Shown: positions 1 to 64,000 of the stretch, piece by piece | Position numbering within the stretch: the stretch's first letter is position 1 | How the letters are laid out: each line of letters starts with the position of its first letter | Assembly (NCBI RefSeq): GCF_027271155.1 | Contig: NZ_CP114542.1 | Span: forward strand, 2,899,001 to 2,963,000 | Length of the DNA stretch: 64,000 bases | Reading direction: 5' to 3' | DNA from: Brevundimonas subvibrioides | Lineage (GTDB): Bacteria; Pseudomonadota; Alphaproteobacteria; Caulobacterales; Caulobacteraceae | Position numbers and translations under genes: made by a program | The notes under the pieces: model-generated | Databases searched by the model: none | What the model saw: the letters and a program-made list of their open reading frames with translations, nothing else | What the model was told of the DNA's origin: nothing

Positions 1-492
1 CCCTCGTCCCTCGCCACCGGCCTCCGCCGCCAGGGCCTTGAGTTCGGCGGCGCGGGTCAGGACGGCCTGGTTGTAGGGGCCGCCCTCGCCGAACACGATC
101 AGGTCGGTCAGGCCATGGGTGGCCACCAGCCCGGCCAGATGGGCGGGCCAGTCGCGTACGTCGCCGTCGAAGGTCAGCCCCCCCTTGCGACGCCAGTAGA
201 CCAGATCGCCGATGTTGAAGATCATGCGCAGAACCCGGGCCCCCCGCGCCTCCAGCTCGCCCGCCAGCACCCGGCCGAACGGACCGAACGGCGCGGTCAC
301 GATCAGAAAGCGGCGCGACGACAGGTCGGTGGCGCTGCCGCGCGCGACCCGGTGGCGCGCGGCCGGGACGGGGATCGGGGCCGGGAGTGGCCGGAGGACG
401 GGGGCACCGGTATCGGCCACCCGACGATCCGGGCGGATGCGTCGATCGACAGGCAGAGCGGCGCGGCGCGAGGGAATGCGGACGTCGGCCAT
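1..492 (-). CDS. Capsular polysaccharide export/biosynthesis protein, KpsS-like (3' part outside window)
   Basis: Reading leftwards from an ATG at 490-492, 164 codons stay open to the window edge. After about 60 weakly structured residues comes FLIVTAPFGPFGRVLAGELE, then ARVLRMIFNIGDLVYW and LTDLIVFGEGGPYNQAV. This matches the start of the Capsule_synth (KpsS/LipB) family, whose members open with a G-P-(F/H)-G-P-F-F segment and an N-x-G-D-x-x-x-W motif. Family members act in the cytoplasm on capsule lipid-linker (Kdo) addition or export. The N-terminal extension before the domain is longer than usual. A 24-codon ORF with a better ribosome site ends 2 nt upstream, so expression may be coupled, or the true start may lie further up. 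KpsF lies 8 kb away. Family assignment is moderately sure because only the N-terminus is visible. Confidence 0.72.
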   Translation of the reverse strand, partial: MADVRIPSRRAALPVDRRIRPDRRVADTGAPVLRPLPAPIPVPAARHRVARGSATDLSSRRFLIVTAPFGPFGRVLAGELEARGARVLRMIFNIGDLVYWRRKGGLTFDGDVRDWPAHLAGLVATHGLTDLIVFGEGGPYNQAVLTRAAELKALAAEAGGEGRG

Positions 493-494
493 GC

Positions 495-569
495 TCAGGC
501 GTGACTCGCACGGACGTCGAAAGCGGCTTCGGTCGGAATCACGATCCTCGAGGCGCGGCGCTTTGACAT
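495..569 (-). CDS. 24-aa leader ORF immediately upstream of the KpsS-like gene
   Basis: An ATG at 567-569 is preceded by AAGGAG at good spacing, the best ribosome site in this region. It opens a 24-residue basic peptide, MSKRRASRIVIPTEAAFDVR followed by four residues, whose TGA lies 2 nt before the ATG of the KpsS-like gene in another frame. It may be a translated leader that couples to the capsule gene. Alternatively it is the true N-terminus of that gene, interrupted by a frameshift. No homologue is recognised. Confidence 0.4.
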   Translation of the reverse strand: MSKRRASRIVIPTEAAFDVRASHA

Positions 570-843
570 GGGTCTCCTTGTCGCGCCCGGAACCGCGCGG
601 ATCAACCGGCTTGTCCAAAAAAGCGCGCGCAATCGGCAAGAGCCTGATCGGCTGAGGGGGAAACGCTTCGCGATTCCACCGATGCCGTGAATCAGGCTCC
701 AGAGATGGGCGAGAGCCTGATCCACGCTTTCGGCTGGACCCACGACGGGGGTCCACCTCCAACGATCATGCTCGAGGTTTCACGGAACGGTCGGAACCGG
801 CCGGGATCGACCACAGCCGCCTGTCCGGCCCCGGACAGAACAA
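570..843. other. Gene-free stretch between the capsule gene leader and ompA terminator
   Basis: No convincing gene is seen. The decamer GAGCCTGATC occurs twice, at 640-649 and 713-722. TCAGGCTC (692-699) pairs with GAGCCTGA (713-720), so these could be regulatory half-sites or a weak hairpin upstream of the minus-strand capsule gene. No clear -35/-10 pair could be assigned. Confidence 0.35.
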
Positions 844-875
844 AGCCGCCGACCCTCTTTCGAGAATCGGCGGCT
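844..875 (-). terminator. Rho-independent terminator of ompA
   Basis: AGCCGCCGA (844-852) and TCGGCGGCT (867-875) form a 9-bp stem. Read on the minus strand it is followed by TTTGTT. It lies 82 nt past the ompA stop codon, as expected for a highly expressed porin gene. Confidence 0.7.
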
Positions 876-956
876 GAGTGTGTTGCGTCATCGGCAACCG
901 TTCGTCGGCGACCGGCCCCGGATCGTCAGATCCGGAGCCGGGCCATCGAAGCGGTC

Positions 957-2111
957 CTAGAAGTTGATGCCGATGGTGGCGCGACGGTTCAGAGGCTCGC
1001 GAACGCCGTCGGCGGTCGCACGGGCCAGGTTGGTTTCACCCTTGCCGTCCAGGGCGATCACGCCGCCGTTGACGCCCTGGGCGACCAGAGCATCGGCCAC
1101 GGTGCGCGAACGACGGTTCGACAGGCCCACATTGTAGGCCGCCGAGCCGGACGTATCGGCGTAACCGACGACCAGAACGCGCGTCGGACGACCCGACTTG
1201 GCGTAGGTCGCCGCCTGGGTCACCACCGAGCGGGCTTCGGCCGTCAGGTCCGAACGATCCCAGTCGAAATAGACCACGAACTCACGCGCCGTCGGAGCCG
1301 GCGGAGGCGGCGGCGGGGGCGGAGGCGGCGGGGGAGGCGGCGGGGGCGGAGGCGGCGGCGGCGGGGGCGGAGGCGGCGGCGGGGCCGCTTCTTCGGCACC
1401 GAACGCATAGCGCAGGCCCAGCGTCAGGGTGTGCGACTGGTCGTAGTCGCCTTCGAACGTGCCCTGGTTGAACGACGTCGGGCTCGACACGGTGGCGAAC
1501 TCGGCATCGCCCGTCAGATAGCGATAGGTCAGGTCGATGTTGGCGCGGTCACCCACGGCATAGCTCAGGCCGGCAATGGCCTGGGCCGCGAACTTGGTCG
1601 ACGAATCGTCGCCCACCACCGTCGCCGAACGGGTCGCGCGATAGGCTCCCACGAAGCTGGTGTCGACGCGGTTCACACCGACGCCCACGCCCACGAACGG
1701 ACGGATGCCCCAGTACTCGCCACCGATGTCATAGATGACATTGGCCATCAGCGTGGCGGACTCGATGTCGCCTGCAGGCGAGAAGCAGGGACCCGACGCC
1801 GGCGTCAGGTTGCAGATGCCGTTCGAACCCGACACCGCGCGAACCTTGCCGATGTCGCCCGAGCGATAGCCGCCCTCCAGTTCCACACGCCAGTTGGCGT
1901 CAAAACGGTAGCCCAGACGCGCAAACGCTGCCCAGCCGTCGTTCACTTCAAAATTGAAGTTCTGACCCGTCACCGAAGACTCGGTGTTGATGTCGTCAAT
2001 GACCTGGTAACCGGCGTCTACCGCCCCATACCAGCCATCCGGCTCAGCCGATGCAGCACCAGCGGCCAGAAGCCCCATCGCTGCGACGCCGGCGAGAAGT
2101 TTAAGCTTCAT
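957..2111 (-). CDS. OmpA-family outer membrane protein with beta-barrel, polyproline linker and peptidoglycan-binding domain
   Basis: A 384-aa porin-like protein. Residues 1-21 are a signal peptide ending AAGAASA. An eight-strand OmpA-like barrel follows to about residue 240 (many alternating aromatic strands such as YRSGDIG and LTLGLRYAFG). An uninterrupted run of 28 prolines occupies about 244-271, and a C-terminal OmpA domain about 275-384 (YFDWDRSDLTAEA, VVGYADTSGSAAYN, LSNRRSRTVADAL, EPLNRRATIGI), which binds peptidoglycan non-covalently. The start at 2111 was chosen because GAGGAC lies 7-12 nt upstream and the signal peptide begins there. The reading frame is open for a further 68 codons upstream but that part has no signal-like character. 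Role: tether between outer membrane and cell wall. The gene is followed by its own terminator. Confidence 0.92.
   Translation of the reverse strand: MKLKLLAGVAAMGLLAAGAASAEPDGWYGAVDAGYQVIDDINTESSVTGQNFNFEVNDGWAAFARLGYRFDANWRVELEGGYRSGDIGKVRAVSGSNGICNLTPASGPCFSPAGDIESATLMANVIYDIGGEYWGIRPFVGVGVGVNRVDTSFVGAYRATRSATVVGDDSSTKFAAQAIAGLSYAVGDRANIDLTYRYLTGDAEFATVSSPTSFNQGTFEGDYDQSHTLTLGLRYAFGAEEAAPPPPPPPPPPPPPPPPPPPPPPPPPPPPAPTAREFVVYFDWDRSDLTAEARSVVTQAATYAKSGRPTRVLVVGYADTSGSAAYNVGLSNRRSRTVADALVAQGVNGGVIALDGKGETNLARATADGVREPLNRRATIGINF
1299..1382 (-). repeat. 84-bp CCN tract encoding 28 consecutive prolines in ompA
   Basis: On the plus strand this is an almost pure G/C tract of NGG triplets with mixed third positions (CGG, GGG, AGG). 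In the ompA frame every codon is proline. It links barrel and peptidoglycan-binding domain. The low-complexity sequence could change length by slippage; any change in whole triplets would keep the frame. Confidence 0.9.
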
Positions 2112-2308
2112 GTCAGTCCTCATTATTGATTGATGCCCTAGGGCCACGCTTACACGCGGCACTCGGGAAGCCGAACGGCAGACTGCACTGCAGGTTCCGC
2201 AGAACGGCTCGCAATGCGACAACTGTGGCGCCATTTCAACACATATCCCCCCCTTGGCGAAACGCGGCGGCCTGATATCAGGCTGGAGGAACAAGGGAGT
2301 CCGGCTCA

Positions 2309-3214
2309 ATGACAATTCGGTTCGACGGCAAGGTGGCGATCGTCACGGGTGCAGGGGGCGGTCTGGGGCGTGAACACGCCCTGGCCCTGGCCGCCCGCGG
2401 GGCCAGGGTGGTCGTGAACGACCTGGGCGTGGCGCGCGACGGATCGGGATCGTCGCAAAGCCCTGCTGAAGCCGTGGTGGCCGAGATTGTGGCCAGGGGC
2501 GGAGAGGCCATGGCCAACGGAGCCTCCGTGACGGACTTCGAAGCGGTCAAGGCGATGGTGGCCGAGGCGACCGCCAGATGGGGGTCGGTCGACATCCTGG
2601 TGAACAACGCAGGGGTCCTGCGCGACAAGTCCTTCGCCAAGATGGAGATCGAGGATTTCCGCTTTGTCGTCGACGTGCACCTGATGGGGGCGGTCAACTG
2701 CACCAAGGCGGTCTGGGACGGCATGCGCGAGCGGAACCATGGCCGCATCGTGATGACCACATCGTCGTCCGGCCTCTATGGCAACTTCGGCCAGGCCAAC
2801 TATGGCGCGGCCAAGATGGCGCTGGTCGGCTTCATGCAGACCCTGGCCATCGAGGGGGCCAGGAACGACATCCGGGTCAACTGCCTGGCCCCCACCGCCC
2901 ATACGCGAATGACCGAAGACCTGGGCGCGGCACTGCCGCTGGAGGCGCTGGGGCCCGAACTGGTGTCGCCGGGCCTGCTTTATCTGGTCAGCCAGGACGC
3001 GCCGACGCGCTGCATCCTGGCGGCCGGGGCCGGGGGCTTCGAGCGGGCCTATGTGACCCTGACCCAGGGCGTGAGGATCGTCGGCGACGACGCGGCCGAT
3101 CAGGTCGCCGCCCGGTTCGAGGCGATCTCGGACCGGACCGGCGAGATCGTTCCGGAGATGGGGGCCGCCCAGGGCATGATCGAACTCACGAAGGCCCAAA
3201 AGGCCCACGCCTGA
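2309..3214 (+). CDS. Short-chain dehydrogenase/reductase, (R)-3-hydroxyacyl-CoA dehydrogenase type
   Basis: A 301-aa SDR enzyme. The cofactor motif TGAGGGLGREHA sits at about residues 14-25, the NNAGVL motif near 95, and the catalytic YxxxK as Y165-GAA-K169, with serines of TTSSSGLYG just before it. The long insert and the sequence AARGARVVVNDLG resemble the dehydrogenase part of peroxisomal-type multifunctional enzyme 2 (17beta-HSD4) and related bacterial 3-hydroxyacyl-CoA dehydrogenases. The ATG follows AAGGGAG. It is divergent from ompA. A thiolase lies 140 nt downstream on the same strand, so the pair probably serves beta-oxidation or a related acyl-CoA route. Substrate is inferred. Confidence 0.85.
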   Translation: MTIRFDGKVAIVTGAGGGLGREHALALAARGARVVVNDLGVARDGSGSSQSPAEAVVAEIVARGGEAMANGASVTDFEAVKAMVAEATARWGSVDILVNNAGVLRDKSFAKMEIEDFRFVVDVHLMGAVNCTKAVWDGMRERNHGRIVMTTSSSGLYGNFGQANYGAAKMALVGFMQTLAIEGARNDIRVNCLAPTAHTRMTEDLGAALPLEALGPELVSPGLLYLVSQDAPTRCILAAGAGGFERAYVTLTQGVRIVGDDAADQVAARFEAISDRTGEIVPEMGAAQGMIELTKAQKAHA

Positions 3215-3354
3215 TCGGGCCTTGACCGCTTGCCTTGACGCGACGGCAGGCGCGTAAGTCTGATGCATCCGTTGAACCGGTCGACAGACGCCGGACAATG
3301 TACGAGGAAACCGCGCTCCAGCCTTCGGCCGGGCGCCCGACAAGGAAGCCCGCC

Positions 3355-4557
3355 ATGCGTGAAGCCGTCATCGTCTCCACCGCCCGCACCCCCATCGGGC
3401 GGGCCTATCGCGGGGCGTTCAACGACACCGCGCCCCAGCAGCTGGGGGCCCATGCCGTCAAACACGCCGTGGCGCGTGCCGGCGTCGATCCGGCCGAGAT
3501 CGAGGACGTGGTTCTGGGCGCGGCCCTGCAGCAGGGCGGGACGGGTACCAATGTGGCGCGTCAGATCGCGCTGGCGGCGGGCCTGCCCTCGTCCGTTCCC
3601 GGCATGACGATCGACCGACAGTGCGCCTCCGGCCTGATGGGGATCGCCACTGCGGCGAAACAGGTGGTGGTCGACCAGCAGAAGATGGCCGTCGGCGGCG
3701 GGCTGGAGTCGATCTCGCTGGTCCAGAACCAGCACATGAACCTGTACCGGATGAAGGACGAGGCGCTGCTGAAGCTGTCGCCACACATCTATATGTCGAT
3801 GCTGGAGACGGCCGAGGTGGTGTCGCGCCGCTATGGCATCAGCCGCGATCGCCAGGACGAATACGCGCTGCAATCCCAGCAGCGGACGGCGGCGGCCCAG
3901 GCGGCCGGGTATCTGGATGCCGAAATCGTGCCGATGACCACGACCATGCAGGTTGTGGACAAGGCGACGGGTCATGCCTCGAACAGGGAAGTGACCCTGT
4001 CGAAGGACGAGGGCAATCGCGCCGATACCACGCTGGAAGGGCTGAAGGGCCTGAAGCCCGTGTTCGGGGGCGGCGAGGAAATCCAGCAGGGCGAGTTCAT
4101 CACCGCCGGCAATGCGTCCCAGCTGTCGGACGGAGCCTCGGCCAGCGTCATCATGGAGGCGGGCGAGGCGGTGCGGCACAACCTGGTGCCTCTGGGAGCC
4201 TATCGCGGCATGGTCGTCGCTGGCTGCGAGCCGGACGAAATGGGCATCGGTCCGGTCTATGCGGTGCCCAAATTGCTGAAGCGCCACGGTCTGACGGTCG
4301 ACGACATCGGCATCTGGGAGCTGAACGAGGCCTTCGCCTCCCAGGTCCTGTATTGCGCCGACACGATCGGCATCCCGATGGACCGGCTGAACGTCTCGGG
4401 CGGGGCGATCTCGATCGGCCACCCCTATGGCATGTCGGGCGCGCGGATGACGGGCCACGTCCTGATCGAGGGCAAGCGGCGCGGGGCCCGGTACGGCGTC
4501 GTCACCATGTGCATCGGGGGCGGCCAGGGCGCGGCGGGGCTGTTCGAGATCTACTGA
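3355..4557 (+). CDS. Acetyl-CoA acyltransferase (thiolase)
   Basis: A 400-aa thiolase that cleaves 3-ketoacyl-CoA or condenses acyl-CoA units. The nucleophilic cysteine is C90 in [11 protein letters not shown]. The C-terminal active-site motifs [17 protein letters not shown] and [11 protein letters not shown] are both intact. The start at 3355 gives the family N-terminus [20 protein letters not shown] and follows AAGGAA; an upstream in-frame start at 3235 has no family support. Length is normal. With the SDR gene just upstream it makes the last two steps of a beta-oxidation cycle; no hydratase or acyl-CoA dehydrogenase is nearby. It ends convergent with otsA. Confidence 0.93.
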
Positions 4558-4665
4558 GGGGAAACGGCGAGGCGCCTGGCCTGATCGATGGCCGACCCCT
4601 GTTCGGCCCCGGGGGCCGGGTCGCGCGATGGAGAGGTCCTGGCCGATAGGGCAGGCTGAGTCGGA

Positions 4666-6090
4666 TCAGGCGGCGTCGGCGTGTCCGTGGAAGGGCGCAT
4701 CGCCGTCGCCGATGATCTCCACCGCCTTCAGGGCTCCGACGAAGCTGTCGCGCCAGATCCCCACGTCGGTGTTGCGCACGACCTGCATCAGCGCCTGCCA
4801 TTTCCGGACCCGCTCCGACAGCGGCATGGTCAGGGCCTTCTTGATGGCGTCGGACAGTTCCTCGCGGCTGAACGGATTGACCAGCAGGGCCTCGCCCATC
4901 TGTTCGGCCGCCCCGGCGAAGCGCGACAGGATCAGGACGCCCGGATCCTCCGGGTTCTGGGCGGCGACATACTCCTTGGCGACCAGGTTCATGCCGTCGC
5001 GCAGGGGCGTGACCAGACAGACGCGGGCCGCGCGATAGATTCCCGCCAGCTGGTCGCGGCGATAGCTGCGGTTCAGATAGCGGATCGGCTGCCAGTCCAT
5101 ATCGGCATACTCACCGTTGATCCGGCCGGCCAGGGCATCCAGCCGGGCGCGGATGTCCTGATAGGTATCGACGTCGTCGCGGCTGATCGGCGTGACCTGC
5201 ACCAGGAAGACATCGCCACGCATGTCGGCATTGTCGTGCAGGAACTGCTCATAGCCGAGCATCCGTTCCTCAAGCCCCTTGGAGTAGTCGAGCCGGTCGA
5301 CCCCGACCATCATGGACCGGAAGGCGGAGGACGCCGCCATCCGGTCATAGGTCCGCGCGCCCTGCGGCGAGGTGCGGGCGTCGAGGAAGCCCTGGACGTC
5401 GATGCCGATGGGGAAGACGCCGACGCAGACCTTTCGCCCGAAGGCTTCGAGCCCGTCATACCCGGACAGCTCTCCACCGACCTCGGAGATCACATAGTCG
5501 CGGAACAGGTCCAGCCATTCCTGGGTCTGGAACCCGATCAGGTCATAGGCGAACAGGCTTTCGACCAGACGCCGATGGTGCGGCAGGGTCACCAGCAGCT
5601 GGCGCACCGGCCAGGGCGTGTGCAGGAAGAAGCCGATCCGGTTCCTGACCCCGAGGCGCCGCAGATCCCGTGCAATCGGGATCAGGTGATAGTCGTGGAT
5701 CCAGATGACGTCATGAGGTTGCAGCAGCGGGGCCAGCACCTCGGCGAAGCGGCGGTTCACCCGCTCGTAGCCCTCGCCGTAGGACCGCTCGTAGGCCGTC
5801 AGGTCGAGCCGATGATGGAACAGCGGCCACAGGGTCTTGTTGGCATAGCCATTGTAGTATTCGTCGACGTCCTGCGCCTCCAGGTCCACCAGGGCGACCG
5901 TCACGCCCGCCCGATCCTCGTATTTCAGGTCGCCGGTGAACTGGTCCGTGGTCTCCCCAGACCAGCCGAACCACAGGCCATCGTATTTGCGCAGGGCGGC
6001 CGACAGTGCCATCGCCAGACCGCCCGCCGAGCCGGCGGCGGGATCGGTCGGGGCCGACACACGGTTGGAGACGACGATCAGGCGGCTCAT
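4666..6090 (-). CDS. otsA: Alpha,alpha-trehalose-phosphate synthase (UDP-forming)
   Basis: A 474-aa GT20 enzyme that joins UDP-glucose and glucose-6-phosphate into trehalose-6-phosphate. Visible family motifs: SRLIVVSNRVSAP at the start, GWSGE, WPLFHHR, VWIHDYHLIPI, GFFLHTPWP, VGVDRLDYSKGL, RDGMNLVAKEY and ILSRFAGAAEQM. Length is typical of OtsA. The start at 6090 overlaps the stop of the GH15 gene by 4 nt (ATGA). It is last in the operon otsB-GH15-otsA, so synthesis and dephosphorylation are co-expressed, probably for osmotic or desiccation protection. Confidence 0.96.
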   Translation of the reverse strand: MSRLIVVSNRVSAPTDPAAGSAGGLAMALSAALRKYDGLWFGWSGETTDQFTGDLKYEDRAGVTVALVDLEAQDVDEYYNGYANKTLWPLFHHRLDLTAYERSYGEGYERVNRRFAEVLAPLLQPHDVIWIHDYHLIPIARDLRRLGVRNRIGFFLHTPWPVRQLLVTLPHHRRLVESLFAYDLIGFQTQEWLDLFRDYVISEVGGELSGYDGLEAFGRKVCVGVFPIGIDVQGFLDARTSPQGARTYDRMAASSAFRSMMVGVDRLDYSKGLEERMLGYEQFLHDNADMRGDVFLVQVTPISRDDVDTYQDIRARLDALAGRINGEYADMDWQPIRYLNRSYRRDQLAGIYRAARVCLVTPLRDGMNLVAKEYVAAQNPEDPGVLILSRFAGAAEQMGEALLVNPFSREELSDAIKKALTMPLSERVRKWQALMQVVRNTDVGIWRDSFVGALKAVEIIGDGDAPFHGHADAA

Positions 6091-7889
6091 CGCACGTCCG
6101 TCCAGGAGCGGCTGAGCAGGACGGCGCAGTTGATGATGCCGACCAGGGAATAGGTCTGCGGATAGTTGCCCCACAGCTCGTCGTCGCCCAGCGCAATGTC
6201 CTCGCTCAGCAGACCGGCATGGGTGCGACGGCTCAGCATCTGGTCGAAGATCTCGCGCGCTTCCTGATCGCGGCCATTCTGGTGAAGGGCCTCGATGAAC
6301 CAGAACGTGCAGAAGTTGAATGCGGTTTCCGGCGCGCCGAAATCATCGGGCTCGACATAGCGAAACAAATAGGGGCCCTTTTTCAGATCACGCTCGATGG
6401 CGTGGAAGGTCGCGATCTGGCGCGGGTCCAAGGGCTCCAGAAAGCCCAGATCGACCATCTGGAGCAGGGAGGCGTCCAGCTCCTGGCCGCCGAAGCTGGC
6501 GGCGAAGCGCCCCTCTTCGGGCACGAAGGCCTCGTCCTCGATCCGCGTCCGGACGATCGCTGCGCGCGCGGTCCAGACGACCGCGCGGTCGTGGAGCCCC
6601 AGCCGGTCGGCCGCCTTGGCCAGACGGTCGCAGGCGGCCCAGCACATGACCGAGGAATAGGTATGGACACGGGCGATCGTGCGGAACTCCCACAGGCCGG
6701 CATCGACCTGGTCGTGCATGGCGAAGGCCCGGTCCCCGACCTTTTCGAGGGCATGGAAGTCGTCGATCGTGCCGGCCCGCAGCAGGCGGCTGTCGTAGAA
6801 GCTCTGGACGAGGGGCAGGACGATCTGTCCGTACACGTCGTGCTGCAGATGTTCGCGCGCCTGGTTGCCGACCCGGACAGGTTTCATGCCGCGGTAGCCC
6901 GCGACCGATGTCACGATCCGCTCGTCGATGTCCTCTTCCAGCCCCACGCCATAGACCGGCTGGACGTGACCCCCGGCCGAGGAATCCACCAGGTTGCGCA
7001 GATAGACGAGGTAGTTCTCCAGGATATCGACCGCACCCAGACGGTTCAGCGCCCGCACCGTGTAATAGGCGTCGCGGACCCAGCAATAGCGGTAATCCCA
7101 GTTCCGCCCGCTCTCGGGGAACTCCGGGACCGAGGTGGTCATGGCCGCCACGATCGCTCCGGTCTCCTCGAAGACGCAGAGCTTCAGCGTGATGGCCGCG
7201 CGGATGACGGCCTCCTGGTAGTCGAGCGGGATATAGAGACTGCGCACCCAGTCACGCCAATAGGCTATGGTCCGCTCCAGCGTGGCGCCGATGCCGGGGC
7301 CGACCTCCTGATCGTAGCCTTCGTCAGGCCCCAGAAAGAAGTGCAGCGGGGATTCCAGACGAAAGACGCGCTCGTCCAGCACATGCGACACAGGACAGTC
7401 CGTCGTCAGGCGCAGGGTGACGTCCGTGCACAGATAGTGGATGTGGTTCGACCCGGACGTCACCTCCGCCCGACGCGCGCCCCAGTCGGCGGACGGACGC
7501 AGGCGGATGCGGACGCGGGGCGTTCCCGACAGGGGCCGGACGATCCGGGCAAAGGCGAGCGGCCGATAGGTGCGCGCATGCTTGGCGTGACGGGGAGCGA
7601 AATCGATGATCTCGACCGCCGATCCATCATCGGCGATCAGGACCGTGCGGAGCACCGGCGTATTGCGGACATAGGCCTGGCTGACCGAGGCCAGGGTCTC
7701 AAGCTCCACGGTCCAGAAGCCATGCTCGGGTGCATCGCCGTCCATCAGGGCGGAAAAGACCGGATCGCCATCGATGCGCGGCGCGCAGGCCCAGACGAAA
7801 CAACCCGCGCGGTCGATCAGGGCCGCAATGGCGCAGTTGCCGATCGGCGCGAGATCCAGCGACGGGCGGTCAGGGGCGGGACCGGTCAT
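6087..7889 (-). CDS. Glycoside hydrolase family 15 (glucoamylase/trehalase-like) protein
   Basis: A 600-aa cytoplasmic GH15 protein with no signal peptide. It opens LDLAPIGNCAIAALIDRAG, the usual start of bacterial GH15 proteins. It has the (alpha/alpha)6 barrel signatures WDYRYCWVRDAYYTVRAL and HVQPVYGVGLEEDIDERIV, and a late ETAFNFCTFWFIEALHQNGR segment. It lies between otsB and otsA with 4-nt ATGA overlaps on both sides, an arrangement found in other Proteobacteria. Some GH15 members have trehalase activity, so it may recycle trehalose; the natural substrate cannot be decided from sequence. Confidence 0.9.
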   Translation of the reverse strand: MTGPAPDRPSLDLAPIGNCAIAALIDRAGCFVWACAPRIDGDPVFSALMDGDAPEHGFWTVELETLASVSQAYVRNTPVLRTVLIADDGSAVEIIDFAPRHAKHARTYRPLAFARIVRPLSGTPRVRIRLRPSADWGARRAEVTSGSNHIHYLCTDVTLRLTTDCPVSHVLDERVFRLESPLHFFLGPDEGYDQEVGPGIGATLERTIAYWRDWVRSLYIPLDYQEAVIRAAITLKLCVFEETGAIVAAMTTSVPEFPESGRNWDYRYCWVRDAYYTVRALNRLGAVDILENYLVYLRNLVDSSAGGHVQPVYGVGLEEDIDERIVTSVAGYRGMKPVRVGNQAREHLQHDVYGQIVLPLVQSFYDSRLLRAGTIDDFHALEKVGDRAFAMHDQVDAGLWEFRTIARVHTYSSVMCWAACDRLAKAADRLGLHDRAVVWTARAAIVRTRIEDEAFVPEEGRFAASFGGQELDASLLQMVDLGFLEPLDPRQIATFHAIERDLKKGPYLFRYVEPDDFGAPETAFNFCTFWFIEALHQNGRDQEAREIFDQMLSRRTHAGLLSEDIALGDDELWGNYPQTYSLVGIINCAVLLSRSWTDVR

Positions 7890-8659
7890 GCGGGCTGAAC
7901 CTCCATGGCGACGGCCTCCAGCCAGGTCAGAACAGCATCGACATCGGTCAGGCCGTAGCGTGCCGCGCTCCTGCGTGGGGCACCGACGAGGATGCCGAAA
8001 CCACCGAGGGCCACAGCGGCCCTGAAGCCGGCCTCGTCGGTCAGGTCATCGCCGATCATCACGGGCATGGTCCCGGCGAACGCCGGTTCGGCCATAAAGG
8101 CATTGAGAGCCGTGCCCTTGTCGGCACCGGGGGTCTTGAGTTCCACCACCATCTTGCCGGGCTGAACCACCAGACCGGCCCGCTCGGCCAGATCTTCGGC
8201 AAGGATCCGGGCCTCCGCCTCCGCCCGGGGCGCGCCGCGATAGTGCAGGCCGGCCGACACGCCCTTGTCCTCCACGATCACGCCCGGATGTTCGGCGGCG
8301 AAGGCGTGAAAATCCGCGACGGCCGCCGCGACCCCGGCGGATGGCGGTATCGCGTGGATGGATCCGTCGCGGCCGCGCCGATGCAGGCCGTGCACGCCCG
8401 CCGCCGCGCGTGCGGCACCGCCCGCGATCCGGTCGATCTCCGGCAGGGTTCGCCCGCTGATGACGGCCAGTCGCCCCTCGAGCGCCGGATCGAGCGCCTG
8501 CAGCACGCGGGTTCGGCGTGGATCGGCGACGACCGCGTCCGGCGTGCTGGCCATGGGAGCCAGAACGCCATCCAGGTCGAGAAAAAGAGCAAGCCCCGCA
8601 CGCGCGCAGACGGGCGGCGGCGGCAGGCATGGGATGGGTGTTCCGGCGTTTGACGGCAT
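7886..8659 (-). CDS. otsB: Trehalose-6-phosphate phosphatase
   Basis: A 257-aa HAD-superfamily phosphatase. Motif I is LFLDLDGVLAPMA (nucleophile and acid aspartates). Motif II lies in RLAVISGRTLPEID, and motif IV in PVMIGDDLTDEAGF, with the conserved VELKTPGADKGTAL lysine region before it. It removes phosphate from trehalose-6-phosphate made by OtsA. The start at 8659 is preceded by GGAC; an in-frame ATG at 8704 is possible but adds residues without family similarity. It is first gene of the otsB-GH15-otsA operon. Confidence 0.93.
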   Translation of the reverse strand: MPSNAGTPIPCLPPPPVCARAGLALFLDLDGVLAPMASTPDAVVADPRRTRVLQALDPALEGRLAVISGRTLPEIDRIAGGAARAAAGVHGLHRRGRDGSIHAIPPSAGVAAAVADFHAFAAEHPGVIVEDKGVSAGLHYRGAPRAEAEARILAEDLAERAGLVVQPGKMVVELKTPGADKGTALNAFMAEPAFAGTMPVMIGDDLTDEAGFRAAVALGGFGILVGAPRRSAARYGLTDVDAVLTWLEAVAMEVQPA

Positions 8660-8771
8660 TCTGTCCAGACGGTGTATTTGGTGTCCGGTGCCCAAACGCC
8701 CCACAGCGGCAAAGGTTGGCCCGGAGCCGGTGAACTTGCGTTACAGCGGCCCGGCTCGCTAAACCGTCGCC

Positions 8772-9770
8772 ATGTCTCTGGATGCCAAGATCATGTCGTC
8801 TCCCGAAGCCGTCGGCGAGATGACCGAGCACGCCCGGTCCGTCATCCGGCTGAACATCGAGGCCCTGCAGGCGCTGGAACGGACGGTGGACGCAAGCGTG
8901 GCGCGCGCCTGCGACATCATCCTGTCGCGGCCGGGCTATGTCGTCGTCACCGGCATCGGCAAGTCGGGCCATATCGGCGGAAAGATCGCCGCGACCCTGG
9001 CGTCCACGGGCACCAACGCCTTCTTCGTCCATCCCGCCGAAATGAGCCACGGCGACCTGGGGATGCTGCGTCATGACACGACGCTGCTGGCCATTTCCAA
9101 TTCGGGCGAGAGTCGCGAACTGCGCGATCCCCTGCTCTTCTGCCAGCGAAACGGCATTCCGGTCATCGGCATGACCCAGCGGGCCTCCTCCTTCCTGGCC
9201 CGCATGTCGGCGGTCGCCCTGGTCATGCCCAGCGTGGCGGAGGCCTGTCCGAACGGCCTGGCCCCCACCACCTCGACCGTAATGACCCTGGCGCTGGGCG
9301 ATGCCCTGGCCATGGTGTTGATGGACCGGCGCGGGTTTTCGGCCATGGATTTCGGCATGCACCACCCGGGCGGAGCCCTGGGGATGAGCCTGCAGAGCGT
9401 GCGGGAGTGGATGGGCGACAACCACGCCCCGCCACCCACGGTGCCGCTGAAGGCCAGTTTCGCGGACGTGGTCGCCTCCATCACCGCCGGCCGAAAGGGG
9501 GCCGTGGCCGTGCTGGACGAGGACGGCAAGCTGGCGGGGATGATCACCGACGGCGATGTGCGCCGGGCCTTTGCAGCCGACGTCACGGGCGTCGTGGCCG
9601 ACGACGTGATGAACCGGCAGCCGATCACCGTGACCCCCGACCAGCGGATGAGCGACGTCGTCGACCTGCTCACGGCGAACCGGATTTCCAACCTGTTCGT
9701 GGTTCGGGACGGGCGGCCCCAGGCGATCGTCCATGTCGCCGAGCTGATGCAGGCCGGCTATCTGTCCTGA
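8772..9770 (+). CDS. kdsD: D-arabinose-5-phosphate isomerase (SIS domain plus two CBS domains)
   Basis: A 332-aa KpsF/GutQ/KdsD-family enzyme converting ribulose-5-phosphate to arabinose-5-phosphate, the first step to Kdo. The SIS domain spans about residues 30-190 (YVVVTGIGKSGHIGGKIAAT, FFVHPAEMSHGDLGML, LLAISNSGESREL, MDFGMHHPGGALG). A CBS pair follows (about 205-330: MITDGDVRRAF, ISNLFVVRDGRPQAI). Length is normal. It is divergent from otsB. A KpsS-like capsule gene at the left window end and the glycosyltransferase immediately downstream fit a role in surface polysaccharide, but Kdo is also needed for LPS. Confidence 0.93.
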   Translation: MSLDAKIMSSPEAVGEMTEHARSVIRLNIEALQALERTVDASVARACDIILSRPGYVVVTGIGKSGHIGGKIAATLASTGTNAFFVHPAEMSHGDLGMLRHDTTLLAISNSGESRELRDPLLFCQRNGIPVIGMTQRASSFLARMSAVALVMPSVAEACPNGLAPTTSTVMTLALGDALAMVLMDRRGFSAMDFGMHHPGGALGMSLQSVREWMGDNHAPPPTVPLKASFADVVASITAGRKGAVAVLDEDGKLAGMITDGDVRRAFAADVTGVVADDVMNRQPITVTPDQRMSDVVDLLTANRISNLFVVRDGRPQAIVHVAELMQAGYLS

Positions 9771-9814
9771 GCCGTGGCGGCCGGTTGACCCCCAGGGGTC
9801 GAGGGTCTACGCCG

Positions 9815-9940
9815 ATGAGCGCCAACCCCGCCGAAGAGCTGGACTTGACTGAATTCCCTGACGTGTCGAGGCGTGATCTGCGGCATTCGATGTTGCGGAT
9901 GTGCTGCGGAGGCGATGCCGCGATCGGGGAGCCGGCTTGA
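9815..9940 (+). CDS. Small ORF (41 aa) overlapping the start of the glycosyltransferase gene
   Basis: An ATG at 9815 opens an acidic-then-cysteine-bearing peptide (MSANPAEELDLTEFPDVSRR, later MLRMCCGGDAA) that ends with TGA at 9938-9940. This TGA overlaps the TTG start of the glycosyltransferase in a TTGA junction, the kind of coupling seen elsewhere in this window. The ribosome site is weak. No family is recognised. It may be a real small protein or only a translational coupler. Confidence 0.42.
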   Translation: MSANPAEELDLTEFPDVSRRDLRHSMLRMCCGGDAAIGEPA

Positions 9941-11222
9941 CCCTGTCCGTTCTCTTCGATGCCAGCCGGCTGGTCAGCCGCGCCGACCGCACTGCGCCGA
10001 CAGGCGTGGACCGTGTCTGTCTGGCCTATGCCGAATGGCTGCTGTCGCGTTCCGATCTCGCGGTCACGGCCGTCCGGACCCGCAAGGAAAAGCTGGTGGC
10101 GCTGGACCCGGTATGGTTCCGCGACTGCGTGCGGGGCCTGCGGGCGCGCTGGACAGGCGGGGCGTCGGAGCGAGCCCTCACGTCCGACGAACAACGATTG
10201 ATCGCGGCCCTGGCCACGCCCGGACGCGCGCCCGAATCGATCATGGGAACGCCGCCGCCGCCGACCGTCGCCAGGACCGGTGCCGCGTCGCGGCTGTGGC
10301 GCTTTCTGAGCGGACCGCAACCGCGACAGACCAGCGTGCTGCCGGACGGTGCGTTGTATTTCAATGTGGGTCATACGGGCCTGGTCGACGCCACGATCCT
10401 GGCATCCCTTGCTGCGCGTGGCGTCGAGCGGATCGTGATGCTGCATGATCTGATCCCCATCACCCATCCGGAATTCTGCCGACCCGGCGACGGCGACAAG
10501 CATCGGGAACGCGTCCTGAGCACGCTACGGCACGCCTCGCGCATTCTGGTCAACTCGCGATACACCGCCCACGAGCTGCTTGCCTTTGCAGCGCGCGAAG
10601 GTCTGGATCCGCCCCCGATCGACGCGATCCACCTGGGCCTTGAGCCGTCGTTCGTGGGGGCTCGAAACGGTGCGCCGACAGGCCGATATTTCGTCCATGT
10701 CGGGACGATCGAGGCGCGCAAGAACCTGGCCTTTCTGCTGACTCTTTGGCGCCGTCTGGCCGAACAGCTGGGGACCGAAGCGCCCCAGCTGGTCCTGATC
10801 GGACGGTATGGCTGGGAGAATGAGGCGGTTCTGGATCACCTCGAGCGATCGCCGCCTCTTCGCGGTCTGGTCCACCAGGCTTCAGACCTTCCCGATACGG
10901 TGCTGGCCGACCTGATGGCCGGTGCCTGCGCCGTTCTTGCCCCCTCCTCCGTGGAAGGATTCGACCTGCCGGCGGTGGAGGCCTGCGCCCTGGGCATTCC
11001 GCTGATCGCCTCCGACATTCCCGCGCATCGCGAGCTTGTGCCGGGGGCGTTGCTGATCGATCCGCTGGATGGAGTCGGCTGGCTGGCGGCGATCGAGGCG
11101 GCGATGCGGCGGCCGCCGGAGACGCCGCCTTACAGTGCACCCTCCTGGTCGGACCATTTCGCGAAAGTTTCAGGCGCTCTGGGGCTGGATCCCGTGCCCG
11201 GTGCGGTCGGCACGCCTCCTGA

Positions 11223-12224
<1,002 letters not shown>

Positions 12225-12258
12225 CCCCGCCATATGGGGATGACGGTCCCTGCGGCAA

Positions 12259-12828
12259 TCAGGCGGCGTTGGCGGCCTTGCCCTTGGCCCTGGCGGCCTG
12301 GGCGTCTTCATGGGCGCGCATGCCGATGGCGATCAGCTCGGCGGCCTCGCCAGCGTCTCCCCAGCCCCGGACCGTGACCGACTTGCCCTTTTCCAGGTCC
12401 TTGTAGCGGCTGAAGAAGTGCTCGATCTGCTCGACCAGGATGGTCGGCAGCTGCCGATAGCTGGCAATATCGGTGTAGTAGGGGTTCAGCTTGTCGACCG
12501 GCACGGCCAGGATTTTTTCGTCGCCACCGGCCTCGTCGACCATCTTCAGCACGCCGATCGGGCGCGAACGGATGATGCAGCCCGGCACCACCGGCGTCGG
12601 GTTCAGCACGATGACATCGCAGGGGTCACCGTCGTCCGACAGGGTATGCGGAATGAAGCCGTAGTTGCCGGGATAGTACATCGACGTATGCAGGAAGCGA
12701 TCGACGAACAGGGCACCCGAGGCCTTGTCCATCTCATACTTGACCGGCAGGCCGCCCTGCGGGATTTCGATGACGACGTTGATGTCCCAGGGCGGGTTGG
12801 GTCCGACGGGAATAGCGTCGAGGTTCAT
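12259..12828 (-). CDS. ppa: Inorganic pyrophosphatase
   Basis: A 189-aa family I soluble pyrophosphatase that hydrolyses PPi to two phosphates and pulls biosynthetic reactions forward. Metal-binding signature [10 protein letters not shown] is present, together with [33 protein letters not shown] and the late [13 protein letters not shown] motif with its conserved YKDLE. The start at 12828 gives [20 protein letters not shown], the normal N-terminus. It has a divergent neighbour (DUF599 protein). Confidence 0.96.
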
Positions 12829-12934
12829 ACCGGGCTCGATTGTGCGACTGCGAAAGAGAGGCAGGCGTGATAGGGCCTGCAGCGCTGCACGGCAAGCCGC
12901 GATGGCGGGCCGCGCGCATGGAGACAGCGGAGCA

Positions 12935-13636
12935 ATGACGGCAATCGACGGGCTGGGACTGGCGCTCTTCTTCCTGTGCTGGCTGGGGTACGACCCCTTG
13001 CTGCGCGTCCTGGCCCACCGCAGCGGATCGCTGAACTCGGACATGCTGACCATCCGCCATGCCTGGATGACGGCGATGACGCACCGGGAGATCCGGCTTC
13101 TGGACAGCCAGCTTCTGGGGCATTCGATCAATTCGGGTTCGTTCTTTGCCTCGTCCAACCTGCTGCTGATCGCAGGGGTCGGCGGCATCCTGTTCGGCGG
13201 GGATCAGGCCCTGCAGGGGTTCACCGCCGTCGGCGCGGAGGATGTGCCGGTCAAGCTGCTTGAGGCCAAGCTGGGCCTGGTGCTGCTGTGCCTGGCCCGA
13301 GGCCTACTCGATTTCATCTGGTCGATCCGGCAGATGAACTATGCGCTGGCCCTGATCGGGGCCGCGCCGGAAGTGCATTCGGAGGGCGACCGGATCGCCT
13401 TCGGTGAGGCCACGGCCGAGGTGCTGAACCCGGCGCTTGCCGCCTTCAGCCAGGGGGTCAGGGGATACTATTTCGCCCTGGCCGCCGCCGCATGGCTGTT
13501 CGGGCCGATCTGGCTGGCGGCCGGGGTGCTGTCGGTGTTCGCCCTGCTGGTCTGGCGTCAGTCCGCCTCGCCGGCCGCCCGGGCGATCCGTACGGCAAGA
13601 CGGCTGATCGAGGTCAATCGCGCGTCCGGAACCTGA
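12935..13636 (+). CDS. DUF599 family membrane protein
   Basis: A 233-aa protein with about four hydrophobic segments: residues 5-25, a region around 75-95, one near 115-135, and a pair after 180. The N-terminal GLALFFLCWLGYDPLLR and WMTAMTHREIRLLDSQLLGH match the DUF599 family, which is widespread in Proteobacteria and of unknown function. GGAG precedes the ATG at 12935. It sits head to head with ppa; the small-RNA locus follows it on the same strand. Confidence 0.85.
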   Translation: MTAIDGLGLALFFLCWLGYDPLLRVLAHRSGSLNSDMLTIRHAWMTAMTHREIRLLDSQLLGHSINSGSFFASSNLLLIAGVGGILFGGDQALQGFTAVGAEDVPVKLLEAKLGLVLLCLARGLLDFIWSIRQMNYALALIGAAPEVHSEGDRIAFGEATAEVLNPALAAFSQGVRGYYFALAAAAWLFGPIWLAAGVLSVFALLVWRQSASPAARAIRTARRLIEVNRASGT

Positions 13637-13640
13637 CATT

Positions 13641-13651
13641 TTGCACTGCAA
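13641..13651. promoter_or_regulatory. TTGCACTGCAA element, upstream copy
   Basis: TTGCACTGCAA lies directly after the DUF599 gene. A related GTGCATTGCAA lies at 13775-13785 inside the small-RNA promoter. TGC/GCA palindromes of this type resemble binding sites of PhaR/AniA, the polyhydroxybutyrate regulator in alphaproteobacteria; this is from memory and not tested here. Confidence 0.4.
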
Positions 13652-13764
13652 TATGATTGGCGGTCATAGGGAGCGTCCGTTTCCCGCCGTGAAATCGCTT
13701 GCATCGCGCCACACGGGCATTTCGGTCGGTAACACGGCGTGATCGCAGGCGCGTTAAACCTTGC

Positions 13765-13793
13765 TTGACGTATTGTGCATTGCAACCTAGCTT
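13765..13793 (+). promoter_or_regulatory. Promoter of the small RNA with an embedded GTGCATTGCAA site
   Basis: TTGACG (13765-13770), a 17-nt spacer and TAGCTT (13788-13793) form a plausible sigma70 promoter. The spacer contains GTGCATTGCAA (13775-13785), related to the TTGCACTGCAA 124 nt upstream. A regulator bound there would block RNA polymerase. Transcription would start near 13800. Confidence 0.6.
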
Positions 13794-13799
13794 GAACTT

Positions 13800-13880
13800 C
13801 GACGCCTCCGGGCGTCTTGCCCTTCCTGGGCGTTTCCTCCCTATAGACTTTATGCCGCGCCCTCGGGCGCGGCTTTTTTT
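13800..13880 (+). ncRNA. Candidate small RNA, suhB/mmgR (alpha-r8)-like
   Basis: About 81 nt between a promoter and a perfect intrinsic terminator, with no ORF. Order: 5' hairpin (GACGCC-TCCG-GGCGTC, 13801-13816), single-stranded core CCTTCCTGGGCGTTTCCTCC, then the terminator stem and seven U. The UUCCUGGGCGUUUCCUCCC core is, to my memory, the conserved segment of the alphaproteobacterial suhB/mmgR family, which includes S. meliloti MmgR, a regulator of polyhydroxybutyrate storage. The CCUCC part could pair with ribosome-binding sites of targets. The family call is from memory; that it is a transcribed RNA is well supported by architecture. Confidence 0.7.
13854..13880 (+). terminator. Rho-independent terminator of the small RNA
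   Basis: GCCGCGCC (13854-13861), loop CTCG, GGCGCGGC (13866-13873), followed by seven T. This is the strongest intrinsic terminator in the window. It would also separate the RNA from the convergent amidohydrolase gene ending at 13889. Confidence 0.9.
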
Positions 13881-13888
13881 GGCCGCTG

Positions 13889-14761
13889 TCACAGTTTGTC
13901 GGCGGCCAGTTCCGCGATCACCCCGGCCAGGGCAGACCTGAAGCTCTCATACTCCGACGAAGGCTCCAGGGTGCGCTCGTCCAGATAGAGGGCGCGGTTG
14001 ATCTCCACCTGTAGCGCTTCATATCCAGCCCCCGGTCGCCCCCAGTGCTGGGTGGCATAACCGCCGGCATAGGGCGCGTTCAGCCCGACCCGCCACCCCC
14101 GGGCCTCGAAAAGGGCGCGCGCCCGACGTGAGGTCGCCGACCGGCAGGCCGCCCCGTGACGGTCTCCCAGGATGATGTCCACGCTCCTCTGCCCCCGGCC
14201 GGGCACACCGGCCGCCCGGGACGGCATCGAATGCCAGTCGACCAGCATGGCCATGCCGTGACGGTGCCTGGCCGCAGCCATCAAGGCCTGCAAGGCCGCA
14301 TGGTAAGGTGTGTGAACCCGCGCGATCCGGCCCTCGGCCTCGGCCAGCGAAAGGCGGCGGTCATAGAGCGGGGTGCCGTCACCCGCACGCCGCGGAACCA
14401 CCCCGAACCCCGCGGCGACCTTGCCGGTCGGTTCGGCCATCGGCGCATCCTCGATCAGGACCGGATCGATCTCGGTCGGAGATCGATTCAGGTCCAGATA
14501 GGCGCGCGAGATCCGGGCGCTCAGGACCGGAACACCATGGTCGGCGCCGACCGCGATCAGGCGATCGACGGCCACGTCCTCGGCGCTTCTCAGAGTCAGC
14601 GGGGACAGGCCGGGGACCGAACGCATGTCATCGGGCCTGTGAGCCCCGGAGTGCGGCGAGGCGAAGACCAGACGCCCCGCCGGTCCGCCGGGCCAGACGA
14701 TGTCGAACACGTCGCCCGACGGGATCGAAGGCGGCGGATGTGGGCTCGGCTCAGGGGTCAC
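13889..14761 (-). CDS. N-formylglutamate amidohydrolase family protein
   Basis: A 290-aa cytoplasmic hydrolase of the FGase family. Motifs visible: LVFASPHSGAHRP with the metal-binding histidine, SAEDVAVDRLIAVGADHGVP, LDLNRSPTEIDP, MLVDWHSMPSRA, VDIILGDRHGAACR and YATQHWGRPGAGYEALQVEI. These enzymes release formate and glutamate from N-formylglutamate at the end of histidine degradation, but no hut genes are nearby, so the substrate may be another N-acyl amino acid. The gene is divergent from cpdR. Confidence 0.85.
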   Translation of the reverse strand: MTPEPSPHPPPSIPSGDVFDIVWPGGPAGRLVFASPHSGAHRPDDMRSVPGLSPLTLRSAEDVAVDRLIAVGADHGVPVLSARISRAYLDLNRSPTEIDPVLIEDAPMAEPTGKVAAGFGVVPRRAGDGTPLYDRRLSLAEAEGRIARVHTPYHAALQALMAAARHRHGMAMLVDWHSMPSRAAGVPGRGQRSVDIILGDRHGAACRSATSRRARALFEARGWRVGLNAPYAGGYATQHWGRPGAGYEALQVEINRALYLDERTLEPSSEYESFRSALAGVIAELAADKL

Positions 14762-14886
14762 CCGACCCGCATAGACTGTTTTTGCCCGTCATCCACAGCC
14801 CGGCCGGTCGCCGGATCGATGAATTTCATGGCCGGTTTACCGTTCTCGGCCTAGCCTGTTGGCCTGAACCGGGGGACGACGAAAGC

Positions 14887-15246
14887 ATGGCGCGCATTCT
14901 GCTGGCCGAAGACGACTCATCGCTGCGAGGTTTCCTGACCCGGGCGCTGGAACGGGCGGGACACGAGGTGGTGGACTGCGAGAATGGCGACGAGGCCATC
15001 GACGCTCTGGAAAGTGGTCCCTACGATCTTCTGCTGACCGATATCGTGATGCCCGGTGCCGACGGGATCGAGGTCGCCCGCGTGGCCGCCGCCCGTCAGC
15101 CCGGCCTGCGCATCATGTTCATCACCGGCTTCGCGGCCGTCGCCCTGAGCGCGGCCCAGGCCAGCCCCCAGGCCAAGGTCCTGTCCAAACCCGTCCATCT
15201 GCGCGACCTGGTCGCCGAGGTCGACAAGATGTGCGCGGCGGCCTGA
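14887..15246 (+). CDS. cpdR: Single-domain response regulator CpdR
   Basis: A 119-aa receiver domain without output domain. The phospho-acceptor is D52 in LLLTDIVMPGADGIEV, the acidic pair is in ILLAEDDSS, and the conserved switch region is IMFITGFAAVAL with K in KVLSKPVHLRDL. The FITGFAAVAL and SKPxHLRDLV strings are those of Caulobacter CpdR, which in its unphosphorylated form delivers substrates such as CtrA and PdeA to ClpXP and is phosphorylated through ChpT. The start follows GGGGGACGA. Function is inferred from this similarity. Confidence 0.9.
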   Translation: MARILLAEDDSSLRGFLTRALERAGHEVVDCENGDEAIDALESGPYDLLLTDIVMPGADGIEVARVAAARQPGLRIMFITGFAAVALSAAQASPQAKVLSKPVHLRDLVAEVDKMCAAA

Positions 15247-15266
15247 ATATCGCCCCGGTTTCGCCC

Positions 15267-15296
15267 TTGCGGCCTTCGCATGGGCTGGGGTATAGA
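15267..15296 (+). promoter_or_regulatory. Promoter of tRNA-Val
   Basis: TTGCGG (15267-15272), 18-nt spacer, TATAGA (15291-15296), placed about 40 nt before the mature tRNA 5' end. Confidence 0.6.
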
Positions 15297-15337
15297 CCCC
15301 TCCTTCCCGTTCCGGACCTGTCCGGAACCGTCTTGGC

Positions 15338-15412
15338 GGATGCGTAGCTCAGCGGGAGAGCACCTCGTTGACATCGAGGGGGTCACAGGTTCAATCCCTG
15401 TCGCGTCCACCA
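15338..15412 (+). tRNA. tRNA-Val (anticodon GAC)
   Basis: A full cloverleaf of 75 nt including an encoded CCA. Acceptor GGATGCG pairs with CGCGTCC. D arm GCTC-GAGC, anticodon stem CCTCG/CGAGG with loop TTGACAT, and T arm ACAGG-TTCAATC-CCTGT are all present. The discriminator is A. Confidence 0.97.
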
Positions 15413-15457
15413 TTCCTTTCCCGTCCAGACCGCGCCGCCCGACCGGCCGCAGCGTTG

Positions 15458-16261
15458 TCAGAGCCGGGTGCGCAGCGACCACAGCTCCGGGAAGCACCGC
15501 CGCTCCAGCGTCGATGACAGATAGCCGACGCCGTCGGTCCCGCCTGTGCCTCGACGGCGTCCGATGATGCGCTCTACCGTCACCACATGCTTGTGCCGCC
15601 AGGTGACCAGGGCGTCGTCCAGATCGACCAGCTTCTCGGCCAGCTGGTACAGCTCCCACCATCGGCCGGTGTCGCGATAGACCTCCAGCCAGGCGGCCTC
15701 GACGGCCTCGTCGGGCACATAGCGCTGACTGACGTCGCGGTTCAGGACGGCCTCGGGCACCGGCATGCCCGCCGCTGCCAGTTGCGACAGGGCGTCGTCG
15801 TAGAGACTGGGCGCGGCCAGGGCGGCCGACAGGGCGGCGTGCGCCTCGGGCCGGTCTTCCTGGAACACCAGGAATTTGGGATCCTTCAGGCCCAGCATGG
15901 TCTCGAGACGCCGGAACTGGTCGCTCTGGAAGCCGGAACTGGACCCCAGCACGCCCCGGAACATCAGGTAGTCCGCCGGCGTCATGGTGGCCAGAATGTC
16001 CCAGCTCTGGGTCATCACGGCCTGGATGCGGCTGACCCGGGCCAGGCTCTTGTAGGCCGGAACCAGGTCGCCCGAGCGCACCAGGGTCTTGGCCAGGGCG
16101 ACTTCATGCAGGATCTGCTTGAGCCACAGCTCCTTGGCCTGGTGAATGACGACGAACAGCATTTCGTCGTGCTGGTCGCTGAGAGGGTTCTGGGCCGACA
16201 GCAGCCGGTCCAGGTCCAGATAGCGCGCATAGGTCATGTCGGCGGGGGGCGTGTCGCTCAT
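15458..16261 (-). CDS. kynA: Tryptophan 2,3-dioxygenase
   Basis: A 267-aa heme enzyme that opens the indole ring of tryptophan to N-formylkynurenine, the first step of the kynurenine route. Conserved strings: YARYLDLDRLLSAQNPLS, DEMLFVVIHQAKELWLKQ, SGFQSDQFRRLE, WWELYQLAEKLVDLDDALVTWRHKH and GTGGTDGVGYL. The start at 16261 gives MSDTPPADMTYARYL; an in-frame ATG further up is unlikely. No kynureninase or formamidase gene is adjacent. Length is normal for bacterial TDO. Confidence 0.95.
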   Translation of the reverse strand: MSDTPPADMTYARYLDLDRLLSAQNPLSDQHDEMLFVVIHQAKELWLKQILHEVALAKTLVRSGDLVPAYKSLARVSRIQAVMTQSWDILATMTPADYLMFRGVLGSSSGFQSDQFRRLETMLGLKDPKFLVFQEDRPEAHAALSAALAAPSLYDDALSQLAAAGMPVPEAVLNRDVSQRYVPDEAVEAAWLEVYRDTGRWWELYQLAEKLVDLDDALVTWRHKHVVTVERIIGRRRGTGGTDGVGYLSSTLERRCFPELWSLRTRL

Positions 16262-16357
16262 GCGCCGCTGTATCGGCTCCCGGGGCCTCGACCTCAACCC
16301 ATGAGAAGGGCACGGGCGACGCCGGACGTGACGACGCGAGCCATCGCATCAGCACAT

Positions 16358-17812
16358 CTAGGCTGAACGCGAGCCCTGAATGCCCGGACAGGCGCGGTCC
16401 AGCGCGCTCGACCACCGGCGCACGGCGGCGACGAACACGGGGTTTCCGGACAGGCTGCCGAAGATGTCCGTCATGGCGAGAACGGGTCCGGGGTCGGGTG
16501 CCCGGGACCGCGCGCGTGCCCTGAGATCGTCTGCCAGGGGATGGCGCAGGACCAGCGCCCCATCGCCGATCGTCGCCAGCCGACGGATCCAGGCCGCCAC
16601 GGCGATCGCCAGCCGGTTGAAGGGTCGCCCCTGTTCCAGTCTGTCCCGGATGGGATCGAGCAGCAGATTGAGCGACGCATCGGTGTTGATCCGTTCGAGC
16701 GTGTCCTCCAGCGTCCGGTTGGAAAACCGCTTCACCAGCCTGTCCTGATAGGCCTGAAGATCGACCGGCAGGGCCGCCGGCAAGGTCGGTGCCGTTTCCC
16801 GGCGCATCAGGGCGCGGATGTAGCGCTCCAGTCGCGGATCGCGCATCGCCTCGGCGACCATTCGATGACCCGCCAGCCAGCCGACGGACGCCAGGGCCAG
16901 ATGGCTGGCGTTCAGCAGCCGCAGCTTCATCTGCTCGAACGGTTCGACGTCGGCCGTGAACTGGACCCCGACGGCCTCCCAGTCCGGACGGCCGTCGGCG
17001 AAATCATCCTCGATCACCCACTGGGTGAAGGGCTCGCAGAAGATGGGCCAGCGATCCGCGATGCCGTACGCCGCCTCGAAGGCCGCGACATCTGCGGGCC
17101 GCGTCACGGGCGTGATGCGATCGACCATGGTGCCGGGAAACCGGGCATGGGTGCCGATCCATTCGGCCAGCCCGGCGTCGATCCGCCCGGCCAGGGCCAG
17201 CACCGCATTCCGGAGCAATCGCCCGTTCCCGGGCAGGTTATCGCAACTCAATGCGGTGAAGGCAGGCCGGCCCGCGTCCCTGCGACGACGGCAGGCTTCG
17301 ACCAGGATCCCGATCGGGCTGGTCGGCGCGCGCGGCGTGGCCAGATCGGCGACGATGGCGGGATGGGAGAAGTCCAGCCGACGGGTTTCGGCGTCCAGGC
17401 AGTAGCCGGTCTCGCTGACCGTCAGGCTGACGATCCGGACGCCGGGAGCCTGGATTCGGTCCAGAACCCTGTCCACAGCTCCGGGCCCCAGGATGTCGGT
17501 GATGGAGCCGACGACCTGGGCCGATGCGCGATCGTCGTCGCGCTCGATCAGGGTGTAGAGGCCGTCCTGTGGCCCCAGCGCCTCGCACACGCGGGCGTCG
17601 CCGGGCATCAGGCCCACCCCCACGATACCCCAGTCCATCGCCTGTCCCCGGTTCATCAGGGCATGGACGTAGCGCGCCATATGGGCGCGATGGAACGCGC
17701 CGGGCCCGATGTGGACTATACCGGGCGTGATGGCCCGGGGGTCGTAGGTCAGGCCGGCGATGTCACGGGGCAGACGGTCCAGCGTCGCGCGTGACAGCCG
17801 GGGCGCGGTCAC
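16358..17812 (-). CDS. Mannitol dehydrogenase family protein (mannitol 2-dehydrogenase / fructuronate reductase type)
   Basis: A 484-aa NAD-dependent polyol/aldonate dehydrogenase. The N-terminal Rossmann part has IVHIGPGAFHRAHMARYVH. The middle has FTALSCDNLPGNG, MVDRITPVTRP and KLRLLNASHLALASVGWLAG, with the lysine motif of the family. The GTG start at 17812 is fixed by a 4-nt GTGA overlap with the MFS gene and by GGACGGAC upstream. It closes an operon AraC-FadR-MFS-dehydrogenase. In this family UxuB reduces D-fructuronate while MtlK oxidises mannitol; the GntR regulator and transporter favour a sugar-acid or polyol route, but the substrate cannot be fixed. Confidence 0.88.
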   Translation of the reverse strand: MTAPRLSRATLDRLPRDIAGLTYDPRAITPGIVHIGPGAFHRAHMARYVHALMNRGQAMDWGIVGVGLMPGDARVCEALGPQDGLYTLIERDDDRASAQVVGSITDILGPGAVDRVLDRIQAPGVRIVSLTVSETGYCLDAETRRLDFSHPAIVADLATPRAPTSPIGILVEACRRRRDAGRPAFTALSCDNLPGNGRLLRNAVLALAGRIDAGLAEWIGTHARFPGTMVDRITPVTRPADVAAFEAAYGIADRWPIFCEPFTQWVIEDDFADGRPDWEAVGVQFTADVEPFEQMKLRLLNASHLALASVGWLAGHRMVAEAMRDPRLERYIRALMRRETAPTLPAALPVDLQAYQDRLVKRFSNRTLEDTLERINTDASLNLLLDPIRDRLEQGRPFNRLAIAVAAWIRRLATIGDGALVLRHPLADDLRARARSRAPDPGPVLAMTDIFGSLSGNPVFVAAVRRWSSALDRACPGIQGSRSA

Positions 17813-19119
17813 GTCCGTCCGGGTGCGGCCCTCGCGGCAAGGGCGAAGGCGATGAGCGACAGGATGCTGGACGCCAGGCTGACCCCCGCGAGCGACGGCG
17901 CGAGCGCACCGGGCCCTCCGATCGCCTCGCTGATGACGGTCACCAGCGAGGGGGCCACGCCGAAGCCGATGAAGGACCCCACGACGACGAATGAGCCCAG
18001 ACACAGGGCACGGAACTGGTTGGGCACCAGAACGGCGATGGCGGTGCCGGTGATCAGGCCCGTCGCCGTGCCGGCCAGCAGCAGGATCGTCAGCATGATC
18101 GCAAAGCCGGGCACGGCCGGCATGATCGGAAACAGGGCGGCGGGCACACCGATGGCGGAGGCGACGACGGCGGTCATCAGCAGGCCCCCCCCGCCCGCGC
18201 GCTTCAGACCGGCATCGGCCGCAAAGCCACCCGCGAGGGTGCCGACCAGACCGGAGCCCAGCAGGACCAGACCCATCCAGGCACTGAAGTCAGCGGGCTG
18301 CAATCCATAGGTCCGCATCAGAACGGGCGTCGCCCAGATGCTGGCCGAGGCATCGGCCATGATGACCGTGATCTGGCCCACGAACAGCGGTACCAGCAGG
18401 CTGCGCCGCGCCCACAGGGCGCCCATCGATGCCCCGAACCCGGCACCGGCGCTGGCGACCTCCTGGCGGACCGGCTCGCGAAGCATCAGCAGCGGCAGGA
18501 CCAGGACCAGGCTGAAGCCCGCGAAGATCAGCTGGGTCGCGCGCCAGGCGGCCATGCCGAAAAGCGGATCGGGCCGGCTCGACAGAACCGTGAACAGCGC
18601 GCCGCCCAGGGCGAAGGCCAAAGCCAGGCCGACCACCTTGCCCATCGACAACAGCAGCAGCGACCGGCCGCGCGTTTCGGGCGGGGCGAGGTCGGCCGCA
18701 ATCGAGATCGCCACGGGCAGGACGACGGTCAGGCCCAGAGCGGACAGCATCCGGGCGGCGAACAGGAGTTCAAAGGAGGTGGCGAAGGCGGTCGCCGCGG
18801 CCCCGAGGCTCCAGAGGACCGCGAGCACTCGCATCATGCGCACACGGTTGCTGTGATCCGCCATCCAGCCGATCGGGATCGACAGCAGGGCGGCGGGCAC
18901 GGCCGTCGCCATACCCTGGGCCAGACCCAGCTGCAGGTCACTCATGCCCAGGTCGGTGCGGGCGAACTCCTGCACGGGACTGAACGCCGCCTGGATGGCG
19001 CAGCCGCTGGCGATGCTGAGCGCCAGGATCGTCAGGGTCAGGCCGACCGCGCGCGGCCGGGCGACCTCGCGCCCGGGTTGGGGGGCCGCCGGTATGACGG
19101 CGGCGGAAGGATCATGCAT
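17809..19119 (-). CDS. MFS transporter
   Basis: A 436-aa major facilitator with about 12 hydrophobic segments. The cytoplasmic loop signature after TM2 is GWMADHSNRVRMM, a G-x-x-x-D-x-x-x-R-x-x variant, and RGRSLLLLSMGKVVG follows TM4. The N-terminal tail before TM1 is hydrophilic. It overlaps the FadR gene by 8 nt upstream and the dehydrogenase gene by 4 nt downstream, so it probably imports the substrate of this operon across the inner membrane. SPVQEFARTDLGMSDLQLGL resembles hexuronate/aromatic acid type MFS proteins. Confidence 0.9.
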   Translation of the reverse strand: MHDPSAAVIPAAPQPGREVARPRAVGLTLTILALSIASGCAIQAAFSPVQEFARTDLGMSDLQLGLAQGMATAVPAALLSIPIGWMADHSNRVRMMRVLAVLWSLGAAATAFATSFELLFAARMLSALGLTVVLPVAISIAADLAPPETRGRSLLLLSMGKVVGLALAFALGGALFTVLSSRPDPLFGMAAWRATQLIFAGFSLVLVLPLLMLREPVRQEVASAGAGFGASMGALWARRSLLVPLFVGQITVIMADASASIWATPVLMRTYGLQPADFSAWMGLVLLGSGLVGTLAGGFAADAGLKRAGGGGLLMTAVVASAIGVPAALFPIMPAVPGFAIMLTILLLAGTATGLITGTAIAVLVPNQFRALCLGSFVVVGSFIGFGVAPSLVTVISEAIGGPGALAPSLAGVSLASSILSLIAFALAARAAPGRT

Positions 19120-19855
19120 GGACCGTCTCCGGGTGCGAGAGCCCTCGCAGGATGTCGCCGATCGAGGCGTCGAAATGGGCGTCCATGGCCTCGATGGCGG
19201 CCTCGACGTCGCGGTTCAGAATGGCGCGGGCCAGCGCCCGGTGACGCTCGAGAGTCGAGACCCGATCTTCCTCGGCGACCCGGGTCTTCCAGGCGGCGGG
19301 GACGGCCTCCTCCATCAGCGGCCCGAACGAGGCCACGATCTGGACGAACAGGGCGTTCCTGCCGGCGCGCGCGATGGCGGCGTGAAAGGCGATGTCGTGG
19401 GCGGCGACCCTGGTCATGTCGTCGTGGTCGCGATCCATGGCCTCGGCCAGATCGACGATGACCTGGGCTTCGGCATCGGTGCGGTTCTGGGCGGCGAGAG
19501 CGGCGGTGCGAAGCTCGATGGTCCGGCGAACGTCCCAAACCTCGGCGACCGAGATCTGGGCCGTGGAGACCGCGTGGTCGAGGGAGCTGGCGATCACGGC
19601 GCCGTCGATCGCACTGACACGCGGTTTTCGGCCATTGCCGACATCGATCAGACGCAGCGCCGCCAGCACGCCGAAGGCTTCGCGCATGACGGCCCGGCTG
19701 ACACCCAGCTTGACGGCGAAATGCCCCTCGCCCGGCAAGGAGTCGCCGACGCGGAGCCCCTCGGTCCGAATATGATTGCGAACGGTGTCGATGGCCCGCT
19801 GGACGAGAGAGCCGCCCTCGCCTCCGGTCGGGCCGCTCATGCTCACGGCACTCAT
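19112..19855 (-). CDS. GntR-family transcriptional regulator, FadR subfamily (FCD domain)
   Basis: A 247-aa repressor-type protein. The winged helix spans about residues 15-85 (RVGDSLPGEGHFAVKLGVSR, then AVMREAFGVLAALRLIDVGN, with the GntR P-S/G-E-x-x-x-A pattern). An FCD effector-binding domain follows (VRRTIELRTAALAAQ, HDIAFHAAIARAGRNALFVQ, HRALARAILNRDVEAAIEAM, HFDAS) carrying the histidines that usually bind a metal and a carboxylate ligand. It shares an operon with an AraC regulator, an MFS transporter and a dehydrogenase. It is the obvious candidate to bind the ACCTATC-N-GATAGGT palindromes upstream of both operons here. Confidence 0.93.
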   Translation of the reverse strand: MSAVSMSGPTGGEGGSLVQRAIDTVRNHIRTEGLRVGDSLPGEGHFAVKLGVSRAVMREAFGVLAALRLIDVGNGRKPRVSAIDGAVIASSLDHAVSTAQISVAEVWDVRRTIELRTAALAAQNRTDAEAQVIVDLAEAMDRDHDDMTRVAAHDIAFHAAIARAGRNALFVQIVASFGPLMEEAVPAAWKTRVAEEDRVSTLERHRALARAILNRDVEAAIEAMDAHFDASIGDILRGLSHPETVHA

Positions 19856-20661
19856 CAGGCGGCGATCCGGGCGGCGCGATAGTCCGACGGAGACTGGCCG
19901 AAACGACGCCCGAAGGCCCGCGCGAAGCTGGCGTTGTTCAGATAGCCGTTCTCATAACCGACCGAGGACACCGGCAGGTCGGTGGTGGCCAGCATCAGAC
20001 TGGCCTGGGTCAGGCGGCGCTCGGCCAGCGCCTCGGCGACGCTGCAGGCGAACATCTGGCGAAACCCTCGGGTCAGCTTTTCGCGGTTGAGACCGCATTG
20101 GGCGGCGATGCCATGCAGGGAAAGCTTCTCCCGCCATTGTTCGTCGATCAGTCGGCGTGCGGTCAGCAGACGCAGGCTGTCGGCGCGCGACATGTCGCTG
20201 TCGCCCGCGACCGGCACCATGACGCCCTTGTCCAGGGCGCTCCAGGTCTCGCACAGCAGCTCGATCGACTTGGCGGTACGATAGATGTCACCGGCCTCGC
20301 TGACGCGTTCACAGTCGCGCAGGGCCAGGGCGATGGCCCGCAGGTCGCTGGGCAGATGATAGGTCAGGCGGTCGTCGGCACCGGGCAGGGTGAGGGCGCT
20401 GATGCGCGCCAGCCCCGAGGCTGCGATCAACAGCAGGATGCGGGTGACGCCCGTGTCCTCGCCGACGAGGTCCTGCGCATGGGCGATCCCCGCGAGGGTC
20501 AGGGTCGCCGGCGTGTCGATGGTGCCGAAGCCGAAGACGGCGGCGACCGCCGCGTCGGGCATGGGGAAATCGGCGAACGGCCCTCGACCGATCAGGACGG
20601 TGAGTTCAGGCGAAACGACGAGGCAGCGACGGGCCACGGCCACGGGCGGCGACTGATCCAT
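19855..20661 (-). CDS. AraC-family transcriptional regulator
   Basis: A 268-aa regulator with a C-terminal double helix-turn-helix (LSLHGIAAQCGLNREKLTRG, then LTQASLMLATTDLPVSSVGY and the typical ending FARAFGRRFGQSPSDYR). The N-terminal 160 residues are of no recognised ligand-binding family. A strong GGGAGGAA precedes the ATG at 20661. Its stop overlaps the FadR gene start by 1 nt (TGATG). Two palindromic operators lie in its promoter, so the operon is probably under FadR-type autocontrol as well. Confidence 0.92.
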   Translation of the reverse strand: MDQSPPVAVARRCLVVSPELTVLIGRGPFADFPMPDAAVAAVFGFGTIDTPATLTLAGIAHAQDLVGEDTGVTRILLLIAASGLARISALTLPGADDRLTYHLPSDLRAIALALRDCERVSEAGDIYRTAKSIELLCETWSALDKGVMVPVAGDSDMSRADSLRLLTARRLIDEQWREKLSLHGIAAQCGLNREKLTRGFRQMFACSVAEALAERRLTQASLMLATTDLPVSSVGYENGYLNNASFARAFGRRFGQSPSDYRAARIAA

Positions 20662-20703
20662 GATGTTCCTCCCGCCTCTCTGCGGAGGCTGAAGCCACGG
20701 TGG

Positions 20704-20718
20704 ACCTATCTGACAGGT
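20704..20718. promoter_or_regulatory. Operator copy 1: ACCTATCTGACAGGT
   Basis: Palindrome of the form ACCTATC-N-GATAGGT with one arm mismatch, 43 nt upstream of the AraC start. Its centre is 23 bp from copy 2, about two helical turns, so two dimers could bind on one face. The size and symmetry fit a GntR/FadR operator. Confidence 0.72.
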
Positions 20719-20726
20719 TTCGCAAT

Positions 20727-20741
20727 AGCTATCTGATAGGT
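20727..20741. promoter_or_regulatory. Operator copy 2: AGCTATCTGATAGGT
   Basis: Second copy of the 15-bp palindrome, with six of seven arm positions symmetrical. It ends 4 nt before the stop codon of the FAD-linked oxidase gene and lies in the promoter of the AraC-FadR-MFS-dehydrogenase operon. Confidence 0.72.
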
Positions 20742-20744
20742 TGG

Positions 20745-22148
20745 CTACAGCGTGAAGATCTTGCCCGGGTTGAACAGGTTCTGGGGGTCCAGGGCCCGCT
20801 TCATCGTGCGCATGATGTCGACCGCATCGCCCAGCTCGGCGACCAGCCAGTCCTGCTTGCCCAGACCGATGCCGTGTTCCCCGGTGCAGGTGCCGTCCAT
20901 GTCGAGGGCGCGCTGGACCAGGCGACGGTTCAGGGCCTCGGCCTCGGCCGCCTCTTCGGGCTTGTCCGGATCGATGACGAAGACGACGTGGAAATTGCCG
21001 TCGCCGACGTGGCCCAGGATCGGACCGGGGATGGAGGCGGCCTCCAGATCCTTCTTGGTCTCGGTGATGCATTCCGCCAGGCGGCTGATCGGAACGCAGA
21101 CGTCGGTGGGCCAGCCGACGCAGCCCTTGCGCAGGCCGATCGCAGCGTAATAGGCCTCGTGCCGCGCCTTCCACAGCCTTGCGCGCTCTTCGGGCAGGCT
21201 GGACCACTGGAACGCTCCGCCGCCATTGTCCGACGCGAGGGCCGAGACGGTCGCCACCTGCTCCTCGACATAGCGCTCCGAGCCATGGAACTCGAAAAAG
21301 AGCGTCGTCTTCTCCGGATAGTCGAGGTTGGACCAGGCGTTGACGGCCCGCATCTGGACGTCGTCCAGAATCTCGACCCTCGCCAGCGGCACGCCGAGCT
21401 GAATGGCCTGGACGGTCGTATCGACCGCCCCGGCCAGGGTCTCGAAGCTGCAGACCGCCGACAGGATGGATTCCGGAATGCCGTGCAGCCGCAGGGTGAT
21501 CTCGGTGATGATGCCCAGCGTGCCTTCGGACCCCACGAACAGCCGCGTCAGGTCATAGCCGGCCGCCGACTTCCTGGCCCTGCGGGCCGTGCGTATGTCC
21601 CGTCCATCCGGCGTGACGACCCGCAGCGACAGCACCGCCTCCCGCATGGTGCCGTAGCGCACGGCATTGGTGCCCGACGCCCGCGTCGAGGCCATGCCGC
21701 CGATGGTGGCATTGGCCCCCGGATCGATGGGGAAGAACAGGCCGACGTCGCGCAGGTGTTCGTTCAACTGCTCGCGCCGACACCCCGCCTGGACCGTGAC
21801 GTCGAAGTCCTCGGCATTGACCTGGACGATCTGGTCCATCAGCGACAGGTCGATGGTCAGGCCGCCGTTGACCGGGGTCGTATTGCCCTCGATCGAGGTG
21901 CCGGCGCCATAGGCGATGATCGGCACGCCCGCGGCCCCGCACAGCTTGACCGCCGCCACCACCTCCTCGGTCGAGAGGGCGAAGACGACCGCGTCTGGCA
22001 GCACGGTGTGGAAATGCGCCTCGCTGGCCCCGTGCTGGGCCCGCATCGCCTCGCCGAGGTGAAGCCGGTCACCGAACACTCCCCGAAGGCTTGCGATGAA
22101 GCCGTCGGGGAGGCGGGTCGACTCCAGCGAGAGAGGCAAGGCGTTCAC
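20745..22148 (-). CDS. FAD-linked 2-hydroxyacid oxidase (D-lactate dehydrogenase cytochrome / GlcD type)
   Basis: A 467-aa FAD-binding PCMH-type oxidoreductase. The FAD site is IIAYGAGTSIEGNTTP with PGANATIGGMASTRASGTNA and VRYGTMREAVLSLRVVTPDG. The C-terminal FAD-oxidase_C domain shows GHVGDGNFHVVFV and CTGEHGIGLGKQDWL, with the metal-binding histidines of the D-lactate/2-hydroxyglutarate group. It passes electrons to a quinone or cytochrome. The GTG at 22148 is the most likely start (GGA upstream), 22 nt after the TonB receptor stop, so the two form one operon. The substrate is a 2-hydroxy acid by family; which one is unknown. Confidence 0.9.
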   Translation of the reverse strand: MNALPLSLESTRLPDGFIASLRGVFGDRLHLGEAMRAQHGASEAHFHTVLPDAVVFALSTEEVVAAVKLCGAAGVPIIAYGAGTSIEGNTTPVNGGLTIDLSLMDQIVQVNAEDFDVTVQAGCRREQLNEHLRDVGLFFPIDPGANATIGGMASTRASGTNAVRYGTMREAVLSLRVVTPDGRDIRTARRARKSAAGYDLTRLFVGSEGTLGIITEITLRLHGIPESILSAVCSFETLAGAVDTTVQAIQLGVPLARVEILDDVQMRAVNAWSNLDYPEKTTLFFEFHGSERYVEEQVATVSALASDNGGGAFQWSSLPEERARLWKARHEAYYAAIGLRKGCVGWPTDVCVPISRLAECITETKKDLEAASIPGPILGHVGDGNFHVVFVIDPDKPEEAAEAEALNRRLVQRALDMDGTCTGEHGIGLGKQDWLVAELGDAVDIMRTMKRALDPQNLFNPGKIFTL

Positions 22149-22170
22149 TGTCGTTCCAACCCGGGCTGAC

Positions 22171-24273
22171 CTAGAAACTGTACCCCACGCGGACCCCCAC
22201 GCGCCGACCGTCACCGACCTGCCCCAGGCTGCCCAGCGCCGGCAGGCCGGCGGCGGTCAGTGTCGAGGAATCGATGTAGGACTCATAGTAGTCCTCGTCG
22301 AACAGGTTGTTGGAGAAGACGGCGAACTCCATGCCGTTGACGCGATAGGAGATCGTCGCATTGGCGAGGAAATAGCTGTCCAGTTCAGGGGCGAAGGTGC
22401 TCGACAGGCCTGCGCCGATCCGGTCGCCCTTGCCGACGATGCCGCCCGAGAAGGTCAGCTCTCCCTGACCCAGCGGGACGACGTAGTCGCTCTGCAGGCT
22501 CAGGGTCCAGTCCGGCTGGAACGGGATGCGGTCGGTGGGCAGCAGGCGGCCGGTCGTCTGACGGTACCGTGTGTCGTCGGTGATCCGGGCATTCTGCAGC
22601 AGGCCACTGGCCCGGATCGTCCAGGCGTCGGTCAGGTCGGCCGTGATCTCGGCCTCGACGCCATACGATCGCGCGTCGCCGGTGTTCAGATTGATCCCGA
22701 CGATCCCGGCCCCGGTGGTCGAGGGCGCCAGGCTGTTGGCGGCGATGATGTCCTTGTAGTCGTTGTAGAAGACCGCACCCTGCAGGGAGATCCGCCGGTC
22801 CTCGGTGCTGAGCTTGGTGCCGACCTCGTAGGTCCAGACCGAGTCCCCGTCATAGGTCAGGTTCGGCGCGCCCGGACCGTTCGTGCCGCCGCCCCGGAAG
22901 CCACGCGCGATCGAGGCGTAGATCATGTGGTTGTCGTCGAGACGCTTGCGCAGCGCGATCCGGGGCTGGACCTCCTCGGCCTCGTAGCGGGAGTTGCGCG
23001 CACTCTGGAAATCGATCGTCTGGCGATCGTAGCGAAGACCGACGGTCAGCTCGAGGTCCGGCTGGATGTTCCAGAACGCCGTGCCGAAGACGGCCCAGAT
23101 GTCCGCGTCGGAGTTGGCGAAGGCCGGGACCGTCAGACCCGCCGGTACCACCAGGGTCGCCGAGGTCTGGTCCTGGGTCTGGTTCGACCTGAACACGCCG
23201 ATCACCGAGGTGAGGTCGTCGCTCCAGCGGCTGTCGATGCGCGCCTCGACGCTCCTTGTTTCCAGCGTATTCTCGGCGGTCGAACGGAACAGGTTGATCG
23301 ACTGGAAGTCGCCGTCGCTGTCGCTGTCGGCGTCGCGCTTGTCGTAGGAAGCGATGACGGTCAGATCGTGCTGCGCGTTCAGCGGCAACTGGAGACGGCC
23401 GTTGATGCCGTTGTATTCGTAGTTGGCGATGCTGCGGAAATTGGTCCTCGCATCGTCGATGTAGACGGTCGGTCCCGTGGTGACGGCATAGAGCGGGTTG
23501 GTGCCGTTCACCTCGTCATGATAGGCGTTCAGGTTGATGACCGCGGGCCCGGCCTGCCAGCGCAGCGCGCCGCGGATGGTGTTCTGCTCGAGCCGGTTGG
23601 CGTCGTCGAAACCCAGCAGGCTGTTCTCGATAAAGCCGTCGCGCCGCTGCGTGCCGACCGACAGACGACCGGCCAGGACGCCCGGAATGATCGGACCTGC
23701 GACGGTCCCGCCGACGATGTAGTAGCTGTCCGGTCCGGCATAGGTCGCTGTCAGCTTGCCCTCGGGCACGTCCGACGGCTGCCGGGTCGTGACGTTGATG
23801 GCCCCGCCCAGCGTATTCTGCCCGAACAGGGTCGACTGCGGCCCCCGCAGCACCTCGATCTGTTCGACCGCCAGGGTCGGGCTGTTCAGATAGGAGGTGT
23901 TCTGTTGATAGACGCCGTCCACGAAGATGCCGACGCCGGGCTGAACCGTGTCCAGCAGGGTCGTGCCGATGCCCCGGATCGAGATGAAGGCGCGTCCGGC
24001 GGCGTCGGAGTTGATGTTCAGGCCCGGCGTGACGGCCGCGATGTCGCGGATCGAGGTGAACTGCCGGCTCTCCAGCGTCTCGGCGGTGACGGCGGTGACC
24101 GCCACCGGGACGTCGATCAGACGCTCGGACCGCTTGCGGGCCGTGACGATGATGTCGTCGACCGCGGCCGCCTGTTCGGTCGTTGCCGGCTGGCCCTGCG
24201 TCTGAGCCGAGGCGACGCCCGTGGATATGGCAGCCAGACCGACGCCGGCCGCAAGGATCGTCATGAAGCGCAT
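22171..24273 (-). CDS. TonB-dependent receptor
   Basis: A 700-aa outer membrane receptor. The signal peptide ends AISTGVASA near residue 23. A TonB-box-like DDIIVTARKRSE is followed by the plug (VAVTAVTAETLESRQFTSIR, GIGTTLLDTVQPGVGIFVDG, VEQIEVLRGPQSTLFGQNTL, GGAINVTTRQPS) and a 22-strand barrel ending RVGVRVGYSF with the terminal aromatic residue. GGCGGAA precedes the start at 24273. It probably brings the regulon substrate through the outer membrane: the same palindrome as at the AraC promoter lies 66 nt upstream, and the FAD oxidase follows in the operon. Confidence 0.95.
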   Translation of the reverse strand: MRFMTILAAGVGLAAISTGVASAQTQGQPATTEQAAAVDDIIVTARKRSERLIDVPVAVTAVTAETLESRQFTSIRDIAAVTPGLNINSDAAGRAFISIRGIGTTLLDTVQPGVGIFVDGVYQQNTSYLNSPTLAVEQIEVLRGPQSTLFGQNTLGGAINVTTRQPSDVPEGKLTATYAGPDSYYIVGGTVAGPIIPGVLAGRLSVGTQRRDGFIENSLLGFDDANRLEQNTIRGALRWQAGPAVINLNAYHDEVNGTNPLYAVTTGPTVYIDDARTNFRSIANYEYNGINGRLQLPLNAQHDLTVIASYDKRDADSDSDGDFQSINLFRSTAENTLETRSVEARIDSRWSDDLTSVIGVFRSNQTQDQTSATLVVPAGLTVPAFANSDADIWAVFGTAFWNIQPDLELTVGLRYDRQTIDFQSARNSRYEAEEVQPRIALRKRLDDNHMIYASIARGFRGGGTNGPGAPNLTYDGDSVWTYEVGTKLSTEDRRISLQGAVFYNDYKDIIAANSLAPSTTGAGIVGINLNTGDARSYGVEAEITADLTDAWTIRASGLLQNARITDDTRYRQTTGRLLPTDRIPFQPDWTLSLQSDYVVPLGQGELTFSGGIVGKGDRIGAGLSSTFAPELDSYFLANATISYRVNGMEFAVFSNNLFDEDYYESYIDSSTLTAAGLPALGSLGQVGDGRRVGVRVGYSF

Positions 24274-24338
24274 TGTGTGTTCCGCCCTGATAGCGCCGGA
24301 TCTGCTCCGGTCGTTGGGACGACGGTGCACGGAATGCG

Positions 24339-24353
24339 ACCTATCTGAAAGGT
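24339..24353. promoter_or_regulatory. Operator copy 3: ACCTATCTGAAAGGT
   Basis: Third copy of the ACCTATC-N-GATAGGT palindrome (one arm mismatch), 66-80 nt upstream of the TonB receptor start. Together with copies 1 and 2 it links the receptor/oxidase operon to the regulator/transporter operon. Confidence 0.7.
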
Positions 24354-24413
24354 CGCTGATTGTGCCGATCCGCAGTCAGACTTGGCACGACGTCCGTCAG
24401 GCCCGTCGCCGGA

Positions 24414-25919
24414 TCACTCGCGCCACGTCGCCGCGATCGGAAAGTCCGTGTCCGGCCCGGCCCGGCCTTCGGCCAGACGGTAGACCTGTCGCGTGTCCGC
24501 GTCGTACGCGGGCCAAGGGGCCGAGCCGTCACGGGCGAAGTCGATCCAGATCCCGTGGATGCGATCGGCCAGGGCCTGCAGCGGCACTGTCGGGCCCAGG
24601 ATCCCCTTCGGCCCGGCCGCCGTGGCCAGGGTGTTGAACACGAACGGAATGTCCACCGCGTGACAGGCCCCCAGTTCGCCGCCCATCGCCGGCGAGCGCC
24701 AGTCCATCTCGTAGAAATGCGTGCGCCCCTGATGGGCCTGGGCATAGGCCCGGGCCGGCCAACGGAATACCAGATCGGTCAGGGCCCGGGTCAGGGTCGC
24801 GCCGCCCGTTTCCCCTCGCTGGCCCAGGCCGTAGCGCCGCAGGATGCCGAGCGCGCCCCGCTCGGTCCGGCTCATCAGGAACCACGCCAGGAACCGGCCA
24901 AGTTTCGCCTTCACCCCGGTCGGGACGAAATACAGGTTCATCTCTTCGGCGTTCGTGCCGATCAGCAGATCGACCTCGGCCCCGGCCCCCTTCGCCAGGG
25001 CCTTCAGGGGCGGCACGGGGATCACGTCGTCCCCATGCACGGGCAGGAATTTGCTCAGTCCATAGGCGGGGTCCCGACCATTCTCGCCGCGCATGTCCAG
25101 ACCCGATGTCGGGGCCTGGACCACATCCTGGGCGTCGAGCCCCGCCTGAAGGCTGGCCGAGCGAAAGCCTGCCGCATCGGCACGCACATCCAGAACCTTC
25201 GCGATCCGGTCGACGACCCGGCGCATCGTCCTGACCGACCGGACCATCGATCCGTGACCGCTCTGCAGGATGGCGCGCCGGAACAGGCCTTTCGCCAGGG
25301 GCGAGACGACAAGGTCCGCGATCGACATGGCCCCGGCGGATTCGCCGAAAACCGTGACGTTGTCGGGGTTGCCGCCAAAGCCGGCGATATTGCCGCGCAC
25401 CCACTCCAGCGCCGCGATCATGTCGCGCAGGCCCAGATTGGTGGGGACGCCCGGAATGGGCAGGAAGCCCTCGATCCCGAGCCGATAGTTGATGGTGACG
25501 CAGACCACGCCATTGCGGGCAAAGCTGGTTCCGTCCTGGGCCGGCGCGGACCCCGCTCCGCCGACCCAGGCTCCGCCGTGGATGAACACCATGACCGGCA
25601 GGCCCGCCGCGTCACGGACGCCCGGCGTCCAGATGTTCAGATTCAGGCATTCGTCGCCCTGGACCCAGCCCGACCCGACCAGGGGCACAAGGTCGAGCGT
25701 GGGGAAGTCTCGCAACTGATAGGGCGCGGTAGGACCGAAGGCCGTCGCGTCCCATTCCCCCGACCAGGGCGCATGGGGTTGGGGCAGCTCGAAACGGCGC
25801 GGTCCGACGGGCGCAGCGGCGTAGGGCACACCGAGAAACCGGTCCACCCCGTCGATGGTCACGCCGCGGACGCGTCCGCTGAGGGTGTTTGCGATGATGG
25901 GCGCGCTGGCGTTCGACAT
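24414..25919 (-). CDS. Type-B carboxylesterase
   Basis: A 501-aa alpha/beta hydrolase. The start is typical (NTLSGRVRGVTIDGVDRFLG, VPYAAAPVGPRRF). The oxyanion hole is VFIHGGAWVGGAGS and the nucleophile lies in VFGESAGAMSI near residue 192. The late CHAVDIPFVFNTL carries the usual catalytic histidine region. No signal peptide is seen. It is read toward the TonB receptor with a 140-nt gap, and may release the carbon source (an ester) used by the neighbouring transport and oxidation genes; that link is inferred from position only. Confidence 0.9.
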   Translation of the reverse strand: MSNASAPIIANTLSGRVRGVTIDGVDRFLGVPYAAAPVGPRRFELPQPHAPWSGEWDATAFGPTAPYQLRDFPTLDLVPLVGSGWVQGDECLNLNIWTPGVRDAAGLPVMVFIHGGAWVGGAGSAPAQDGTSFARNGVVCVTINYRLGIEGFLPIPGVPTNLGLRDMIAALEWVRGNIAGFGGNPDNVTVFGESAGAMSIADLVVSPLAKGLFRRAILQSGHGSMVRSVRTMRRVVDRIAKVLDVRADAAGFRSASLQAGLDAQDVVQAPTSGLDMRGENGRDPAYGLSKFLPVHGDDVIPVPPLKALAKGAGAEVDLLIGTNAEEMNLYFVPTGVKAKLGRFLAWFLMSRTERGALGILRRYGLGQRGETGGATLTRALTDLVFRWPARAYAQAHQGRTHFYEMDWRSPAMGGELGACHAVDIPFVFNTLATAAGPKGILGPTVPLQALADRIHGIWIDFARDGSAPWPAYDADTRQVYRLAEGRAGPDTDFPIAATWRE

Positions 25920-26102
25920 CCGGACACTGTGGCCCGGACGCCCGCCATCCGGAACCACCGAGGCTTTGCAGAGGTGCAGATTTCCTTGACCGTCGCGCCG
26001 AGGCGCCGGCCCCATTGCGATCCCACACCGGAAACGCTCCGACCGACTGGTCGTCCGGAGGCAGAACTGTGTGCCCGGATGAAACCTGTGAGGGGGAAGA
26101 AG

Positions 26103-26179
26103 TGGCGCGCCCGGAACGATTCGAACGTCCGACCCTCAGATTCGTAGTCTGATGCTCTATCCAGCTGAGCTACGGGCGC
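26103..26179 (-). tRNA. tRNA-Arg (anticodon ACG)
   Basis: A 77-nt cloverleaf with encoded CCA. Acceptor GCGCCCG pairs with CGGGCGC, discriminator G. The D arm contains AGCTCAGCTGGATAGAGC, the anticodon loop is CTACGAA, and the T arm has GTTCGAATC. The ACG anticodon is normally edited to ICG by TadA. Confidence 0.97.
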
Positions 26180-26204
26180 GCACAGGCCTTTCGGCGAGGG
26201 CGGG

Positions 26205-26233
26205 TATCTAGCGGGTCGATCCCCGGGGCGCAA
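26205..26233 (-). promoter_or_regulatory. Promoter of tRNA-Arg
   Basis: On the minus strand TTGCGC, a 17-nt spacer and TAGATA (its complement at 26205-26210), about 25 nt before the tRNA 5' end. Confidence 0.65.
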
Positions 26234-26347
26234 CCCGGATTTCGGGCAAAGTGAGCGAGGTCGCTGCAAGCAGGGCTTGGCGGGCGGGGCGGCCGGGCCT
26301 AGGTCGATGGCGTGCGCCTCCCCGCGTGTCCGTGCCAGAGGGTTTCC

Positions 26348-28102
26348 ATGCTGACGTCGTCGATCCGCGCCCTGGTCGCTTTCGCCATGATGGCGAGTCT
26401 GACGGCGTGTCAGACCCTGAACGCGGCGGTCAGCCGGCCGGCAGGCGGCGGGAGCCCGGTGACCGTCGCCGAAACGCGGTCCGAACCCGCGCGCGGTCCG
26501 TTCGTCGCGGCGGCCAATCCACTGGCGGTGGAGGCGGGCCTGGCGATCCTGCGGCGCGGCGGGTCGGCGGTCGATGCGGCGGTGGCGATCCAGGCGGTAC
26601 TGGGGCTGGTCGAGCCGCAGTCGTCCGGCCTGGGCGGCGGGTCGTTCATGATGGTCTTCGACGCCGGGACAGGTGAGGTCACGGCCTATGACGGGCGCGA
26701 GACCGCACCGGCGGCGGCGACGCCCGAGCTGTTCTACGAGAACGGAACCCCCCTGCCCTTCATGGACGCGGTGCTGAGCGGCCGGTCGACGGGCGTGCCG
26801 GGCGCGGTCGCCATGCTGGGGCTGGCGCAGAAGGATCACGGCGTTCTGGCCTGGTCGGACCTGTTCGGCGACGCGGAGCGGCTGGCGCGGGACGGGTTCG
26901 TGGTCAGTCCGCGACTGGCCGGCATGATCGCCCTGACCGGCGGACAGGCGCGGACCGAATGGGCCAACGCCTATTTCACCAAACCCGACGGGACACGCTA
27001 TGTCGCGGGCGACACGCTGACGAACCCGGCCTATGCCGAAACGGTCGCAGCCCTGGCGCGCGAGGGGGCCGGGGCGCTGTATTCCGGACCGCGGGCGCAG
27101 GCGATCGTGGATACGGTGCACGCAGGCGCGCGGCCCGGGGCGCTGACCGCCGCCGATCTGGCCGCCTATCGACCCATTGCACGCGAAGCCCTGTGCCGAC
27201 CGTTCCGGGTCTATGTCGTGTGCATCCCGCCGCCGCCGTCCAGCGGCGTCAGCCTGTTGCAGCTGCTGGCCATGGCCGAGACGCCGGGGGCTGCGCGTGA
27301 GCTGGCGCTGGGCGAGACGAGCCCGGAGGCCTGGACGATGTTCGCCCAGCTGCAGCGGCTGATGTACGCAGATCGCGACCGCTACGTCGGCGATCCGGCC
27401 TTCGTCGGGGTTCCGGTGGCGGGGCTGCTGGACCCGGACTATGTCGCCGACCGCGCGGCCCTGGCCCCTGGCCTGACCGGGGCGGCGAGCGCCGGGACGC
27501 CGCCAGGGGGCATCTTCCGGGCCCCCGATGCGACGCAGGAGCCGGCCGGCACCTCGCATTTCGTCGTGGTGGATGCGCGGGGCAATGCCGTATCGATGAC
27601 CACGACCGTGGAGAGCGTGTTCGGCTCGGGCCGGATGGCCAACGGCTATTTCCTGAACAATCAGCTGACGGACTTCTCGTTCACGCCGACGACGCCCGAA
27701 GGCCAGCCGGTGGCCAATGCGGTGGCCGCGGGCAAACGGCCGCGCTCCTCTATGTCTCCGGTCATCATTCTGGACCGGCAAGGCCGGCTGGTCGGGGCCA
27801 TGGGATCGCCGGGCGGGTCGTCGATCCTGGCCTATGTGGCCAAGGGACTTATCGGAACCCTGGTGTGGGACCTGCCGGTCCAGGCCGCGTTCGACCTGCC
27901 CAATCTGGTGGCCAAGGGCCCGGGATTCGGGGCCGATACGTCGCGGTTCGGCCCGACGCTGGAGGCGGGGCTGGCGGCCACTGGCATCGTCCTGGCCCCG
28001 AACACGTCCGAGAACTCGGGCCTGCATGGCGGCATCTGGCGCGGCGATCACTGGGATGGCGGAGCGGACGACCGCCGCGAGGGCGTGGCACGGACGGATT
28101 AG
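26348..28102 (+). CDS. ggt: Gamma-glutamyltransferase (glutathione hydrolase), lipoprotein-type N-terminus
   Basis: A 584-aa N-terminal nucleophile hydrolase precursor that self-cleaves into two subunits. The N-terminus is a signal peptide ending in MASLTAC, a plausible lipobox (L-T-A-C). The large subunit begins FVAAANPLAVEAGLAILRRG, with LVEPQSSGLGGGSFMMVFD. The new N-terminal threonine is T402 in AGTSHFVVVDARGNAVSMTT, followed by SVFGSGRMANGYFLNNQLTD and the GSPGGSSI loop. It acts in the periplasm on glutathione and gamma-glutamyl peptides. Its stop overlaps that of the convergent kinase gene by 4 nt. Confidence 0.93.
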   Translation: MLTSSIRALVAFAMMASLTACQTLNAAVSRPAGGGSPVTVAETRSEPARGPFVAAANPLAVEAGLAILRRGGSAVDAAVAIQAVLGLVEPQSSGLGGGSFMMVFDAGTGEVTAYDGRETAPAAATPELFYENGTPLPFMDAVLSGRSTGVPGAVAMLGLAQKDHGVLAWSDLFGDAERLARDGFVVSPRLAGMIALTGGQARTEWANAYFTKPDGTRYVAGDTLTNPAYAETVAALAREGAGALYSGPRAQAIVDTVHAGARPGALTAADLAAYRPIAREALCRPFRVYVVCIPPPPSSGVSLLQLLAMAETPGAARELALGETSPEAWTMFAQLQRLMYADRDRYVGDPAFVGVPVAGLLDPDYVADRAALAPGLTGAASAGTPPGGIFRAPDATQEPAGTSHFVVVDARGNAVSMTTTVESVFGSGRMANGYFLNNQLTDFSFTPTTPEGQPVANAVAAGKRPRSSMSPVIILDRQGRLVGAMGSPGGSSILAYVAKGLIGTLVWDLPVQAAFDLPNLVAKGPGFGADTSRFGPTLEAGLAATGIVLAPNTSENSGLHGGIWRGDHWDGGADDRREGVARTD

Positions 28103-29598
28103 GCCTGGCCCGGCAGCCTCAGCTCGAACGTCGTGCCGGCGGGACCGGTTTGGACCAGGCGAAGCTCGCCGCCATGGGCCGCGGCCAGTTCGCGCGAGAT
28201 GGTCAGGCCCAGCCCGGTGCCGTCGCCGCCCGCGCCGCTGACGAAGGGCTCGAACAGGCGTTCGGACAGGCGCAGGGGAATGCCGGGACCATCGTCGGTC
28301 ACCCGGATGATACAGCCCTCGCCCCCGGCCCCGGCCTGCGCCTCGACCCGCACCGCGCCCCGGGCCGTGCCCCTGCGACGGCCGACGCGCGTGGCGTCCC
28401 CCTCGATGGACTGACGGGCGTTGCGCATCAGATTGACGAGGATGCGGTGCAACTGATCGCTGTCGGCGTGGACGGTGAAGCGGGGCGGGATGACCTTGAC
28501 CAGTTTGACGCCGGTCGGTTCCAGTCCGGCATCCTCGGCGGCGGCCGTGACGGCAGGGGCCAGGGCGATGCGATCCAGGACAGGCGCGGGCTCCTCGGAC
28601 TTGCCATAGTCCAGCACGTTGCGGGTCAGGGCGGCGGCGCGGCCGAGCGCCCGCTCCAGTCGCGGCAGGGCCTTGGCGACCTGGGGGTCGGCGGAATCCG
28701 CCAGCCTGTCAGACGCGATCTGGGCCGAGGTCAGCATGTTGCGCAGGTCGTGGTTGATCTTGGCCACGGCCTCTCCCAGGGCCACGAGGCGCGACCGGGA
28801 GCGCAGCGACAGGCGGACTTCTTCCTGCATCCGGGCCAGTTCGCGTTCGACCTTGCCGATCTCGTCCTGGCGATCCGAGGGGGGGCCGGCCATGGCGTTG
28901 GGGTCGGCGGCAAAGCTCTCGATCGAGCGTGTCACGCGCCGAAGGGGACGCAGGACCAGATAGGCCAGACCGGCATACAGAAGCCCGCCGGCCACGACCG
29001 AGATCAGCAGCGAGACCAGAAGGCTGTTCAGCAGGAAGGCCTGCAGCTCCTGCTTCAGGGGCTCGGCCGGGGCGACCACGTCGATGAAGTCGCCGGAACG
29101 ATAGCGGGGCGCGGCCCGGACCCGGATGGAGCGGTCGGCGGGGCCGAACAGGGTGCGGATGGGATCCAGCAGACGCGCGCCGCTGTTTTTGCGCCTCAGG
29201 TCGATGAAGTCAGGGGTTCGCGGTAGATTGGGCGCACGCAGCAGCTGGCGCATCACCCCCTGGTCGCTGATGGCCACGGCCGACACACCGCCGATGCGGA
29301 GCAGCTGATCGGCCGTCTGTTCGTCCACGGCGCTGTAAGGCAGGGCCTCGACCCCGACGGAGGCCAGTTCCGCAGCCTGCAGCCGGTCCAGAAGCCACCG
29401 CTCGTGGAAGGAGGCGGCGTTGGGCCCGAGGATGAGCGCCTCTACCACCAGGGTGAACAGGACGGTCAGCAGGAACAGGCGCGACGACAGGCCGTCGGGA
29501 GCCTGGGGGCGCAGGCGTTCGCGCCAGTCCGCAGGCAGGTGGAGCCGGTCGCGCAGGCGATCGCCGAGGCCGGGCGTCTGGACCTCCGGCGACCTCAT
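28099..29598 (-). CDS. Membrane sensor histidine kinase
   Basis: A 499-aa kinase. Transmembrane segments are at about 41-58 and 190-216, enclosing a 130-residue periplasmic sensor region. A HAMP-like linker follows (RPLRRVTRSIESFA). The phospho-acceptor is H283 in AKINHDLRNMLTSAQ, which has D-L-R-N after the histidine rather than the usual E-x-R-T. The ATPase domain has an N box at 389-393 (NLMRN), VTDDGPGIP and GDGTGLGLTISRELAAAHGG. Its ATG overlaps the stop of the TVP38-like gene by 4 nt. No response regulator gene is adjacent, so its partner is unknown. Confidence 0.9.
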   Translation of the reverse strand: MRSPEVQTPGLGDRLRDRLHLPADWRERLRPQAPDGLSSRLFLLTVLFTLVVEALILGPNAASFHERWLLDRLQAAELASVGVEALPYSAVDEQTADQLLRIGGVSAVAISDQGVMRQLLRAPNLPRTPDFIDLRRKNSGARLLDPIRTLFGPADRSIRVRAAPRYRSGDFIDVVAPAEPLKQELQAFLLNSLLVSLLISVVAGGLLYAGLAYLVLRPLRRVTRSIESFAADPNAMAGPPSDRQDEIGKVERELARMQEEVRLSLRSRSRLVALGEAVAKINHDLRNMLTSAQIASDRLADSADPQVAKALPRLERALGRAAALTRNVLDYGKSEEPAPVLDRIALAPAVTAAAEDAGLEPTGVKLVKVIPPRFTVHADSDQLHRILVNLMRNARQSIEGDATRVGRRRGTARGAVRVEAQAGAGGEGCIIRVTDDGPGIPLRLSERLFEPFVSGAGGDGTGLGLTISRELAAAHGGELRLVQTGPAGTTFELRLPGQA

Positions 29599-30320
29599 GG
29601 CGTGGCGGCCCCCGGCAGATGGCGCTGGATTGCCTTCAGGACCAGCGGCAGAACGACGGCCAGAACGAACACGCCCGCCATCGGGGCCCAGAACTGGCCG
29701 AACAGGGCCTGGAAGTCGGGATCGGGGTTGGTGGCCAGAAGCGTGCTCAATCGCGAGCCGATCCAGCAGTAGATGATGTGGGCGGGCAGCAGACCGATCA
29801 CCGTCGCGATCGTATAGGGCACCAGCCGCACGGACATGATCCCGGCGGCGACATTGATCATGTGGAAGGGCACGACGACGGCCAGACGCGACGCGAGCAC
29901 ATACCAGAAGGTGTCCCGGTCGATGGCGGCGCAGACCGTCTTCAGCATCCCCTGGTCGCGCTCGGCCTTCCTGCGCAGGTCGGTGCCCAGGGCCGAACGG
30001 GCGACCGCATAGACGATCAGGGCGCCGACGGTGGCCGCGATGGAGGTCGAGACCCCGCCGACCCAGGGGCCGAACAGATAGCCCGCCGTGATGGTGACGA
30101 AGAAGACGCCGGGAACCACGCTGGCGGTCAGGATCGCGAACACGGCCATCAGGGCCAGCAGGGCGAGGATGTAGTGCTCTGCGGCGTAGCCCCTCAGCTC
30201 CAGCCCATGATCCCGCAGGGTGTCCAGCGACAGGTAGCGGTTCCAGCCCATGGCGAAGATCAGGGCGATGACGCCACCCAGGACCACGAGGGGCAGATAT
30301 TTCTTGATGCGATCCATCAT
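29595..30320 (-). CDS. TVP38/TMEM64 (DedA-like) family membrane protein
   Basis: A 241-aa integral membrane protein with five to six hydrophobic segments. The family core is present: FVTITAGYLFGPWVGGVSTS with the phenylalanine/glycine turn, IVYAVARSALG, and the second re-entrant motif FWYVLASRLAVVVPFHMINV followed by AAGIMSVRLVPYTIATVIG. Family members are thought to move lipids or small solutes; the function here is unknown. Tandem ATGs make the first codon uncertain by one residue. It is coupled to the sensor kinase that follows. Confidence 0.88.
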   Translation of the reverse strand: MMDRIKKYLPLVVLGGVIALIFAMGWNRYLSLDTLRDHGLELRGYAAEHYILALLALMAVFAILTASVVPGVFFVTITAGYLFGPWVGGVSTSIAATVGALIVYAVARSALGTDLRRKAERDQGMLKTVCAAIDRDTFWYVLASRLAVVVPFHMINVAAGIMSVRLVPYTIATVIGLLPAHIIYCWIGSRLSTLLATNPDPDFQALFGQFWAPMAGVFVLAVVLPLVLKAIQRHLPGAATP

Positions 30321-30360
30321 GCCTCAACGCTCCAGCGGCGTCCGGGACCCCTTCCCGGCG

Positions 30361-30388
30361 TTGACAGCCGAAGCCTGCCCCCTTATAC
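30361..30388 (+). promoter_or_regulatory. Sigma70-type promoter of rpmH
   Basis: TTGACA (30361-30366), 16-nt spacer, TTATAC (30383-30388), 65 nt before the rpmH start. This is the closest match to the housekeeping consensus in the window, as expected for a ribosomal protein gene. Confidence 0.75.
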
Positions 30389-30452
30389 GCCCGCCCTTCC
30401 TGCGAAGGACGCCCTTGTCCTTGCGCGCCACTCATAACCCCTGGAGCCGACC

Positions 30453-30587
30453 GTGAAGCGGACCTATCAGCCGTCGCGACTCGTGCGCAAGCGCCGTCAC
30501 GGCTTCCGTTCGCGGATGGCCACCAAGAACGGACAGAAGATCGTTGCGCGCCGCCGCGCAAAGGGTCGCAAGAAGCTGACCGCCTAG
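30453..30587 (+). CDS. rpmH: Large ribosomal subunit protein bL34
   Basis: A 44-aa basic protein starting with GTG ([20 protein letters not shown]) and ending KKLTA, the complete L34 sequence with the RMATKNGQ and RRRAKGR core. GGAG lies upstream at good distance. It precedes rnpA and yidC as in most bacteria, but an inserted palindromic repeat separates it from rnpA by 186 nt. Confidence 0.98.
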
Positions 30588-30599
30588 GCCGGAAGCTTG

Positions 30600-30749
30600 C
30601 CCTCTCCCTGCGGGAGAGGGCTTGAGGCTCGCAGAGCGCAGCGATGCGCCAGCCGAAAGGGTGAGGGGTGTTGCCCTCGCCGGTTGGCACTGTAACCCCT
30701 CACCCTTTCGCGCAGGAACGACGGCGTCGCCGTCGTGCGCTCAAGCCCT
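30600..30749. repeat. Nested palindromic repeat element between rpmH and rnpA
   Basis: Three inverted repeats are combined. CCCTCTCCC/GGGAGAGGG at 30600-30620 may serve as the rpmH terminator. An outer pair AGGGCTTGAG (30617-30626) matches CTCAAGCCCT (30740-30749). A perfect 15-bp pair GAAAGGGTGAGGGGT (30655-30669) matches ACCCCTCACCCTTTC (30695-30709). Related short palindromes occur at 48228, 52682 and 33688. In the transcript it would fold into a long hairpin just before the rnpA ribosome site. Confidence 0.85.
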
Positions 30750-30773
30750 CTTCCTCAGGGCCAGGGTGGCAGG

Positions 30774-31190
30774 ATGGAAAATCGACCCAAAATCCAGCGT
30801 CTGACCCGACGGCCCCAGTTTCTGGCGGCCGCGAAAGGCGTTTCGCTGGCGCGCGGCGCGGTGGTCGTGCAGCGGCTGGAGCGGAACGACGCCAATCCGG
30901 CGATCGGCCTGGGCTTCACCGCCACGCGAAAGGTCGGCGGCGCGGTCGACAGAAACCGCTGCAAGCGGCGGCTGAGAGAGGCCGCGCGGACCATGGTTCC
31001 CCTCCATGGCCTGCCCGGCAGCGACTATGTGCTGATCGCGCGCCAGGGCACGGCCGACCGCCCCTGGGACCGTTTACTTGACGACGTGAAATCGGCGCTT
31101 ACAAGGCTGGCGACCACCCCCGGCCCCGGCCGGTCCGGCAAGGCCGACGACGGCCCGACGACCCCCGATACGCCCCCTCAGGACCCCTGA
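30774..31190 (+). CDS. rnpA: Ribonuclease P protein component
   Basis: A 138-aa RNase P protein that, with the M1 RNA, trims 5' ends of tRNA precursors. The start region [17 protein letters not shown] and the RNA-binding core [20 protein letters not shown] followed by RRLREAAR are diagnostic. The last 25 residues are an unusual proline/glycine-rich tail. The start at 30774 is favoured over an upstream in-frame ATG that lies inside the repeat element. Five nucleotides separate it from yidC. Confidence 0.96.
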
Positions 31191-31195
31191 TCCGC

Positions 31196-33040
31196 ATGAA
31201 GAACGAAAACACGCGCAACATGGTGATCTTCGCCGTGTGCACGGCGGTCATCCTGATCCTGTACCAGGTGTTCTACATGGGCCCCGTGGCCGCCCAGCGG
31301 AAAGCCATGCAGGAAGCCGCCGCTGCCGAGGCGCAGGAGCAGACGGCGGCCGCCGCGGGCACGCCGACGGCGGGCATCCCGACGTCCACGGGCGCGACCG
31401 GACCGGTCACCTTCGTCACCGACCGCACCAAGGCCCTCGGCAATGTCGCGCGCATCCCGGTGTCGACCCCGACGCTGCAGGGCTCGCTGTCGCTGCAGGG
31501 CGGGCGGATCGACGACCTGTTCCTGAAGAACTATCGGCAGACCATCGATCCGACGTCTCCGTACGAGGAGCTGTTCCGCCCGCAGGGCATGGAGCACGCC
31601 TATTTCGCCCAGTTCGGCTGGACCGGACCCAATGTCCCGGGCGGGGTTCCCGGGGCCAATACGGTCTGGCGGCTGACCGCCGGATCGACCCTGACCCCGA
31701 CGACCCCCGTCACCCTGACATGGGACAACGGCCAGGGCCTGCGCTTCACGCGCGTGCTGTCGGTCGACGCCCGCTACATGTTCACGGTGACCGACACGGT
31801 CGCCAACCTGGGCACCGCCCCGATCACCATCGCCCCCTATGGCCGCGTCGAGCGCCAGGGCGTGCCGCCGGCGCTGGGCAAGACCCAGATCCTGCACGAG
31901 GGCGGCATCGGCACCTTCTCCAAGGGCGACGGCTTTGCGACCACCCAGCTGAAGTACGGCGACTGGGCCAAGAAACCGCGCCAGGAATTCGACTCCACCG
32001 GCGGCTGGCTGGGCATCACCGACAAATACTGGATGGCAGCGCTGATCCCGCCGCAGGACGAGGCGATCCAGGCCGAGTTCCGCGTCACCGACGCCGCCAC
32101 CTACGATATCCACGAGGCCAGGATGCTGGGGGCCGCGCGCACGATCCAGCCGGGCCGTCAGGTGACCGAGGTCCAGCACCTGTTCGCGGGTGCCAAGCGC
32201 AACGAAATCCTGTCGGGATACGAGAAGCAGTACGATCTGCCGCGCTTCATCTATGCGATCGACTGGGGCTTCCTGTTCTTCCTGACGCGACCGATCTTCC
32301 TGCTGGTCGAGTTCTTCTATGGCGTCGTCGGCAACTTCGGCGTGGCCATCCTGCTGCTGACCCTGACCATCAAGCTGATCATGTTCCCGCTGGCCAACAA
32401 GAGCTACGAGAGCCTGTCCAAGATGCGGAAACTCCAGCCGCTGATGGAGAAGATCAAGGAGCAGCACAAGGACGACCCCCAGGCCCAGCAGAAGGCCACG
32501 ATGGAGCTGTACCAGAAGGAGAAGATCAATCCGCTGGCGGGCTGCCTGCCCATCCTGGTCCAGATCCCGGTCTTCTATGCCCTGTACAAGGTGCTCTACG
32601 TCACGATCGAGATGCGGCACGCGCCCTTCTTCGGCTGGATCCGCGACCTGTCGGCACCCGATCCGACCAACATCTGGAACCTGTTCGGCCTGATCCCCTG
32701 GGATCCGTCGACCGCCCCCCTGATCAACGGCCTGATCTCGCATCACGCCGGCGGTGGCTTCACCCTGGCCCTGAGCGTGCTGGCCATCCTGTACGGCCTC
32801 ACCATGTGGCTGCAGCAGGCCATGAACCCCCCTGCAACCGATCCGGTCCAGCGCCAGATCTTCATGTTCATGCCGCTGATCTTCACCTTCATCATGGCGA
32901 ATTTCCCGGCCGGGCTGCTGGTCTACTGGGCGTGGAACAATATCCTGTCGATCGGCCAGCAGTATTTCATCATGCACCGCTTCGGGGCCGAGAACCCGAT
33001 CGACGACTTCATCGGCAAGCTGAAGAAGGCTCCGGCTTGA
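31196..33040 (+). CDS. yidC: Membrane protein insertase YidC
   Basis: A 614-aa inner membrane insertase. TM1 is at residues 8-28, followed by an alanine-rich linker and a large periplasmic beta-sandwich (about 70-350). The conserved C-terminal five-helix core begins near [20 protein letters not shown] and includes [20 protein letters not shown] and [20 protein letters not shown]. The coiled cytoplasmic loop [20 protein letters not shown] is intact. It inserts membrane proteins with SecYEG or alone. No yidD is found between rnpA and yidC. It overlaps engB by 4 nt. Confidence 0.98.
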
Positions 33041-33678
33041 CCGACTACACCGACGAGGACATTGAGGCCGCGCGCGTGCTGTTCGCGCGGCCCGCGACCT
33101 TCGTCATGGGGGCGGCAAAGATCGAGCAACTGCCCGAGCCGGACCTGCCCGAGATCGCCTTCGCGGGTCGTTCCAACGTCGGCAAGTCCAGCCTGATCAA
33201 CGGGCTGGTGGGCATGCACAAACTGGCGCGGGCCTCGAACGAACCGGGCCGCACACGCGAGGTCAACTTCTTCGACCTCGACGGCAGGCTGCGGCTGGTC
33301 GATCTGCCCGGCTATGGCTGGGCCAAGGCGTCGAAGTCGACGGTGCGCCAATTCCAGAACCTGGGACGGGACTATCTGCGCGGGCGCGTCACGCTGAAGC
33401 GGGTCTATCTGCTGATCGACGCGCGCCACGGGCTGAAGTCGGTCGACACCGAGGCCCTGGACGCCCTCGACCTGGCCGCCGTCAGCTATCAGATCGTCCT
33501 GACCAAGGCCGACAAGATCAAGGCCCATGAGCGCGATACGGTGCAGGCGGCGACGCTGAAGGCCATCTCCAAACGCCCCGCCGCCTTCCCCGCCGTCGCC
33601 GTGACCTCGGCCGAAAAGGGGCTGGGTCTGCCCGAGCTGCGCGCCGAGATCATGCGCACGACGGGCGCGGAGATTTAG
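33037..33678 (+). CDS. engB: Ribosome biogenesis GTP-binding protein EngB/YihA
   Basis: A 213-aa TrmE-Era-like GTPase needed for 50S subunit assembly. G1 is [17 protein letters not shown]2 lies in [12 protein letters not shown]3 is [14 protein letters not shown]4 is VLTKADKI and G5 is [11 protein letters not shown]. The start is taken as TTG at 33037, giving a TTGA overlap with the yidC stop and AAGAAGG upstream. No ATG fits before the conserved region. The order rnpA-yidC-engB is typical of alphaproteobacteria. Confidence 0.95.
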
Positions 33679-33687
33679 CACGGTCCG

Positions 33688-33829
33688 CCTCCCTCCCCCT
33701 CGGAGGGAGGGTCGTCGATGCGGAGCATTGGCGGGTTGGGAAGGACAAGGCAAAACATCGTGCGGCCTTGCCCTGCCGCCCCCACCCGGTCTCCGCTGCG
33801 CTCCGACCGCCCTCCCCGGCCGGGGAGGG
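33688..33829. repeat. Palindromic repeat element after engB
   Basis: The gap between engB and cobT holds CCTCCCTCC (33688-33696) with GGAGGGAGG (33702-33710), and a perfect 20-bp palindrome CCCTCCCCGGCCGGGGAGGG (33810-33829). The intervening C-rich sequence has no ORF. It looks like a bacterial interspersed mosaic element; the first hairpin could end the engB transcript. Confidence 0.75.
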
Positions 33830-33876
33830 AGAATGTCGCGCTGGCCTCGCCGCCGCCGAGCTACTAGTTACGTGCC

Positions 33877-35763
33877 ATGCCCCCCGCCGATACCCCTGCC
33901 GAGGTCTTCAAGCGCGTGCTGGCCCATGCGGCGCGGGCCCTGGCCGAGCAGTCGGAGCTGGAGGTGGTGTTCGGATCGGACGGACCGCGCCTGATCGGCG
34001 GCGTCCTGACCCTGCCCCATCCGCCGCGCAATCCGACGGACGGCGATACCGCCAATGTCCGGGGTCAGGCCGACCGGCTTGCGCTTCGACTGGCCAACCA
34101 CGATCCGGCGGTCCACGCCACCCTGCGCCCGCTCGACAGCCGCGCCGCCGAGGTGTTCGAGGCGGTCGAGCAGGCACGGATCGAGGCCCATGGCTCGGCG
34201 TCGCTGGCGGGCGTCCGCTCCAATATGAACGCAGCCCTGCTGACCCGGCTGGAGAAGATGGGCGCCTTGCGGGTCATCGAGCCCGCCCGCGTGCCGGTCG
34301 CCGAAGCCGTCGCCCTGTTGCTGCGGGAGCGGGTGACCGGCCAACGCAGCCCGGACGGAGCGGGCGCCATGCTGGACCTGGTCCGGACCGATATCGAGGC
34401 CAGGGCGGGCGCCGCGCTGGACCGGCTGGCGCTGGCGGCGGGCGATCAGGCCGCGTTCGGGGCCGCGCTGAAGGACGTGCTGCGCGACCTCGATCTGGAT
34501 CCTGGCGACGGGCGGGGCGACGAGGCCAACGACGAGCCGGGCGAGGACGAACCCCCGCCGCAGCAGCCCGACCCGTCCGAGGATCAGGACGACGAGGAGG
34601 ACGAGAGCGGCGGCGAAGGCGGCCAGTCGATGGACGGATCGTCCGAAGACCCCACCTCCGAACAGGATCGCGATGCCCGCCCCGACGGTTCGCCTGCGGA
34701 GCGCGACGGCGACGCCGCCGACGACGGCCCCGACGTGGCCGAAGGGGCCCTGCCGAACCGGCAGGACAATGCCGACGACGGCCGGGCGATCGACGCCTAC
34801 CGCGTCTTCACCACTGCCTATGACGAGGTCATCGACGCCGCCGACCTGTGCGATCCGATGGAGCTGGAGCGCCTGCGGAGCTTGCTCGACCAGCAGCTGA
34901 CCATTCTGTCCAGCGTCGTCGCCCGCCTGGCCAACAAGCTGCAGCGGCGGCTGATGGCGCAGCAGAACCGGTCGTGGGCGTTCGACCTGGAGGAGGGCGT
35001 GCTGGACACCGCCCGCCTGACCCGGATCATCACCGACCCGACCAGCCCGCTCACGTTCAAGATGGAAAGTGAAAGCCCTTTCCGGGACACCGTCGTGACG
35101 CTTTTGCTCGACAACTCGGGCTCGATGCGCGGGCGGCCGATCATGGTGGCGGCGGTGTGCGCCGACATCCTGGCGCGGACGCTGGAACGGTGCGGGGTCA
35201 AGGTCGAGATCCTGGGCTTCACCACCCGGGCCTGGAAAGGCGGACAGGCGCGCGAGGCCTGGATCACCGCCGGCAAGCCGCCGATGCCCGGCCGCCTGAA
35301 CGACCTGCGCCACATCATCTACAAGGCGGCCGATGCGCCCTGGCGGCGGGCCAAGAAGAACCTTGGCCTGATGATGCGCGAAGGGTTGCTGAAAGAAAAC
35401 ATCGATGGCGAGGCCCTGACCTGGGCGCACGACCGGCTGAAGGCCCGGCCCGAGGCGCGCCAGATCCTGATGGTCATCTCCGACGGCTCGCCGGTCGACG
35501 ATTCCACCCAGTCGGCCAATGCCGCCCTGTATCTGGACAAGCATCTGCGGGCCGTGATCGAGCGGATCGAGACCCAGAGCCCGGTCGAGCTGATCGCCAT
35601 CGGCATCGGCCACGACGTCACCCGCTGGTACCGCCGCGCCGTGACCATCGTCGACGTCGAGCAGCTGGGCGGGGTCATGATCGAGAAGCTGGCCGAACTG
35701 TTCGAGGTCGCACCCAGGGACACCGGCAAGGGCGGCAGTCGGCGGATGAGGCGGGCAGCATGA
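33877..35763 (+). CDS. cobT: Cobaltochelatase CobT subunit-like VWA protein
   Basis: A 628-aa protein with the CobT layout: a helical N-terminal domain ([20 protein letters not shown]), a highly acidic stretch rich in D/E/P/G at about 210-300, and a C-terminal von Willebrand A domain with an intact MIDAS motif ([17 protein letters not shown]). It ends in [20 protein letters not shown] and [14 protein letters not shown]. CobT works with the AAA+ CobS to drive cobalt insertion by CobN in aerobic B12 synthesis. Neither cobS nor cobN is in the window, and CobST-like pairs also exist without B12 genes, so the role is not certain. Confidence 0.87.
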
Positions 35764-36701
35764 TGCGGGCGGCCACTCGCCTGCTGTTGGCGGCGTCCCT
35801 GACGGGGGCAGCGGCCTGCGCAGCGATCGCGACCTCCACGCCGGGCGTGCATGAGGGCCTGGACAGGCCCGTCCGCATGGAGGCCCGTCGGGTTCCGCTG
35901 GGTATCGGAGGTGCCACCCTGGCCCCCGGGGTCCGCTATGCCGGCGGGTTGATCCTGCGCGGATCCATGCTGCACGGGCTGTCGGACCTGAAGGTGGAGG
36001 GCGAGCGTGCCTGGGGGGTCAGCGACTTCGGCCAACTGGTGCGGTTCACCCTGCGTCTGGACGATCGGGGTCATCTGGCCTCCGCAGGCAGCGCGACCGT
36101 GCGTCCGCTGACCGGACCGGACGGAGCCGTCATTGCCCTCAAGTCGCTGGTGGATTCCGAGGGGCTGGCGATCCTGTCCGACGGTCGGGTCCTGATCAGT
36201 TTCGAGGGCGATCACCGCATCTGGTCCTATGGCGCGGGGGCCACCGCCGCGCCGTCGTCGGTGGCGCGCCCCGACGCGGACTTCCCCGACAACGAGGGCA
36301 TGGAGGGGCTGGCGGCGGCCCCGGACGGCGGCTGGCTGGTGCTCGGCGAAGGCGGCGGGGCCTGGGTCTGTCACGCCACCTGCGCACCGCGGGGGGCCGC
36401 CCCGGTCATGCCGGCCGACGGCTTCAGGTTCACGGGAGCGGACGTCGACCCGGCCGGGGGCTGGTTCGTGGTCGAGCGCTACTACAGCCCGCCGGTCGAC
36501 ATGCGGGTTCGCGTCCGCCGATTGTCAGCGGACGGCGTGCTGTCCGATCCGGTCATCCAGCTGCGCCCGCCGGCCTCGATCGACAATTTCGAAGGGATTG
36601 CGGCGGTCGCGACGACGACCGGGACGCGGCTGTATCTGCTCAGCGACGACAACGCCAATGCGCTGCAAAAGACGCTGCTGCTGGCCTTCGACGTGGATTA
36701 G
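35760..36701 (+). CDS. Esterase-like activity of phytase family protein (exported)
   Basis: A 313-aa protein with an N-terminal signal sequence ([20 protein letters not shown]), possibly a lipoprotein though alanine at -3 is not ideal. The rest is a six-bladed-propeller-like sequence of the phytase-esterase type: [70 protein letters not shown] and [11 protein letters not shown]. The natural substrate is unknown. Its ATG overlaps the cobT stop by 4 nt (ATGA), so it is translated with cobT, although no functional link is known. Confidence 0.82.
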
Positions 36702-36719
36702 ATCGCCGACTTTCGAGTC

Positions 36720-37007
36720 TCAGTTGCCCAGCTCACGTTCGCGATTCATCGGCGCGCCCTGAAGCGACTCGTCGCCTATGCGTGCCCCGTTCTGAATCTG
36801 ACTGTGCGTGCGGCAGACGCGGGTCGGAAGGCGACGCCGCCTGGTGGTCTCATCCCGGCAAACGACTATGTCGTCCGCCACTAGTCTCGTGAATGGTCTC
36901 GACTGCTCCAGAGTGGGCGCGGGGCCTACGACAGTCTGGGGAGGAGCGGCAAGCGCCAGAGAGGCAAGAAACGACGCGATAATCATGGTGACACCCGAAG
37001 TTTTCAT
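36720..37007 (-). CDS. Small secreted protein of unknown function
   Basis: A 95-aa ORF with a clear signal peptide (IIASFLASLALAAPP). The mature part is short, with VVCRDETTRRRRLPTRVCRT and two cysteines that could form a disulfide. The C-R-x(n)-R-x-C-R-T pattern resembles small secreted proteins common in Caulobacterales and Sphingomonadales, none of known function. The start at 37007 lacks a good ribosome site; ATG at 36986 (MIIASF) is an alternative. Base composition is less GC-rich than neighbours. It lies downstream of coq7 on the same strand. Confidence 0.6.
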   Translation of the reverse strand: MKTSGVTMIIASFLASLALAAPPQTVVGPAPTLEQSRPFTRLVADDIVVCRDETTRRRRLPTRVCRTHSQIQNGARIGDESLQGAPMNRERELGN

Positions 37008-37060
37008 TGACGACGGTTCGATGAAGACACGTTCTCCACGTTGTCTCAAGCCCGTACGCG

Positions 37061-37657
37061 TCAGATTCGCTCGCTGACCTTGATCGCCACCCGGCAGCCC
37101 GCCTTGATCACGGCGCTCAGCAACCAGTAGCCGGGAGCCTCGCGGCTGCCGTGTTCGATGGCGTGATCGTGGTGATCCAGTTCCTCTTCGCGGAACTGGG
37201 TCAGTTCGGCGGCAAGCTCCGGCTCGCGTTCGGACAGTTCGGCGATCTGGTCGGCATAGTGCTGTTCGATCACGCTCTCGACCGCCTCGGTGCAGGCGTG
37301 GGCGGCCTTCTCGCCCATCAGGGCGGTAACGGTGCCGAGGCCCGTGGCGGCCATGGACCACAGGGGCAGCAGGGCCGTGGGGGCGACCCGGTGTTCGGTC
37401 AGCAGGTCATCGAAGCGCGCCTTGTGCACCGCCTCGCCGGCCTGCATGGCCTCCATGTCGGCGGTCAGGGCCCCCTTGCCGGGGGCGTTGCGGAACACCG
37501 CCGCCTGGGCTTCGTAGATCCTGACGGCACCGTATTCGCCGGCGTGATCGACGCGCAGGATCTCGGCCAGACGACGGCGGGTCTCTCCCCGACCCGGACG
37601 GGCCAGCGGGATGCCCGGGGCGTAACCCTGGGGATCAGTGTTTCGGGGCTCTGGCAT
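37061..37657 (-). CDS. coq7: 2-polyprenyl-3-methyl-6-methoxy-1,4-benzoquinone monooxygenase (demethoxyubiquinone hydroxylase)
   Basis: A 198-aa ferritin-like di-iron enzyme that adds the last ring hydroxyl in aerobic ubiquinone synthesis. The iron ligands lie in LRVDHAGEYGAVRIYEAQ, MQAGEAVHKARFDDL, CTEAVESVIEQHYADQ and REEELDHHDHAIEHG, the E-x6-Y and E-x-x-H pattern of Coq7. Length is normal. Its 5' end overlaps the dsbB stop by 23 nt on the same strand. Confidence 0.95.
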   Translation of the reverse strand: MPEPRNTDPQGYAPGIPLARPGRGETRRRLAEILRVDHAGEYGAVRIYEAQAAVFRNAPGKGALTADMEAMQAGEAVHKARFDDLLTEHRVAPTALLPLWSMAATGLGTVTALMGEKAAHACTEAVESVIEQHYADQIAELSEREPELAAELTQFREEELDHHDHAIEHGSREAPGYWLLSAVIKAGCRVAIKVSERI

Positions 37658-38165
37658 CCTTGGGCCTTTTCGCGGAAAGCAGGCTGAACACCGCCAATGC
37701 GGCGGAGATCAGCGCATTCCATCCTGCCATGGACACGCCCAGGAAGCTCCACGCCACCGCGTCGCACATGGCGATGCGGGTCGGCTCGCCAACGCCGAGC
37801 GCCAGCGAGGTCAGGCTCTCCAGATCGGCCACGCCACCGCCGACGCAGGTCGCGGGCAGGCTCCACCACTTCAGCTCGCCCCCGGCATGGAAGCCGGCCG
37901 TGATCGCCCCGGTCGTGAAGACGGCGAACAGAAGGAAGGCGGCGATGCGCGGGGTGCCGCGGCGCGCCTGGCTGATGACCGCCCAGGCCGTGGCGATCAG
38001 GGCGACGGCAACCGCACCCCAGTAGACCTCGCGCTGCTTGAGGCAGAGGTTGCAGGGGCTGAGGCCCGCAAACCGCTCGAACGCGTGGGCGGCCCCCAGC
38101 ATGGCGAGGGAGATGGCCAGGGCGAAGGCGGTCCACCAGCGGGTCAGGAGACGATAGGCGCTCAT
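37635..38165 (-). CDS. dsbB: Disulfide bond formation protein B
   Basis: A 176-aa inner membrane protein with four hydrophobic helices. The first periplasmic loop carries the redox pair in LSPCNLCLKQREVYW; later cysteines in LPATCVGGG and IAMCDAVAWSFLGVSMAGWN provide the second pair. It re-oxidises DsbA and hands electrons to ubiquinone, which makes its coupling to the ubiquinone gene coq7 notable. The start at 38165 gives a normal first helix; an in-frame ATG at 38261 is unlikely. Confidence 0.9.
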   Translation of the reverse strand: MSAYRLLTRWWTAFALAISLAMLGAAHAFERFAGLSPCNLCLKQREVYWGAVAVALIATAWAVISQARRGTPRIAAFLLFAVFTTGAITAGFHAGGELKWWSLPATCVGGGVADLESLTSLALGVGEPTRIAMCDAVAWSFLGVSMAGWNALISAALAVFSLLSAKRPKDARAPKH

Positions 38166-38270
38166 GGCGGGAACTCTAGACGCGCCAAGCGTCGCCGTCG
38201 ATGCATGAGGCGGTCGCGCGATGCACGACCGACGGATGACAGCGCGGAGGGCATCGGGCACAACCCGCCC

Positions 38271-40148
38271 ATGCTGTCCGACTCACCGCCTTCGATGCCC
38301 GGCCTCGACGCCGCGCGGCAGACGCTGGAGCGGGTCTGGGGCCATACGGACTTCCGGGGACTTCAGGCCCGGGTCGTCACCGAGATCATGGCCGGGCGCG
38401 ACGTGCTGGCCGTACTGCCGACCGGCGGGGGCAAGAGCGTCTGTTACCAGATCCCCGCGATCCTGCGTCCGGGTCTGGGCCTGGTCATCTCGCCTCTGAT
38501 CGCCCTGATGACCGATCAGGTCGAGGCGCTGAAGCAGCAGGGTGTGGCCGCCGCACGGCTGGATTCGGGGCTGTCGCTGGACGAACGATCCGCCGTGCTG
38601 CGCGGGGCAAGGTCCGGCGAGCTGGACCTGCTCTATGTCTCGCCCGAGGGCCTGGCGTCGGGCGCGCTGCTGGGTCAGCTGCGCGACCTGCCGCTGTCGC
38701 TGATCGCCATCGATGAAGCCCACTGCGTGTCCCAGTGGGGCCATGACTTCCGCCCCGACTACCGGACCCTGGGGCGACTGTCGGAGTTCTTCCCCGGTGT
38801 GCCGCGCATCGCCGTGACCGCCACGGCCGATGCCAGGACGCGCGACGACATCCTGGCCTCGCTGCACCTGGAAGGGGCCGCCGTCTTCGTCGACAGCTTC
38901 GCCCGCCCGAACCTGCAGCTGTCCGCGGTGCGCAAGGAGAGCGCCTCGCGCGCCCGGACCGATGCCCATGTGATCGAACTGGTGCGCGCCCGCAGGAACC
39001 AGTCCGGCGTGGTCTATTGCGGCAGCCGCGACGGCTGCGAGCGCGTGGCCGACGCCCTGACATCGGCCGGGACCAACGCCATCGCCTACCATGCCGGGAT
39101 GCCGGGCGCAGAGCGGGACCGGCGGCTGGAGCGGTTCCTGGCCGAGGACGGGGCCGTGATGGTGGCGACCATCGCCTTCGGCATGGGGGTGGACAAGGCC
39201 GACGTCCGCTTCGTCATCCACGCCGATCCGCCGGGGTCGCTGGAGGCCTACTGGCAGGAGATCGGGCGGGCCGGACGCGATGGCGAACCGGCCGAGGGGA
39301 TCACCCTGTATGGCCCCTCCGACATCGCCTGGACCCTCCGCCGGCTGGAGACCCGCCCGATGGCCGAGGAGGTCAAGGCGGTCCAGACCCGAAAGGCCCG
39401 CCAGCTGTTCGCCATGCTGGACGGCGCGACCTGCCGCCCGCAGGCTGTGCGCCGCTATTTCGGGGAGACGGACGCCGGGCCGTGCGGAATCTGTGATGTC
39501 TGCGCCGATCCCCCCGCCCTCTATGACGCGACCGTCCCCGCCCAGAAGGCACTGGCGGCGGTGCAGCGGCTGGGCGGCCGCTTCGGACGCGGCCGGATCG
39601 TCGATCACCTTATGGGCAAGACCCGGGACGTCCAGCCGTGGGAGAGCGACCTGTCGACCTGGGGCATCGGCAAGGACATCGCCCCGTCCGGCTGGCGCGA
39701 CATCGTCGATCACCTGCTGTTCGAGGGCCTGCTGCTGGAGGACCCCAACGACGGCAAGCCGCTGGTCGGTCTGGGCGATGCGGAGGCCGTGCGCGCCGTC
39801 TATCGCGGAGAGCGGGCCATCGAGGTCCGGCGCACGCCACCGGGCTTCGATGCGTCGACGCGCTCGGGTAATCCGAGGACCCGCACGCGCAACGACCGCA
39901 ACGCCGCCGTCGAGGCCCTGGATGCCGACGTCCGCGCCCGGTTCGAGACGCTGCGGGCATGGCGCCGGGACCGCGCGGCCGAACAGCATGTGCCGCCCTA
40001 TGTGATCTTCCAGGACCGGACGCTGCTGGAGATCGCCCAGCGCGAACCCGGGTCGCTGGAGGCCCTGGCCGCGATCTCGGGCGTGGGACAGACCAAGATC
40101 GATCGCTATGGCAAGGGCGTTCTGGAAGCCCTGACCGGCGTCATCTAG
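38271..40148 (+). CDS. recQ: ATP-dependent DNA helicase RecQ
   Basis: A 625-aa 3'-5' helicase of recombination repair. Helicase core: FRGLQARVVTEIMAG, LPTGGGKSVCYQIPA (Walker A), IDEAHCVSQWGHDFRPDYR (DEAH box with aromatic loop), VATIAFGMGVDKADVRFVIH and EIGRAGRDG. The zinc site is CRPQAVRRYFGET with CGICDVC. A winged-helix RQC region follows and an HRDC domain closes the protein (VPPYVIFQDRTLLEIAQREP and GVGQTKIDRYGKGVLEAL). The start ATG at 38271 has a weak ribosome site. The stop shares CTAG with the convergent hpt gene. Confidence 0.96.
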   Translation: MLSDSPPSMPGLDAARQTLERVWGHTDFRGLQARVVTEIMAGRDVLAVLPTGGGKSVCYQIPAILRPGLGLVISPLIALMTDQVEALKQQGVAAARLDSGLSLDERSAVLRGARSGELDLLYVSPEGLASGALLGQLRDLPLSLIAIDEAHCVSQWGHDFRPDYRTLGRLSEFFPGVPRIAVTATADARTRDDILASLHLEGAAVFVDSFARPNLQLSAVRKESASRARTDAHVIELVRARRNQSGVVYCGSRDGCERVADALTSAGTNAIAYHAGMPGAERDRRLERFLAEDGAVMVATIAFGMGVDKADVRFVIHADPPGSLEAYWQEIGRAGRDGEPAEGITLYGPSDIAWTLRRLETRPMAEEVKAVQTRKARQLFAMLDGATCRPQAVRRYFGETDAGPCGICDVCADPPALYDATVPAQKALAAVQRLGGRFGRGRIVDHLMGKTRDVQPWESDLSTWGIGKDIAPSGWRDIVDHLLFEGLLLEDPNDGKPLVGLGDAEAVRAVYRGERAIEVRRTPPGFDASTRSGNPRTRTRNDRNAAVEALDADVRARFETLRAWRRDRAAEQHVPPYVIFQDRTLLEIAQREPGSLEALAAISGVGQTKIDRYGKGVLEALTGVI

Positions 40149-40693
40149 TCCATCGCGCAGATGTCGGGCAGACCGCGCAGGGCTCCGGCCTTGTCCAGAC
40201 CGTATCCGACCAGGAACCGGTTCGGGGCCTCCCAGCCGACGAAGTCGGGCTCGGGCGCACGCGGCAGGGGCCAGGGCTTGCGGGCGAAGACGCAGGTCAG
40301 GACCTCGGACGCGCCGGCGTCGCGGGCGATGCGGACAGCCTCGGCCAGGGACAGGCCGGTGTCGAACACGTCATCCAGGATCAGGACCCTGCGCCCCTGA
40401 AGCGATCGCTGGAACGGAGCATGGACGTCGATCCGGCCACGGCTGGTCTTTTCGTCGCCATAGGACGCCAGCCACAGGGCGTCGAAGCGGACGTTGCGAC
40501 CGACGCGCGACAGGGCCCGCGTCAGATCGGCGGCGAACCAAAGGCCGCCGGTCAGAAGGACGGCCGCGACGGTCTCGTCATCCACGACGGGGGCGATCCG
40601 GTCCGCCAGGTCGGCGACGACCCGCGCGATATCGGCTTCGGACAGGAGGACCTGGGGCACCAAATCCTCGGACGTCTTCAGAAGGTCAGCCAT
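40145..40693 (-). CDS. hpt: Phosphoribosyltransferase, hypoxanthine phosphoribosyltransferase type
   Basis: A 182-aa purine salvage enzyme making IMP/GMP from base and PRPP. The PRPP loop is RVLILDDVFDTGLSLAEAV and an earlier AVLLTGGLWFAADLTRAL gives the PPi loop. The flexible-loop region is DALWLASYGDEKTSRGRI and the base-binding end is DFVGWEAPNRFLVGYGLD. Its start overlaps the end of the zinc-ribbon gene by 8 nt, so the two are one operon. Confidence 0.9.
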   Translation of the reverse strand: MADLLKTSEDLVPQVLLSEADIARVVADLADRIAPVVDDETVAAVLLTGGLWFAADLTRALSRVGRNVRFDALWLASYGDEKTSRGRIDVHAPFQRSLQGRRVLILDDVFDTGLSLAEAVRIARDAGASEVLTCVFARKPWPLPRAPEPDFVGWEAPNRFLVGYGLDKAGALRGLPDICAMD

Positions 40694-41600
40694 GCGAGGC
40701 GGATACCGCCTCGGCCCCATGCGTGTCCACGGCGTCGTGGTGTTGTTCGACTGCCGGTGCCGCATCGACCGGATCGGCGTGAGACGTCGGGGCCGCGTCG
40801 ATCCTTGCGGGACGAAGGCCGTGTTCGTCCGGCGTCGGCAGCGGTCGCGCATGGGGGGCGGGTCCGTGGCTTGCCTTGGTCGGCGTGTCCTCGCCATGGG
40901 GGACCGGTTCGGAGCCCACGAAGGCCACGCTGACATCGACGCCATGCGCGCCCGGATCGCGAATCAGGGCGGCGAAGCCCTGGACCCCGCCGGGCAGAAC
41001 GGGGGCTTCGTCCAGCTCGACAACCGCATGGCCGATCTCGGCCCCATGGTCGTCCAGCAGGGCGACGCGGACGGCGGGGGCCACGATTTCCTTGTCGCGA
41101 ACGTTGCGCAGCGCGCCGGACACCACGACCGTGTCCGGGCGGTTCGGCAGGGCCCTGGCCGTCACAGCCTCGAACTCCAGCCCCACCGCGTTCACCGGCG
41201 CGCCGACCATGGCATAGGCGGCGGCAGCGCGCGGATACATCTGGACCACATCGACGCGGAACAGCCAGCCGGCCCCGATCAGGCCGACAAACAGACTGGC
41301 CAGGCCCGCCCAGACGACCCCGTGGGTGGCGGCCCGGCGCAGACGGCGTTGCTGTTCGGCGCGGGCCCGAAAGGCCTTGGGCAATTCGGGGGCGGGCGTC
41401 TCGGGCGCGACAGCGGGGGCTTCATCGACGCCAGGGGCCTCGGCCTGGGCCGGGGTCTCGGCGGTCAGGTCCAGGGGCTCTTCGCTGGTCGCCAGCCAGA
41501 CGTGCGCGCAGGACTGGCAGCGGACCTTGCGTCCGGCGGGCGGGATGGCGCCATCGGGCGCGAAATAGCTGGTGGCGCAGGACGGGCAGGTCAGTATCAT
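40686..41600 (-). CDS. MJ0042-type zinc-ribbon / DUF3426 membrane protein
   Basis: A 304-aa protein. An N-terminal zinc ribbon (CPSCATSYFAPDGAIP and VRCQSCAHVW, a CxxC...CxxC pair) is followed by an acidic Pro/Ala linker, one transmembrane helix at about residues 93-112 (VVWAGLASLFVGLIGAGWLF) and a DUF3426 domain with a beta-sandwich (VVVSGALRNVRDKEIVAPAV, IGHAVVELDEAPVLPGGVQG). A His-rich tail ends the protein. Such genes often sit next to ftsE/ftsX in alphaproteobacteria, as here (divergent). Function is unknown; a metal-dependent envelope role is only a guess. Confidence 0.88.
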   Translation of the reverse strand: MILTCPSCATSYFAPDGAIPPAGRKVRCQSCAHVWLATSEEPLDLTAETPAQAEAPGVDEAPAVAPETPAPELPKAFRARAEQQRRLRRAATHGVVWAGLASLFVGLIGAGWLFRVDVVQMYPRAAAAYAMVGAPVNAVGLEFEAVTARALPNRPDTVVVSGALRNVRDKEIVAPAVRVALLDDHGAEIGHAVVELDEAPVLPGGVQGFAALIRDPGAHGVDVSVAFVGSEPVPHGEDTPTKASHGPAPHARPLPTPDEHGLRPARIDAAPTSHADPVDAAPAVEQHHDAVDTHGAEAVSASHG

Positions 41601-41677
41601 GGCCGTGCCTTACGAGGCTGTTCGCGCAGCCCCCTCCCTGTCGGAGCGCGACGCGCCCCTGTTCCTGAATAGAATCG

Positions 41678-42388
41678 ATGCCTCGTTCGCCCCGTCGCGC
41701 CGCCGATCCTGCGCCTTCACCCGAGACGGTCCGCCTGTCGGCGGTCGGCTTCGGCTATGCGGACAGGCCCGACGTGCTTCGGGACGTTAACCTCATTTTG
41801 CCCCGCGGCTCTTTCCACTTCCTTACCGGCGCATCGGGGGCGGGTAAGTCGTCGCTGCTGAAGCTGCTGACCCTCGCCGAACCGCCGACATCCGGCCGAA
41901 TCGCTCTGTTCGGCGACGAGTTGAGCCAGATCGCGCGCCGCGACCGTCCGGCCTATCGTCGGCGAATGGGGGTGGTGTTTCAGGACTTCCGCCTTCTGGA
42001 TCACCTGAGTGTCTTCGACAACGTCGCCCTGCCGCTGCGGCTGCGGGGTCGAAAGGCCGCGGACTATGCCGGGGACGTGGCCGAAATGCTGGAATGGGTC
42101 GGGCTGTCCGACCGTGCTGAAGGCCTGCCCGGTGCCCTGTCGGGCGGCGAGAAACAGCGGCTGGCCATCGCGCGGGCCGTCATGGCGGGACCGGAGCTGA
42201 TCCTGGCCGACGAACCGACCGGAAGCGTCGATGGCGCGATGGCCGAGCGGCTGCTGAAGCTGTTCCAGGCGATGAACCGGATGGGCACGACCATATTGAT
42301 CGCCAGCCACGACGAGGCCCTGGCGCGCCTGTCGGGGGCGCGGCGGCTGAGGTTGGCCGATGGGCGGGTGACGGCGGTGAAGCCATGA
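41678..42388 (+). CDS. ftsE: Cell division ATP-binding protein FtsE
   Basis: A 236-aa ABC ATPase. Walker A is FLTGASGAGKSSLLKLL, the Q loop is VVFQDFRLLDHLSVFDNVAL, the signature LSGGEKQRLAIARAV, Walker B LILADEPTGSVD and H loop LIASHDEAL. FtsEX governs peptidoglycan hydrolases at the division site. The N-terminal 15 residues before the ABC fold are extra. It overlaps ftsX by 4 nt (ATGA). Confidence 0.95.
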   Translation: MPRSPRRAADPAPSPETVRLSAVGFGYADRPDVLRDVNLILPRGSFHFLTGASGAGKSSLLKLLTLAEPPTSGRIALFGDELSQIARRDRPAYRRRMGVVFQDFRLLDHLSVFDNVALPLRLRGRKAADYAGDVAEMLEWVGLSDRAEGLPGALSGGEKQRLAIARAVMAGPELILADEPTGSVDGAMAERLLKLFQAMNRMGTTILIASHDEALARLSGARRLRLADGRVTAVKP

Positions 42389-43308
42389 TCCGCTGGTCCA
42401 CCCTGTTCGGGCCGAAGGCAGCGCCGAAACCGGTGCGGCCCGAAAGCGGCCTCCTGCCCCGCGACCCCGGAGGTGAGCGGTCGCTCGGCGCGCTGATCGC
42501 GGTGCTGTGTTTCCTGGCCTGCCTCGCCGCCGTAGGAACCCTGGCGGCGGACCGCGCGTCCCACGGGTGGGCGCGGGCCCTTCGTGCCGAGGCGACCGTG
42601 CAGGTCCGTCCCCGCGTGGGCGAGACGGGCCCGGCCGCGGCGGCCCGTGCGGCCGAGACCCTGGCCGGCATCGACGGGGTCGATGAAGCCGAGGCCATGG
42701 ACCGCGAGACGGCCGAGATTCTGCTGCGACCGTGGATGGGGGAGGCGGTGCTGGACGACCTGCCCATCCCCTTCCTGGTCACCGTGAGGCTGGAGGCGTC
42801 CGCCCCCGCCAGCGCCCTGAGCCTCAGCCGGGCCCTGGCCGAGGCCGGCATCGACGCCACGGTGGACGACCACAGCCTGTGGCGGGGCGAGGTCGAGCGG
42901 TCGGCGGGCGTGATCTCGCTGCTGGCCCTCGCGGCGTTTCTGGCCACGGCTTTCGCGGCGGGAGCGGCCATCGCCTATGCGACCCGGGCAGGTCTGGACG
43001 CACGGCGGGAGGTGATCGAGACGCTCAGCCTGTCGGGCGCGACCGACGCCGACATCGTCTGGCTGTTCCAGCGCAGGTTCGCCCTGCTGGCCGGGGCCGC
43101 AGGGGCGGTCGGCGCGACCGTCGCCATCCTGCTGATCGGGAGTTTGCGCGCGCTGGGCGGAGACGCCGGCCTGACCCCCGCCCTGCCGCTGGCCTGGAGC
43201 GACGTGATCCTGCTGACCTGTTGCCCAATTGTCGCCGCTACGGTGGCGCTTGTTTCGGCATGGCTCGCGGCCGTTGCGGCTCTTGGCGGGCGGGCACGCC
43301 CTGACTAG
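42385..43308 (+). CDS. ftsX: Cell division protein FtsX
   Basis: A 307-aa permease with the FtsX layout: cytoplasmic N-terminus, TM1 at about residues 36-54, a periplasmic domain (ATVQVRPRVGETGPAAAARA, AVLDDLPIPFLVTVRLEA) and three C-terminal helices including ARREVIETLSLSGATDADIV before TM3. It transmits FtsE ATP hydrolysis to periplasmic amidase activators. It is the second gene of ftsE-ftsX-ydcF-plsC. Confidence 0.92.
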   Translation: MIRWSTLFGPKAAPKPVRPESGLLPRDPGGERSLGALIAVLCFLACLAAVGTLAADRASHGWARALRAEATVQVRPRVGETGPAAAARAAETLAGIDGVDEAEAMDRETAEILLRPWMGEAVLDDLPIPFLVTVRLEASAPASALSLSRALAEAGIDATVDDHSLWRGEVERSAGVISLLALAAFLATAFAAGAAIAYATRAGLDARREVIETLSLSGATDADIVWLFQRRFALLAGAAGAVGATVAILLIGSLRALGGDAGLTPALPLAWSDVILLTCCPIVAATVALVSAWLAAVAALGGRARPD

Positions 43309-43317
43309 ACATGAACC

Positions 43318-43944
43318 ATGAAGTTTCTGGCGCTTCTCGGGATCGTCGGTCTGATCTGGCTGGTGGGGCTGTTCGCCTTCGCTGACCGGGTGCGCAATCT
43401 GACGCCTGCGCCCGAGCCTGATCGCGCCGACGGCATCGTGGCCCTGACCGGTCCCTCGGCCGAGCGGGTCAATGCCGCGGTTCGGTTGCTGGAGCAGGAC
43501 AAGGGCGAGCGGGTGCTGATTTCCGGCGTCAACCGCGAGGTCCGCAGGCAGGAGCTGAACGCCCTGACGCCCGGCTCCACCCGCCTGTTCAACTGCTGCG
43601 TCGACCTGGGCTTCGAGGCCGAGGACACCGGCGGCAACGCCCAGGAGATCGCCGCCTGGGCCGCGTCCAAGAACTACACGTCGCTGATCGTGGTGACCTC
43701 GGACTATCACATGCCGCGCTCGCTGCTGGAGATTCGAAGCGCCGCGCCGGATCTGAAGCTGACGCCCTATGCCGTGTCGACCCCTTCGCTGGACAACTCG
43801 CGCTGGTGGCGGGCGGCGGTGACGGCGCGGCGCATGACGCTGGAATACATGAAATATCTGGCCGTCCTGGCGCGTGAGGCCTTGCACAAGGTGATCGGCC
43901 ATAACGAACGGCCCGCGACACCGAAAGAGGCACCCGCATCTTGA
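43318..43944 (+). CDS. YdcF/DUF218 family envelope protein
   Basis: A 208-aa protein with one N-terminal transmembrane anchor (residues 3-22) and a DUF218 domain in the periplasm: DGIVALTGPSAERVNAAVRL, VLISGVNREVRRQEL, DTGGNAQEIAAWAASKN and LIVVTSDYHMPRSLLEIRS. Family members such as ElyC/SanA affect envelope and lipid-carrier metabolism. It starts 9 nt after ftsX and overlaps plsC (TTGA), so it is co-translated with division and phospholipid genes. Confidence 0.87.
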   Translation: MKFLALLGIVGLIWLVGLFAFADRVRNLTPAPEPDRADGIVALTGPSAERVNAAVRLLEQDKGERVLISGVNREVRRQELNALTPGSTRLFNCCVDLGFEAEDTGGNAQEIAAWAASKNYTSLIVVTSDYHMPRSLLEIRSAAPDLKLTPYAVSTPSLDNSRWWRAAVTARRMTLEYMKYLAVLAREALHKVIGHNERPATPKEAPAS

Positions 43945-44645
43945 TCGCCCTGCGTTCCCTCGTCTTCGTGGCCTGGCTGTATCTGTCCCTGGCGCTGTTC
44001 GCGGTCGGCATGTCGCCGGCGCTGATCCTGCCCCATCGATTCGCCCTGGGCGTGGTCAAGGCCTGGGCCCGGTTCGTGCTGTTCGGCCTGCGCTGGATCG
44101 CAGGCGTCCGCGTCGAGTTCCGGGGGCTGGAGCATCGCCCGATCGGACGGGCGCTGGTGGCCTGCAAGCACCAGGGCATGCTGGACATCATCATCCCCTT
44201 CGTCGTGCTGGACGATCCCTGCATCATCACCAAGAAGGAGCTGATGATCCTGCCCTTCTTCGGCTGGTTCGCGTGGAAGACGAAGATGATCTCCGTCGAT
44301 CGCTCGGCCGCGTCCAGGGCGCTGCGCGACATGGTCAAACAGGCCCGCGACCGTGTCGCCGAGGGCCGCCAGATCTGGATCTTCCCCGAAGGCACCCGGG
44401 CGCCGGTCGGCTCGGTTCCCGACTACAAGCCGGGCGTCGCGGCCCTGTATCGCGACATCGGCAGCCCCTGCTGGCCCGTGGCGACCAATGCCGGGGTCCA
44501 CTGGCCCGCCCACGGCTTTCGCCGCTATCCCGGCACCGTGGTCTATGAGTTCCTGCCCCCCATCGAGGCGGACCTGAAGCGCGCCGTCTTCATGGCCGAG
44601 CTCGAGCGGCGCATCGAGACGGCGTCGAACGCATTGCTGGACTGA
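43941..44645 (+). CDS. plsC: 1-acyl-sn-glycerol-3-phosphate acyltransferase
   Basis: A 234-aa membrane-bound acyltransferase that makes phosphatidic acid. The catalytic H-x4-D motif is KHQGMLDIIIPF, and the glycerol-phosphate site is IWIFPEGTRAPVG with DYKPGVAALY. An N-terminal hydrophobic helix anchors it. The TTG start overlaps the ydcF stop. It ends this operon in front of a hairpin. Confidence 0.93.
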   Translation: MIALRSLVFVAWLYLSLALFAVGMSPALILPHRFALGVVKAWARFVLFGLRWIAGVRVEFRGLEHRPIGRALVACKHQGMLDIIIPFVVLDDPCIITKKELMILPFFGWFAWKTKMISVDRSAASRALRDMVKQARDRVAEGRQIWIFPEGTRAPVGSVPDYKPGVAALYRDIGSPCWPVATNAGVHWPAHGFRRYPGTVVYEFLPPIEADLKRAVFMAELERRIETASNALLD

Positions 44646-44670
44646 CACCTCCCACAACAACGCTCAGGCA

Positions 44671-44691
44671 GCGGGGAATCGCGTTCCCCGC
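44671..44691. terminator. Hairpin between convergent plsC and hisC
   Basis: GCGGGGAA (44671-44678), loop TCGCG, TTCCCCGC (44684-44691): a perfect 8-bp stem with no T run on either side, in the 55-nt gap between two convergent stops. It probably helps termination in both directions. Confidence 0.5.
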
Positions 44692-44700
44692 ATCAGCGCC

Positions 44701-45804
44701 CTACGACCCTGCCGCAAACTCGCTGAGGGCGTCGATGACCGCCCGGTTCTGGTCCTCGGTGCCGACGGTGATGCGCAGGCCGTTGTCGATGCCATAGCCG
44801 CCGACGGCGCGGACAATGATGCCCTTTGAGTTGAGCAGGTCGTTGGCGGCCGCCGCCGTGCGCTTCGGGTCGGGGAACAGCACCAGAATGAAGTTGCCCG
44901 CGCTGGGCAGGACCTCGAAGCCGAAGCCGCGGATGGCCTGGGTCAGGCGGGGCCGCCAGGTCTGGACCAGCTCGCGCGACGCCTTCTGGTGCGCCTCGTC
45001 GGCGATAGCGGCGGTGGCGGCGTCGAGCCCGGGCACCGAGACGTTGAACGGCAGGCGGATGCGGTCGATGGCCTCGGCCACCGCCAGGGGCGCATAGCCG
45101 AAGCCGATGCGCAGGCCGCCGAGACCATGGATCTTCGAGAAGGTCCGGGTCACCACGATGTTGGACGCATCGCGGGCGAGGCCGAAGCTGGTCTCCCAGT
45201 CCGGCTCGACCACGAACTCGGCATAGGCCTCGTCCACCACCAGCAGGATGTGGGACGGCAGGGCCTCGTGCAGGCGGCGGATTTCCTCGGCCGCATTGTA
45301 GCTGCCGGTCGGGTTCGAGGGGTTGGAGACGTAGACGATCTTCGTCCGGTCATCGACCTGTTCCAGCAGGGCGTCGACCTCGGCCTTGTAGCCGGGTTCG
45401 GGGGCCAGCTTGACCTGGGCTTCGCAGCCCAGGGCGCTGATCCGGTAGGCGAGGAAGCCGTACTGGCCGGTGACGATGTTGTCGCCGGGCGACAGATAGG
45501 TCTGGTTCAGGAGGGCGAAGACCTCGTCCGAGCCATTGCCGAAAATCAGCCGGTCGGGCTCCAGACCGTGGTGATCGGCCACCGCCGTCCGCAGCTTTCC
45601 GGCGCGACCGTCCGGGTACAGATGGATGGACTTCAGCGCCGCCTCATAGGCCGCGCGGGCCCTGGGGCCTGCGCCCAGCGCATTCTCGTTGGACGACAGC
45701 TTCATCGGTTCGGCGATGCCAGCCAGGGTCGACTTGCCGCCGACATAGGGGGCGATGTCGAGGATGCCGGGCTTGGGAGCGGGAGCCGTCGTTGCGTCGG
45801 TCAT
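44701..45804 (-). CDS. hisC: Histidinol-phosphate aminotransferase
   Basis: A 367-aa fold-type I PLP enzyme. The N-terminal KLSSNENALGAGPRARAAYE, the YPDGRAGKLRTAVADHHG segment, IVYVSNPSNPTGSY, LVVDEAYAEFV and the PLP lysine in TRTFSKIHGLGGLRIGFGY are diagnostic. It converts imidazole-acetol phosphate to histidinol phosphate and may also act on prephenate. The chorismate-mutase-like gene just upstream hints at an aromatic amino acid role. Confidence 0.94.
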   Translation of the reverse strand: MTDATTAPAPKPGILDIAPYVGGKSTLAGIAEPMKLSSNENALGAGPRARAAYEAALKSIHLYPDGRAGKLRTAVADHHGLEPDRLIFGNGSDEVFALLNQTYLSPGDNIVTGQYGFLAYRISALGCEAQVKLAPEPGYKAEVDALLEQVDDRTKIVYVSNPSNPTGSYNAAEEIRRLHEALPSHILLVVDEAYAEFVVEPDWETSFGLARDASNIVVTRTFSKIHGLGGLRIGFGYAPLAVAEAIDRIRLPFNVSVPGLDAATAAIADEAHQKASRELVQTWRPRLTQAIRGFGFEVLPSAGNFILVLFPDPKRTAAAANDLLNSKGIIVRAVGGYGIDNGLRITVGTEDQNRAVIDALSEFAAGS

Positions 45805-45812
45805 GCGGAGTC

Positions 45813-46520
45813 TCAGAACAGGGGGGCGGCGCCGATCACGCCCTTCAGGGCGCCGGGGGCTGCCGAAAGCCGCCCGTCTTCGGCCTGCACATAGCCCGCC
45901 AGCATGAACAGCTTCAACCCGCCTGCGGAGGCCAGCGGCCGGGCGACGAAGCCGCAAGACGCCAGGGCCTCCACGATCCGGGCCTCGGGAAGGCGGGCAT
46001 CGGTGACCCAGAAGGTGCGATCGTCCCCCGTCGGGCCGGTCGGGGCGGCGGCAACCCTGAGCGCGGCGGGCAGGCCGTGGCGGTCATCGGGCAGTGCGGC
46101 GATGACGCGGAGTTCCGGACGGGCCAGCAACCGGCCCCACCAGGGGCGGGCCGAGGCGACATCGATCAGGGCATGGGCCCCGGTTACGACCTGGACGAGG
46201 GCGGCGTCGGGGTCGGTGACGGCCCGGCCCGACAGGCCGAACCGGTCGGCGGCCAGCAGCTGGGCGGCGGGTCCGGCGACGACGAGGGATAGACCGGCAT
46301 GGGCCTCGATCCGGCCCCACAGGGCGCGCAGCATGGCGGCCTGATGGACGTCGTCGGCCTCGGCCAGCAGGGCGCGCAGGGCCAGGGTCGATTCGTCGGG
46401 GGAGGCCGCCTCGCCCGCCGCCAGCCGCGCGGTCAGGGCCTCGATCAGGGCATGATCCAGCTTCAGCCGGTCGGTGTCGACGCGGGGTTCGTCCAGCAGG
46501 GCGCCGTGCTTTCGGGCCAT
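45813..46520 (-). CDS. Chorismate-mutase-related protein of uncertain function
   Basis: A 235-aa protein. The N-terminal 90 residues are helical (DTDRLKLDHALIEALTARLA, AAMLRALWGRIEAHAGLSL) and look like a reduced AroQ chorismate mutase fold, but the usual catalytic arginine and lysine pattern is not obvious. The rest (LIDVASARPWWGRLLARPEL, RTFWVTDARLPEARIVEALA, GGLKLFMLAGYV and GVIGAAPLF) recalls the regulatory half of P-proteins; similar genes stand beside hisC in Caulobacterales. It is second in the operon DUF2125-this-hisC (8-nt gap to hisC). The assignment rests on weak similarity and context. Confidence 0.55.
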   Translation of the reverse strand: MARKHGALLDEPRVDTDRLKLDHALIEALTARLAAGEAASPDESTLALRALLAEADDVHQAAMLRALWGRIEAHAGLSLVVAGPAAQLLAADRFGLSGRAVTDPDAALVQVVTGAHALIDVASARPWWGRLLARPELRVIAALPDDRHGLPAALRVAAAPTGPTGDDRTFWVTDARLPEARIVEALASCGFVARPLASAGGLKLFMLAGYVQAEDGRLSAAPGALKGVIGAAPLF

Positions 46521-46539
46521 GGCTTCCCCCTCCCCCCGA

Positions 46540-47586
46540 TCAAAACAGCTTGGGCGCCGGGGCCAGGGCGAAGGGGCCCAGGAAGGTGCGGCCATCGCGG
46601 AAGACCAGCGACAGGTTGACGTCCTCATGGCCCTGAACGGCGGCAGCGGCCGTCGCCCCGGCGGCCCCCGCCCGGTTGACGGCCCCCGAGCCCGATCCGG
46701 CCAGGCCGGCAATGGCGGCCATGGGTTGTCTGGCCTGGAGCGCGACGGTGCCCTGAAGCCGCCCGTCCGGCGTGGCCGACAGGACGTCGCTGGACAGGGT
46801 GGCGCGGCTGTCGCCGGCCGACAGCTCGCCCCGCACGGCGGTGAAGCGGCCGCCTGCCCGGGTCCAGGCCGAGAAGATGCCGGCGGCATCCGCGCCCTGC
46901 AGCCGGTTGGCGTCCTCGACCACCGTCTCGATCTGGGCGGTCAGCTTGCCGTTGCGCGCCATGCCCTGAACCGGCCCACCCGGGCGACCTTCGGCATCGA
47001 TCAGGCGGAACAGGACGTCGACGCTGTTCTCGACCCCCGGTGTGGTCGAGGGGGCCAGATGGGGCCGCAGATAGAATTCGATCCTTTCCGCGCGCGAGAT
47101 GGGGAAGGCCTCGGCCCCCGGATGCACGGTGAAGACCGGCTGCTGCAGTTCGACCGCCAGATTGGGCCATCGCTGGGTCAGGCCGTGGACGCTGGCGCGG
47201 ATATAGCGCCCCCCGATCGCCACCTTGCCCTTGCCCGCGCGGTCGATCACCAGACCGTCGTCGGCGGCGATCACCCATTTGTCCGGGTTCCAGGCATTGG
47301 CCTCGGCCGCCAGTTGCGGTGCCGCCAGGGCATGGCCGGAGGGCGCGGTGACCGAGACATTCCCGGCCTCCAGCCGGACCCGGAACGGCCAGCCCGACGT
47401 GCCCAGCCCGGTATAGGCCACGGTCCAGCCCGCGCCCCGCATGGCCTCGACCTGCTGATCCAGCTGGCTGCGGACCTGGCCGGCCAGGACGAACCACCAG
47501 ACCGACCAGACGCCGAGCGCGATCAGGAACAGGCCGATCGGCGCGAACAGGCCGGAGCGTTTGTGTCGGGAAGCGGCGTCGGTCAT
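46540..47586 (-). CDS. DUF2125 family membrane-anchored protein
   Basis: A 348-aa protein with one N-terminal transmembrane segment (about 13-31, PIGLFLIALGVWSVWWFVLA) and a long periplasmic beta-rich region: GWTVAYTGLGTSGWPFRVRL, LAVELQQPVFTVHPGAE, AVRGELSAGDSRATLSSDVL and FLGPFALAPAPKLF at the end. This matches DUF2125, common in alphaproteobacteria and of unknown function. AAAAGG precedes the start at 47586. It is the first gene of the hisC operon. Confidence 0.83.
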   Translation of the reverse strand: MTDAASRHKRSGLFAPIGLFLIALGVWSVWWFVLAGQVRSQLDQQVEAMRGAGWTVAYTGLGTSGWPFRVRLEAGNVSVTAPSGHALAAPQLAAEANAWNPDKWVIAADDGLVIDRAGKGKVAIGGRYIRASVHGLTQRWPNLAVELQQPVFTVHPGAEAFPISRAERIEFYLRPHLAPSTTPGVENSVDVLFRLIDAEGRPGGPVQGMARNGKLTAQIETVVEDANRLQGADAAGIFSAWTRAGGRFTAVRGELSAGDSRATLSSDVLSATPDGRLQGTVALQARQPMAAIAGLAGSGSGAVNRAGAAGATAAAAVQGHEDVNLSLVFRDGRTFLGPFALAPAPKLF

Positions 47587-47775
47587 TCGGGCCTTTTTCG
47601 GGGGCGGAGAAGGGGGAACCGGGTCACGCGAACTGAAAAACACCGTCCGGATCGTCCGCCCCGGATGGACGCGAAGGCGGGCGGATATGGGGCGGCTCGG
47701 GCGCGGGTGCAAGCGCGGTCGGCAACTGCCGCGAAAACGCACGCCGCCATCAGCTATCGGCCACTAGCAGCGGAT

Positions 47776-47799
47776 ATGTCCGCTCTGGGTCGGGAGCGG
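47776..47799. repeat. Dispersed repeat copy A (ATGTCCGCTCTGGGTCGGGA core)
   Basis: The 24-mer at 47776-47799 matches that at 48108-48131 in most positions: both read ATGTCCGC, then two variable bases, TGGGTCG and a purine-rich AGCG end. They lie 92 nt past and 26 nt before a small ORF, in the same orientation. In the 280-nt gap to the left (47587-47866) no other feature is seen. Confidence 0.6.
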
Positions 47800-47866
47800 C
47801 CAATCTCACCGGGCCTGATAGCGAACGCCTTCAGGGGCCGATTGAGGGTGGGAAGCGGTCGCTCGA

Positions 47867-48082
47867 TCAGTTGAAGGGCCGCCCGGCGTCTTGCTCATAG
47901 TCGTAGACGCTCCATGGCTCGGGCAGACCGGGCAGACCGGTCTCGAAACAAGCGATGTGACACCACCATGTCTTCGTGACTTCGCTTCGCGTGCCTACAG
48001 TCAAGTAGGTTGGGTCTGCACCCGCGTAGTCGAGTTTTCCGCAGAAGCAGCAAGGCGTGATCGGGTGAGGTTCATCGCTCAT
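47867..48082 (-). CDS. Small cysteine-rich protein of unknown function
   Basis: A 71-aa ORF with two clusters of metal-binding type residues: PCCFCGKLDY (C11, C12, C14) and WWCHIACF (C41, H42, C45). This spacing suggests a small zinc-binding fold. No signal peptide is seen and the ribosome site is weak. Codon use is less GC-rich than in neighbouring genes and the ORF sits between two copies of a dispersed repeat, so it may be an acquired gene. Confidence 0.6.
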   Translation of the reverse strand: MSDEPHPITPCCFCGKLDYAGADPTYLTVGTRSEVTKTWWCHIACFETGLPGLPEPWSVYDYEQDAGRPFN

Positions 48083-48107
48083 TCAGGCAATCTGCCGGGT
48101 CGGGCAA

Positions 48108-48131
48108 ATGTCCGCAATGGGTCGAACAGCG
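48108..48131. repeat. Dispersed repeat copy B (ATGTCCGCAATGGGTCGAAC core)
   Basis: Second copy of the repeat described at 47776, directly repeated on the other side of the small cysteine-rich ORF. Confidence 0.6.
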
Positions 48132-48227
48132 ACAAAAGCATTCGGTCGGAAAGCAGGCATCGCTGACCGGCGCTGAGCCTAACCCCTCATCCGCGCGTCA
48201 CGGAACCTGGCGTGAAAAAAAACGCTT

Positions 48228-48248
48228 CCCTCTCCCTATGGGAGAGGG
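48228..48248. repeat. REP-like palindrome at the 3' end of the DinG-like helicase gene
   Basis: CCCTCTCCC (48228-48236), loop TAT, GGGAGAGGG (48240-48248), the same palindrome as at 30600-30620. The last helicase codons and its TAG stop lie inside it. A partial match to the rest of the rpmH-rnpA element (ACCCCTCA) lies at about 48182-48189. Confidence 0.8.
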
Positions 48249-51115
48249 TTCAGAAATCCCCGCGTCACCTCGATCGCCTCGACCAGGCTCATGCGCTGGA
48301 CCTCCGTGCCGGGCGGAAGCGCCGCGAACAGGCGGGTGGGGGTGGCGGCGTCGAGCATGACGAAGACGCCCCGGTCGTCGGCGCGGCGGATCAGGCGGCC
48401 GAAGGCCTGGGCGATGCGGGCGCGGGCGAGGGCGTCGTCGTAGCCCCGCCCCTTGTCTGAAAGGCCGCCGAATTTCTCGCGGCGGGCCTTGTGCAGCAGG
48501 TCGGGGCGCGGCCACGGGACGCGGTCGAAGGCGAGCAGGCGGAGCGACCGGCCGGGCACGTCGACGCCATCCCGGACGGCGTCGGTGCCCAGCAGGCAGC
48601 TGTCCTGTTCGGCGCGGAAGATGTCGACGAGCGCCCCCACCTCCAGCGGATCGACGTGCTGGGCATAGAGTGGGATCTGGGCCCTGGCCAGATCGGGCCC
48701 GAGCCGTTCGTAGACCGCCTTTAGCCGGCGGATGGCGGTGAAGAGGCCCAGCCCCCCGCCCCCGGCGGCGAGGAACAGCTCGCGCATCGCGGCCGCCGTC
48801 TGGCGCGGATCGTCCCTGGCCACATCGCCGACGACGATGACCCGGCTGTTGGAGGCATAGTCGAACGGGCTCTCGGCCTTCAGCGTCCGGGCCGGTTCGA
48901 TCAGGCGGGCGGCCCCGGTGCGCATCCGGGCCATGCCGAACAGGTCGCCGCCCGAGGCCTCCGCGATCGGATCGGACAGGGTGGCGGAGGTCACCAGCAC
49001 GCCGTGGGCGGGGAGGATCACGGCGGCCTCCAGCGGCACGGTCGGGTCGATCCAGTGACGGCGCAGGGCCACGTCGTGGATGCGGCCGAAGGCGGTCTCG
49101 ACCGACAGCCAGTCGACGAAGTCCGGGTCCGGTTCGTCGCCACCGTCCTGCAGCGCCGCCAGCATCGAACGCCAGCCGGGCAGGGTCATGCGGGCGCGAC
49201 GGTCCAGACCGCGCAGCGCCCCTTCGATCCGGGCGCGGGCGGAGCCGTCCAGCTCGGCCGCCTCGTCGTCGAGGATGTCTTCCAGATGGCGGGCGAGGGC
49301 CAGCAGGGGCGCCTCGACCGCGGCGATGGCCTGGGCAGCCTTTCGCGCCGTCTCCAGCAGGGGCTCGGTGGCCGGACGGACGGCGCATTCGGTGCCGAAC
49401 TCGGAGGATGCGGACGCGGCGGCCTCCGAGGTACGGGCGCGGATCTGTTCCAGGGCAGCCATCAGGAACTGTTCGATCGGCCCGACCGGATTGACCTCGC
49501 CCGAGGGGGGCGCGATCCGGCCGGAGATGCCTTCGCCCGGCAGGGCGGCGGCGGCGCGGATGGCGTCCTGAAGCGCCTTGGCGGCGGCCTCGTTGTCGGC
49601 ACACAGGTCGCCCAGCCGCTGTTCCAGACCACGACCGCGACGACCCCGCCCTTCCGGTCCCCGGATCCAGCGGCGCAGTTCGGCCGCCTCCTGACCCGAC
49701 AGACAGGCGGAAAAGGCCGAGTCGGCTGCGTCGAACAGGTGGTGACCCTCGTCGAAGACGATCCGCTTCAGGGCGGCGGTCTCTCCGTCCTGTTTCAGGC
49801 CGCGCGCGGAGCGGGCCCCGTCGAAGGCGGCCTGGGTCATGACCAGGGCGTGGTTGGCGACGACCAGATCGGCCCGGCGGCTGGCGCGGATGGTCTTTTC
49901 GACGAAACAGGTGCGGTAGTGGGGGCAGGCCGCATGGACGCATTCGCCGCGCCGGTCGACGAGGTTGCCGGCAGAGGCCTGCTGGCCGGCAGCCGTCGCG
50001 AACAGGCCGGGCAGCCAGCCGGGGAAGTCGCCGCCGGTCATGTCGCCATCGCGGGTCTGCATCGCCCAGCGGCTGGTCAAGGCCAGGCCGATCAGGTCGC
50101 CATTGCCCAGCTGGGCCGCCTGGACCATGTCCTGCAGGTTCAGCAGACAGAGGTAGTTCTCGCGGCCCTTCCTGACCACGGTCTTCCTCTTGCGCTCCGC
50201 CGGATCGGGCCACAGGGCCGCGCTCTCGCGGTCGATCTGGCGCTGCAGCGCGCGGGTGTAGGTCGAGACCCAGGCCGCGCCCTGGTTGCGCTCGGCCCAC
50301 AGCGAGGCGGCGGCCAGATAGCCGAGCGTCTTGCCCGTCCCGGTGCCCGCCTCGGCCAGCAGCATCCGGGGCCGACCCTCCTCGTTGCGGGGCGAGAAGG
50401 CATAGGCGGCCTCGGCGGCATAGTCCGACTGGGTCGGCCGGGTTTCGTCGAGGCCGGAGGCCTGCAGCAGCTTCTCCAGCCGGATGCGGGCGGATTCGGA
50501 ATCGACCGGGGCGGACCCCGCCTCCCCGCGCGGAGCCTCGTCCTCCCATTCCGGAAGCCGGGACCAGGCGTCGAGGCCGGAGCCGCGATACTGGCGCGGA
50601 CGCAGCGGCCCGGCCTGGAGGGCACCGGTGACGCGTTCGGCCCAGGCCCAGCCTGCACGCCCCAGCGTCTCGGCCAGGGTGAAGGCGTCCTCGCGATGCG
50701 GGTATGCCGGATCGGCGAGCTCCCGCAGCAGCGCCCCGGCGGCGTCGCGCAGGGCGGCGGCCTGGGCCTCGGCTCCTCGGGGCTCCGCCATGCCAAGCGC
50801 CAGGGCCAGACCGCTCGGCGACGGCGCACAGAAGGTGGCAGGGCGGACGAAGGCCCACAGCTCCAGCACATCCAGCAGGTCGGGGGATCGCGCCGGGGGG
50901 GACAGGCCCAGCCTGCGCGCCGTGAGGCTGGCATGGGCGACCAGCACCGGCCCGCCCATGAACACCCCCTCGGCCGCACCGCGCCCGATCTTCCTCGCCC
51001 CCTCGTCGTCGCAGATCGCCCCCGCGCCGGGTGGGACGGCGAGCGCGGCCGGTAGAACCAGCCATGGCTCGGCACCGGTGAGGCTACGGCTCGAAATGAC
51101 GGATTCGTCGGACAC
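48236..51115 (-). CDS. ATP-dependent DNA helicase, DinG/XPD family
   Basis: A 959-aa superfamily 2 helicase. Walker A is LLAEAGTGTGKTLGYLAAAS. The Fe-S cluster cysteines are visible as NYLCLLNL plus GECVHAACPHYRTC. The DEAH-type box is IVFDEGHHLFDAADS, and late motifs include GVLVTSATLSDPIAE, DSCLLGTDAVRDGVDVPGRS and ARIAQAFGRLIRRADDRGVF. These 5'-3' helicases resolve R-loops and repair intermediates. The N-terminal 240 residues before Walker A form an extension usual in alphaproteobacterial members. The C-terminus (GFLNPLP) is encoded by a REP palindrome, so it may be altered from the ancestral end. Confidence 0.9.
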   Translation of the reverse strand: MSDESVISSRSLTGAEPWLVLPAALAVPPGAGAICDDEGARKIGRGAAEGVFMGGPVLVAHASLTARRLGLSPPARSPDLLDVLELWAFVRPATFCAPSPSGLALALGMAEPRGAEAQAAALRDAAGALLRELADPAYPHREDAFTLAETLGRAGWAWAERVTGALQAGPLRPRQYRGSGLDAWSRLPEWEDEAPRGEAGSAPVDSESARIRLEKLLQASGLDETRPTQSDYAAEAAYAFSPRNEEGRPRMLLAEAGTGTGKTLGYLAAASLWAERNQGAAWVSTYTRALQRQIDRESAALWPDPAERKRKTVVRKGRENYLCLLNLQDMVQAAQLGNGDLIGLALTSRWAMQTRDGDMTGGDFPGWLPGLFATAAGQQASAGNLVDRRGECVHAACPHYRTCFVEKTIRASRRADLVVANHALVMTQAAFDGARSARGLKQDGETAALKRIVFDEGHHLFDAADSAFSACLSGQEAAELRRWIRGPEGRGRRGRGLEQRLGDLCADNEAAAKALQDAIRAAAALPGEGISGRIAPPSGEVNPVGPIEQFLMAALEQIRARTSEAAASASSEFGTECAVRPATEPLLETARKAAQAIAAVEAPLLALARHLEDILDDEAAELDGSARARIEGALRGLDRRARMTLPGWRSMLAALQDGGDEPDPDFVDWLSVETAFGRIHDVALRRHWIDPTVPLEAAVILPAHGVLVTSATLSDPIAEASGGDLFGMARMRTGAARLIEPARTLKAESPFDYASNSRVIVVGDVARDDPRQTAAAMRELFLAAGGGGLGLFTAIRRLKAVYERLGPDLARAQIPLYAQHVDPLEVGALVDIFRAEQDSCLLGTDAVRDGVDVPGRSLRLLAFDRVPWPRPDLLHKARREKFGGLSDKGRGYDDALARARIAQAFGRLIRRADDRGVFVMLDAATPTRLFAALPPGTEVQRMSLVEAIEVTRGFLNPLP

Positions 51116-51160
51116 GGTCGATAGATAGCGACTCGCGCCGCGAAACGGAACGGGAACATC

Positions 51161-51201
51161 TGGTCTGTTGAAGCTGTACGCTCTATAAGATCGATGCGAT
51201 C
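51161..51201 (+). promoter_or_regulatory. Promoter and operator-like palindrome of the toxin-antitoxin pair
   Basis: TATAAG (51184-51189) is a good -10; the -35 (TGGTCT, 51161-51166, 17-nt spacer) is poor. GATCG-ATG-CGATC (51189-51201) is a perfect 5-bp inverted repeat at the expected start of transcription, a likely autoregulation site for the antitoxin. AGGAGG follows directly. Confidence 0.5.
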
Positions 51202-51214
51202 ACAGGAGGTCTTC

Positions 51215-51454
51215 GTGAACGAGCACATCTCCAAACAAGCCTGGTTGATCGATTTGGCGACCCAGGTCGAGGCCGACGGCCCGCAGGTGCTGGAGGTCGA
51301 GGGCCATGAGTCCCTGACTATTCTACCGACGACGACCTTCGAGAAGATGGCCGCGCGTCAGCCCAGCCTTCTGGAGGTGCTGATGGACGGTCCGGATTGG
51401 TCGGAGCTCGACTTGACCCGTGACGATCGGCCGGCGCGAGATATCGAACTTTGA
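51215..51454 (+). CDS. Phd/YefM-type antitoxin
   Basis: A 79-aa antitoxin. GTG at 51215 is preceded by a perfect AGGAGG. The N-terminal DNA-binding part reads ISKQAWLIDLATQVEADGPQ then VLEVEGHESLTILPTTTFEK, the Phd/YefM fold pattern (a short alpha-helix, then the repair-of-register VxVxxxGxxxAxL-like strand). The C-terminal acidic segment (DGPDWSELDLTRDDRP) should wrap the toxin. It overlaps the toxin gene by TTGA. Confidence 0.85.
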   Translation: MNEHISKQAWLIDLATQVEADGPQVLEVEGHESLTILPTTTFEKMAARQPSLLEVLMDGPDWSELDLTRDDRPARDIEL

Positions 51455-51888
51455 GCTTCCTGCTCGATACGAATGCGATCAGTGAATCCTCACGTCTTTC
51501 GCCAAATCCGGGCTTCGCCGCCTGGCTTGAGGCTTTCGGGAAGCCGGAAAGCCGGGAGGGTCGGGTCAGCATCAGTGTTCTGACCATTGCCGAACTTAGG
51601 CGCGGCATCCTGCGTCGGAAAGCGAGGCGCGACCCGATCGAGCGCTGGTCGGCGTTCCTGGAGGCCGTGCTGCAGACCTACGGCTCCAACATCCTGCCGG
51701 TGACGCTGAATGTCGCCAGCCGATGGGCGATCTTGGCCGAAACCAATCGCGCCAATGGCGTCTCGGTCGGAGTGATCGACGAGATGCTGGCGGCCACAGC
51801 GCTTGTCCACGACCTGACCGTCGTCACCCGCAATGTCCGCCATTTCGAACACAGCGGCTGTAAACTGCTGTCGCCGTGGAGCGAATGA
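51451..51888 (+). CDS. vapC: VapC-type PIN-domain toxin (ribonuclease)
   Basis: A 145-aa PIN ribonuclease. The acidic active-site residues are in place: D6 (FLLDTNAI), E48 (LTIAELRRG) and D110 (GVIDEMLAATA), with the closing LTVVTRNVRHF. It would cleave tRNA or rRNA when free of its antitoxin. The TTG start overlaps the antitoxin stop. The pair is inserted between two helicase genes. Its 3' neighbour region holds a strong hairpin. Confidence 0.93.
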   Translation: MSFLLDTNAISESSRLSPNPGFAAWLEAFGKPESREGRVSISVLTIAELRRGILRRKARRDPIERWSAFLEAVLQTYGSNILPVTLNVASRWAILAETNRANGVSVGVIDEMLAATALVHDLTVVTRNVRHFEHSGCKLLSPWSE

Positions 51889-51964
51889 TGCGCAAGGCCA
51901 AGCGCATTGACCCGCCCACGGCACCTGGACTTCCGATCACGGTCGCTGTGCCCGCCTGGTGGAT

Positions 51965-51987
51965 GCGCACCGGCCAGTTCGGTGCGC
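51965..51987. terminator. Strong hairpin after the toxin gene
   Basis: GCGCACCG (51965-51972), loop GCCAGTT, CGGTGCGC (51980-51987): a perfect 8-bp stem without a T run, 77 nt after vapC and 70 nt before lhr. It could end the toxin-antitoxin transcript or affect lhr expression. The rest of the 169-nt gap shows nothing. Confidence 0.4.
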
Positions 51988-52057
51988 AGCATGCTTGCCT
52001 CGATTCGGGCGGTCACCGGGGCAGCGGCGAACCGTGCCGGTTCGAGTATCCGAAGGC

Positions 52058-54565
52058 GTGACGTCGCTCCCTCCCCTCTTCGCCGACTGGTTCGCCTCTC
52101 GTGGCTGGAGTCCCCGCAGGCATCAGCTGGAGATGATCGCGGCGGCGCAAGGCCAGTCGCACGCCCTGCTGGTCGCCCCGACCGGGGGCGGCAAGACGCT
52201 GGCGGGGTTCCTGCCATCGTTGATCGACCTCGCCGAACGGGGACCCAGGCCTCCCCACGGACCGGGCAGCGGGATCCATACGATCTATGTCTCGCCGCTG
52301 AAGGCGCTGACGACCGACGTCGAACGCAACCTGATGACGCCGATCCGCGAGATCGGGCTGAACATCCATGTCGAGAGCCGGACCGGCGATACCAAACAAT
52401 CCAAGAAGCAGCGGCAGAGGGACAATCCACCCGACATCCTGCTGACCACGCCCGAGCAACTGGCGCTGTTCTGCGCCTGGGGCGGGGCGAGGGCGTATTT
52501 CGCCGACCTGAAATGCATCGTGCTGGACGAGGTCCACGCCATCTGGTCAGGCAAGCGCGGCGACCTGCTGAACCTCGGCCTGGCGCGGCTGCAGAGCTTT
52601 TCGCCGGGCCTGCGGCGGGTGGCGCTTTCGGCGACGATCGACGACCCGAACCTGATCGCGGAGTGGCTGGTGCCGCACTTCCCTTCTCCCCTTGCGGGAG
52701 AAGGCATCGTGATTGTGAAAGGCGATCCCGGGGCCGTGCCGATCATCGACGTTCTGGTGTCCGAGGGCCGCGTGCCCTGGGCCGGGCACACCGGCCAGCA
52801 TGCGATCCCCGAGGTCTATGAAGCGATCAGGCGGTCCGGCCTGTCGCTGATCTTCGTCAACACCCGCTGGCAGTGCGAGTTCGTCTTCCAGCAGCTGTGG
52901 GCCATCAATGACGACAACCTGCCCATCGGCCTGCATCACGGGTCGCTGGCGGCCGAGCAGCGGCGCAAGGTCGAGGCGGCGATGGCGCGGGGCGAGCTGC
53001 GCGCCGTGGTCTGCACCTCGACGCTGGATCTGGGCATCGACTGGGGCGATGTGGACCTGGTGATCCAGATGGCCGCCCCCAAGGGGTCGTCGCGGCTGGT
53101 GCAGCGGATCGGCCGGGCCAACCACCGGCTCGACGAGCCCTCCAGAGCCCTGATGGTGCCCGCCAGCCGGTTCGAGCTGCTGGAATGCCAGGCGGCCAGG
53201 GAGGCCGTCGCCGACAACGCCTTCGACTGGGAGCCGCATCATATCGGCACCCTCGACACCCTGGCCCAGCACATCATGGGCGTTGCCTGTTCGGAGCCGT
53301 TCGACCTCGACGCCCTGCACGCCGAAGTGACCGGGTGCGCCCCCTATCGCGGCCTGACCTGGGAGGCGTTCGAGGAGGTGGTCGATTTCGTCGCCACCGG
53401 GGGCTATGCGCTGCGCACCTACGACCGGTTCGCGCGGATCGTGCGCACGCCCGAGGGACGATGGACGGTGCGCAATCAGCTGGTCGCCCAGCGCCACCGG
53501 ATGAACGTCGGGGCCATCGTGGCGGCGGGGACGCTGAACGTGAAGGTCGCCTCCAGACGGGGCGGTGCCTCGAAACAGCTGATCGGCGGGCGCAAGGTCG
53601 GCGAGGCCGAGGAGTGGTATTTCGAACAGCTGACGCCCGGCGACACCTTCGTCTTCGCCGGTCAGGTCTGGGCGTTTCAGGGCATCAACGGGATGGACGC
53701 CCTGGTCACCCACGCGACCGACAGGGACCCCAAGATTCCGTCCTGGGGCGGGTCGCAGTTTCCGCTCGGCACGTCGCTGGCGGCACGCGTGCGCGCCATG
53801 ATCCAGGACCGCGACCACTGGCGCGTCCTGCCCGTCGACGTTCAGGAGTGGCTGGAGCTGCAGGCCGGGCGCAGCCTGATTCCCGACGCCGACAGTCTGC
53901 TGATCGAGACCTTTCCGCGCGGCAGCCGCCATTTCATGGTCGCCTATCCGTTCGAGGGGCGGCTGGCCCATTCGACCCTGTGCATGCTGCTGACGCGGCG
54001 GCTGGACCGGCTGGGGGTCGGGCCGCTGGGGTTCGTGGTCACGGACTATGCCTTCGCGATCTGGGCGATCCGGCCGATGGACGGGCTGGACTGGGACGCC
54101 CTGTTCCAGCCAGACATGCTGGGCGACGATCTGGAGGCCTGGCTGGAGGAGAGTTTCATGATGAAACGCACCTTCCGTAATTGCGCCCTCGTTTCCGGCT
54201 TGATCGAGCGAAGACAGCCGGGGGCCGAGAAGACGGGGCGTCAGGTGACCTTTTCCACGGACCTGATCTACGACGTGCTCCGCCGCCACCAGCCCGATCA
54301 CCTGCTGCTGCGGACCGCGCGATCGGACGCCGCGTCCGGCCTGCTGGACGTTGCGCGGCTGGGCCAGCTGCTCAGCCGGATCGGGGGCCACATCCGCCAT
54401 GCGCCGCTGGAGCGGGCCTCGCCCTTCTGTGTGCCGGTGCTGGTCATGATCGGGCGCGAGCGGGTCGGCGGCGATGCGGCGGACATGATCCTGGAGGCTT
54501 CGGCCCAGGATCTGATCGACGAGGTCATGGAGGACGCCCCGCCCGAGCTGAGGGGGGCCGCATGA
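52058..54565 (+). CDS. Ligase-associated DEXH-box DNA helicase (Lhr family)
   Basis: An 835-aa Lhr-type helicase. Motifs: WSPRRHQLEMIAAAQGQSHA, LVAPTGGGKTLAGFLPSLID (Walker A), TIYVSPLKALTTDVERNL, LLTTPEQLALF, IVLDEVHAIWSGKRGDLLNL (DEVH), LRRVALSATIDDP, TSTLDLGIDWGDVDLVIQMA and VQRIGRANHR. The rest is the C-terminal Lhr core (MNVGAIVAAGTLNVKVASRR). It works in DNA repair with a partner phosphoesterase and ligase. GTG at 52058 is the likely start; GTG at 52034 is possible. A small palindrome is inserted in frame near residue 210 (see 52682). It overlaps pdeM by ATGA. Confidence 0.92.
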   Translation: MTSLPPLFADWFASRGWSPRRHQLEMIAAAQGQSHALLVAPTGGGKTLAGFLPSLIDLAERGPRPPHGPGSGIHTIYVSPLKALTTDVERNLMTPIREIGLNIHVESRTGDTKQSKKQRQRDNPPDILLTTPEQLALFCAWGGARAYFADLKCIVLDEVHAIWSGKRGDLLNLGLARLQSFSPGLRRVALSATIDDPNLIAEWLVPHFPSPLAGEGIVIVKGDPGAVPIIDVLVSEGRVPWAGHTGQHAIPEVYEAIRRSGLSLIFVNTRWQCEFVFQQLWAINDDNLPIGLHHGSLAAEQRRKVEAAMARGELRAVVCTSTLDLGIDWGDVDLVIQMAAPKGSSRLVQRIGRANHRLDEPSRALMVPASRFELLECQAAREAVADNAFDWEPHHIGTLDTLAQHIMGVACSEPFDLDALHAEVTGCAPYRGLTWEAFEEVVDFVATGGYALRTYDRFARIVRTPEGRWTVRNQLVAQRHRMNVGAIVAAGTLNVKVASRRGGASKQLIGGRKVGEAEEWYFEQLTPGDTFVFAGQVWAFQGINGMDALVTHATDRDPKIPSWGGSQFPLGTSLAARVRAMIQDRDHWRVLPVDVQEWLELQAGRSLIPDADSLLIETFPRGSRHFMVAYPFEGRLAHSTLCMLLTRRLDRLGVGPLGFVVTDYAFAIWAIRPMDGLDWDALFQPDMLGDDLEAWLEESFMMKRTFRNCALVSGLIERRQPGAEKTGRQVTFSTDLIYDVLRRHQPDHLLLRTARSDAASGLLDVARLGQLLSRIGGHIRHAPLERASPFCVPVLVMIGRERVGGDAADMILEASAQDLIDEVMEDAPPELRGAA
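52682..52704. repeat. REP-like palindrome inside the lhr coding region
   Basis: CCTTCTCCC (52682-52690), loop CTTGC, GGGAGAAGG (52696-52704): a perfect 9-bp inverted repeat. In frame it encodes FPSPLAGEGI, a peptide typical of translated intergenic repeats and foreign to the helicase fold, placed in the surface loop after EWLVPH and before VIVKGDPGAVP. Confidence 0.8.
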
Positions 54566-55305
54566 ACGCGGCGCTGAAACAGACCCTGATGCCGGCGCGA
54601 CGGCCGTGCGGATCGCTGTCGGTCCGGGTCATGGGCGAGCTGTGCGTGCTGCGGTGTTCGGGGGCCCTGTGGCTGCCGGCGCACGGGACTCTGGTGGCCG
54701 GCGACCTGCACCTGGAGAAGGGTTCGGCCTTCGCCGCGCGGGGCCAGATGCTGCCGCCCTATGACAGCCGGGCGACCCTGGCCAGGCTGGAGGCAGAGAT
54801 CACGGACCTGGCCCCGGCGCGGGTCGTGCTGCTGGGCGACAGCTTCCATGACAGCCGCTCGATCGGACGGATGGCGGCCGACGACCGGGCCTCGCTGGAC
54901 CGGCTGGCGCAAGATCGCGACTGGGTCTGGCTGGAGGGCAATCACGACCGCGAGGCGCTGACCCAGGCGGACGGGGAAGCGGTGTCTCGACTGCCCGGCC
55001 GGGTCGTCGGCGACATGGACCTGGGGGCCCTGTTCCTGACCCACGAGCCGATGCGTGCGGCGAGGCCAGGCGAGGTGGCCGGGCACCTGCATCCCTGCGC
55101 CCGGGTGGTGGCCCATGGGCGGAGGGTGCGCAGGCCCTGCTTCGTCACCGATGGCCGGCGGTTGATCCTGCCGGCCTTCGGGGCCTTCACCGGTGGGCTG
55201 AACGTGCTGGACGCGGCGATCGCGGGGCTGTTCGTCGAGCGTCCGATGGCGGCGGCGCTGGGCAAGGACAGGGTCCATGCCCTGGCCTGGGCGGGACTCG
55301 TCTAG
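54562..55305 (+). CDS. pdeM: Ligase-associated DNA damage response metallophosphoesterase
   Basis: A 247-aa calcineurin-like phosphoesterase. All five metal motifs are present: LVAGDLHLEKGS (D, H), VVLLGDSFHDSR (GD), WLEGNHDREAL (GNHD), LFLTHEPM (H) and GHLHPCARV (GHxH). Its ATG overlaps the lhr stop. In many bacteria pdeM lies with lhr, an ATP-dependent DNA ligase and an exonuclease; the last two are absent from this window. It shares CTAG stop overlap with the convergent DUF3429 gene. Confidence 0.93.
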   Translation: MNAALKQTLMPARRPCGSLSVRVMGELCVLRCSGALWLPAHGTLVAGDLHLEKGSAFAARGQMLPPYDSRATLARLEAEITDLAPARVVLLGDSFHDSRSIGRMAADDRASLDRLAQDRDWVWLEGNHDREALTQADGEAVSRLPGRVVGDMDLGALFLTHEPMRAARPGEVAGHLHPCARVVAHGRRVRRPCFVTDGRRLILPAFGAFTGGLNVLDAAIAGLFVERPMAAALGKDRVHALAWAGLV

Positions 55306-55721
55306 AGCATCTGCATGACGACGCCGAGGCTCAGCGCCGCGCCCATCGTCGCTATGATCCGCAGGTTGCGGTACCACACGGGCGATGGCTGGAAATCCCA
55401 GTACAGCATGGCGATCAGGCCGAATATCAGGACAAGCAGCCGGAACTCGGCCGGTACGCCCGGAATGAACGTCAGCCAGGCCGCGACGGGCGGCAGATTG
55501 CTCAGGATCAGGGTGGCGGGACGGGGATTGCGCTCGGAAAGGGCCTTGCCCCATCGGGTGCCCGCGAGGAAGGACAAGATGATCGCGCCGTAGACGGTCA
55601 GAGGGACCACCCATCGGCCGCCCTCGCTGGGGTTCAATAGGATCAGGGCCGCGAGGCCGACGAACGGGATCAGCCCCGCCAGCGTCAGGGTCCATGCGGT
55701 CAGCCGCGTCCGATCCATCAT
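55302..55721 (-). CDS. DUF3429 family membrane protein
   Basis: A 139-aa protein with about five hydrophobic helices (LAGLIPFVGLAALIL, YGAIILSFLAGTRWGKAL, LPPVAAWLTFIP, LLVLIFGLIAMLYWD, IIATMGAALSLGVVM). The FLAGTRWG and YWDFQPSPVWYRNLR strings are DUF3429 features; function unknown. AGGAGAG precedes a double ATG, and the first ATG overlaps the TIGR02186 stop by 4 nt, which supports it. It is last in the operon TauE-TIGR02186-DUF3429. Confidence 0.85.
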   Translation of the reverse strand: MMDRTRLTAWTLTLAGLIPFVGLAALILLNPSEGGRWVVPLTVYGAIILSFLAGTRWGKALSERNPRPATLILSNLPPVAAWLTFIPGVPAEFRLLVLIFGLIAMLYWDFQPSPVWYRNLRIIATMGAALSLGVVMQML

Positions 55722-56527
55722 TCTCTCCTGAACACCCGGCTGGTGCCGTACCCCATGGCGAGCGCCAGCAGCACGCACAGCACCCCATAGGTCCAGGGGC
55801 GGCGGTGGGCGAACTCATAGATGTCGCGCTCGAAGCCGACCTTTTCCACCGTCAGGGTCAGGTTCGACACCCCGGCCGGCTCCCCGTCGCGGAACAGCCA
55901 GACCTGGGCATAGTACTGGCCGGTCGGCGCGGTGGCGGGCAGTTTGACCTCGGCCCGGAACAGGCCCCGGTCGACGAAGGTGACGCCCTCCGGATCGGTG
56001 TCGTAGAGGGCGGCGTCCTCCTTCAGCCGGATCACGGCGCGACGCCAGTCGAGGTAGTCCTCGCCCAGCCGGCTGATGACCACGTCGCGCACGCCATAGC
56101 GGGTGACGGTGCGGCTTTCCTCGGGCGCATCGATGCGCAGGTGATCGACGCCGACGCCCAGCCGGCGCAGCTGGCCGAAATCGGCGACATCACTGAGTGG
56201 CCGGGTCGAGGCCGTCATGTAGAAGCCGGGCGCGCCCTCGAACAGGACCGGGCGGCTGTTCAGCCAGACGCCGTTGTTGCGGGTCTTCCTGACCAGACGG
56301 ACGGGGGCGTCGGGGCCGCGCACGACCACCACCACATCGGTGGGATCGTCGGTCGGATTGAAGACCGCGCCATACAGCACCAGCGTCGCGCCGCGAAAGC
56401 GGGAGTCGACCTTTACCCGGGCATCGGTCAGGGCGGCAGCGACCCTCAGCTCGGTCGCCGTGGCCTCGGATCGTTCCGGAGGCGGCGCTTCGAGCGCGGG
56501 CGGCGGGGGTGGGAGGGCCTGGATCAC
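55718..56527 (-). CDS. TIGR02186 family protein (partner of TauE/SafE permease)
   Basis: A 269-aa protein with an N-terminal proline-rich leader and one C-terminal membrane helix (about 245-262, YGVLCVLLALAMGYG). The soluble part is beta-rich: AALTDARVKVDSRFRGATLV, LYGAVFNPTDDPTDVVVVVR, VDHLRIDAPEESRT and FRAEVKLPATAPTGQYYAQV, as in the TIGR02186 family found beside sulfite-exporter-like permeases in alphaproteobacteria. No standard signal peptide is seen, though the true start may be upstream within tauE. Overlaps on both sides show tight co-translation. Confidence 0.85.
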   Translation of the reverse strand: MIQALPPPPPALEAPPPERSEATATELRVAAALTDARVKVDSRFRGATLVLYGAVFNPTDDPTDVVVVVRGPDAPVRLVRKTRNNGVWLNSRPVLFEGAPGFYMTASTRPLSDVADFGQLRRLGVGVDHLRIDAPEESRTVTRYGVRDVVISRLGEDYLDWRRAVIRLKEDAALYDTDPEGVTFVDRGLFRAEVKLPATAPTGQYYAQVWLFRDGEPAGVSNLTLTVEKVGFERDIYEFAHRRPWTYGVLCVLLALAMGYGTSRVFRRE

Positions 56528-57450
56528 CGGTCGGAAATCCCCGGGGCCAGCAGGAAGATGTCGTGGGGCCGCACGAACAGGCTCAGACCCATCTGGATGC
56601 CGACGAACAGGATCAGCAGGGCCAGGGCGGCCCGCAGGACATCAGCGCGGAACCGCCCCGCATAGCGGGCGCCGAGCTGGGCACCGACGACACCGCCGGT
56701 CAGCAACAGGGTCGACAGGACGATGTCGACGGTCTGGTTGCGACCCGCCTGCAGGATGGTGGTGATGGCGGTGGTGATGATGATCTGGAACAGGCTGGTT
56801 CCGACCACCACGCCGGCGCGCATCCGCAGGGCATAGAGCATGGCCGGGACCAGGATGAAGCCGCCACCGACGCCCATGATGGCGGACAGGATGCCGGCGA
56901 ACACACCGAGACCAAACGGCGGGATGGCACTGATGTAGAGGCCGGATTTCGGAAACCGCACCTTCCAGGGGAGGCCGTAGAGCCAGAGCGGACGTCGGCG
57001 TTCCTTGTGCGGCGCGACCTCGCCCCGGTACCGGCGCAGGATCTCACTGAGGCTCTCGTACAGCATCAGCAGGCCGATGGAGCCGAGCAGCAGCAGATAG
57101 GACACGGCCACGACGAGGTCGGCCTGGCCAAGCAGGCGCAGATAGCGGAAGAGCTCGACACCACCGATGGCCCCGACGGCACCACCGACCGCCATGATCG
57201 CGCCCATGCGGTAGTCGACCGCCCCCTGGCCGGAGTAGCGGATCACCCCGGAGGTCGAGGAGGCGACGACGTGGCTGGCCTGGCTGGCCACGGCGACGAC
57301 GGGAGGGATGCCCAGGAAGACGAGCACCGGGGCCATCAGGAAGCCACCGCCGATGCCGAACAGTCCGGACACGAAGCCAACCAGCGCCCCCAGCAGGACC
57401 AGGAGCGGCCAGTTCACCGAAACCTCGGCGATCGGCAGATAGATCTCCAA
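56524..57450 (-). CDS. TauE/SafE family sulfite exporter-like permease
   Basis: A 308-aa membrane protein with about eight helices and two copies of the family motif: FVSGLFGIGGGFLMAPVLVF near the start and LSAIMGVGGGFILVPAMLYA after a cytoplasmic loop. These permeases carry sulfite, sulfoacetate or related anions. It is the first gene of a three-gene operon with TIGR02186 and DUF3429 proteins, each overlapping by 4 nt. No sulfur metabolism gene is nearby, so the substrate is open. Confidence 0.9.
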   Translation of the reverse strand: MEIYLPIAEVSVNWPLLVLLGALVGFVSGLFGIGGGFLMAPVLVFLGIPPVVAVASQASHVVASSTSGVIRYSGQGAVDYRMGAIMAVGGAVGAIGGVELFRYLRLLGQADLVVAVSYLLLLGSIGLLMLYESLSEILRRYRGEVAPHKERRRPLWLYGLPWKVRFPKSGLYISAIPPFGLGVFAGILSAIMGVGGGFILVPAMLYALRMRAGVVVGTSLFQIIITTAITTILQAGRNQTVDIVLSTLLLTGGVVGAQLGARYAGRFRADVLRAALALLILFVGIQMGLSLFVRPHDIFLLAPGISDR

Positions 57451-57546
57451 AGGGCGGGCCTTCGGCTGGGAAAAAACGCTGGGCGCCGGAAGGCGAGCGC
57501 GGGTGTCTTAACCGGGCGACCGGTGAAGGGCCACCCGCATCATGCG

Positions 57547-60516
57547 TCAGGCGAGCGGTTCGGTGGCGAAGGCCTCGGCCTGGGCGCGGGCTGTCTGGCG
57601 CTGGGCGGCGGGGATGGTCGGGGCCAGACGATCGACGGCGGCCTGGGCCTGGGGGTCGCCGGCACGGGCGGCGATCAGGTACCAGCGATAGGCCTGGGTC
57701 GGGTTGGGCGCGATACCCTCGTCGCCATTCTCGTAGATGCGGGCGACATTGTACTGGCTGTCGACCAGGCCGCGATCGGCAGCCTTCTTGAGCCAGTCCA
57801 GAGCCTCGACGCGATCGCGCGATCCACCGACACCCTCGAACAGGTACATCGCATAGTTATGCATGCCCTGCGGGTCGCCGCCTTCGGCCGCACGGCGGGC
57901 CCACTGACGGCTTTCGGCGGAATCGACGGTCAGGCCGGTCGATCCGGTCTGATACAGGCTCGCCAGCTTCAGCTGGGCCTCGGGGTTACCCAGATTGGCG
58001 GCGCGGGTCAGGGTCTCGACCCCGGCAGGATCGTTGCGGGTCAACTGCTCCAGCGCCTGGGCATACAGGGTCTGGGCTTCGGTCTTGTCGACGGGGGCCG
58101 CATCGACCGTGCCGTCGGTCGGCGTGAGGGCCAGGGCGGCGATCGGCGGTGCCTCGGCGCTCAATCCGGACAGGCCGGTCAGACGCCCGATGTCGTCGAA
58201 GTCGTAACCGGCGGCGCGGCCGGTCGCCCACAAACCGCCGACCACGGCCATGCCGGTGACGGAGGCGATGAAGGCCTTCTTGACCGTGCCGTCGCCGCGC
58301 TGGGCCTGCTTGTCCAGCCGCTCCTGCAGTTTGGACTTGCCGCCGCGCTTGAGGCTCATGCCGAAGCCGGCCCGGGGTGCGGGTTCCGGCGGGGCAGCGT
58401 TCATGGCGGCCCGGGCGGCCTCGATGGTATCGCGGGTCGAGGCGGAGCGACCGGCGGCAGCACCGGCGGCCATACTGGCCCGCATCCGGCGCGGATCGAC
58501 GAACTCGGTCTCTGCCGAATACGTCTCGATGCCGTCGTCATAGAGGCGGGCCGGAGCCGCGGTCTCCGCGGCGATCGAGCCACCGAAGGACTGGGGCTGG
58601 CTCTCGAACCCGGCGATCGCGCCCAGCGCGTCGGACACATCGGCCCCGCCATAGCTGCCAAACGGCCCCGCCGCGAAGGCGGCGGTCTGGCCCTGCATCG
58701 GGTCATCCTGCACGGGGTCGGCGTAGGCGACCTGCGTTTCCACCGGCTCGAACCGGCGCGGCAGGCTGTCGAAGATTTCTTCCGGCGCCGCGGCCTGCGG
58801 ACCCTGGGGGAACGGTTTCAGATCGGCGGCCAGGGGATCGATCGACCAGCCATCGGCCGGGACATCAGACCCGGAGTCGAACCCGTCGTCCGGGAAGGCG
58901 GCGGCGCGCCAGTCCGGCTGGGCGAACTCGGAGGCGACCGGCTCTGGCTCCGGCAAGGGCGCGGGCGCGACCGGCTGGGCCAGACGGTGTTCCAGGGTCT
59001 CGCGGGCCTCGGCCAGCAGCCTGGCCGTCCGCTCCTCGGACAGCCGCATCCGCTCGGCCAGTTCGCCCGAGGCGCGGTCGTAGCGTTGCTCGATCCGGTC
59101 CGAGCCCTCGACCATGCGCCGACTGATGTCTTCGAGGGCCTGGGCGGACTTGCGTTCCGACTGGGCGATGCGATCGGCCAGCCGGTCGGAAATGCGGGTG
59201 ATCTCGACGCCCAGCTTTTCCAGGGCGATCGAATGCTGGTCTTCGGCACGGGTCAGCCGCTGTTCGACGGCCTGACCATAGCGGCCCATGTCCTGTTCGA
59301 TCTTCGCCGACAGGGTGCGGGTCAGGGCGGCTTCGAACTTCTCCAGACGGGCGTCGCCGACCGTCTCGATGCGGTCGACGCGGCTGTCCAGGTTCTGGGC
59401 GATGCGCAGGACCTCGCGGCCCATGGCCTCGATTCCCTGGGCGGAGCGTCGCTCGGCGGCGCTGGCCTGTTCGCCCAGCGACTGGACGGTGGCCTCGATC
59501 CGGGTCATCCGGCCTTCGCTCTCGGCCGTCTCCAGCCGCCGCATCATGTCCGTGCGGTTGGTCTCGACCTGGCGCGACAGGGTCTCGGCCAGTTTCTCGA
59601 AGCGCGCGGCCTCGCGCAGGCCTTCCGGCTCGACGCGGGTCTCGGCGGCGCGCAGACGCTGGTCCAGCCCGGCAAAGGACCGCTCCAGACTGCGCAGCGC
59701 CTGGGACGTCTGGTTCTGGGCCGCGTCCAGGCGCTGGCCGACCTGGTTCAGCAGTTCGGTTCCGGCTCCGGCACCGGCGGCCTTCTCGACGGCCTCGATC
59801 CGCTGGATCAGGGCCTGGCCATTCGCGCGCTGACGCTCCTCGATGTCGTAAAGGCGGCTGGTCAGGGCAGCGACGGCAGTGTCGGTCTTGCCGAACCCGT
59901 CCAGGCGCTGGTGGGCCTCGATCAGCCCGGTGCGCTGGCGTTCCTCGACGTCATAAAGACGCCCGGCCAGGGTCCCCAGGGCCTGTTCGACCTTGCTCAG
60001 GGTCTCGGCCGACTTTGGCCCGACCTCGCGCTCGAAGGCGCGCAGGCGGCGGTGGCCTTCCTTCAGCTCCTCGGAGATGTCGTCGATCCGGCGGCCGTAC
60101 TGACCGGCCTGCTGGTCCTGCGCCTCCATGCGCCGCACCAGGCCGGACACGGCCTGATCGACCCCCTGGATGGCGATCGTCGAGCGGCGCTCTGCGGCTT
60201 CCAGACGCGCGGCGATCGCATCGACGGACGCCGCGACGCGCTGCAGGGTATCGTCGGACCCGGCACGCCAGGACCGGTCCTCGGCCTCATAGGCGTCGTC
60301 GAGCCGACGCGAACGGCCCCGGCGCTCGAAGATTTCCGAGGCGTGCGGGCGGCGCGGCAGCGGCTGGACGCCGGCATCGTCCTCGCCGTCCTCCATGATC
60401 ATGGTATTCAGCCATTCGCCCAGCGTCATGCCGGACCGGCGCGCCAGGTCCTTGGCGACCTCACGCGCCTTCGGGTCGATGCCCTTTACGCTCCACGGCG
60501 CGGCGGCTGCGCTCAC
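57547..60516 (-). CDS. podJ: Polar organelle development/localization factor PodJ
   Basis: A 989-aa polarity protein. The N-terminus is the PodJ hallmark WSVKGIDPKAREVAKDLARR and SGMTLGEWLN. Long coiled coils with repeating LYDVEERQR-like units fill about residues 85-520, then a disordered acidic/proline region. One transmembrane helix lies at about 747-766 (AFIASVTGMAVVGGLWATG), and SEL1/TPR repeats (AEGGDPQGMHNYAMYLFEGV, AADRGLVDSQYNVARIYENG) lie in the periplasmic part. It marks the new pole for pili and holdfast and is processed by PerP in Caulobacter. The GTG start has GGGAG upstream. A CtrA-type box and a GANTC site lie upstream. Confidence 0.95.
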   Translation of the reverse strand: MSAAAAPWSVKGIDPKAREVAKDLARRSGMTLGEWLNTMIMEDGEDDAGVQPLPRRPHASEIFERRGRSRRLDDAYEAEDRSWRAGSDDTLQRVAASVDAIAARLEAAERRSTIAIQGVDQAVSGLVRRMEAQDQQAGQYGRRIDDISEELKEGHRRLRAFEREVGPKSAETLSKVEQALGTLAGRLYDVEERQRTGLIEAHQRLDGFGKTDTAVAALTSRLYDIEERQRANGQALIQRIEAVEKAAGAGAGTELLNQVGQRLDAAQNQTSQALRSLERSFAGLDQRLRAAETRVEPEGLREAARFEKLAETLSRQVETNRTDMMRRLETAESEGRMTRIEATVQSLGEQASAAERRSAQGIEAMGREVLRIAQNLDSRVDRIETVGDARLEKFEAALTRTLSAKIEQDMGRYGQAVEQRLTRAEDQHSIALEKLGVEITRISDRLADRIAQSERKSAQALEDISRRMVEGSDRIEQRYDRASGELAERMRLSEERTARLLAEARETLEHRLAQPVAPAPLPEPEPVASEFAQPDWRAAAFPDDGFDSGSDVPADGWSIDPLAADLKPFPQGPQAAAPEEIFDSLPRRFEPVETQVAYADPVQDDPMQGQTAAFAAGPFGSYGGADVSDALGAIAGFESQPQSFGGSIAAETAAPARLYDDGIETYSAETEFVDPRRMRASMAAGAAAGRSASTRDTIEAARAAMNAAPPEPAPRAGFGMSLKRGGKSKLQERLDKQAQRGDGTVKKAFIASVTGMAVVGGLWATGRAAGYDFDDIGRLTGLSGLSAEAPPIAALALTPTDGTVDAAPVDKTEAQTLYAQALEQLTRNDPAGVETLTRAANLGNPEAQLKLASLYQTGSTGLTVDSAESRQWARRAAEGGDPQGMHNYAMYLFEGVGGSRDRVEALDWLKKAADRGLVDSQYNVARIYENGDEGIAPNPTQAYRWYLIAARAGDPQAQAAVDRLAPTIPAAQRQTARAQAEAFATEPLA

Positions 60517-60517
60517 T

Positions 60518-60522
60518 GATTC
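60518..60522. promoter_or_regulatory. GANTC (CcrM methylation) site at the podJ start
   Basis: GATTC, two bases before the podJ GTG and 3' of its ribosome site. CcrM methylation of such sites enables GcrA-dependent control in Caulobacter, where podJ is a known cell-cycle gene. Confidence 0.55.
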
Positions 60523-60567
60523 GGCTCCCGACCCATTGGGTCACGCTAATCGCCCACATCCGGGGTG

Positions 60568-60582
60568 TAAACGCATCGTTAA
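60568..60582 (-). promoter_or_regulatory. CtrA-type box upstream of podJ
   Basis: On the minus strand TTAA-CGATGCG-TTTA, one base from the CtrA consensus TTAA-N7-TTAA, 52-66 nt upstream of the podJ start. CtrA represses podJ in Caulobacter. This is the only such box found in front of a cell-cycle gene in this window. Confidence 0.65.
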
Positions 60583-60733
60583 CCCCAACATCTAGCGGAA
60601 GGTTCATTCTCCTGTGGACAGGGGTCGCCAGAGCGAAATCGGAGGCCTGATCGGGGGCAACCGGTCGTGACGTTCAACCCTCCGGCAAGGGATTGGCTTG
60701 CCGACGGGGGGTGCCTCGCCCACATGACGGCGC

Positions 60734-60934
60734 GTGTCCCTGACCCTTACCCTCTGGCTGCTGGCGGCGGCCCTGATCGTCTGTATGTTCGCGGGCTGGC
60801 GCGGGGCCCGGCCCAGCGATTTTCTGCGGCCGCGCATGGTGCCCTGGCGGTTCATCATGCTGCTGGCGGGTGCGATGGCCTTCCTGCTGCTGGTGCATCT
60901 GGGCGCGCTGGCGGGCTTCACCCGGCCGTCGTGA
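60734..60934 (+). CDS. Small conserved membrane protein
   Basis: A 66-aa protein with two helices (LTLWLLAAALIVCMFAGWRG and PWRFIMLLAGAMAFLLLVHL) joined by a short basic loop ARPSDFLRPRMV. The R-P-x-x-x-L-R-P-R-x-V-P-W-R string recurs in small Caulobacterales membrane proteins of unknown role. The start GTG at 60734 is uncertain. It lies 75 nt before the PNPOx-like gene on the same strand. Confidence 0.65.
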   Translation: MSLTLTLWLLAAALIVCMFAGWRGARPSDFLRPRMVPWRFIMLLAGAMAFLLLVHLGALAGFTRPS

Positions 60935-61008
60935 CGCACGGGGCCAGAGGGAACGGTGTCGCAGCCGGGCGGTTATTGCGGCCGACCCATTCGCCAAGGA
61001 GCGCTGCG

Positions 61009-61518
61009 ATGTCCGACAAGACCCTGACTGCCGACGAAGCCAAGGACCATTTCTGGAAGGCCCTGAAGGACTCCAACACCGGTCTGCTGGGCCTCGACCA
61101 GGCCGGCTATCACGCCCAGCCCATGACCGCCTTCCGCGAGGAAGAGACCGGCACGATCTGGTTCTTCACCCGCGACGACACCGACCTGGCCCGGGATGCC
61201 GGGATCGGCGGCGGCCAGAACGCCATGTTCCACTATGGATCGAAGGACCAGAAGGTCTGGGCCTGCATCCACGGGGAACTGTCCGTCCACGGCCCGGACC
61301 GCACCCTCATCGACCGCCACTGGAACCCGGTCCTCGCCGCCTGGTATCCCGAGGGCAAGGACGATCCTCACCTGACCATCCTGCGCTTCGACGGCGACGA
61401 CGGCCGGGTGTGGGTGTCAGACGGCGGTCTGCTCACCTTCGCCTTCGAGATCGCCAAAGCCAACCTGACGAAGACCCTGCCCGACGCCGGCGGCGTGGCG
61501 AACGTGAATCTTCAATAG
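61009..61518 (+). CDS. Pyridoxamine 5'-phosphate oxidase family protein (general stress protein 26 type)
   Basis: A 169-aa flavin-binding split-barrel protein. The segments MTAFREEETGTIWFFTRDDT, KVWACIHGELSVHGPDRTLI, HWNPVLAAWYPEGKDDPHLT and LRFDGDDGRVWVSDGGLLTF match the general stress protein family, whose members bind FMN or FAD rather than act in B6 synthesis. AAGGAG gives a strong ribosome site. It is followed by a long hairpin at 61546-61571. Confidence 0.88.
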   Translation: MSDKTLTADEAKDHFWKALKDSNTGLLGLDQAGYHAQPMTAFREEETGTIWFFTRDDTDLARDAGIGGGQNAMFHYGSKDQKVWACIHGELSVHGPDRTLIDRHWNPVLAAWYPEGKDDPHLTILRFDGDDGRVWVSDGGLLTFAFEIAKANLTKTLPDAGGVANVNLQ

Positions 61519-61545
61519 TTGATCGGCCGCTCACCGACGGCTGCA

Positions 61546-61571
61546 GGGGCGTTGCGTGAGCGCGACGCCCC
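61546..61571 (+). terminator. Hairpin after the PNPOx-like gene
   Basis: GGGGCGTTGCG (61546-61556), loop TGAG, CGCGACGCCCC (61561-61571): an 11-bp stem with one G-U pair, followed by TTGTCTGTT. It probably ends the upstream transcript, and speaks against the TTG at 61572 as start of the next gene. Confidence 0.6.
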
Positions 61572-61613
61572 TTGTCTGTTGACGCGACCCAGGTTCGGAG
61601 CATCCTCGCTGAC

Positions 61614-61973
61614 ATGGCCTCGCCCGACGACCTTGCCCGGATCGCGCTGTCCCTGCCCGGGGTCGTCGGGGAAGGCGTCGACTTCGCGATCGGCAGGAAG
61701 GCGATTTGCTGGACCTATCTGGCGCGCGCAACGCCCAGGGGCCGCCGGGAACCGGTGGACGGCGTCGTGGCCATCCGCTGCGATCTGACCGCCAAGGAGA
61801 TGCTGATCGCCACGGTCCCGGACCGATTTTTCGACGACGATCACTACCGGGGCTATCCCGCCGTGCTCGCCCGGCTGGATGCGCTGGACCCCTCCGAACT
61901 GGCCGGATTGCTCCAGACGGCGTGGAGTCTTCAGGCCCCGGCCCGACTGAAGAAAACGCCTCGCGAACCCTAA
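61614..61973 (+). CDS. MmcQ/YjbR family DNA-binding-like protein
   Basis: A 119-aa CyaY-like double-wing protein. The start [20 protein letters not shown] is typical of MmcQ/YjbR, followed by [50 protein letters not shown] and [14 protein letters not shown]. Function is unknown. ATG at 61614 was preferred over an in-frame TTG at 61572, which abuts a hairpin; both lack a good ribosome site. Its TAA shares a 4-nt overlap with the convergent argF stop. Confidence 0.8.
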
Positions 61974-62884
61974 CCCGCGAAGCACCAGGCCAGCACGGCC
62001 TTCTGGGCGTGGATGCGGTTCTCGGCCTCGTCCCAGACCAGGGAGCGCGGCCCGTCGATCACGGCGTCGGTCACCTCCTCGCCCCGGTGGGCAGGCAGGC
62101 AGTGCAGGAAGACCGCGTCCGGGTCGGCCAGGTCCATCAGGGCCTCATCGACGGTGTAGCTCTCGAAGGCGTGCAGGCGCGCCTCGTAGTCGCCGTCCCC
62201 CATCGATACCCAGGTATCGGTGACCACGACGTCGGCTCCGCGCACGGCGTCCTTCGGATCGCTGGTCAGGGTCACGGCATTGCCGCCCCTGGCCAGGTCG
62301 TGCAGGTCCGGGTGATACTCGGCCGGGCAGGCGACGTTCAGGTGGAAGCCCAGCTTCGGGGCCGCGTGCATGAAGCTGTGGCAGACGTTGTTGCCGTCGC
62401 CGATCCAGGCGATCGTCCGGCCCTCGATCGGGCCGCGCTGTTCCTCGATCGTCATGATGTCGGCCAGGATCTGGCAGGGATGCGAGCGGTCGGTCAGGCC
62501 GTTGACGACAGGCACGGTGGCGACGCGGGCGAACCGCTCGACGTCCTCATGGCTGTTGGCGCGGATCATCACCGCATCGACCATCCGCGACAACACCCGG
62601 GCGGTGTCCTCGACCGGCTCGCCACGCCCCAGCTGCATGTCGCCGGCGTTGGCGATGATCGAGGCCCCGCCCAGCTGGCGGATGGCGGCGTCGAAGCTGA
62701 ACCGCGTGCGGGTCGAGTTCTTCTCGAAGATCATCGCCAGAACGCGATCCTTCGCGGGCGCATCGGCGTCGACCCAGCCCTGGGGCTTGCCCCTGCGGGC
62801 CGCCTTGCGCGCATGGGCGTCGTCGAGGATGGCGCGGAGATCGGCGGCTTCAAGCCGATGGATGTCGAGGAAGTGGCGGGTCAT
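61970..62884 (-). CDS. argF: Ornithine carbamoyltransferase
   Basis: A 304-aa transcarbamylase that makes citrulline from ornithine and carbamoyl phosphate. The carbamoyl phosphate site is [20 protein letters not shown], with [20 protein letters not shown] (HPxQ) and the ornithine loops [14 protein letters not shown] and [14 protein letters not shown]. Length is normal. It follows argD and a GxxExxY gene on the same strand; the argD-argF order is typical of alphaproteobacteria. Confidence 0.97.
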
Positions 62885-62916
62885 GAATGCCAATCTGGGT
62901 GCGGGGGAAGGAGGTT

Positions 62917-63416
62917 CATCACAACGGGCACAACGAAGAACACAATGGACACGACGCGACCGAACGCGGATCAAGATCATCGAAAGGGGTCAACGGACAA
63001 GCCGGCGAAAGCCGTCCTTCAGTCTGAGCGTATTGAAGTTGATCAAGAAGCCCAGCCGCACCTTGGAAAAGCGAAGGTAGGTCAGGAGCTGGGCCGTATG
63101 GATCGACGCCAGGGTGTCGATCGCCTTGACCTCGACGATCACCTTCCGATCCACGAGGAGGTCAAGCCGGAAACCGACATCAAGCCGCTCTCCCTGGTAG
63201 GCCACGGGGACGCCGACCTGCCGCTCCACGGACAGGCCAGCGCGGGTCAGGTCCTGCGCCAGGCAATGCTCGTAGACCGACTCGAGCAGGCCCGGACCGA
63301 GTTCACGATGAACCGCGAAAGCGGCATCCATCACGGCACGCCCGACGCTATTCACATCTGCCGAAACCGCCTCGGTCTCGTTGTGTTCGTCGTGCATCGT
63401 TGTGCTCGTTGTGATG
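62917..63416. mobile_element. GxxExxY cassette with inverted-repeat ends in the arginine operon
   Basis: CATCACAACGGGCACAACGA (62917-62936) is matched in 19 of 20 positions by the inverted copy at 63397-63416 (TCGTTGTGCTCGTTGTGATG). The pair encloses the GxxExxY gene; one arm abuts its start codon. The 500-bp unit sits 17 nt after argD and 32 nt before argF. In RNA the arms would form a 20-bp stem. No transposase is present, so it is either a non-autonomous mobile unit or an intervening-sequence-like hairpin. Confidence 0.6.
62990..63397 (-). CDS. GxxExxY protein (PD-(D/E)XK nuclease-like)
   Basis: A 135-aa protein. The name motif is [17 protein letters not shown], preceded by [15 protein letters not shown] nuclease-like core follows: [20 protein letters not shown] and [20 protein letters not shown], with the D-x(n)-E-x-K arrangement of the PDDEXK_3 family, and the usual ending [20 protein letters not shown]. 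No biological role is established for the family. It lies between argD and argF inside a pair of inverted repeats, which suggests arrival as a cassette. Confidence 0.9.
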
Positions 63417-63433
63417 AAACCTGACCCCCCGAT

Positions 63434-64000
63434 CTAGGCCGCCATCTTGCCCCGCGCCGCCTCGCAGGTGCGTTCCAGCCGTTCGACGGCGTCGCGCGCC
63501 TCGTCGAGCGTCAGGTTCAGCGGCGGCAGCATGCGCACGCAGTTGTCGCCGCCACCTGCGATCAGCAGATGCTGTCCGTCGCGCGCCCAGCCCATGAACT
63601 CGCGATTGTTGGGCTTGAGCTTCAACCCGATCAGCAGCCCCTTGCCGCGCACATCCTCGATCACGTCGGGGAAGCGCTCTTTCAGGCCGTGCAGCTGCTG
63701 CTTCAGATAGCCGGCGATCTCGTTGACGTTGCCCAGGATCTCGGGCGTGTTGATCGCGTTGAACGCCGCCAGTCCGACCGCCATGGCCAGGGGATTGCCG
63801 CCGAAGGTCGAGCCGTGCGCGCCCACCGTCATGCCCCTGGCCGCCTCGGTGGTCGCCAGGCAGGCCCCGATCGGGAAGCCGCCACCCAGGGCCTTGGCCA
63901 CGGCCATGATATCCGGGGCCATGCCGGCCCATTCGTGGGCCCACAGCTTGCCCGACCGGCCCATGCCGCACTGGACCTCGTCGAAGATGATCAGCACGCC
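63434..64000 (-). CDS. argD: Acetylornithine aminotransferase (5' part outside window)
   Basis: The last 188 residues of a class III PLP aminotransferase. The PLP aspartate lies in LIIFDEVQCGMGRSGKLWAH and the PLP lysine in IMAVAKALGGGFPIGACLAT, followed by TVGAHGSTFGGNPLAMAVGL, GKGLLIGLKLK and MLPPLNLTLDEARDAVERL. It makes N-acetylornithine in arginine synthesis (and can serve lysine synthesis). It runs off the right end of the window. Its stop is 17 nt from the inverted repeat of the GxxExxY cassette. Confidence 0.95.
   Translation of the reverse strand, partial: GVLIIFDEVQCGMGRSGKLWAHEWAGMAPDIMAVAKALGGGFPIGACLATTEAARGMTVGAHGSTFGGNPLAMAVGLAAFNAINTPEILGNVNEIAGYLKQQLHGLKERFPDVIEDVRGKGLLIGLKLKPNNREFMGWARDGQHLLIAGGGDNCVRMLPPLNLTLDEARDAVERLERTCEAARGKMAA

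Follow-up and report, generated by a model that had tools for sequence, protein, structure and literature searches.

The best explanation of the cluster as a whole is probably a DhdR- or LutR-like GntR repressor that governs the uptake and use of a D-2-hydroxy acid ester. The cluster lies in a window of 64,000 nucleotides from Brevundimonas subvibrioides (NZ_CP114542.1, positions 2,899,001 to 2,963,000), and its features are listed in Table 1.

Table 1. Operator sites, candidate promoter element and genes of the cluster (positions in the window)
Feature	Position	Strand	Remarks
Mannitol-dehydrogenase-family polyol/uronate dehydrogenase	16358..17812	-	Pfam PF01232 + PF08125; GTG start overlaps MFS stop
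MFS transporter	17809..19119	-	PF07690
GntR/FCD regulator, proposed operator reader	19112..19855	-	PF00392 + PF07729
AraC-type regulator	19855..20661	-	PF12833
Operator, AraC-proximal copy, ACCTATCTGACAGGT	20704..20718	.	1 mismatch; conserved in relatives; AraC start codon 43 bp away
TTGCGA, possible -35 element between paired operators	20720..20725	-	Inferred from TTG conservation
Operator, AraC-distal copy, AGCTATCTGATAGGT	20727..20741	.	1 mismatch; conserved in relatives
FAD-linked D-2-hydroxyacid dehydrogenase, LDHD-like	20745..22148	-	PF01565 + PF02913; GTG start; mouse LDHD 505 bits
TonB-dependent receptor	22171..24273	-	PF00593 + PF07715
Operator of TonB receptor gene, ACCTATCTGAAAGGT	24339..24353	.	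1 mismatch; conserved; ATG 65 bp away
Type-B carboxylesterase, conserved cluster member	24414..25922	-	PF00135; start codon uncertain

Operator sites in the window and the genome

The motif searched was the 15-bp palindrome ACCTATC-N-GATAGGT. The initial annotation had placed three copies, each with one mismatch, at two promoters only, and the genome scan bore this out: with up to one mismatch, exactly three sites were found in 2.97 Mb, all in this cluster, and the motif is thus as rare as had been supposed. The paired copies are 23 bp apart from centre to centre, again as annotated. The AraC-distal copy, located directly past the stop codon of the FAD enzyme gene, contains the TATC-N-GATA core exactly, whereas the remaining copies in the window are one base off.

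No fourth copy was detected in the window, even with up to three mismatches. Judged from the window alone, the three copies were only moderately significant; at this tolerance, shuffled windows gave a mean of 0.62 matches, and three matches were reached in 2 of 100 shuffles. The whole-genome scan revealed two extra sites with two mismatches, both inside long reading frames, and no further regulon member at up to one mismatch. When three mismatches were allowed, 45 places were matched versus 34 for the reversed control, indicating that these loose matches are background.

A TTG triplet was present in the spacer between the paired operators in 31 of the 34 distinct loci. A clear -10 element (TAnnnT, 16-18 bp past the TTG) was recognized in only 7 of them, so a general -10 element behind the TTG is unsupported and repression through promoter overlap is not established.

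Conservation of the operator in relatives

Orthologous loci carried the site, with up to two mismatches, upstream of the TonB gene in 21 of 23 cases and upstream of the AraC gene in 32 of 36, which is the conservation expected of the regulon as first annotated. As a control, 209 permuted palindromes reached a maximum of 0 (TonB) and 2 (AraC) loci. Because it is conserved in this way, the motif is more than a chance match. In 25 whole genomes picked for the GntR gene, 47 of the 51 sites with up to one mismatch fell in this cluster. In the family of the Novosphingobium genome, the site was carried by 27 of 29 further genomes having a GntR match and a locus (24 in the short locus with up to three mismatches, and 3 more in a longer stretch with up to one). 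Individual deviations were a locus (L038) in which no site was found near the TonB gene, a genome (G605) with a GntR orthologue lacking the adjoining cluster and a perfect site elsewhere, and a genome (G819) with no site within 18 kb of a partial GntR match. Besides Brevundimonas-like bacteria and sphingomonads, the hosts include at least one other family of the alphaproteobacteria, and the predicted regulon is common to many bacteria of this class.

The GntR protein as the probable reader of the operator

The gene order and families described initially, including a FadR-type GntR regulator inside the cluster, agreed with the Pfam results. The GntR protein scored 36.1 bits for PF00392 (cut-off 27) and 77.9 bits for PF07729 (cut-off 24.3), which assigns it to the FadR/FCD subfamily, and its predicted model (mean pLDDT 75) matched GntR structures with a Foldseek E of 7e-9 at best. 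Residues D154, H158, H205 and H227, which we take to be the Asp-His-His-His metal site of the FCD domain, showed no variation in an alignment of 22 proteins picked among the 120 matches listed; two of the four are missing from the GntR paralogue of L113 and L114. Against NCBIfam, the models for GlcC (85 bits, cut-off 301), NanR (82 bits, cut-off 260) and LldR (77 bits, cut-off 311) all stayed below their curated cut-offs, and those for UxuR (38 bits) and ExuR (51 bits) scored under GlcC, NanR, LldR and PdhR.

The sites associate with GntR and not with AraC. Four clusters (L108-L111), in which no AraC match was found at E <=1e-4, retain GntR and the paired sites, and they represent at least two lineages because three of the four have common surroundings. 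The paralogous GntR, likewise without AraC, is surrounded by sites with the TATC-N-GATA core, which is also shared by the operator of DhdR. On these grounds, it is very probably the GntR protein that reads the palindrome.

Enzymes and composition of the cluster

According to the report on mouse LDHD, the substrate and metal residues of subsite A are Arg347, His398, His405, Glu442 and His443 (PMC10589216). The flavoenzyme of the window keeps all five (R330, H381, H388, E425 and H426), as do 24 of 24 cluster enzymes. The L034 enzyme, a 58% relative that does not belong to a cluster of this kind, keeps them too; they therefore mark the enzyme family and not the pathway. The flavoenzyme is identical to mouse LDHD at 237 of 457 aligned positions, scoring 505 bits against 140 bits for the solved D-2-hydroxyglutarate dehydrogenase; its side pocket is mostly hydrophobic, with Tyr in place of Trp351 of LDHD. 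Since subsite A is kept and the side pocket is mostly hydrophobic, a D-2-hydroxy acid is a likelier substrate than a sugar acid on sequence grounds. Thus, of the "esterified sugar acid or hydroxy acid" proposed initially, the hydroxy acid is favoured and the sugar acid disfavoured.

The carboxylesterase, at first described merely as adjacent, does adjoin the cluster and proved to be a conserved member of it. Of the 26 well-covered loci, reduced ones included, 25 have it together with the flavoenzyme (in one of the 25, L032, it is present as two pieces), and additional ester hydrolases recur in the clusters of several relatives. A site ahead of the esterase gene was seen in only two loci, L020 and L118, and in the latter it sits before a small Lrp-type gene. 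The recurrent core, as judged by sequence, is the carboxylesterase, the LDHD-like D-2-hydroxyacid dehydrogenase and GntR; other ester hydrolases, uptake proteins, polyol dehydrogenases and the fructokinase-like kinase differ from cluster to cluster.

For the enzyme annotated as mannitol/fructuronate dehydrogenase, the first half of the name is supported by the best solved relative, mannitol 2-dehydrogenase 1lj8, and the second half obtained a score under the cut-off: fructuronate reductase was the best NCBIfam model with 361 bits (cut-off 603), and D-arabinitol 4-dehydrogenase gave 291 bits (cut-off 600). By gene overlap, this dehydrogenase is assigned to the GntR transcription unit. Genes for a polyol-type SDR and a ROK kinase were found in the clusters of relatives; the window's cluster lacks the fructokinase-like kinase, the single match in the genome being elsewhere and 50% identical. 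As 8 of 26 well-covered loci have no SDR, kinase or mannitol-type gene, the proposed polyol half is optional. The family scan around the cluster did not name the substrate.

Proposed mechanism and alternative explanations

From these data, we infer the following course of repression, induction, ester import and polyol use. The FCD-type GntR protein would use the palindrome as its operator. Without inducer, GntR dimers would occupy the paired sites and block transcription of the AraC-GntR-MFS-dehydrogenase operon, and thus GntR would repress itself, as the paired sites precede this operon; occupation of the third site would block that of the TonB receptor and the FAD dehydrogenase. An ester substrate would be imported via the TonB receptor and then the MFS carrier, and the carboxylesterase would split it to release a D-2-hydroxy acid, probably one whose side chain is hydrophobic (D-lactate or one of its larger homologues), from which the LDHD-like flavoenzyme would produce the 2-oxo acid. 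The inducer, bound in the FCD domain, may be this hydroxy acid or a metabolite close to it; for DhdR, the inducer is D-2-hydroxyglutarate. The remaining part of the ester is plausibly a polyol in this host and many relatives, which would be oxidized to a ketose by the mannitol-type or SDR dehydrogenase and phosphorylated by the fructokinase-like kinase. In many hosts, the substrate is perhaps a polyol ester of a D-2-hydroxy acid. A further-reaching version, to which we give little credence, is a dedicated system, apparently spread horizontally, for the uptake and breakdown of esters between polyols and hydrophobic D-2-hydroxy acids, under a D-2-hydroxyacid-sensing GntR branch with the TATC-N-GATA core and differing outer letters. 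No dedicated bacterial pathway for such esters was found in the literature searched.

The palindrome could be read by the AraC-type protein as an activator of both promoters, with GntR acting elsewhere. The AraC gene lies right behind the paired sites and was found in most loci examined; however, the clusters without AraC, the sites of the same core around the AraC-less paralogue, and the one-base-spaced design common to the GntR-type operators of DhdR and LutR make this highly improbable. A chance match or a common repeat element would fit the moderately unusual count in the window, but is practically ruled out by genome-wide rarity, confinement to the cluster, and conservation far beyond that of permuted palindromes.

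The remaining alternatives concern the substrate. The cluster might encode a sugar-acid pathway with fructuronate-type chemistry, a UxuR-like regulator and a flavoenzyme acting on an aldonate, in line with the top NCBIfam score of the dehydrogenase. This is quite unlikely given the closeness to mannitol 2-dehydrogenase, the low UxuR and ExuR scores, and the mostly hydrophobic side pocket; moreover, no uronate isomerase or mannonate dehydratase was recognized among the conserved members, for which no dedicated family search was made. Alternatively, the regulon may serve merely D-lactate or another free D-2-hydroxy acid, with the esterase and polyol genes as neighbours of separate role. No other parts come as near to known lactate-type systems as the flavoenzyme and GntR, and the esterase is rarely preceded by a site. 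Against this stand the almost constant company of esterase and flavoenzyme, the additional ester hydrolases, and the position of the window's dehydrogenase in the GntR transcription unit, and we regard the free-acid regulon as rather unlikely.

In summary, our preferred reading of an ester-utilization regulon defines the operator precisely, names its likely repressor and reduces the catabolic regulon to a small set of core components. The question of the substrate can now be tested with esters and D-2-hydroxy acids that release the repressor, and the protein could become a new D-2-hydroxyacid sensor. The operators of the orthologue, the paralogue and DhdR, which have one core and different edges, form a ready-made set in which GntR specificity can be examined. 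The system had been called probably undescribed. No earlier description of the regulon was found in the literature searched; subscription journals, preprints and RegPrecise lay outside that search, so an earlier in-silico description is possible, and the regulon itself is widespread.

Comparison with known systems

In the fumonisin-esterase clusters of sphingomonads, a TonB receptor and a permease adjoin the esterase. The type-B esterase of the window resembles fumonisin B1 esterase (177 bits), although the solved carboxylesterase 7w1j is a nearer relative (367 bits), and our cluster differs in its regulators and in having the D-2-hydroxyacid flavoenzyme. Mammalian LDHD shares the complete subsite A with the flavoenzyme but differs in the side-pocket residues. 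The window GntR has some of its best scores with the GlcC and LldR models, yet far under their curated cut-offs.

LutR, like LldR and GlcC, belongs to the GntR-FCD family. In its report, the LutR operator is TCATC-N1-GATGA, likewise with a one-base spacer; LutR has L-lactate as its effector and regulates iron-sulfur proteins and a permease (PMC11734750). As described in its report, DhdR of Achromobacter denitrificans is a GntR repressor of the DhdR-d2hgdh operon with the footprinted operator GTTATCAGATAAC; it represses D-2-hydroxyglutarate dehydrogenase until D-2-hydroxyglutarate releases it (PMC8651671). The window GntR is related to DhdR in fold and sequence (24-25% identity, 43 bits). Both operators have the TATC-N-GATA core with different outer letters, and both systems combine GntR self-repression, here proposed, with a D-2-hydroxyacid dehydrogenase. 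D-2-hydroxyglutarate is not claimed here as the effector or substrate because the flavoenzyme is nearer to LDHD. The DhdR system of that report is a two-gene operon, whereas the present one comprises two operons together with outer and inner membrane uptake, an esterase and polyol-type enzymes.

Occurrence and confinement of the palindrome

The palindrome ACCTATC-N-GATAGGT marks a real, conserved and compact regulon, and the small GntR regulon proposed in the initial annotation is upheld. The AraC, GntR, MFS and mannitol-type dehydrogenase genes overlap end to end in our gene reading of the window.

Features of the cluster and predicted operators (window coordinates)
Feature	Position	Strand	Context
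Type-B carboxylesterase		minus	upstream of TonB gene
Site copy 3	24339-24353		one mismatch; single, ahead of TonB receptor
TonB receptor	24273-22171	minus	downstream of single site
FAD enzyme	22148-20745	minus	downstream of single site, after TonB receptor
Site copy 2	20727-20741		one mismatch; paired, ahead of AraC
Site copy 1	20704-20718		one mismatch; paired, ahead of AraC
AraC	20661-19855	minus	first gene behind paired sites
GntR, then MFS		minus	behind paired sites, after AraC
Mannitol-dehydrogenase-family protein	GTG start at 17812	minus	behind paired sites, after MFS

At up to one mismatch, a scan of the source genome (one contig, 2,973,988 bases) returned these three sites alone, and the 2 further sites with two mismatches both lie within long reading frames. 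At up to three mismatches, the palindrome matched 45 places versus 34 for its reversed control, and thus the looser matches were regarded as background. Twenty-five whole genomes, picked for carrying a GntR relative, were scanned at up to one mismatch, and 47 of 51 sites were located in the cluster (3/3 in the source genome, 24/25 in 11 relatives, of which G029 had none at this level, and 20/23 in 13 further genomes). No such site was detected in G507, whose GntR relative shows 32% identity. The four outside sites were in G448 (within a long frame), G831 and G605 (two). One in G605 is a perfect palindrome (locus L134, 9881-9895), about 30 bases ahead of a frame and far from any cluster gene; it may be real, since G605 has a GntR orthologue with no cluster beside it.

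Conservation was determined in the 300 bp upstream of every gene in 42 loci containing the cluster or its GntR-AraC part, after gene matches beginning after residue 70 or below 36% identity were dropped (hence AraC of loci L020 and L087). Sites with up to two mismatches preceded TonB in 21/23 loci (the L020 site has 3 mismatches; L038 has none), AraC in 32/36 (36/36 at up to three mismatches) and the FAD enzyme in all 3 loci where it comes first, and rearranging the half-site letters in the 209 other possible ways gave at most 0/23 for TonB and 2/36 for AraC. Perfect palindromes occur in PP1Y, G206, G477 and G605. Another 29 genomes with a GntR locus, from the family of the Novosphingobium genome whose GntR was used as a query, had a site near it in 27 cases, the exceptions being G605 and G819. 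The expected rarity, confinement and conservation of the palindrome were thereby borne out. In locus L118, the esterase comes after an Lrp/AsnC-type gene that has an extra site (3190-3204) ahead of it, which makes the esterase part of the regulon there.

Predicted reader of the palindrome

The comparison strongly supports GntR, and not AraC, as the predicted reader. Loci L108, L110 and L111, which represent one lineage because their surroundings are common to them, have the order esterase, two sites, FAD enzyme and GntR, and in L109 the esterase and two sites are followed by TonB, FAD enzyme, hydrolase and GntR; AraC gave no match at E <=1e-4 in any of the four. G791 and G670 encode a GntR paralogue (49-50% identity), and in each genome three sites lie within 2 kb of it (L113 8356, 10191 and 10314; L114 7090, 7212 and 9033), again with no AraC match. 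These sites share the core TATC-N-GATA with different outer letters, e.g., ACATATCTGATATGT. The predicted recognition segment SRAVMREAF is common to both proteins and the wing is different. The surroundings of the paralogue are possibly a sister regulon. Most tellingly, DhdR, one of the structures matched by the GntR model, is a GntR repressor footprinted on the inverted repeat GTTATCAGATAAC (PMC8651671).

Enzymes and substrate

The best solved relative of the FAD enzyme was mouse LDHD (505 bits; 237 of 457 aligned positions identical). The LDHD residues identified as binding Mn2+ and the glycolate part (PMC10589216) are retained in 24/24 cluster enzymes and in one relative outside such clusters. 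The side pocket is mainly hydrophobic, one of its positions being occupied by Ala, Pro, Thr or Ser; LDHD takes D-lactate and larger hydrophobic D-2-hydroxyacids and refuses hydrophilic ones (PMC10589216). The esterase is present in 25 of 26 well-covered loci (in two pieces in L032); L038, which is without it, has a tannase/feruloyl-esterase family protein, and several loci additionally carry an HSL-type hydrolase.

The window dehydrogenase is closest to mannitol 2-dehydrogenase. In relatives, a polyol-type SDR and/or a fructokinase-like ROK kinase lies between the esterase and TonB, and in L116, L117 and L083 the kinase and mannitol-type dehydrogenase genes are convergent and adjoin GntR. At least one of SDR, kinase and mannitol-type dehydrogenase was found in 18/26 well-covered loci and none in 8/26. 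The predicted common denominator of the clusters is ester cleavage plus D-2-hydroxyacid oxidation, and the polyol half of the pathway is optional; substrate and inducer were assigned by reasoned inference. The kinase gene present between esterase and TonB in L019, L021 and L022 is absent from the window (24273-24414), and a gene 50% identical to it is at 2262485-2263345 of the source contig (G000:C1). No description of such cluster content was found in the literature searched.

Distribution among relatives

GntR matches (E <=1e-30) were detected in 3 of 61 genomes in the relatives search, the source genome included, all among its 37 Brevundimonas genomes. At class level, a Novosphingobium GntR query matched 2/385 genomes, and the family of that Novosphingobium genome gave 31/397 (E <=1e-25). 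The named-genome scan yielded 9 loci: Brevundimonas sp. UBA2388 (1), a Caulobacteraceae bacterium (1), Sphingobium or Novosphingobium (6) and an alphaproteobacterium with GntR as the sole match (31% identity). The cluster is plasmid-borne in Porphyrobacter sp. YT40 and Novosphingobium sp. ES2-1 and PP1Y, and G206, of another small family, also has it. This patchy spread suggests horizontal transfer and, together with the flanking tRNA genes, hints that the cluster is an island: tRNA-Val (15338-15412) and tRNA-Arg (26103-26179, directly upstream of the esterase) bracket the cluster plus neighbours. The GC content is uniform across this stretch. Plasmid pYT40 has an IS6100 transposase gene at the expected GntR place (L031, 16560-17324), and sites are retained at both promoters. 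The carboxylesterase annotation in ES2-1 is split into two overlapping pieces (L032, 7384-8869).

Site spacing and mode of action

In a search restricted to spacings of 20-25 bp, AraC-side pairs in 34 distinct loci (L085 and L120 being one locus) were 21-24 bp apart, with 23 bp in 24/34. Pairs on the TonB or FAD-enzyme side were 16-20 bp apart in 16/17. A TTG placed like a -35 lies within the AraC-pair spacer in 31/34 loci, and a TAnnnT -10 at 16-18 bp in only 7/34. By analogy with DhdR and LutR, GntR would likely repress through the palindrome. DhdR represses its own operon, which includes D-2-hydroxyglutarate dehydrogenase, until D-2-hydroxyglutarate releases it (PMC8651671), and LutR has the operator TCATC-N1-GATGA and the effector L-lactate (PMC11734750). 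The regulon, with its regulator in the GntR-FCD family, appears to work like the DhdR and LutR systems.
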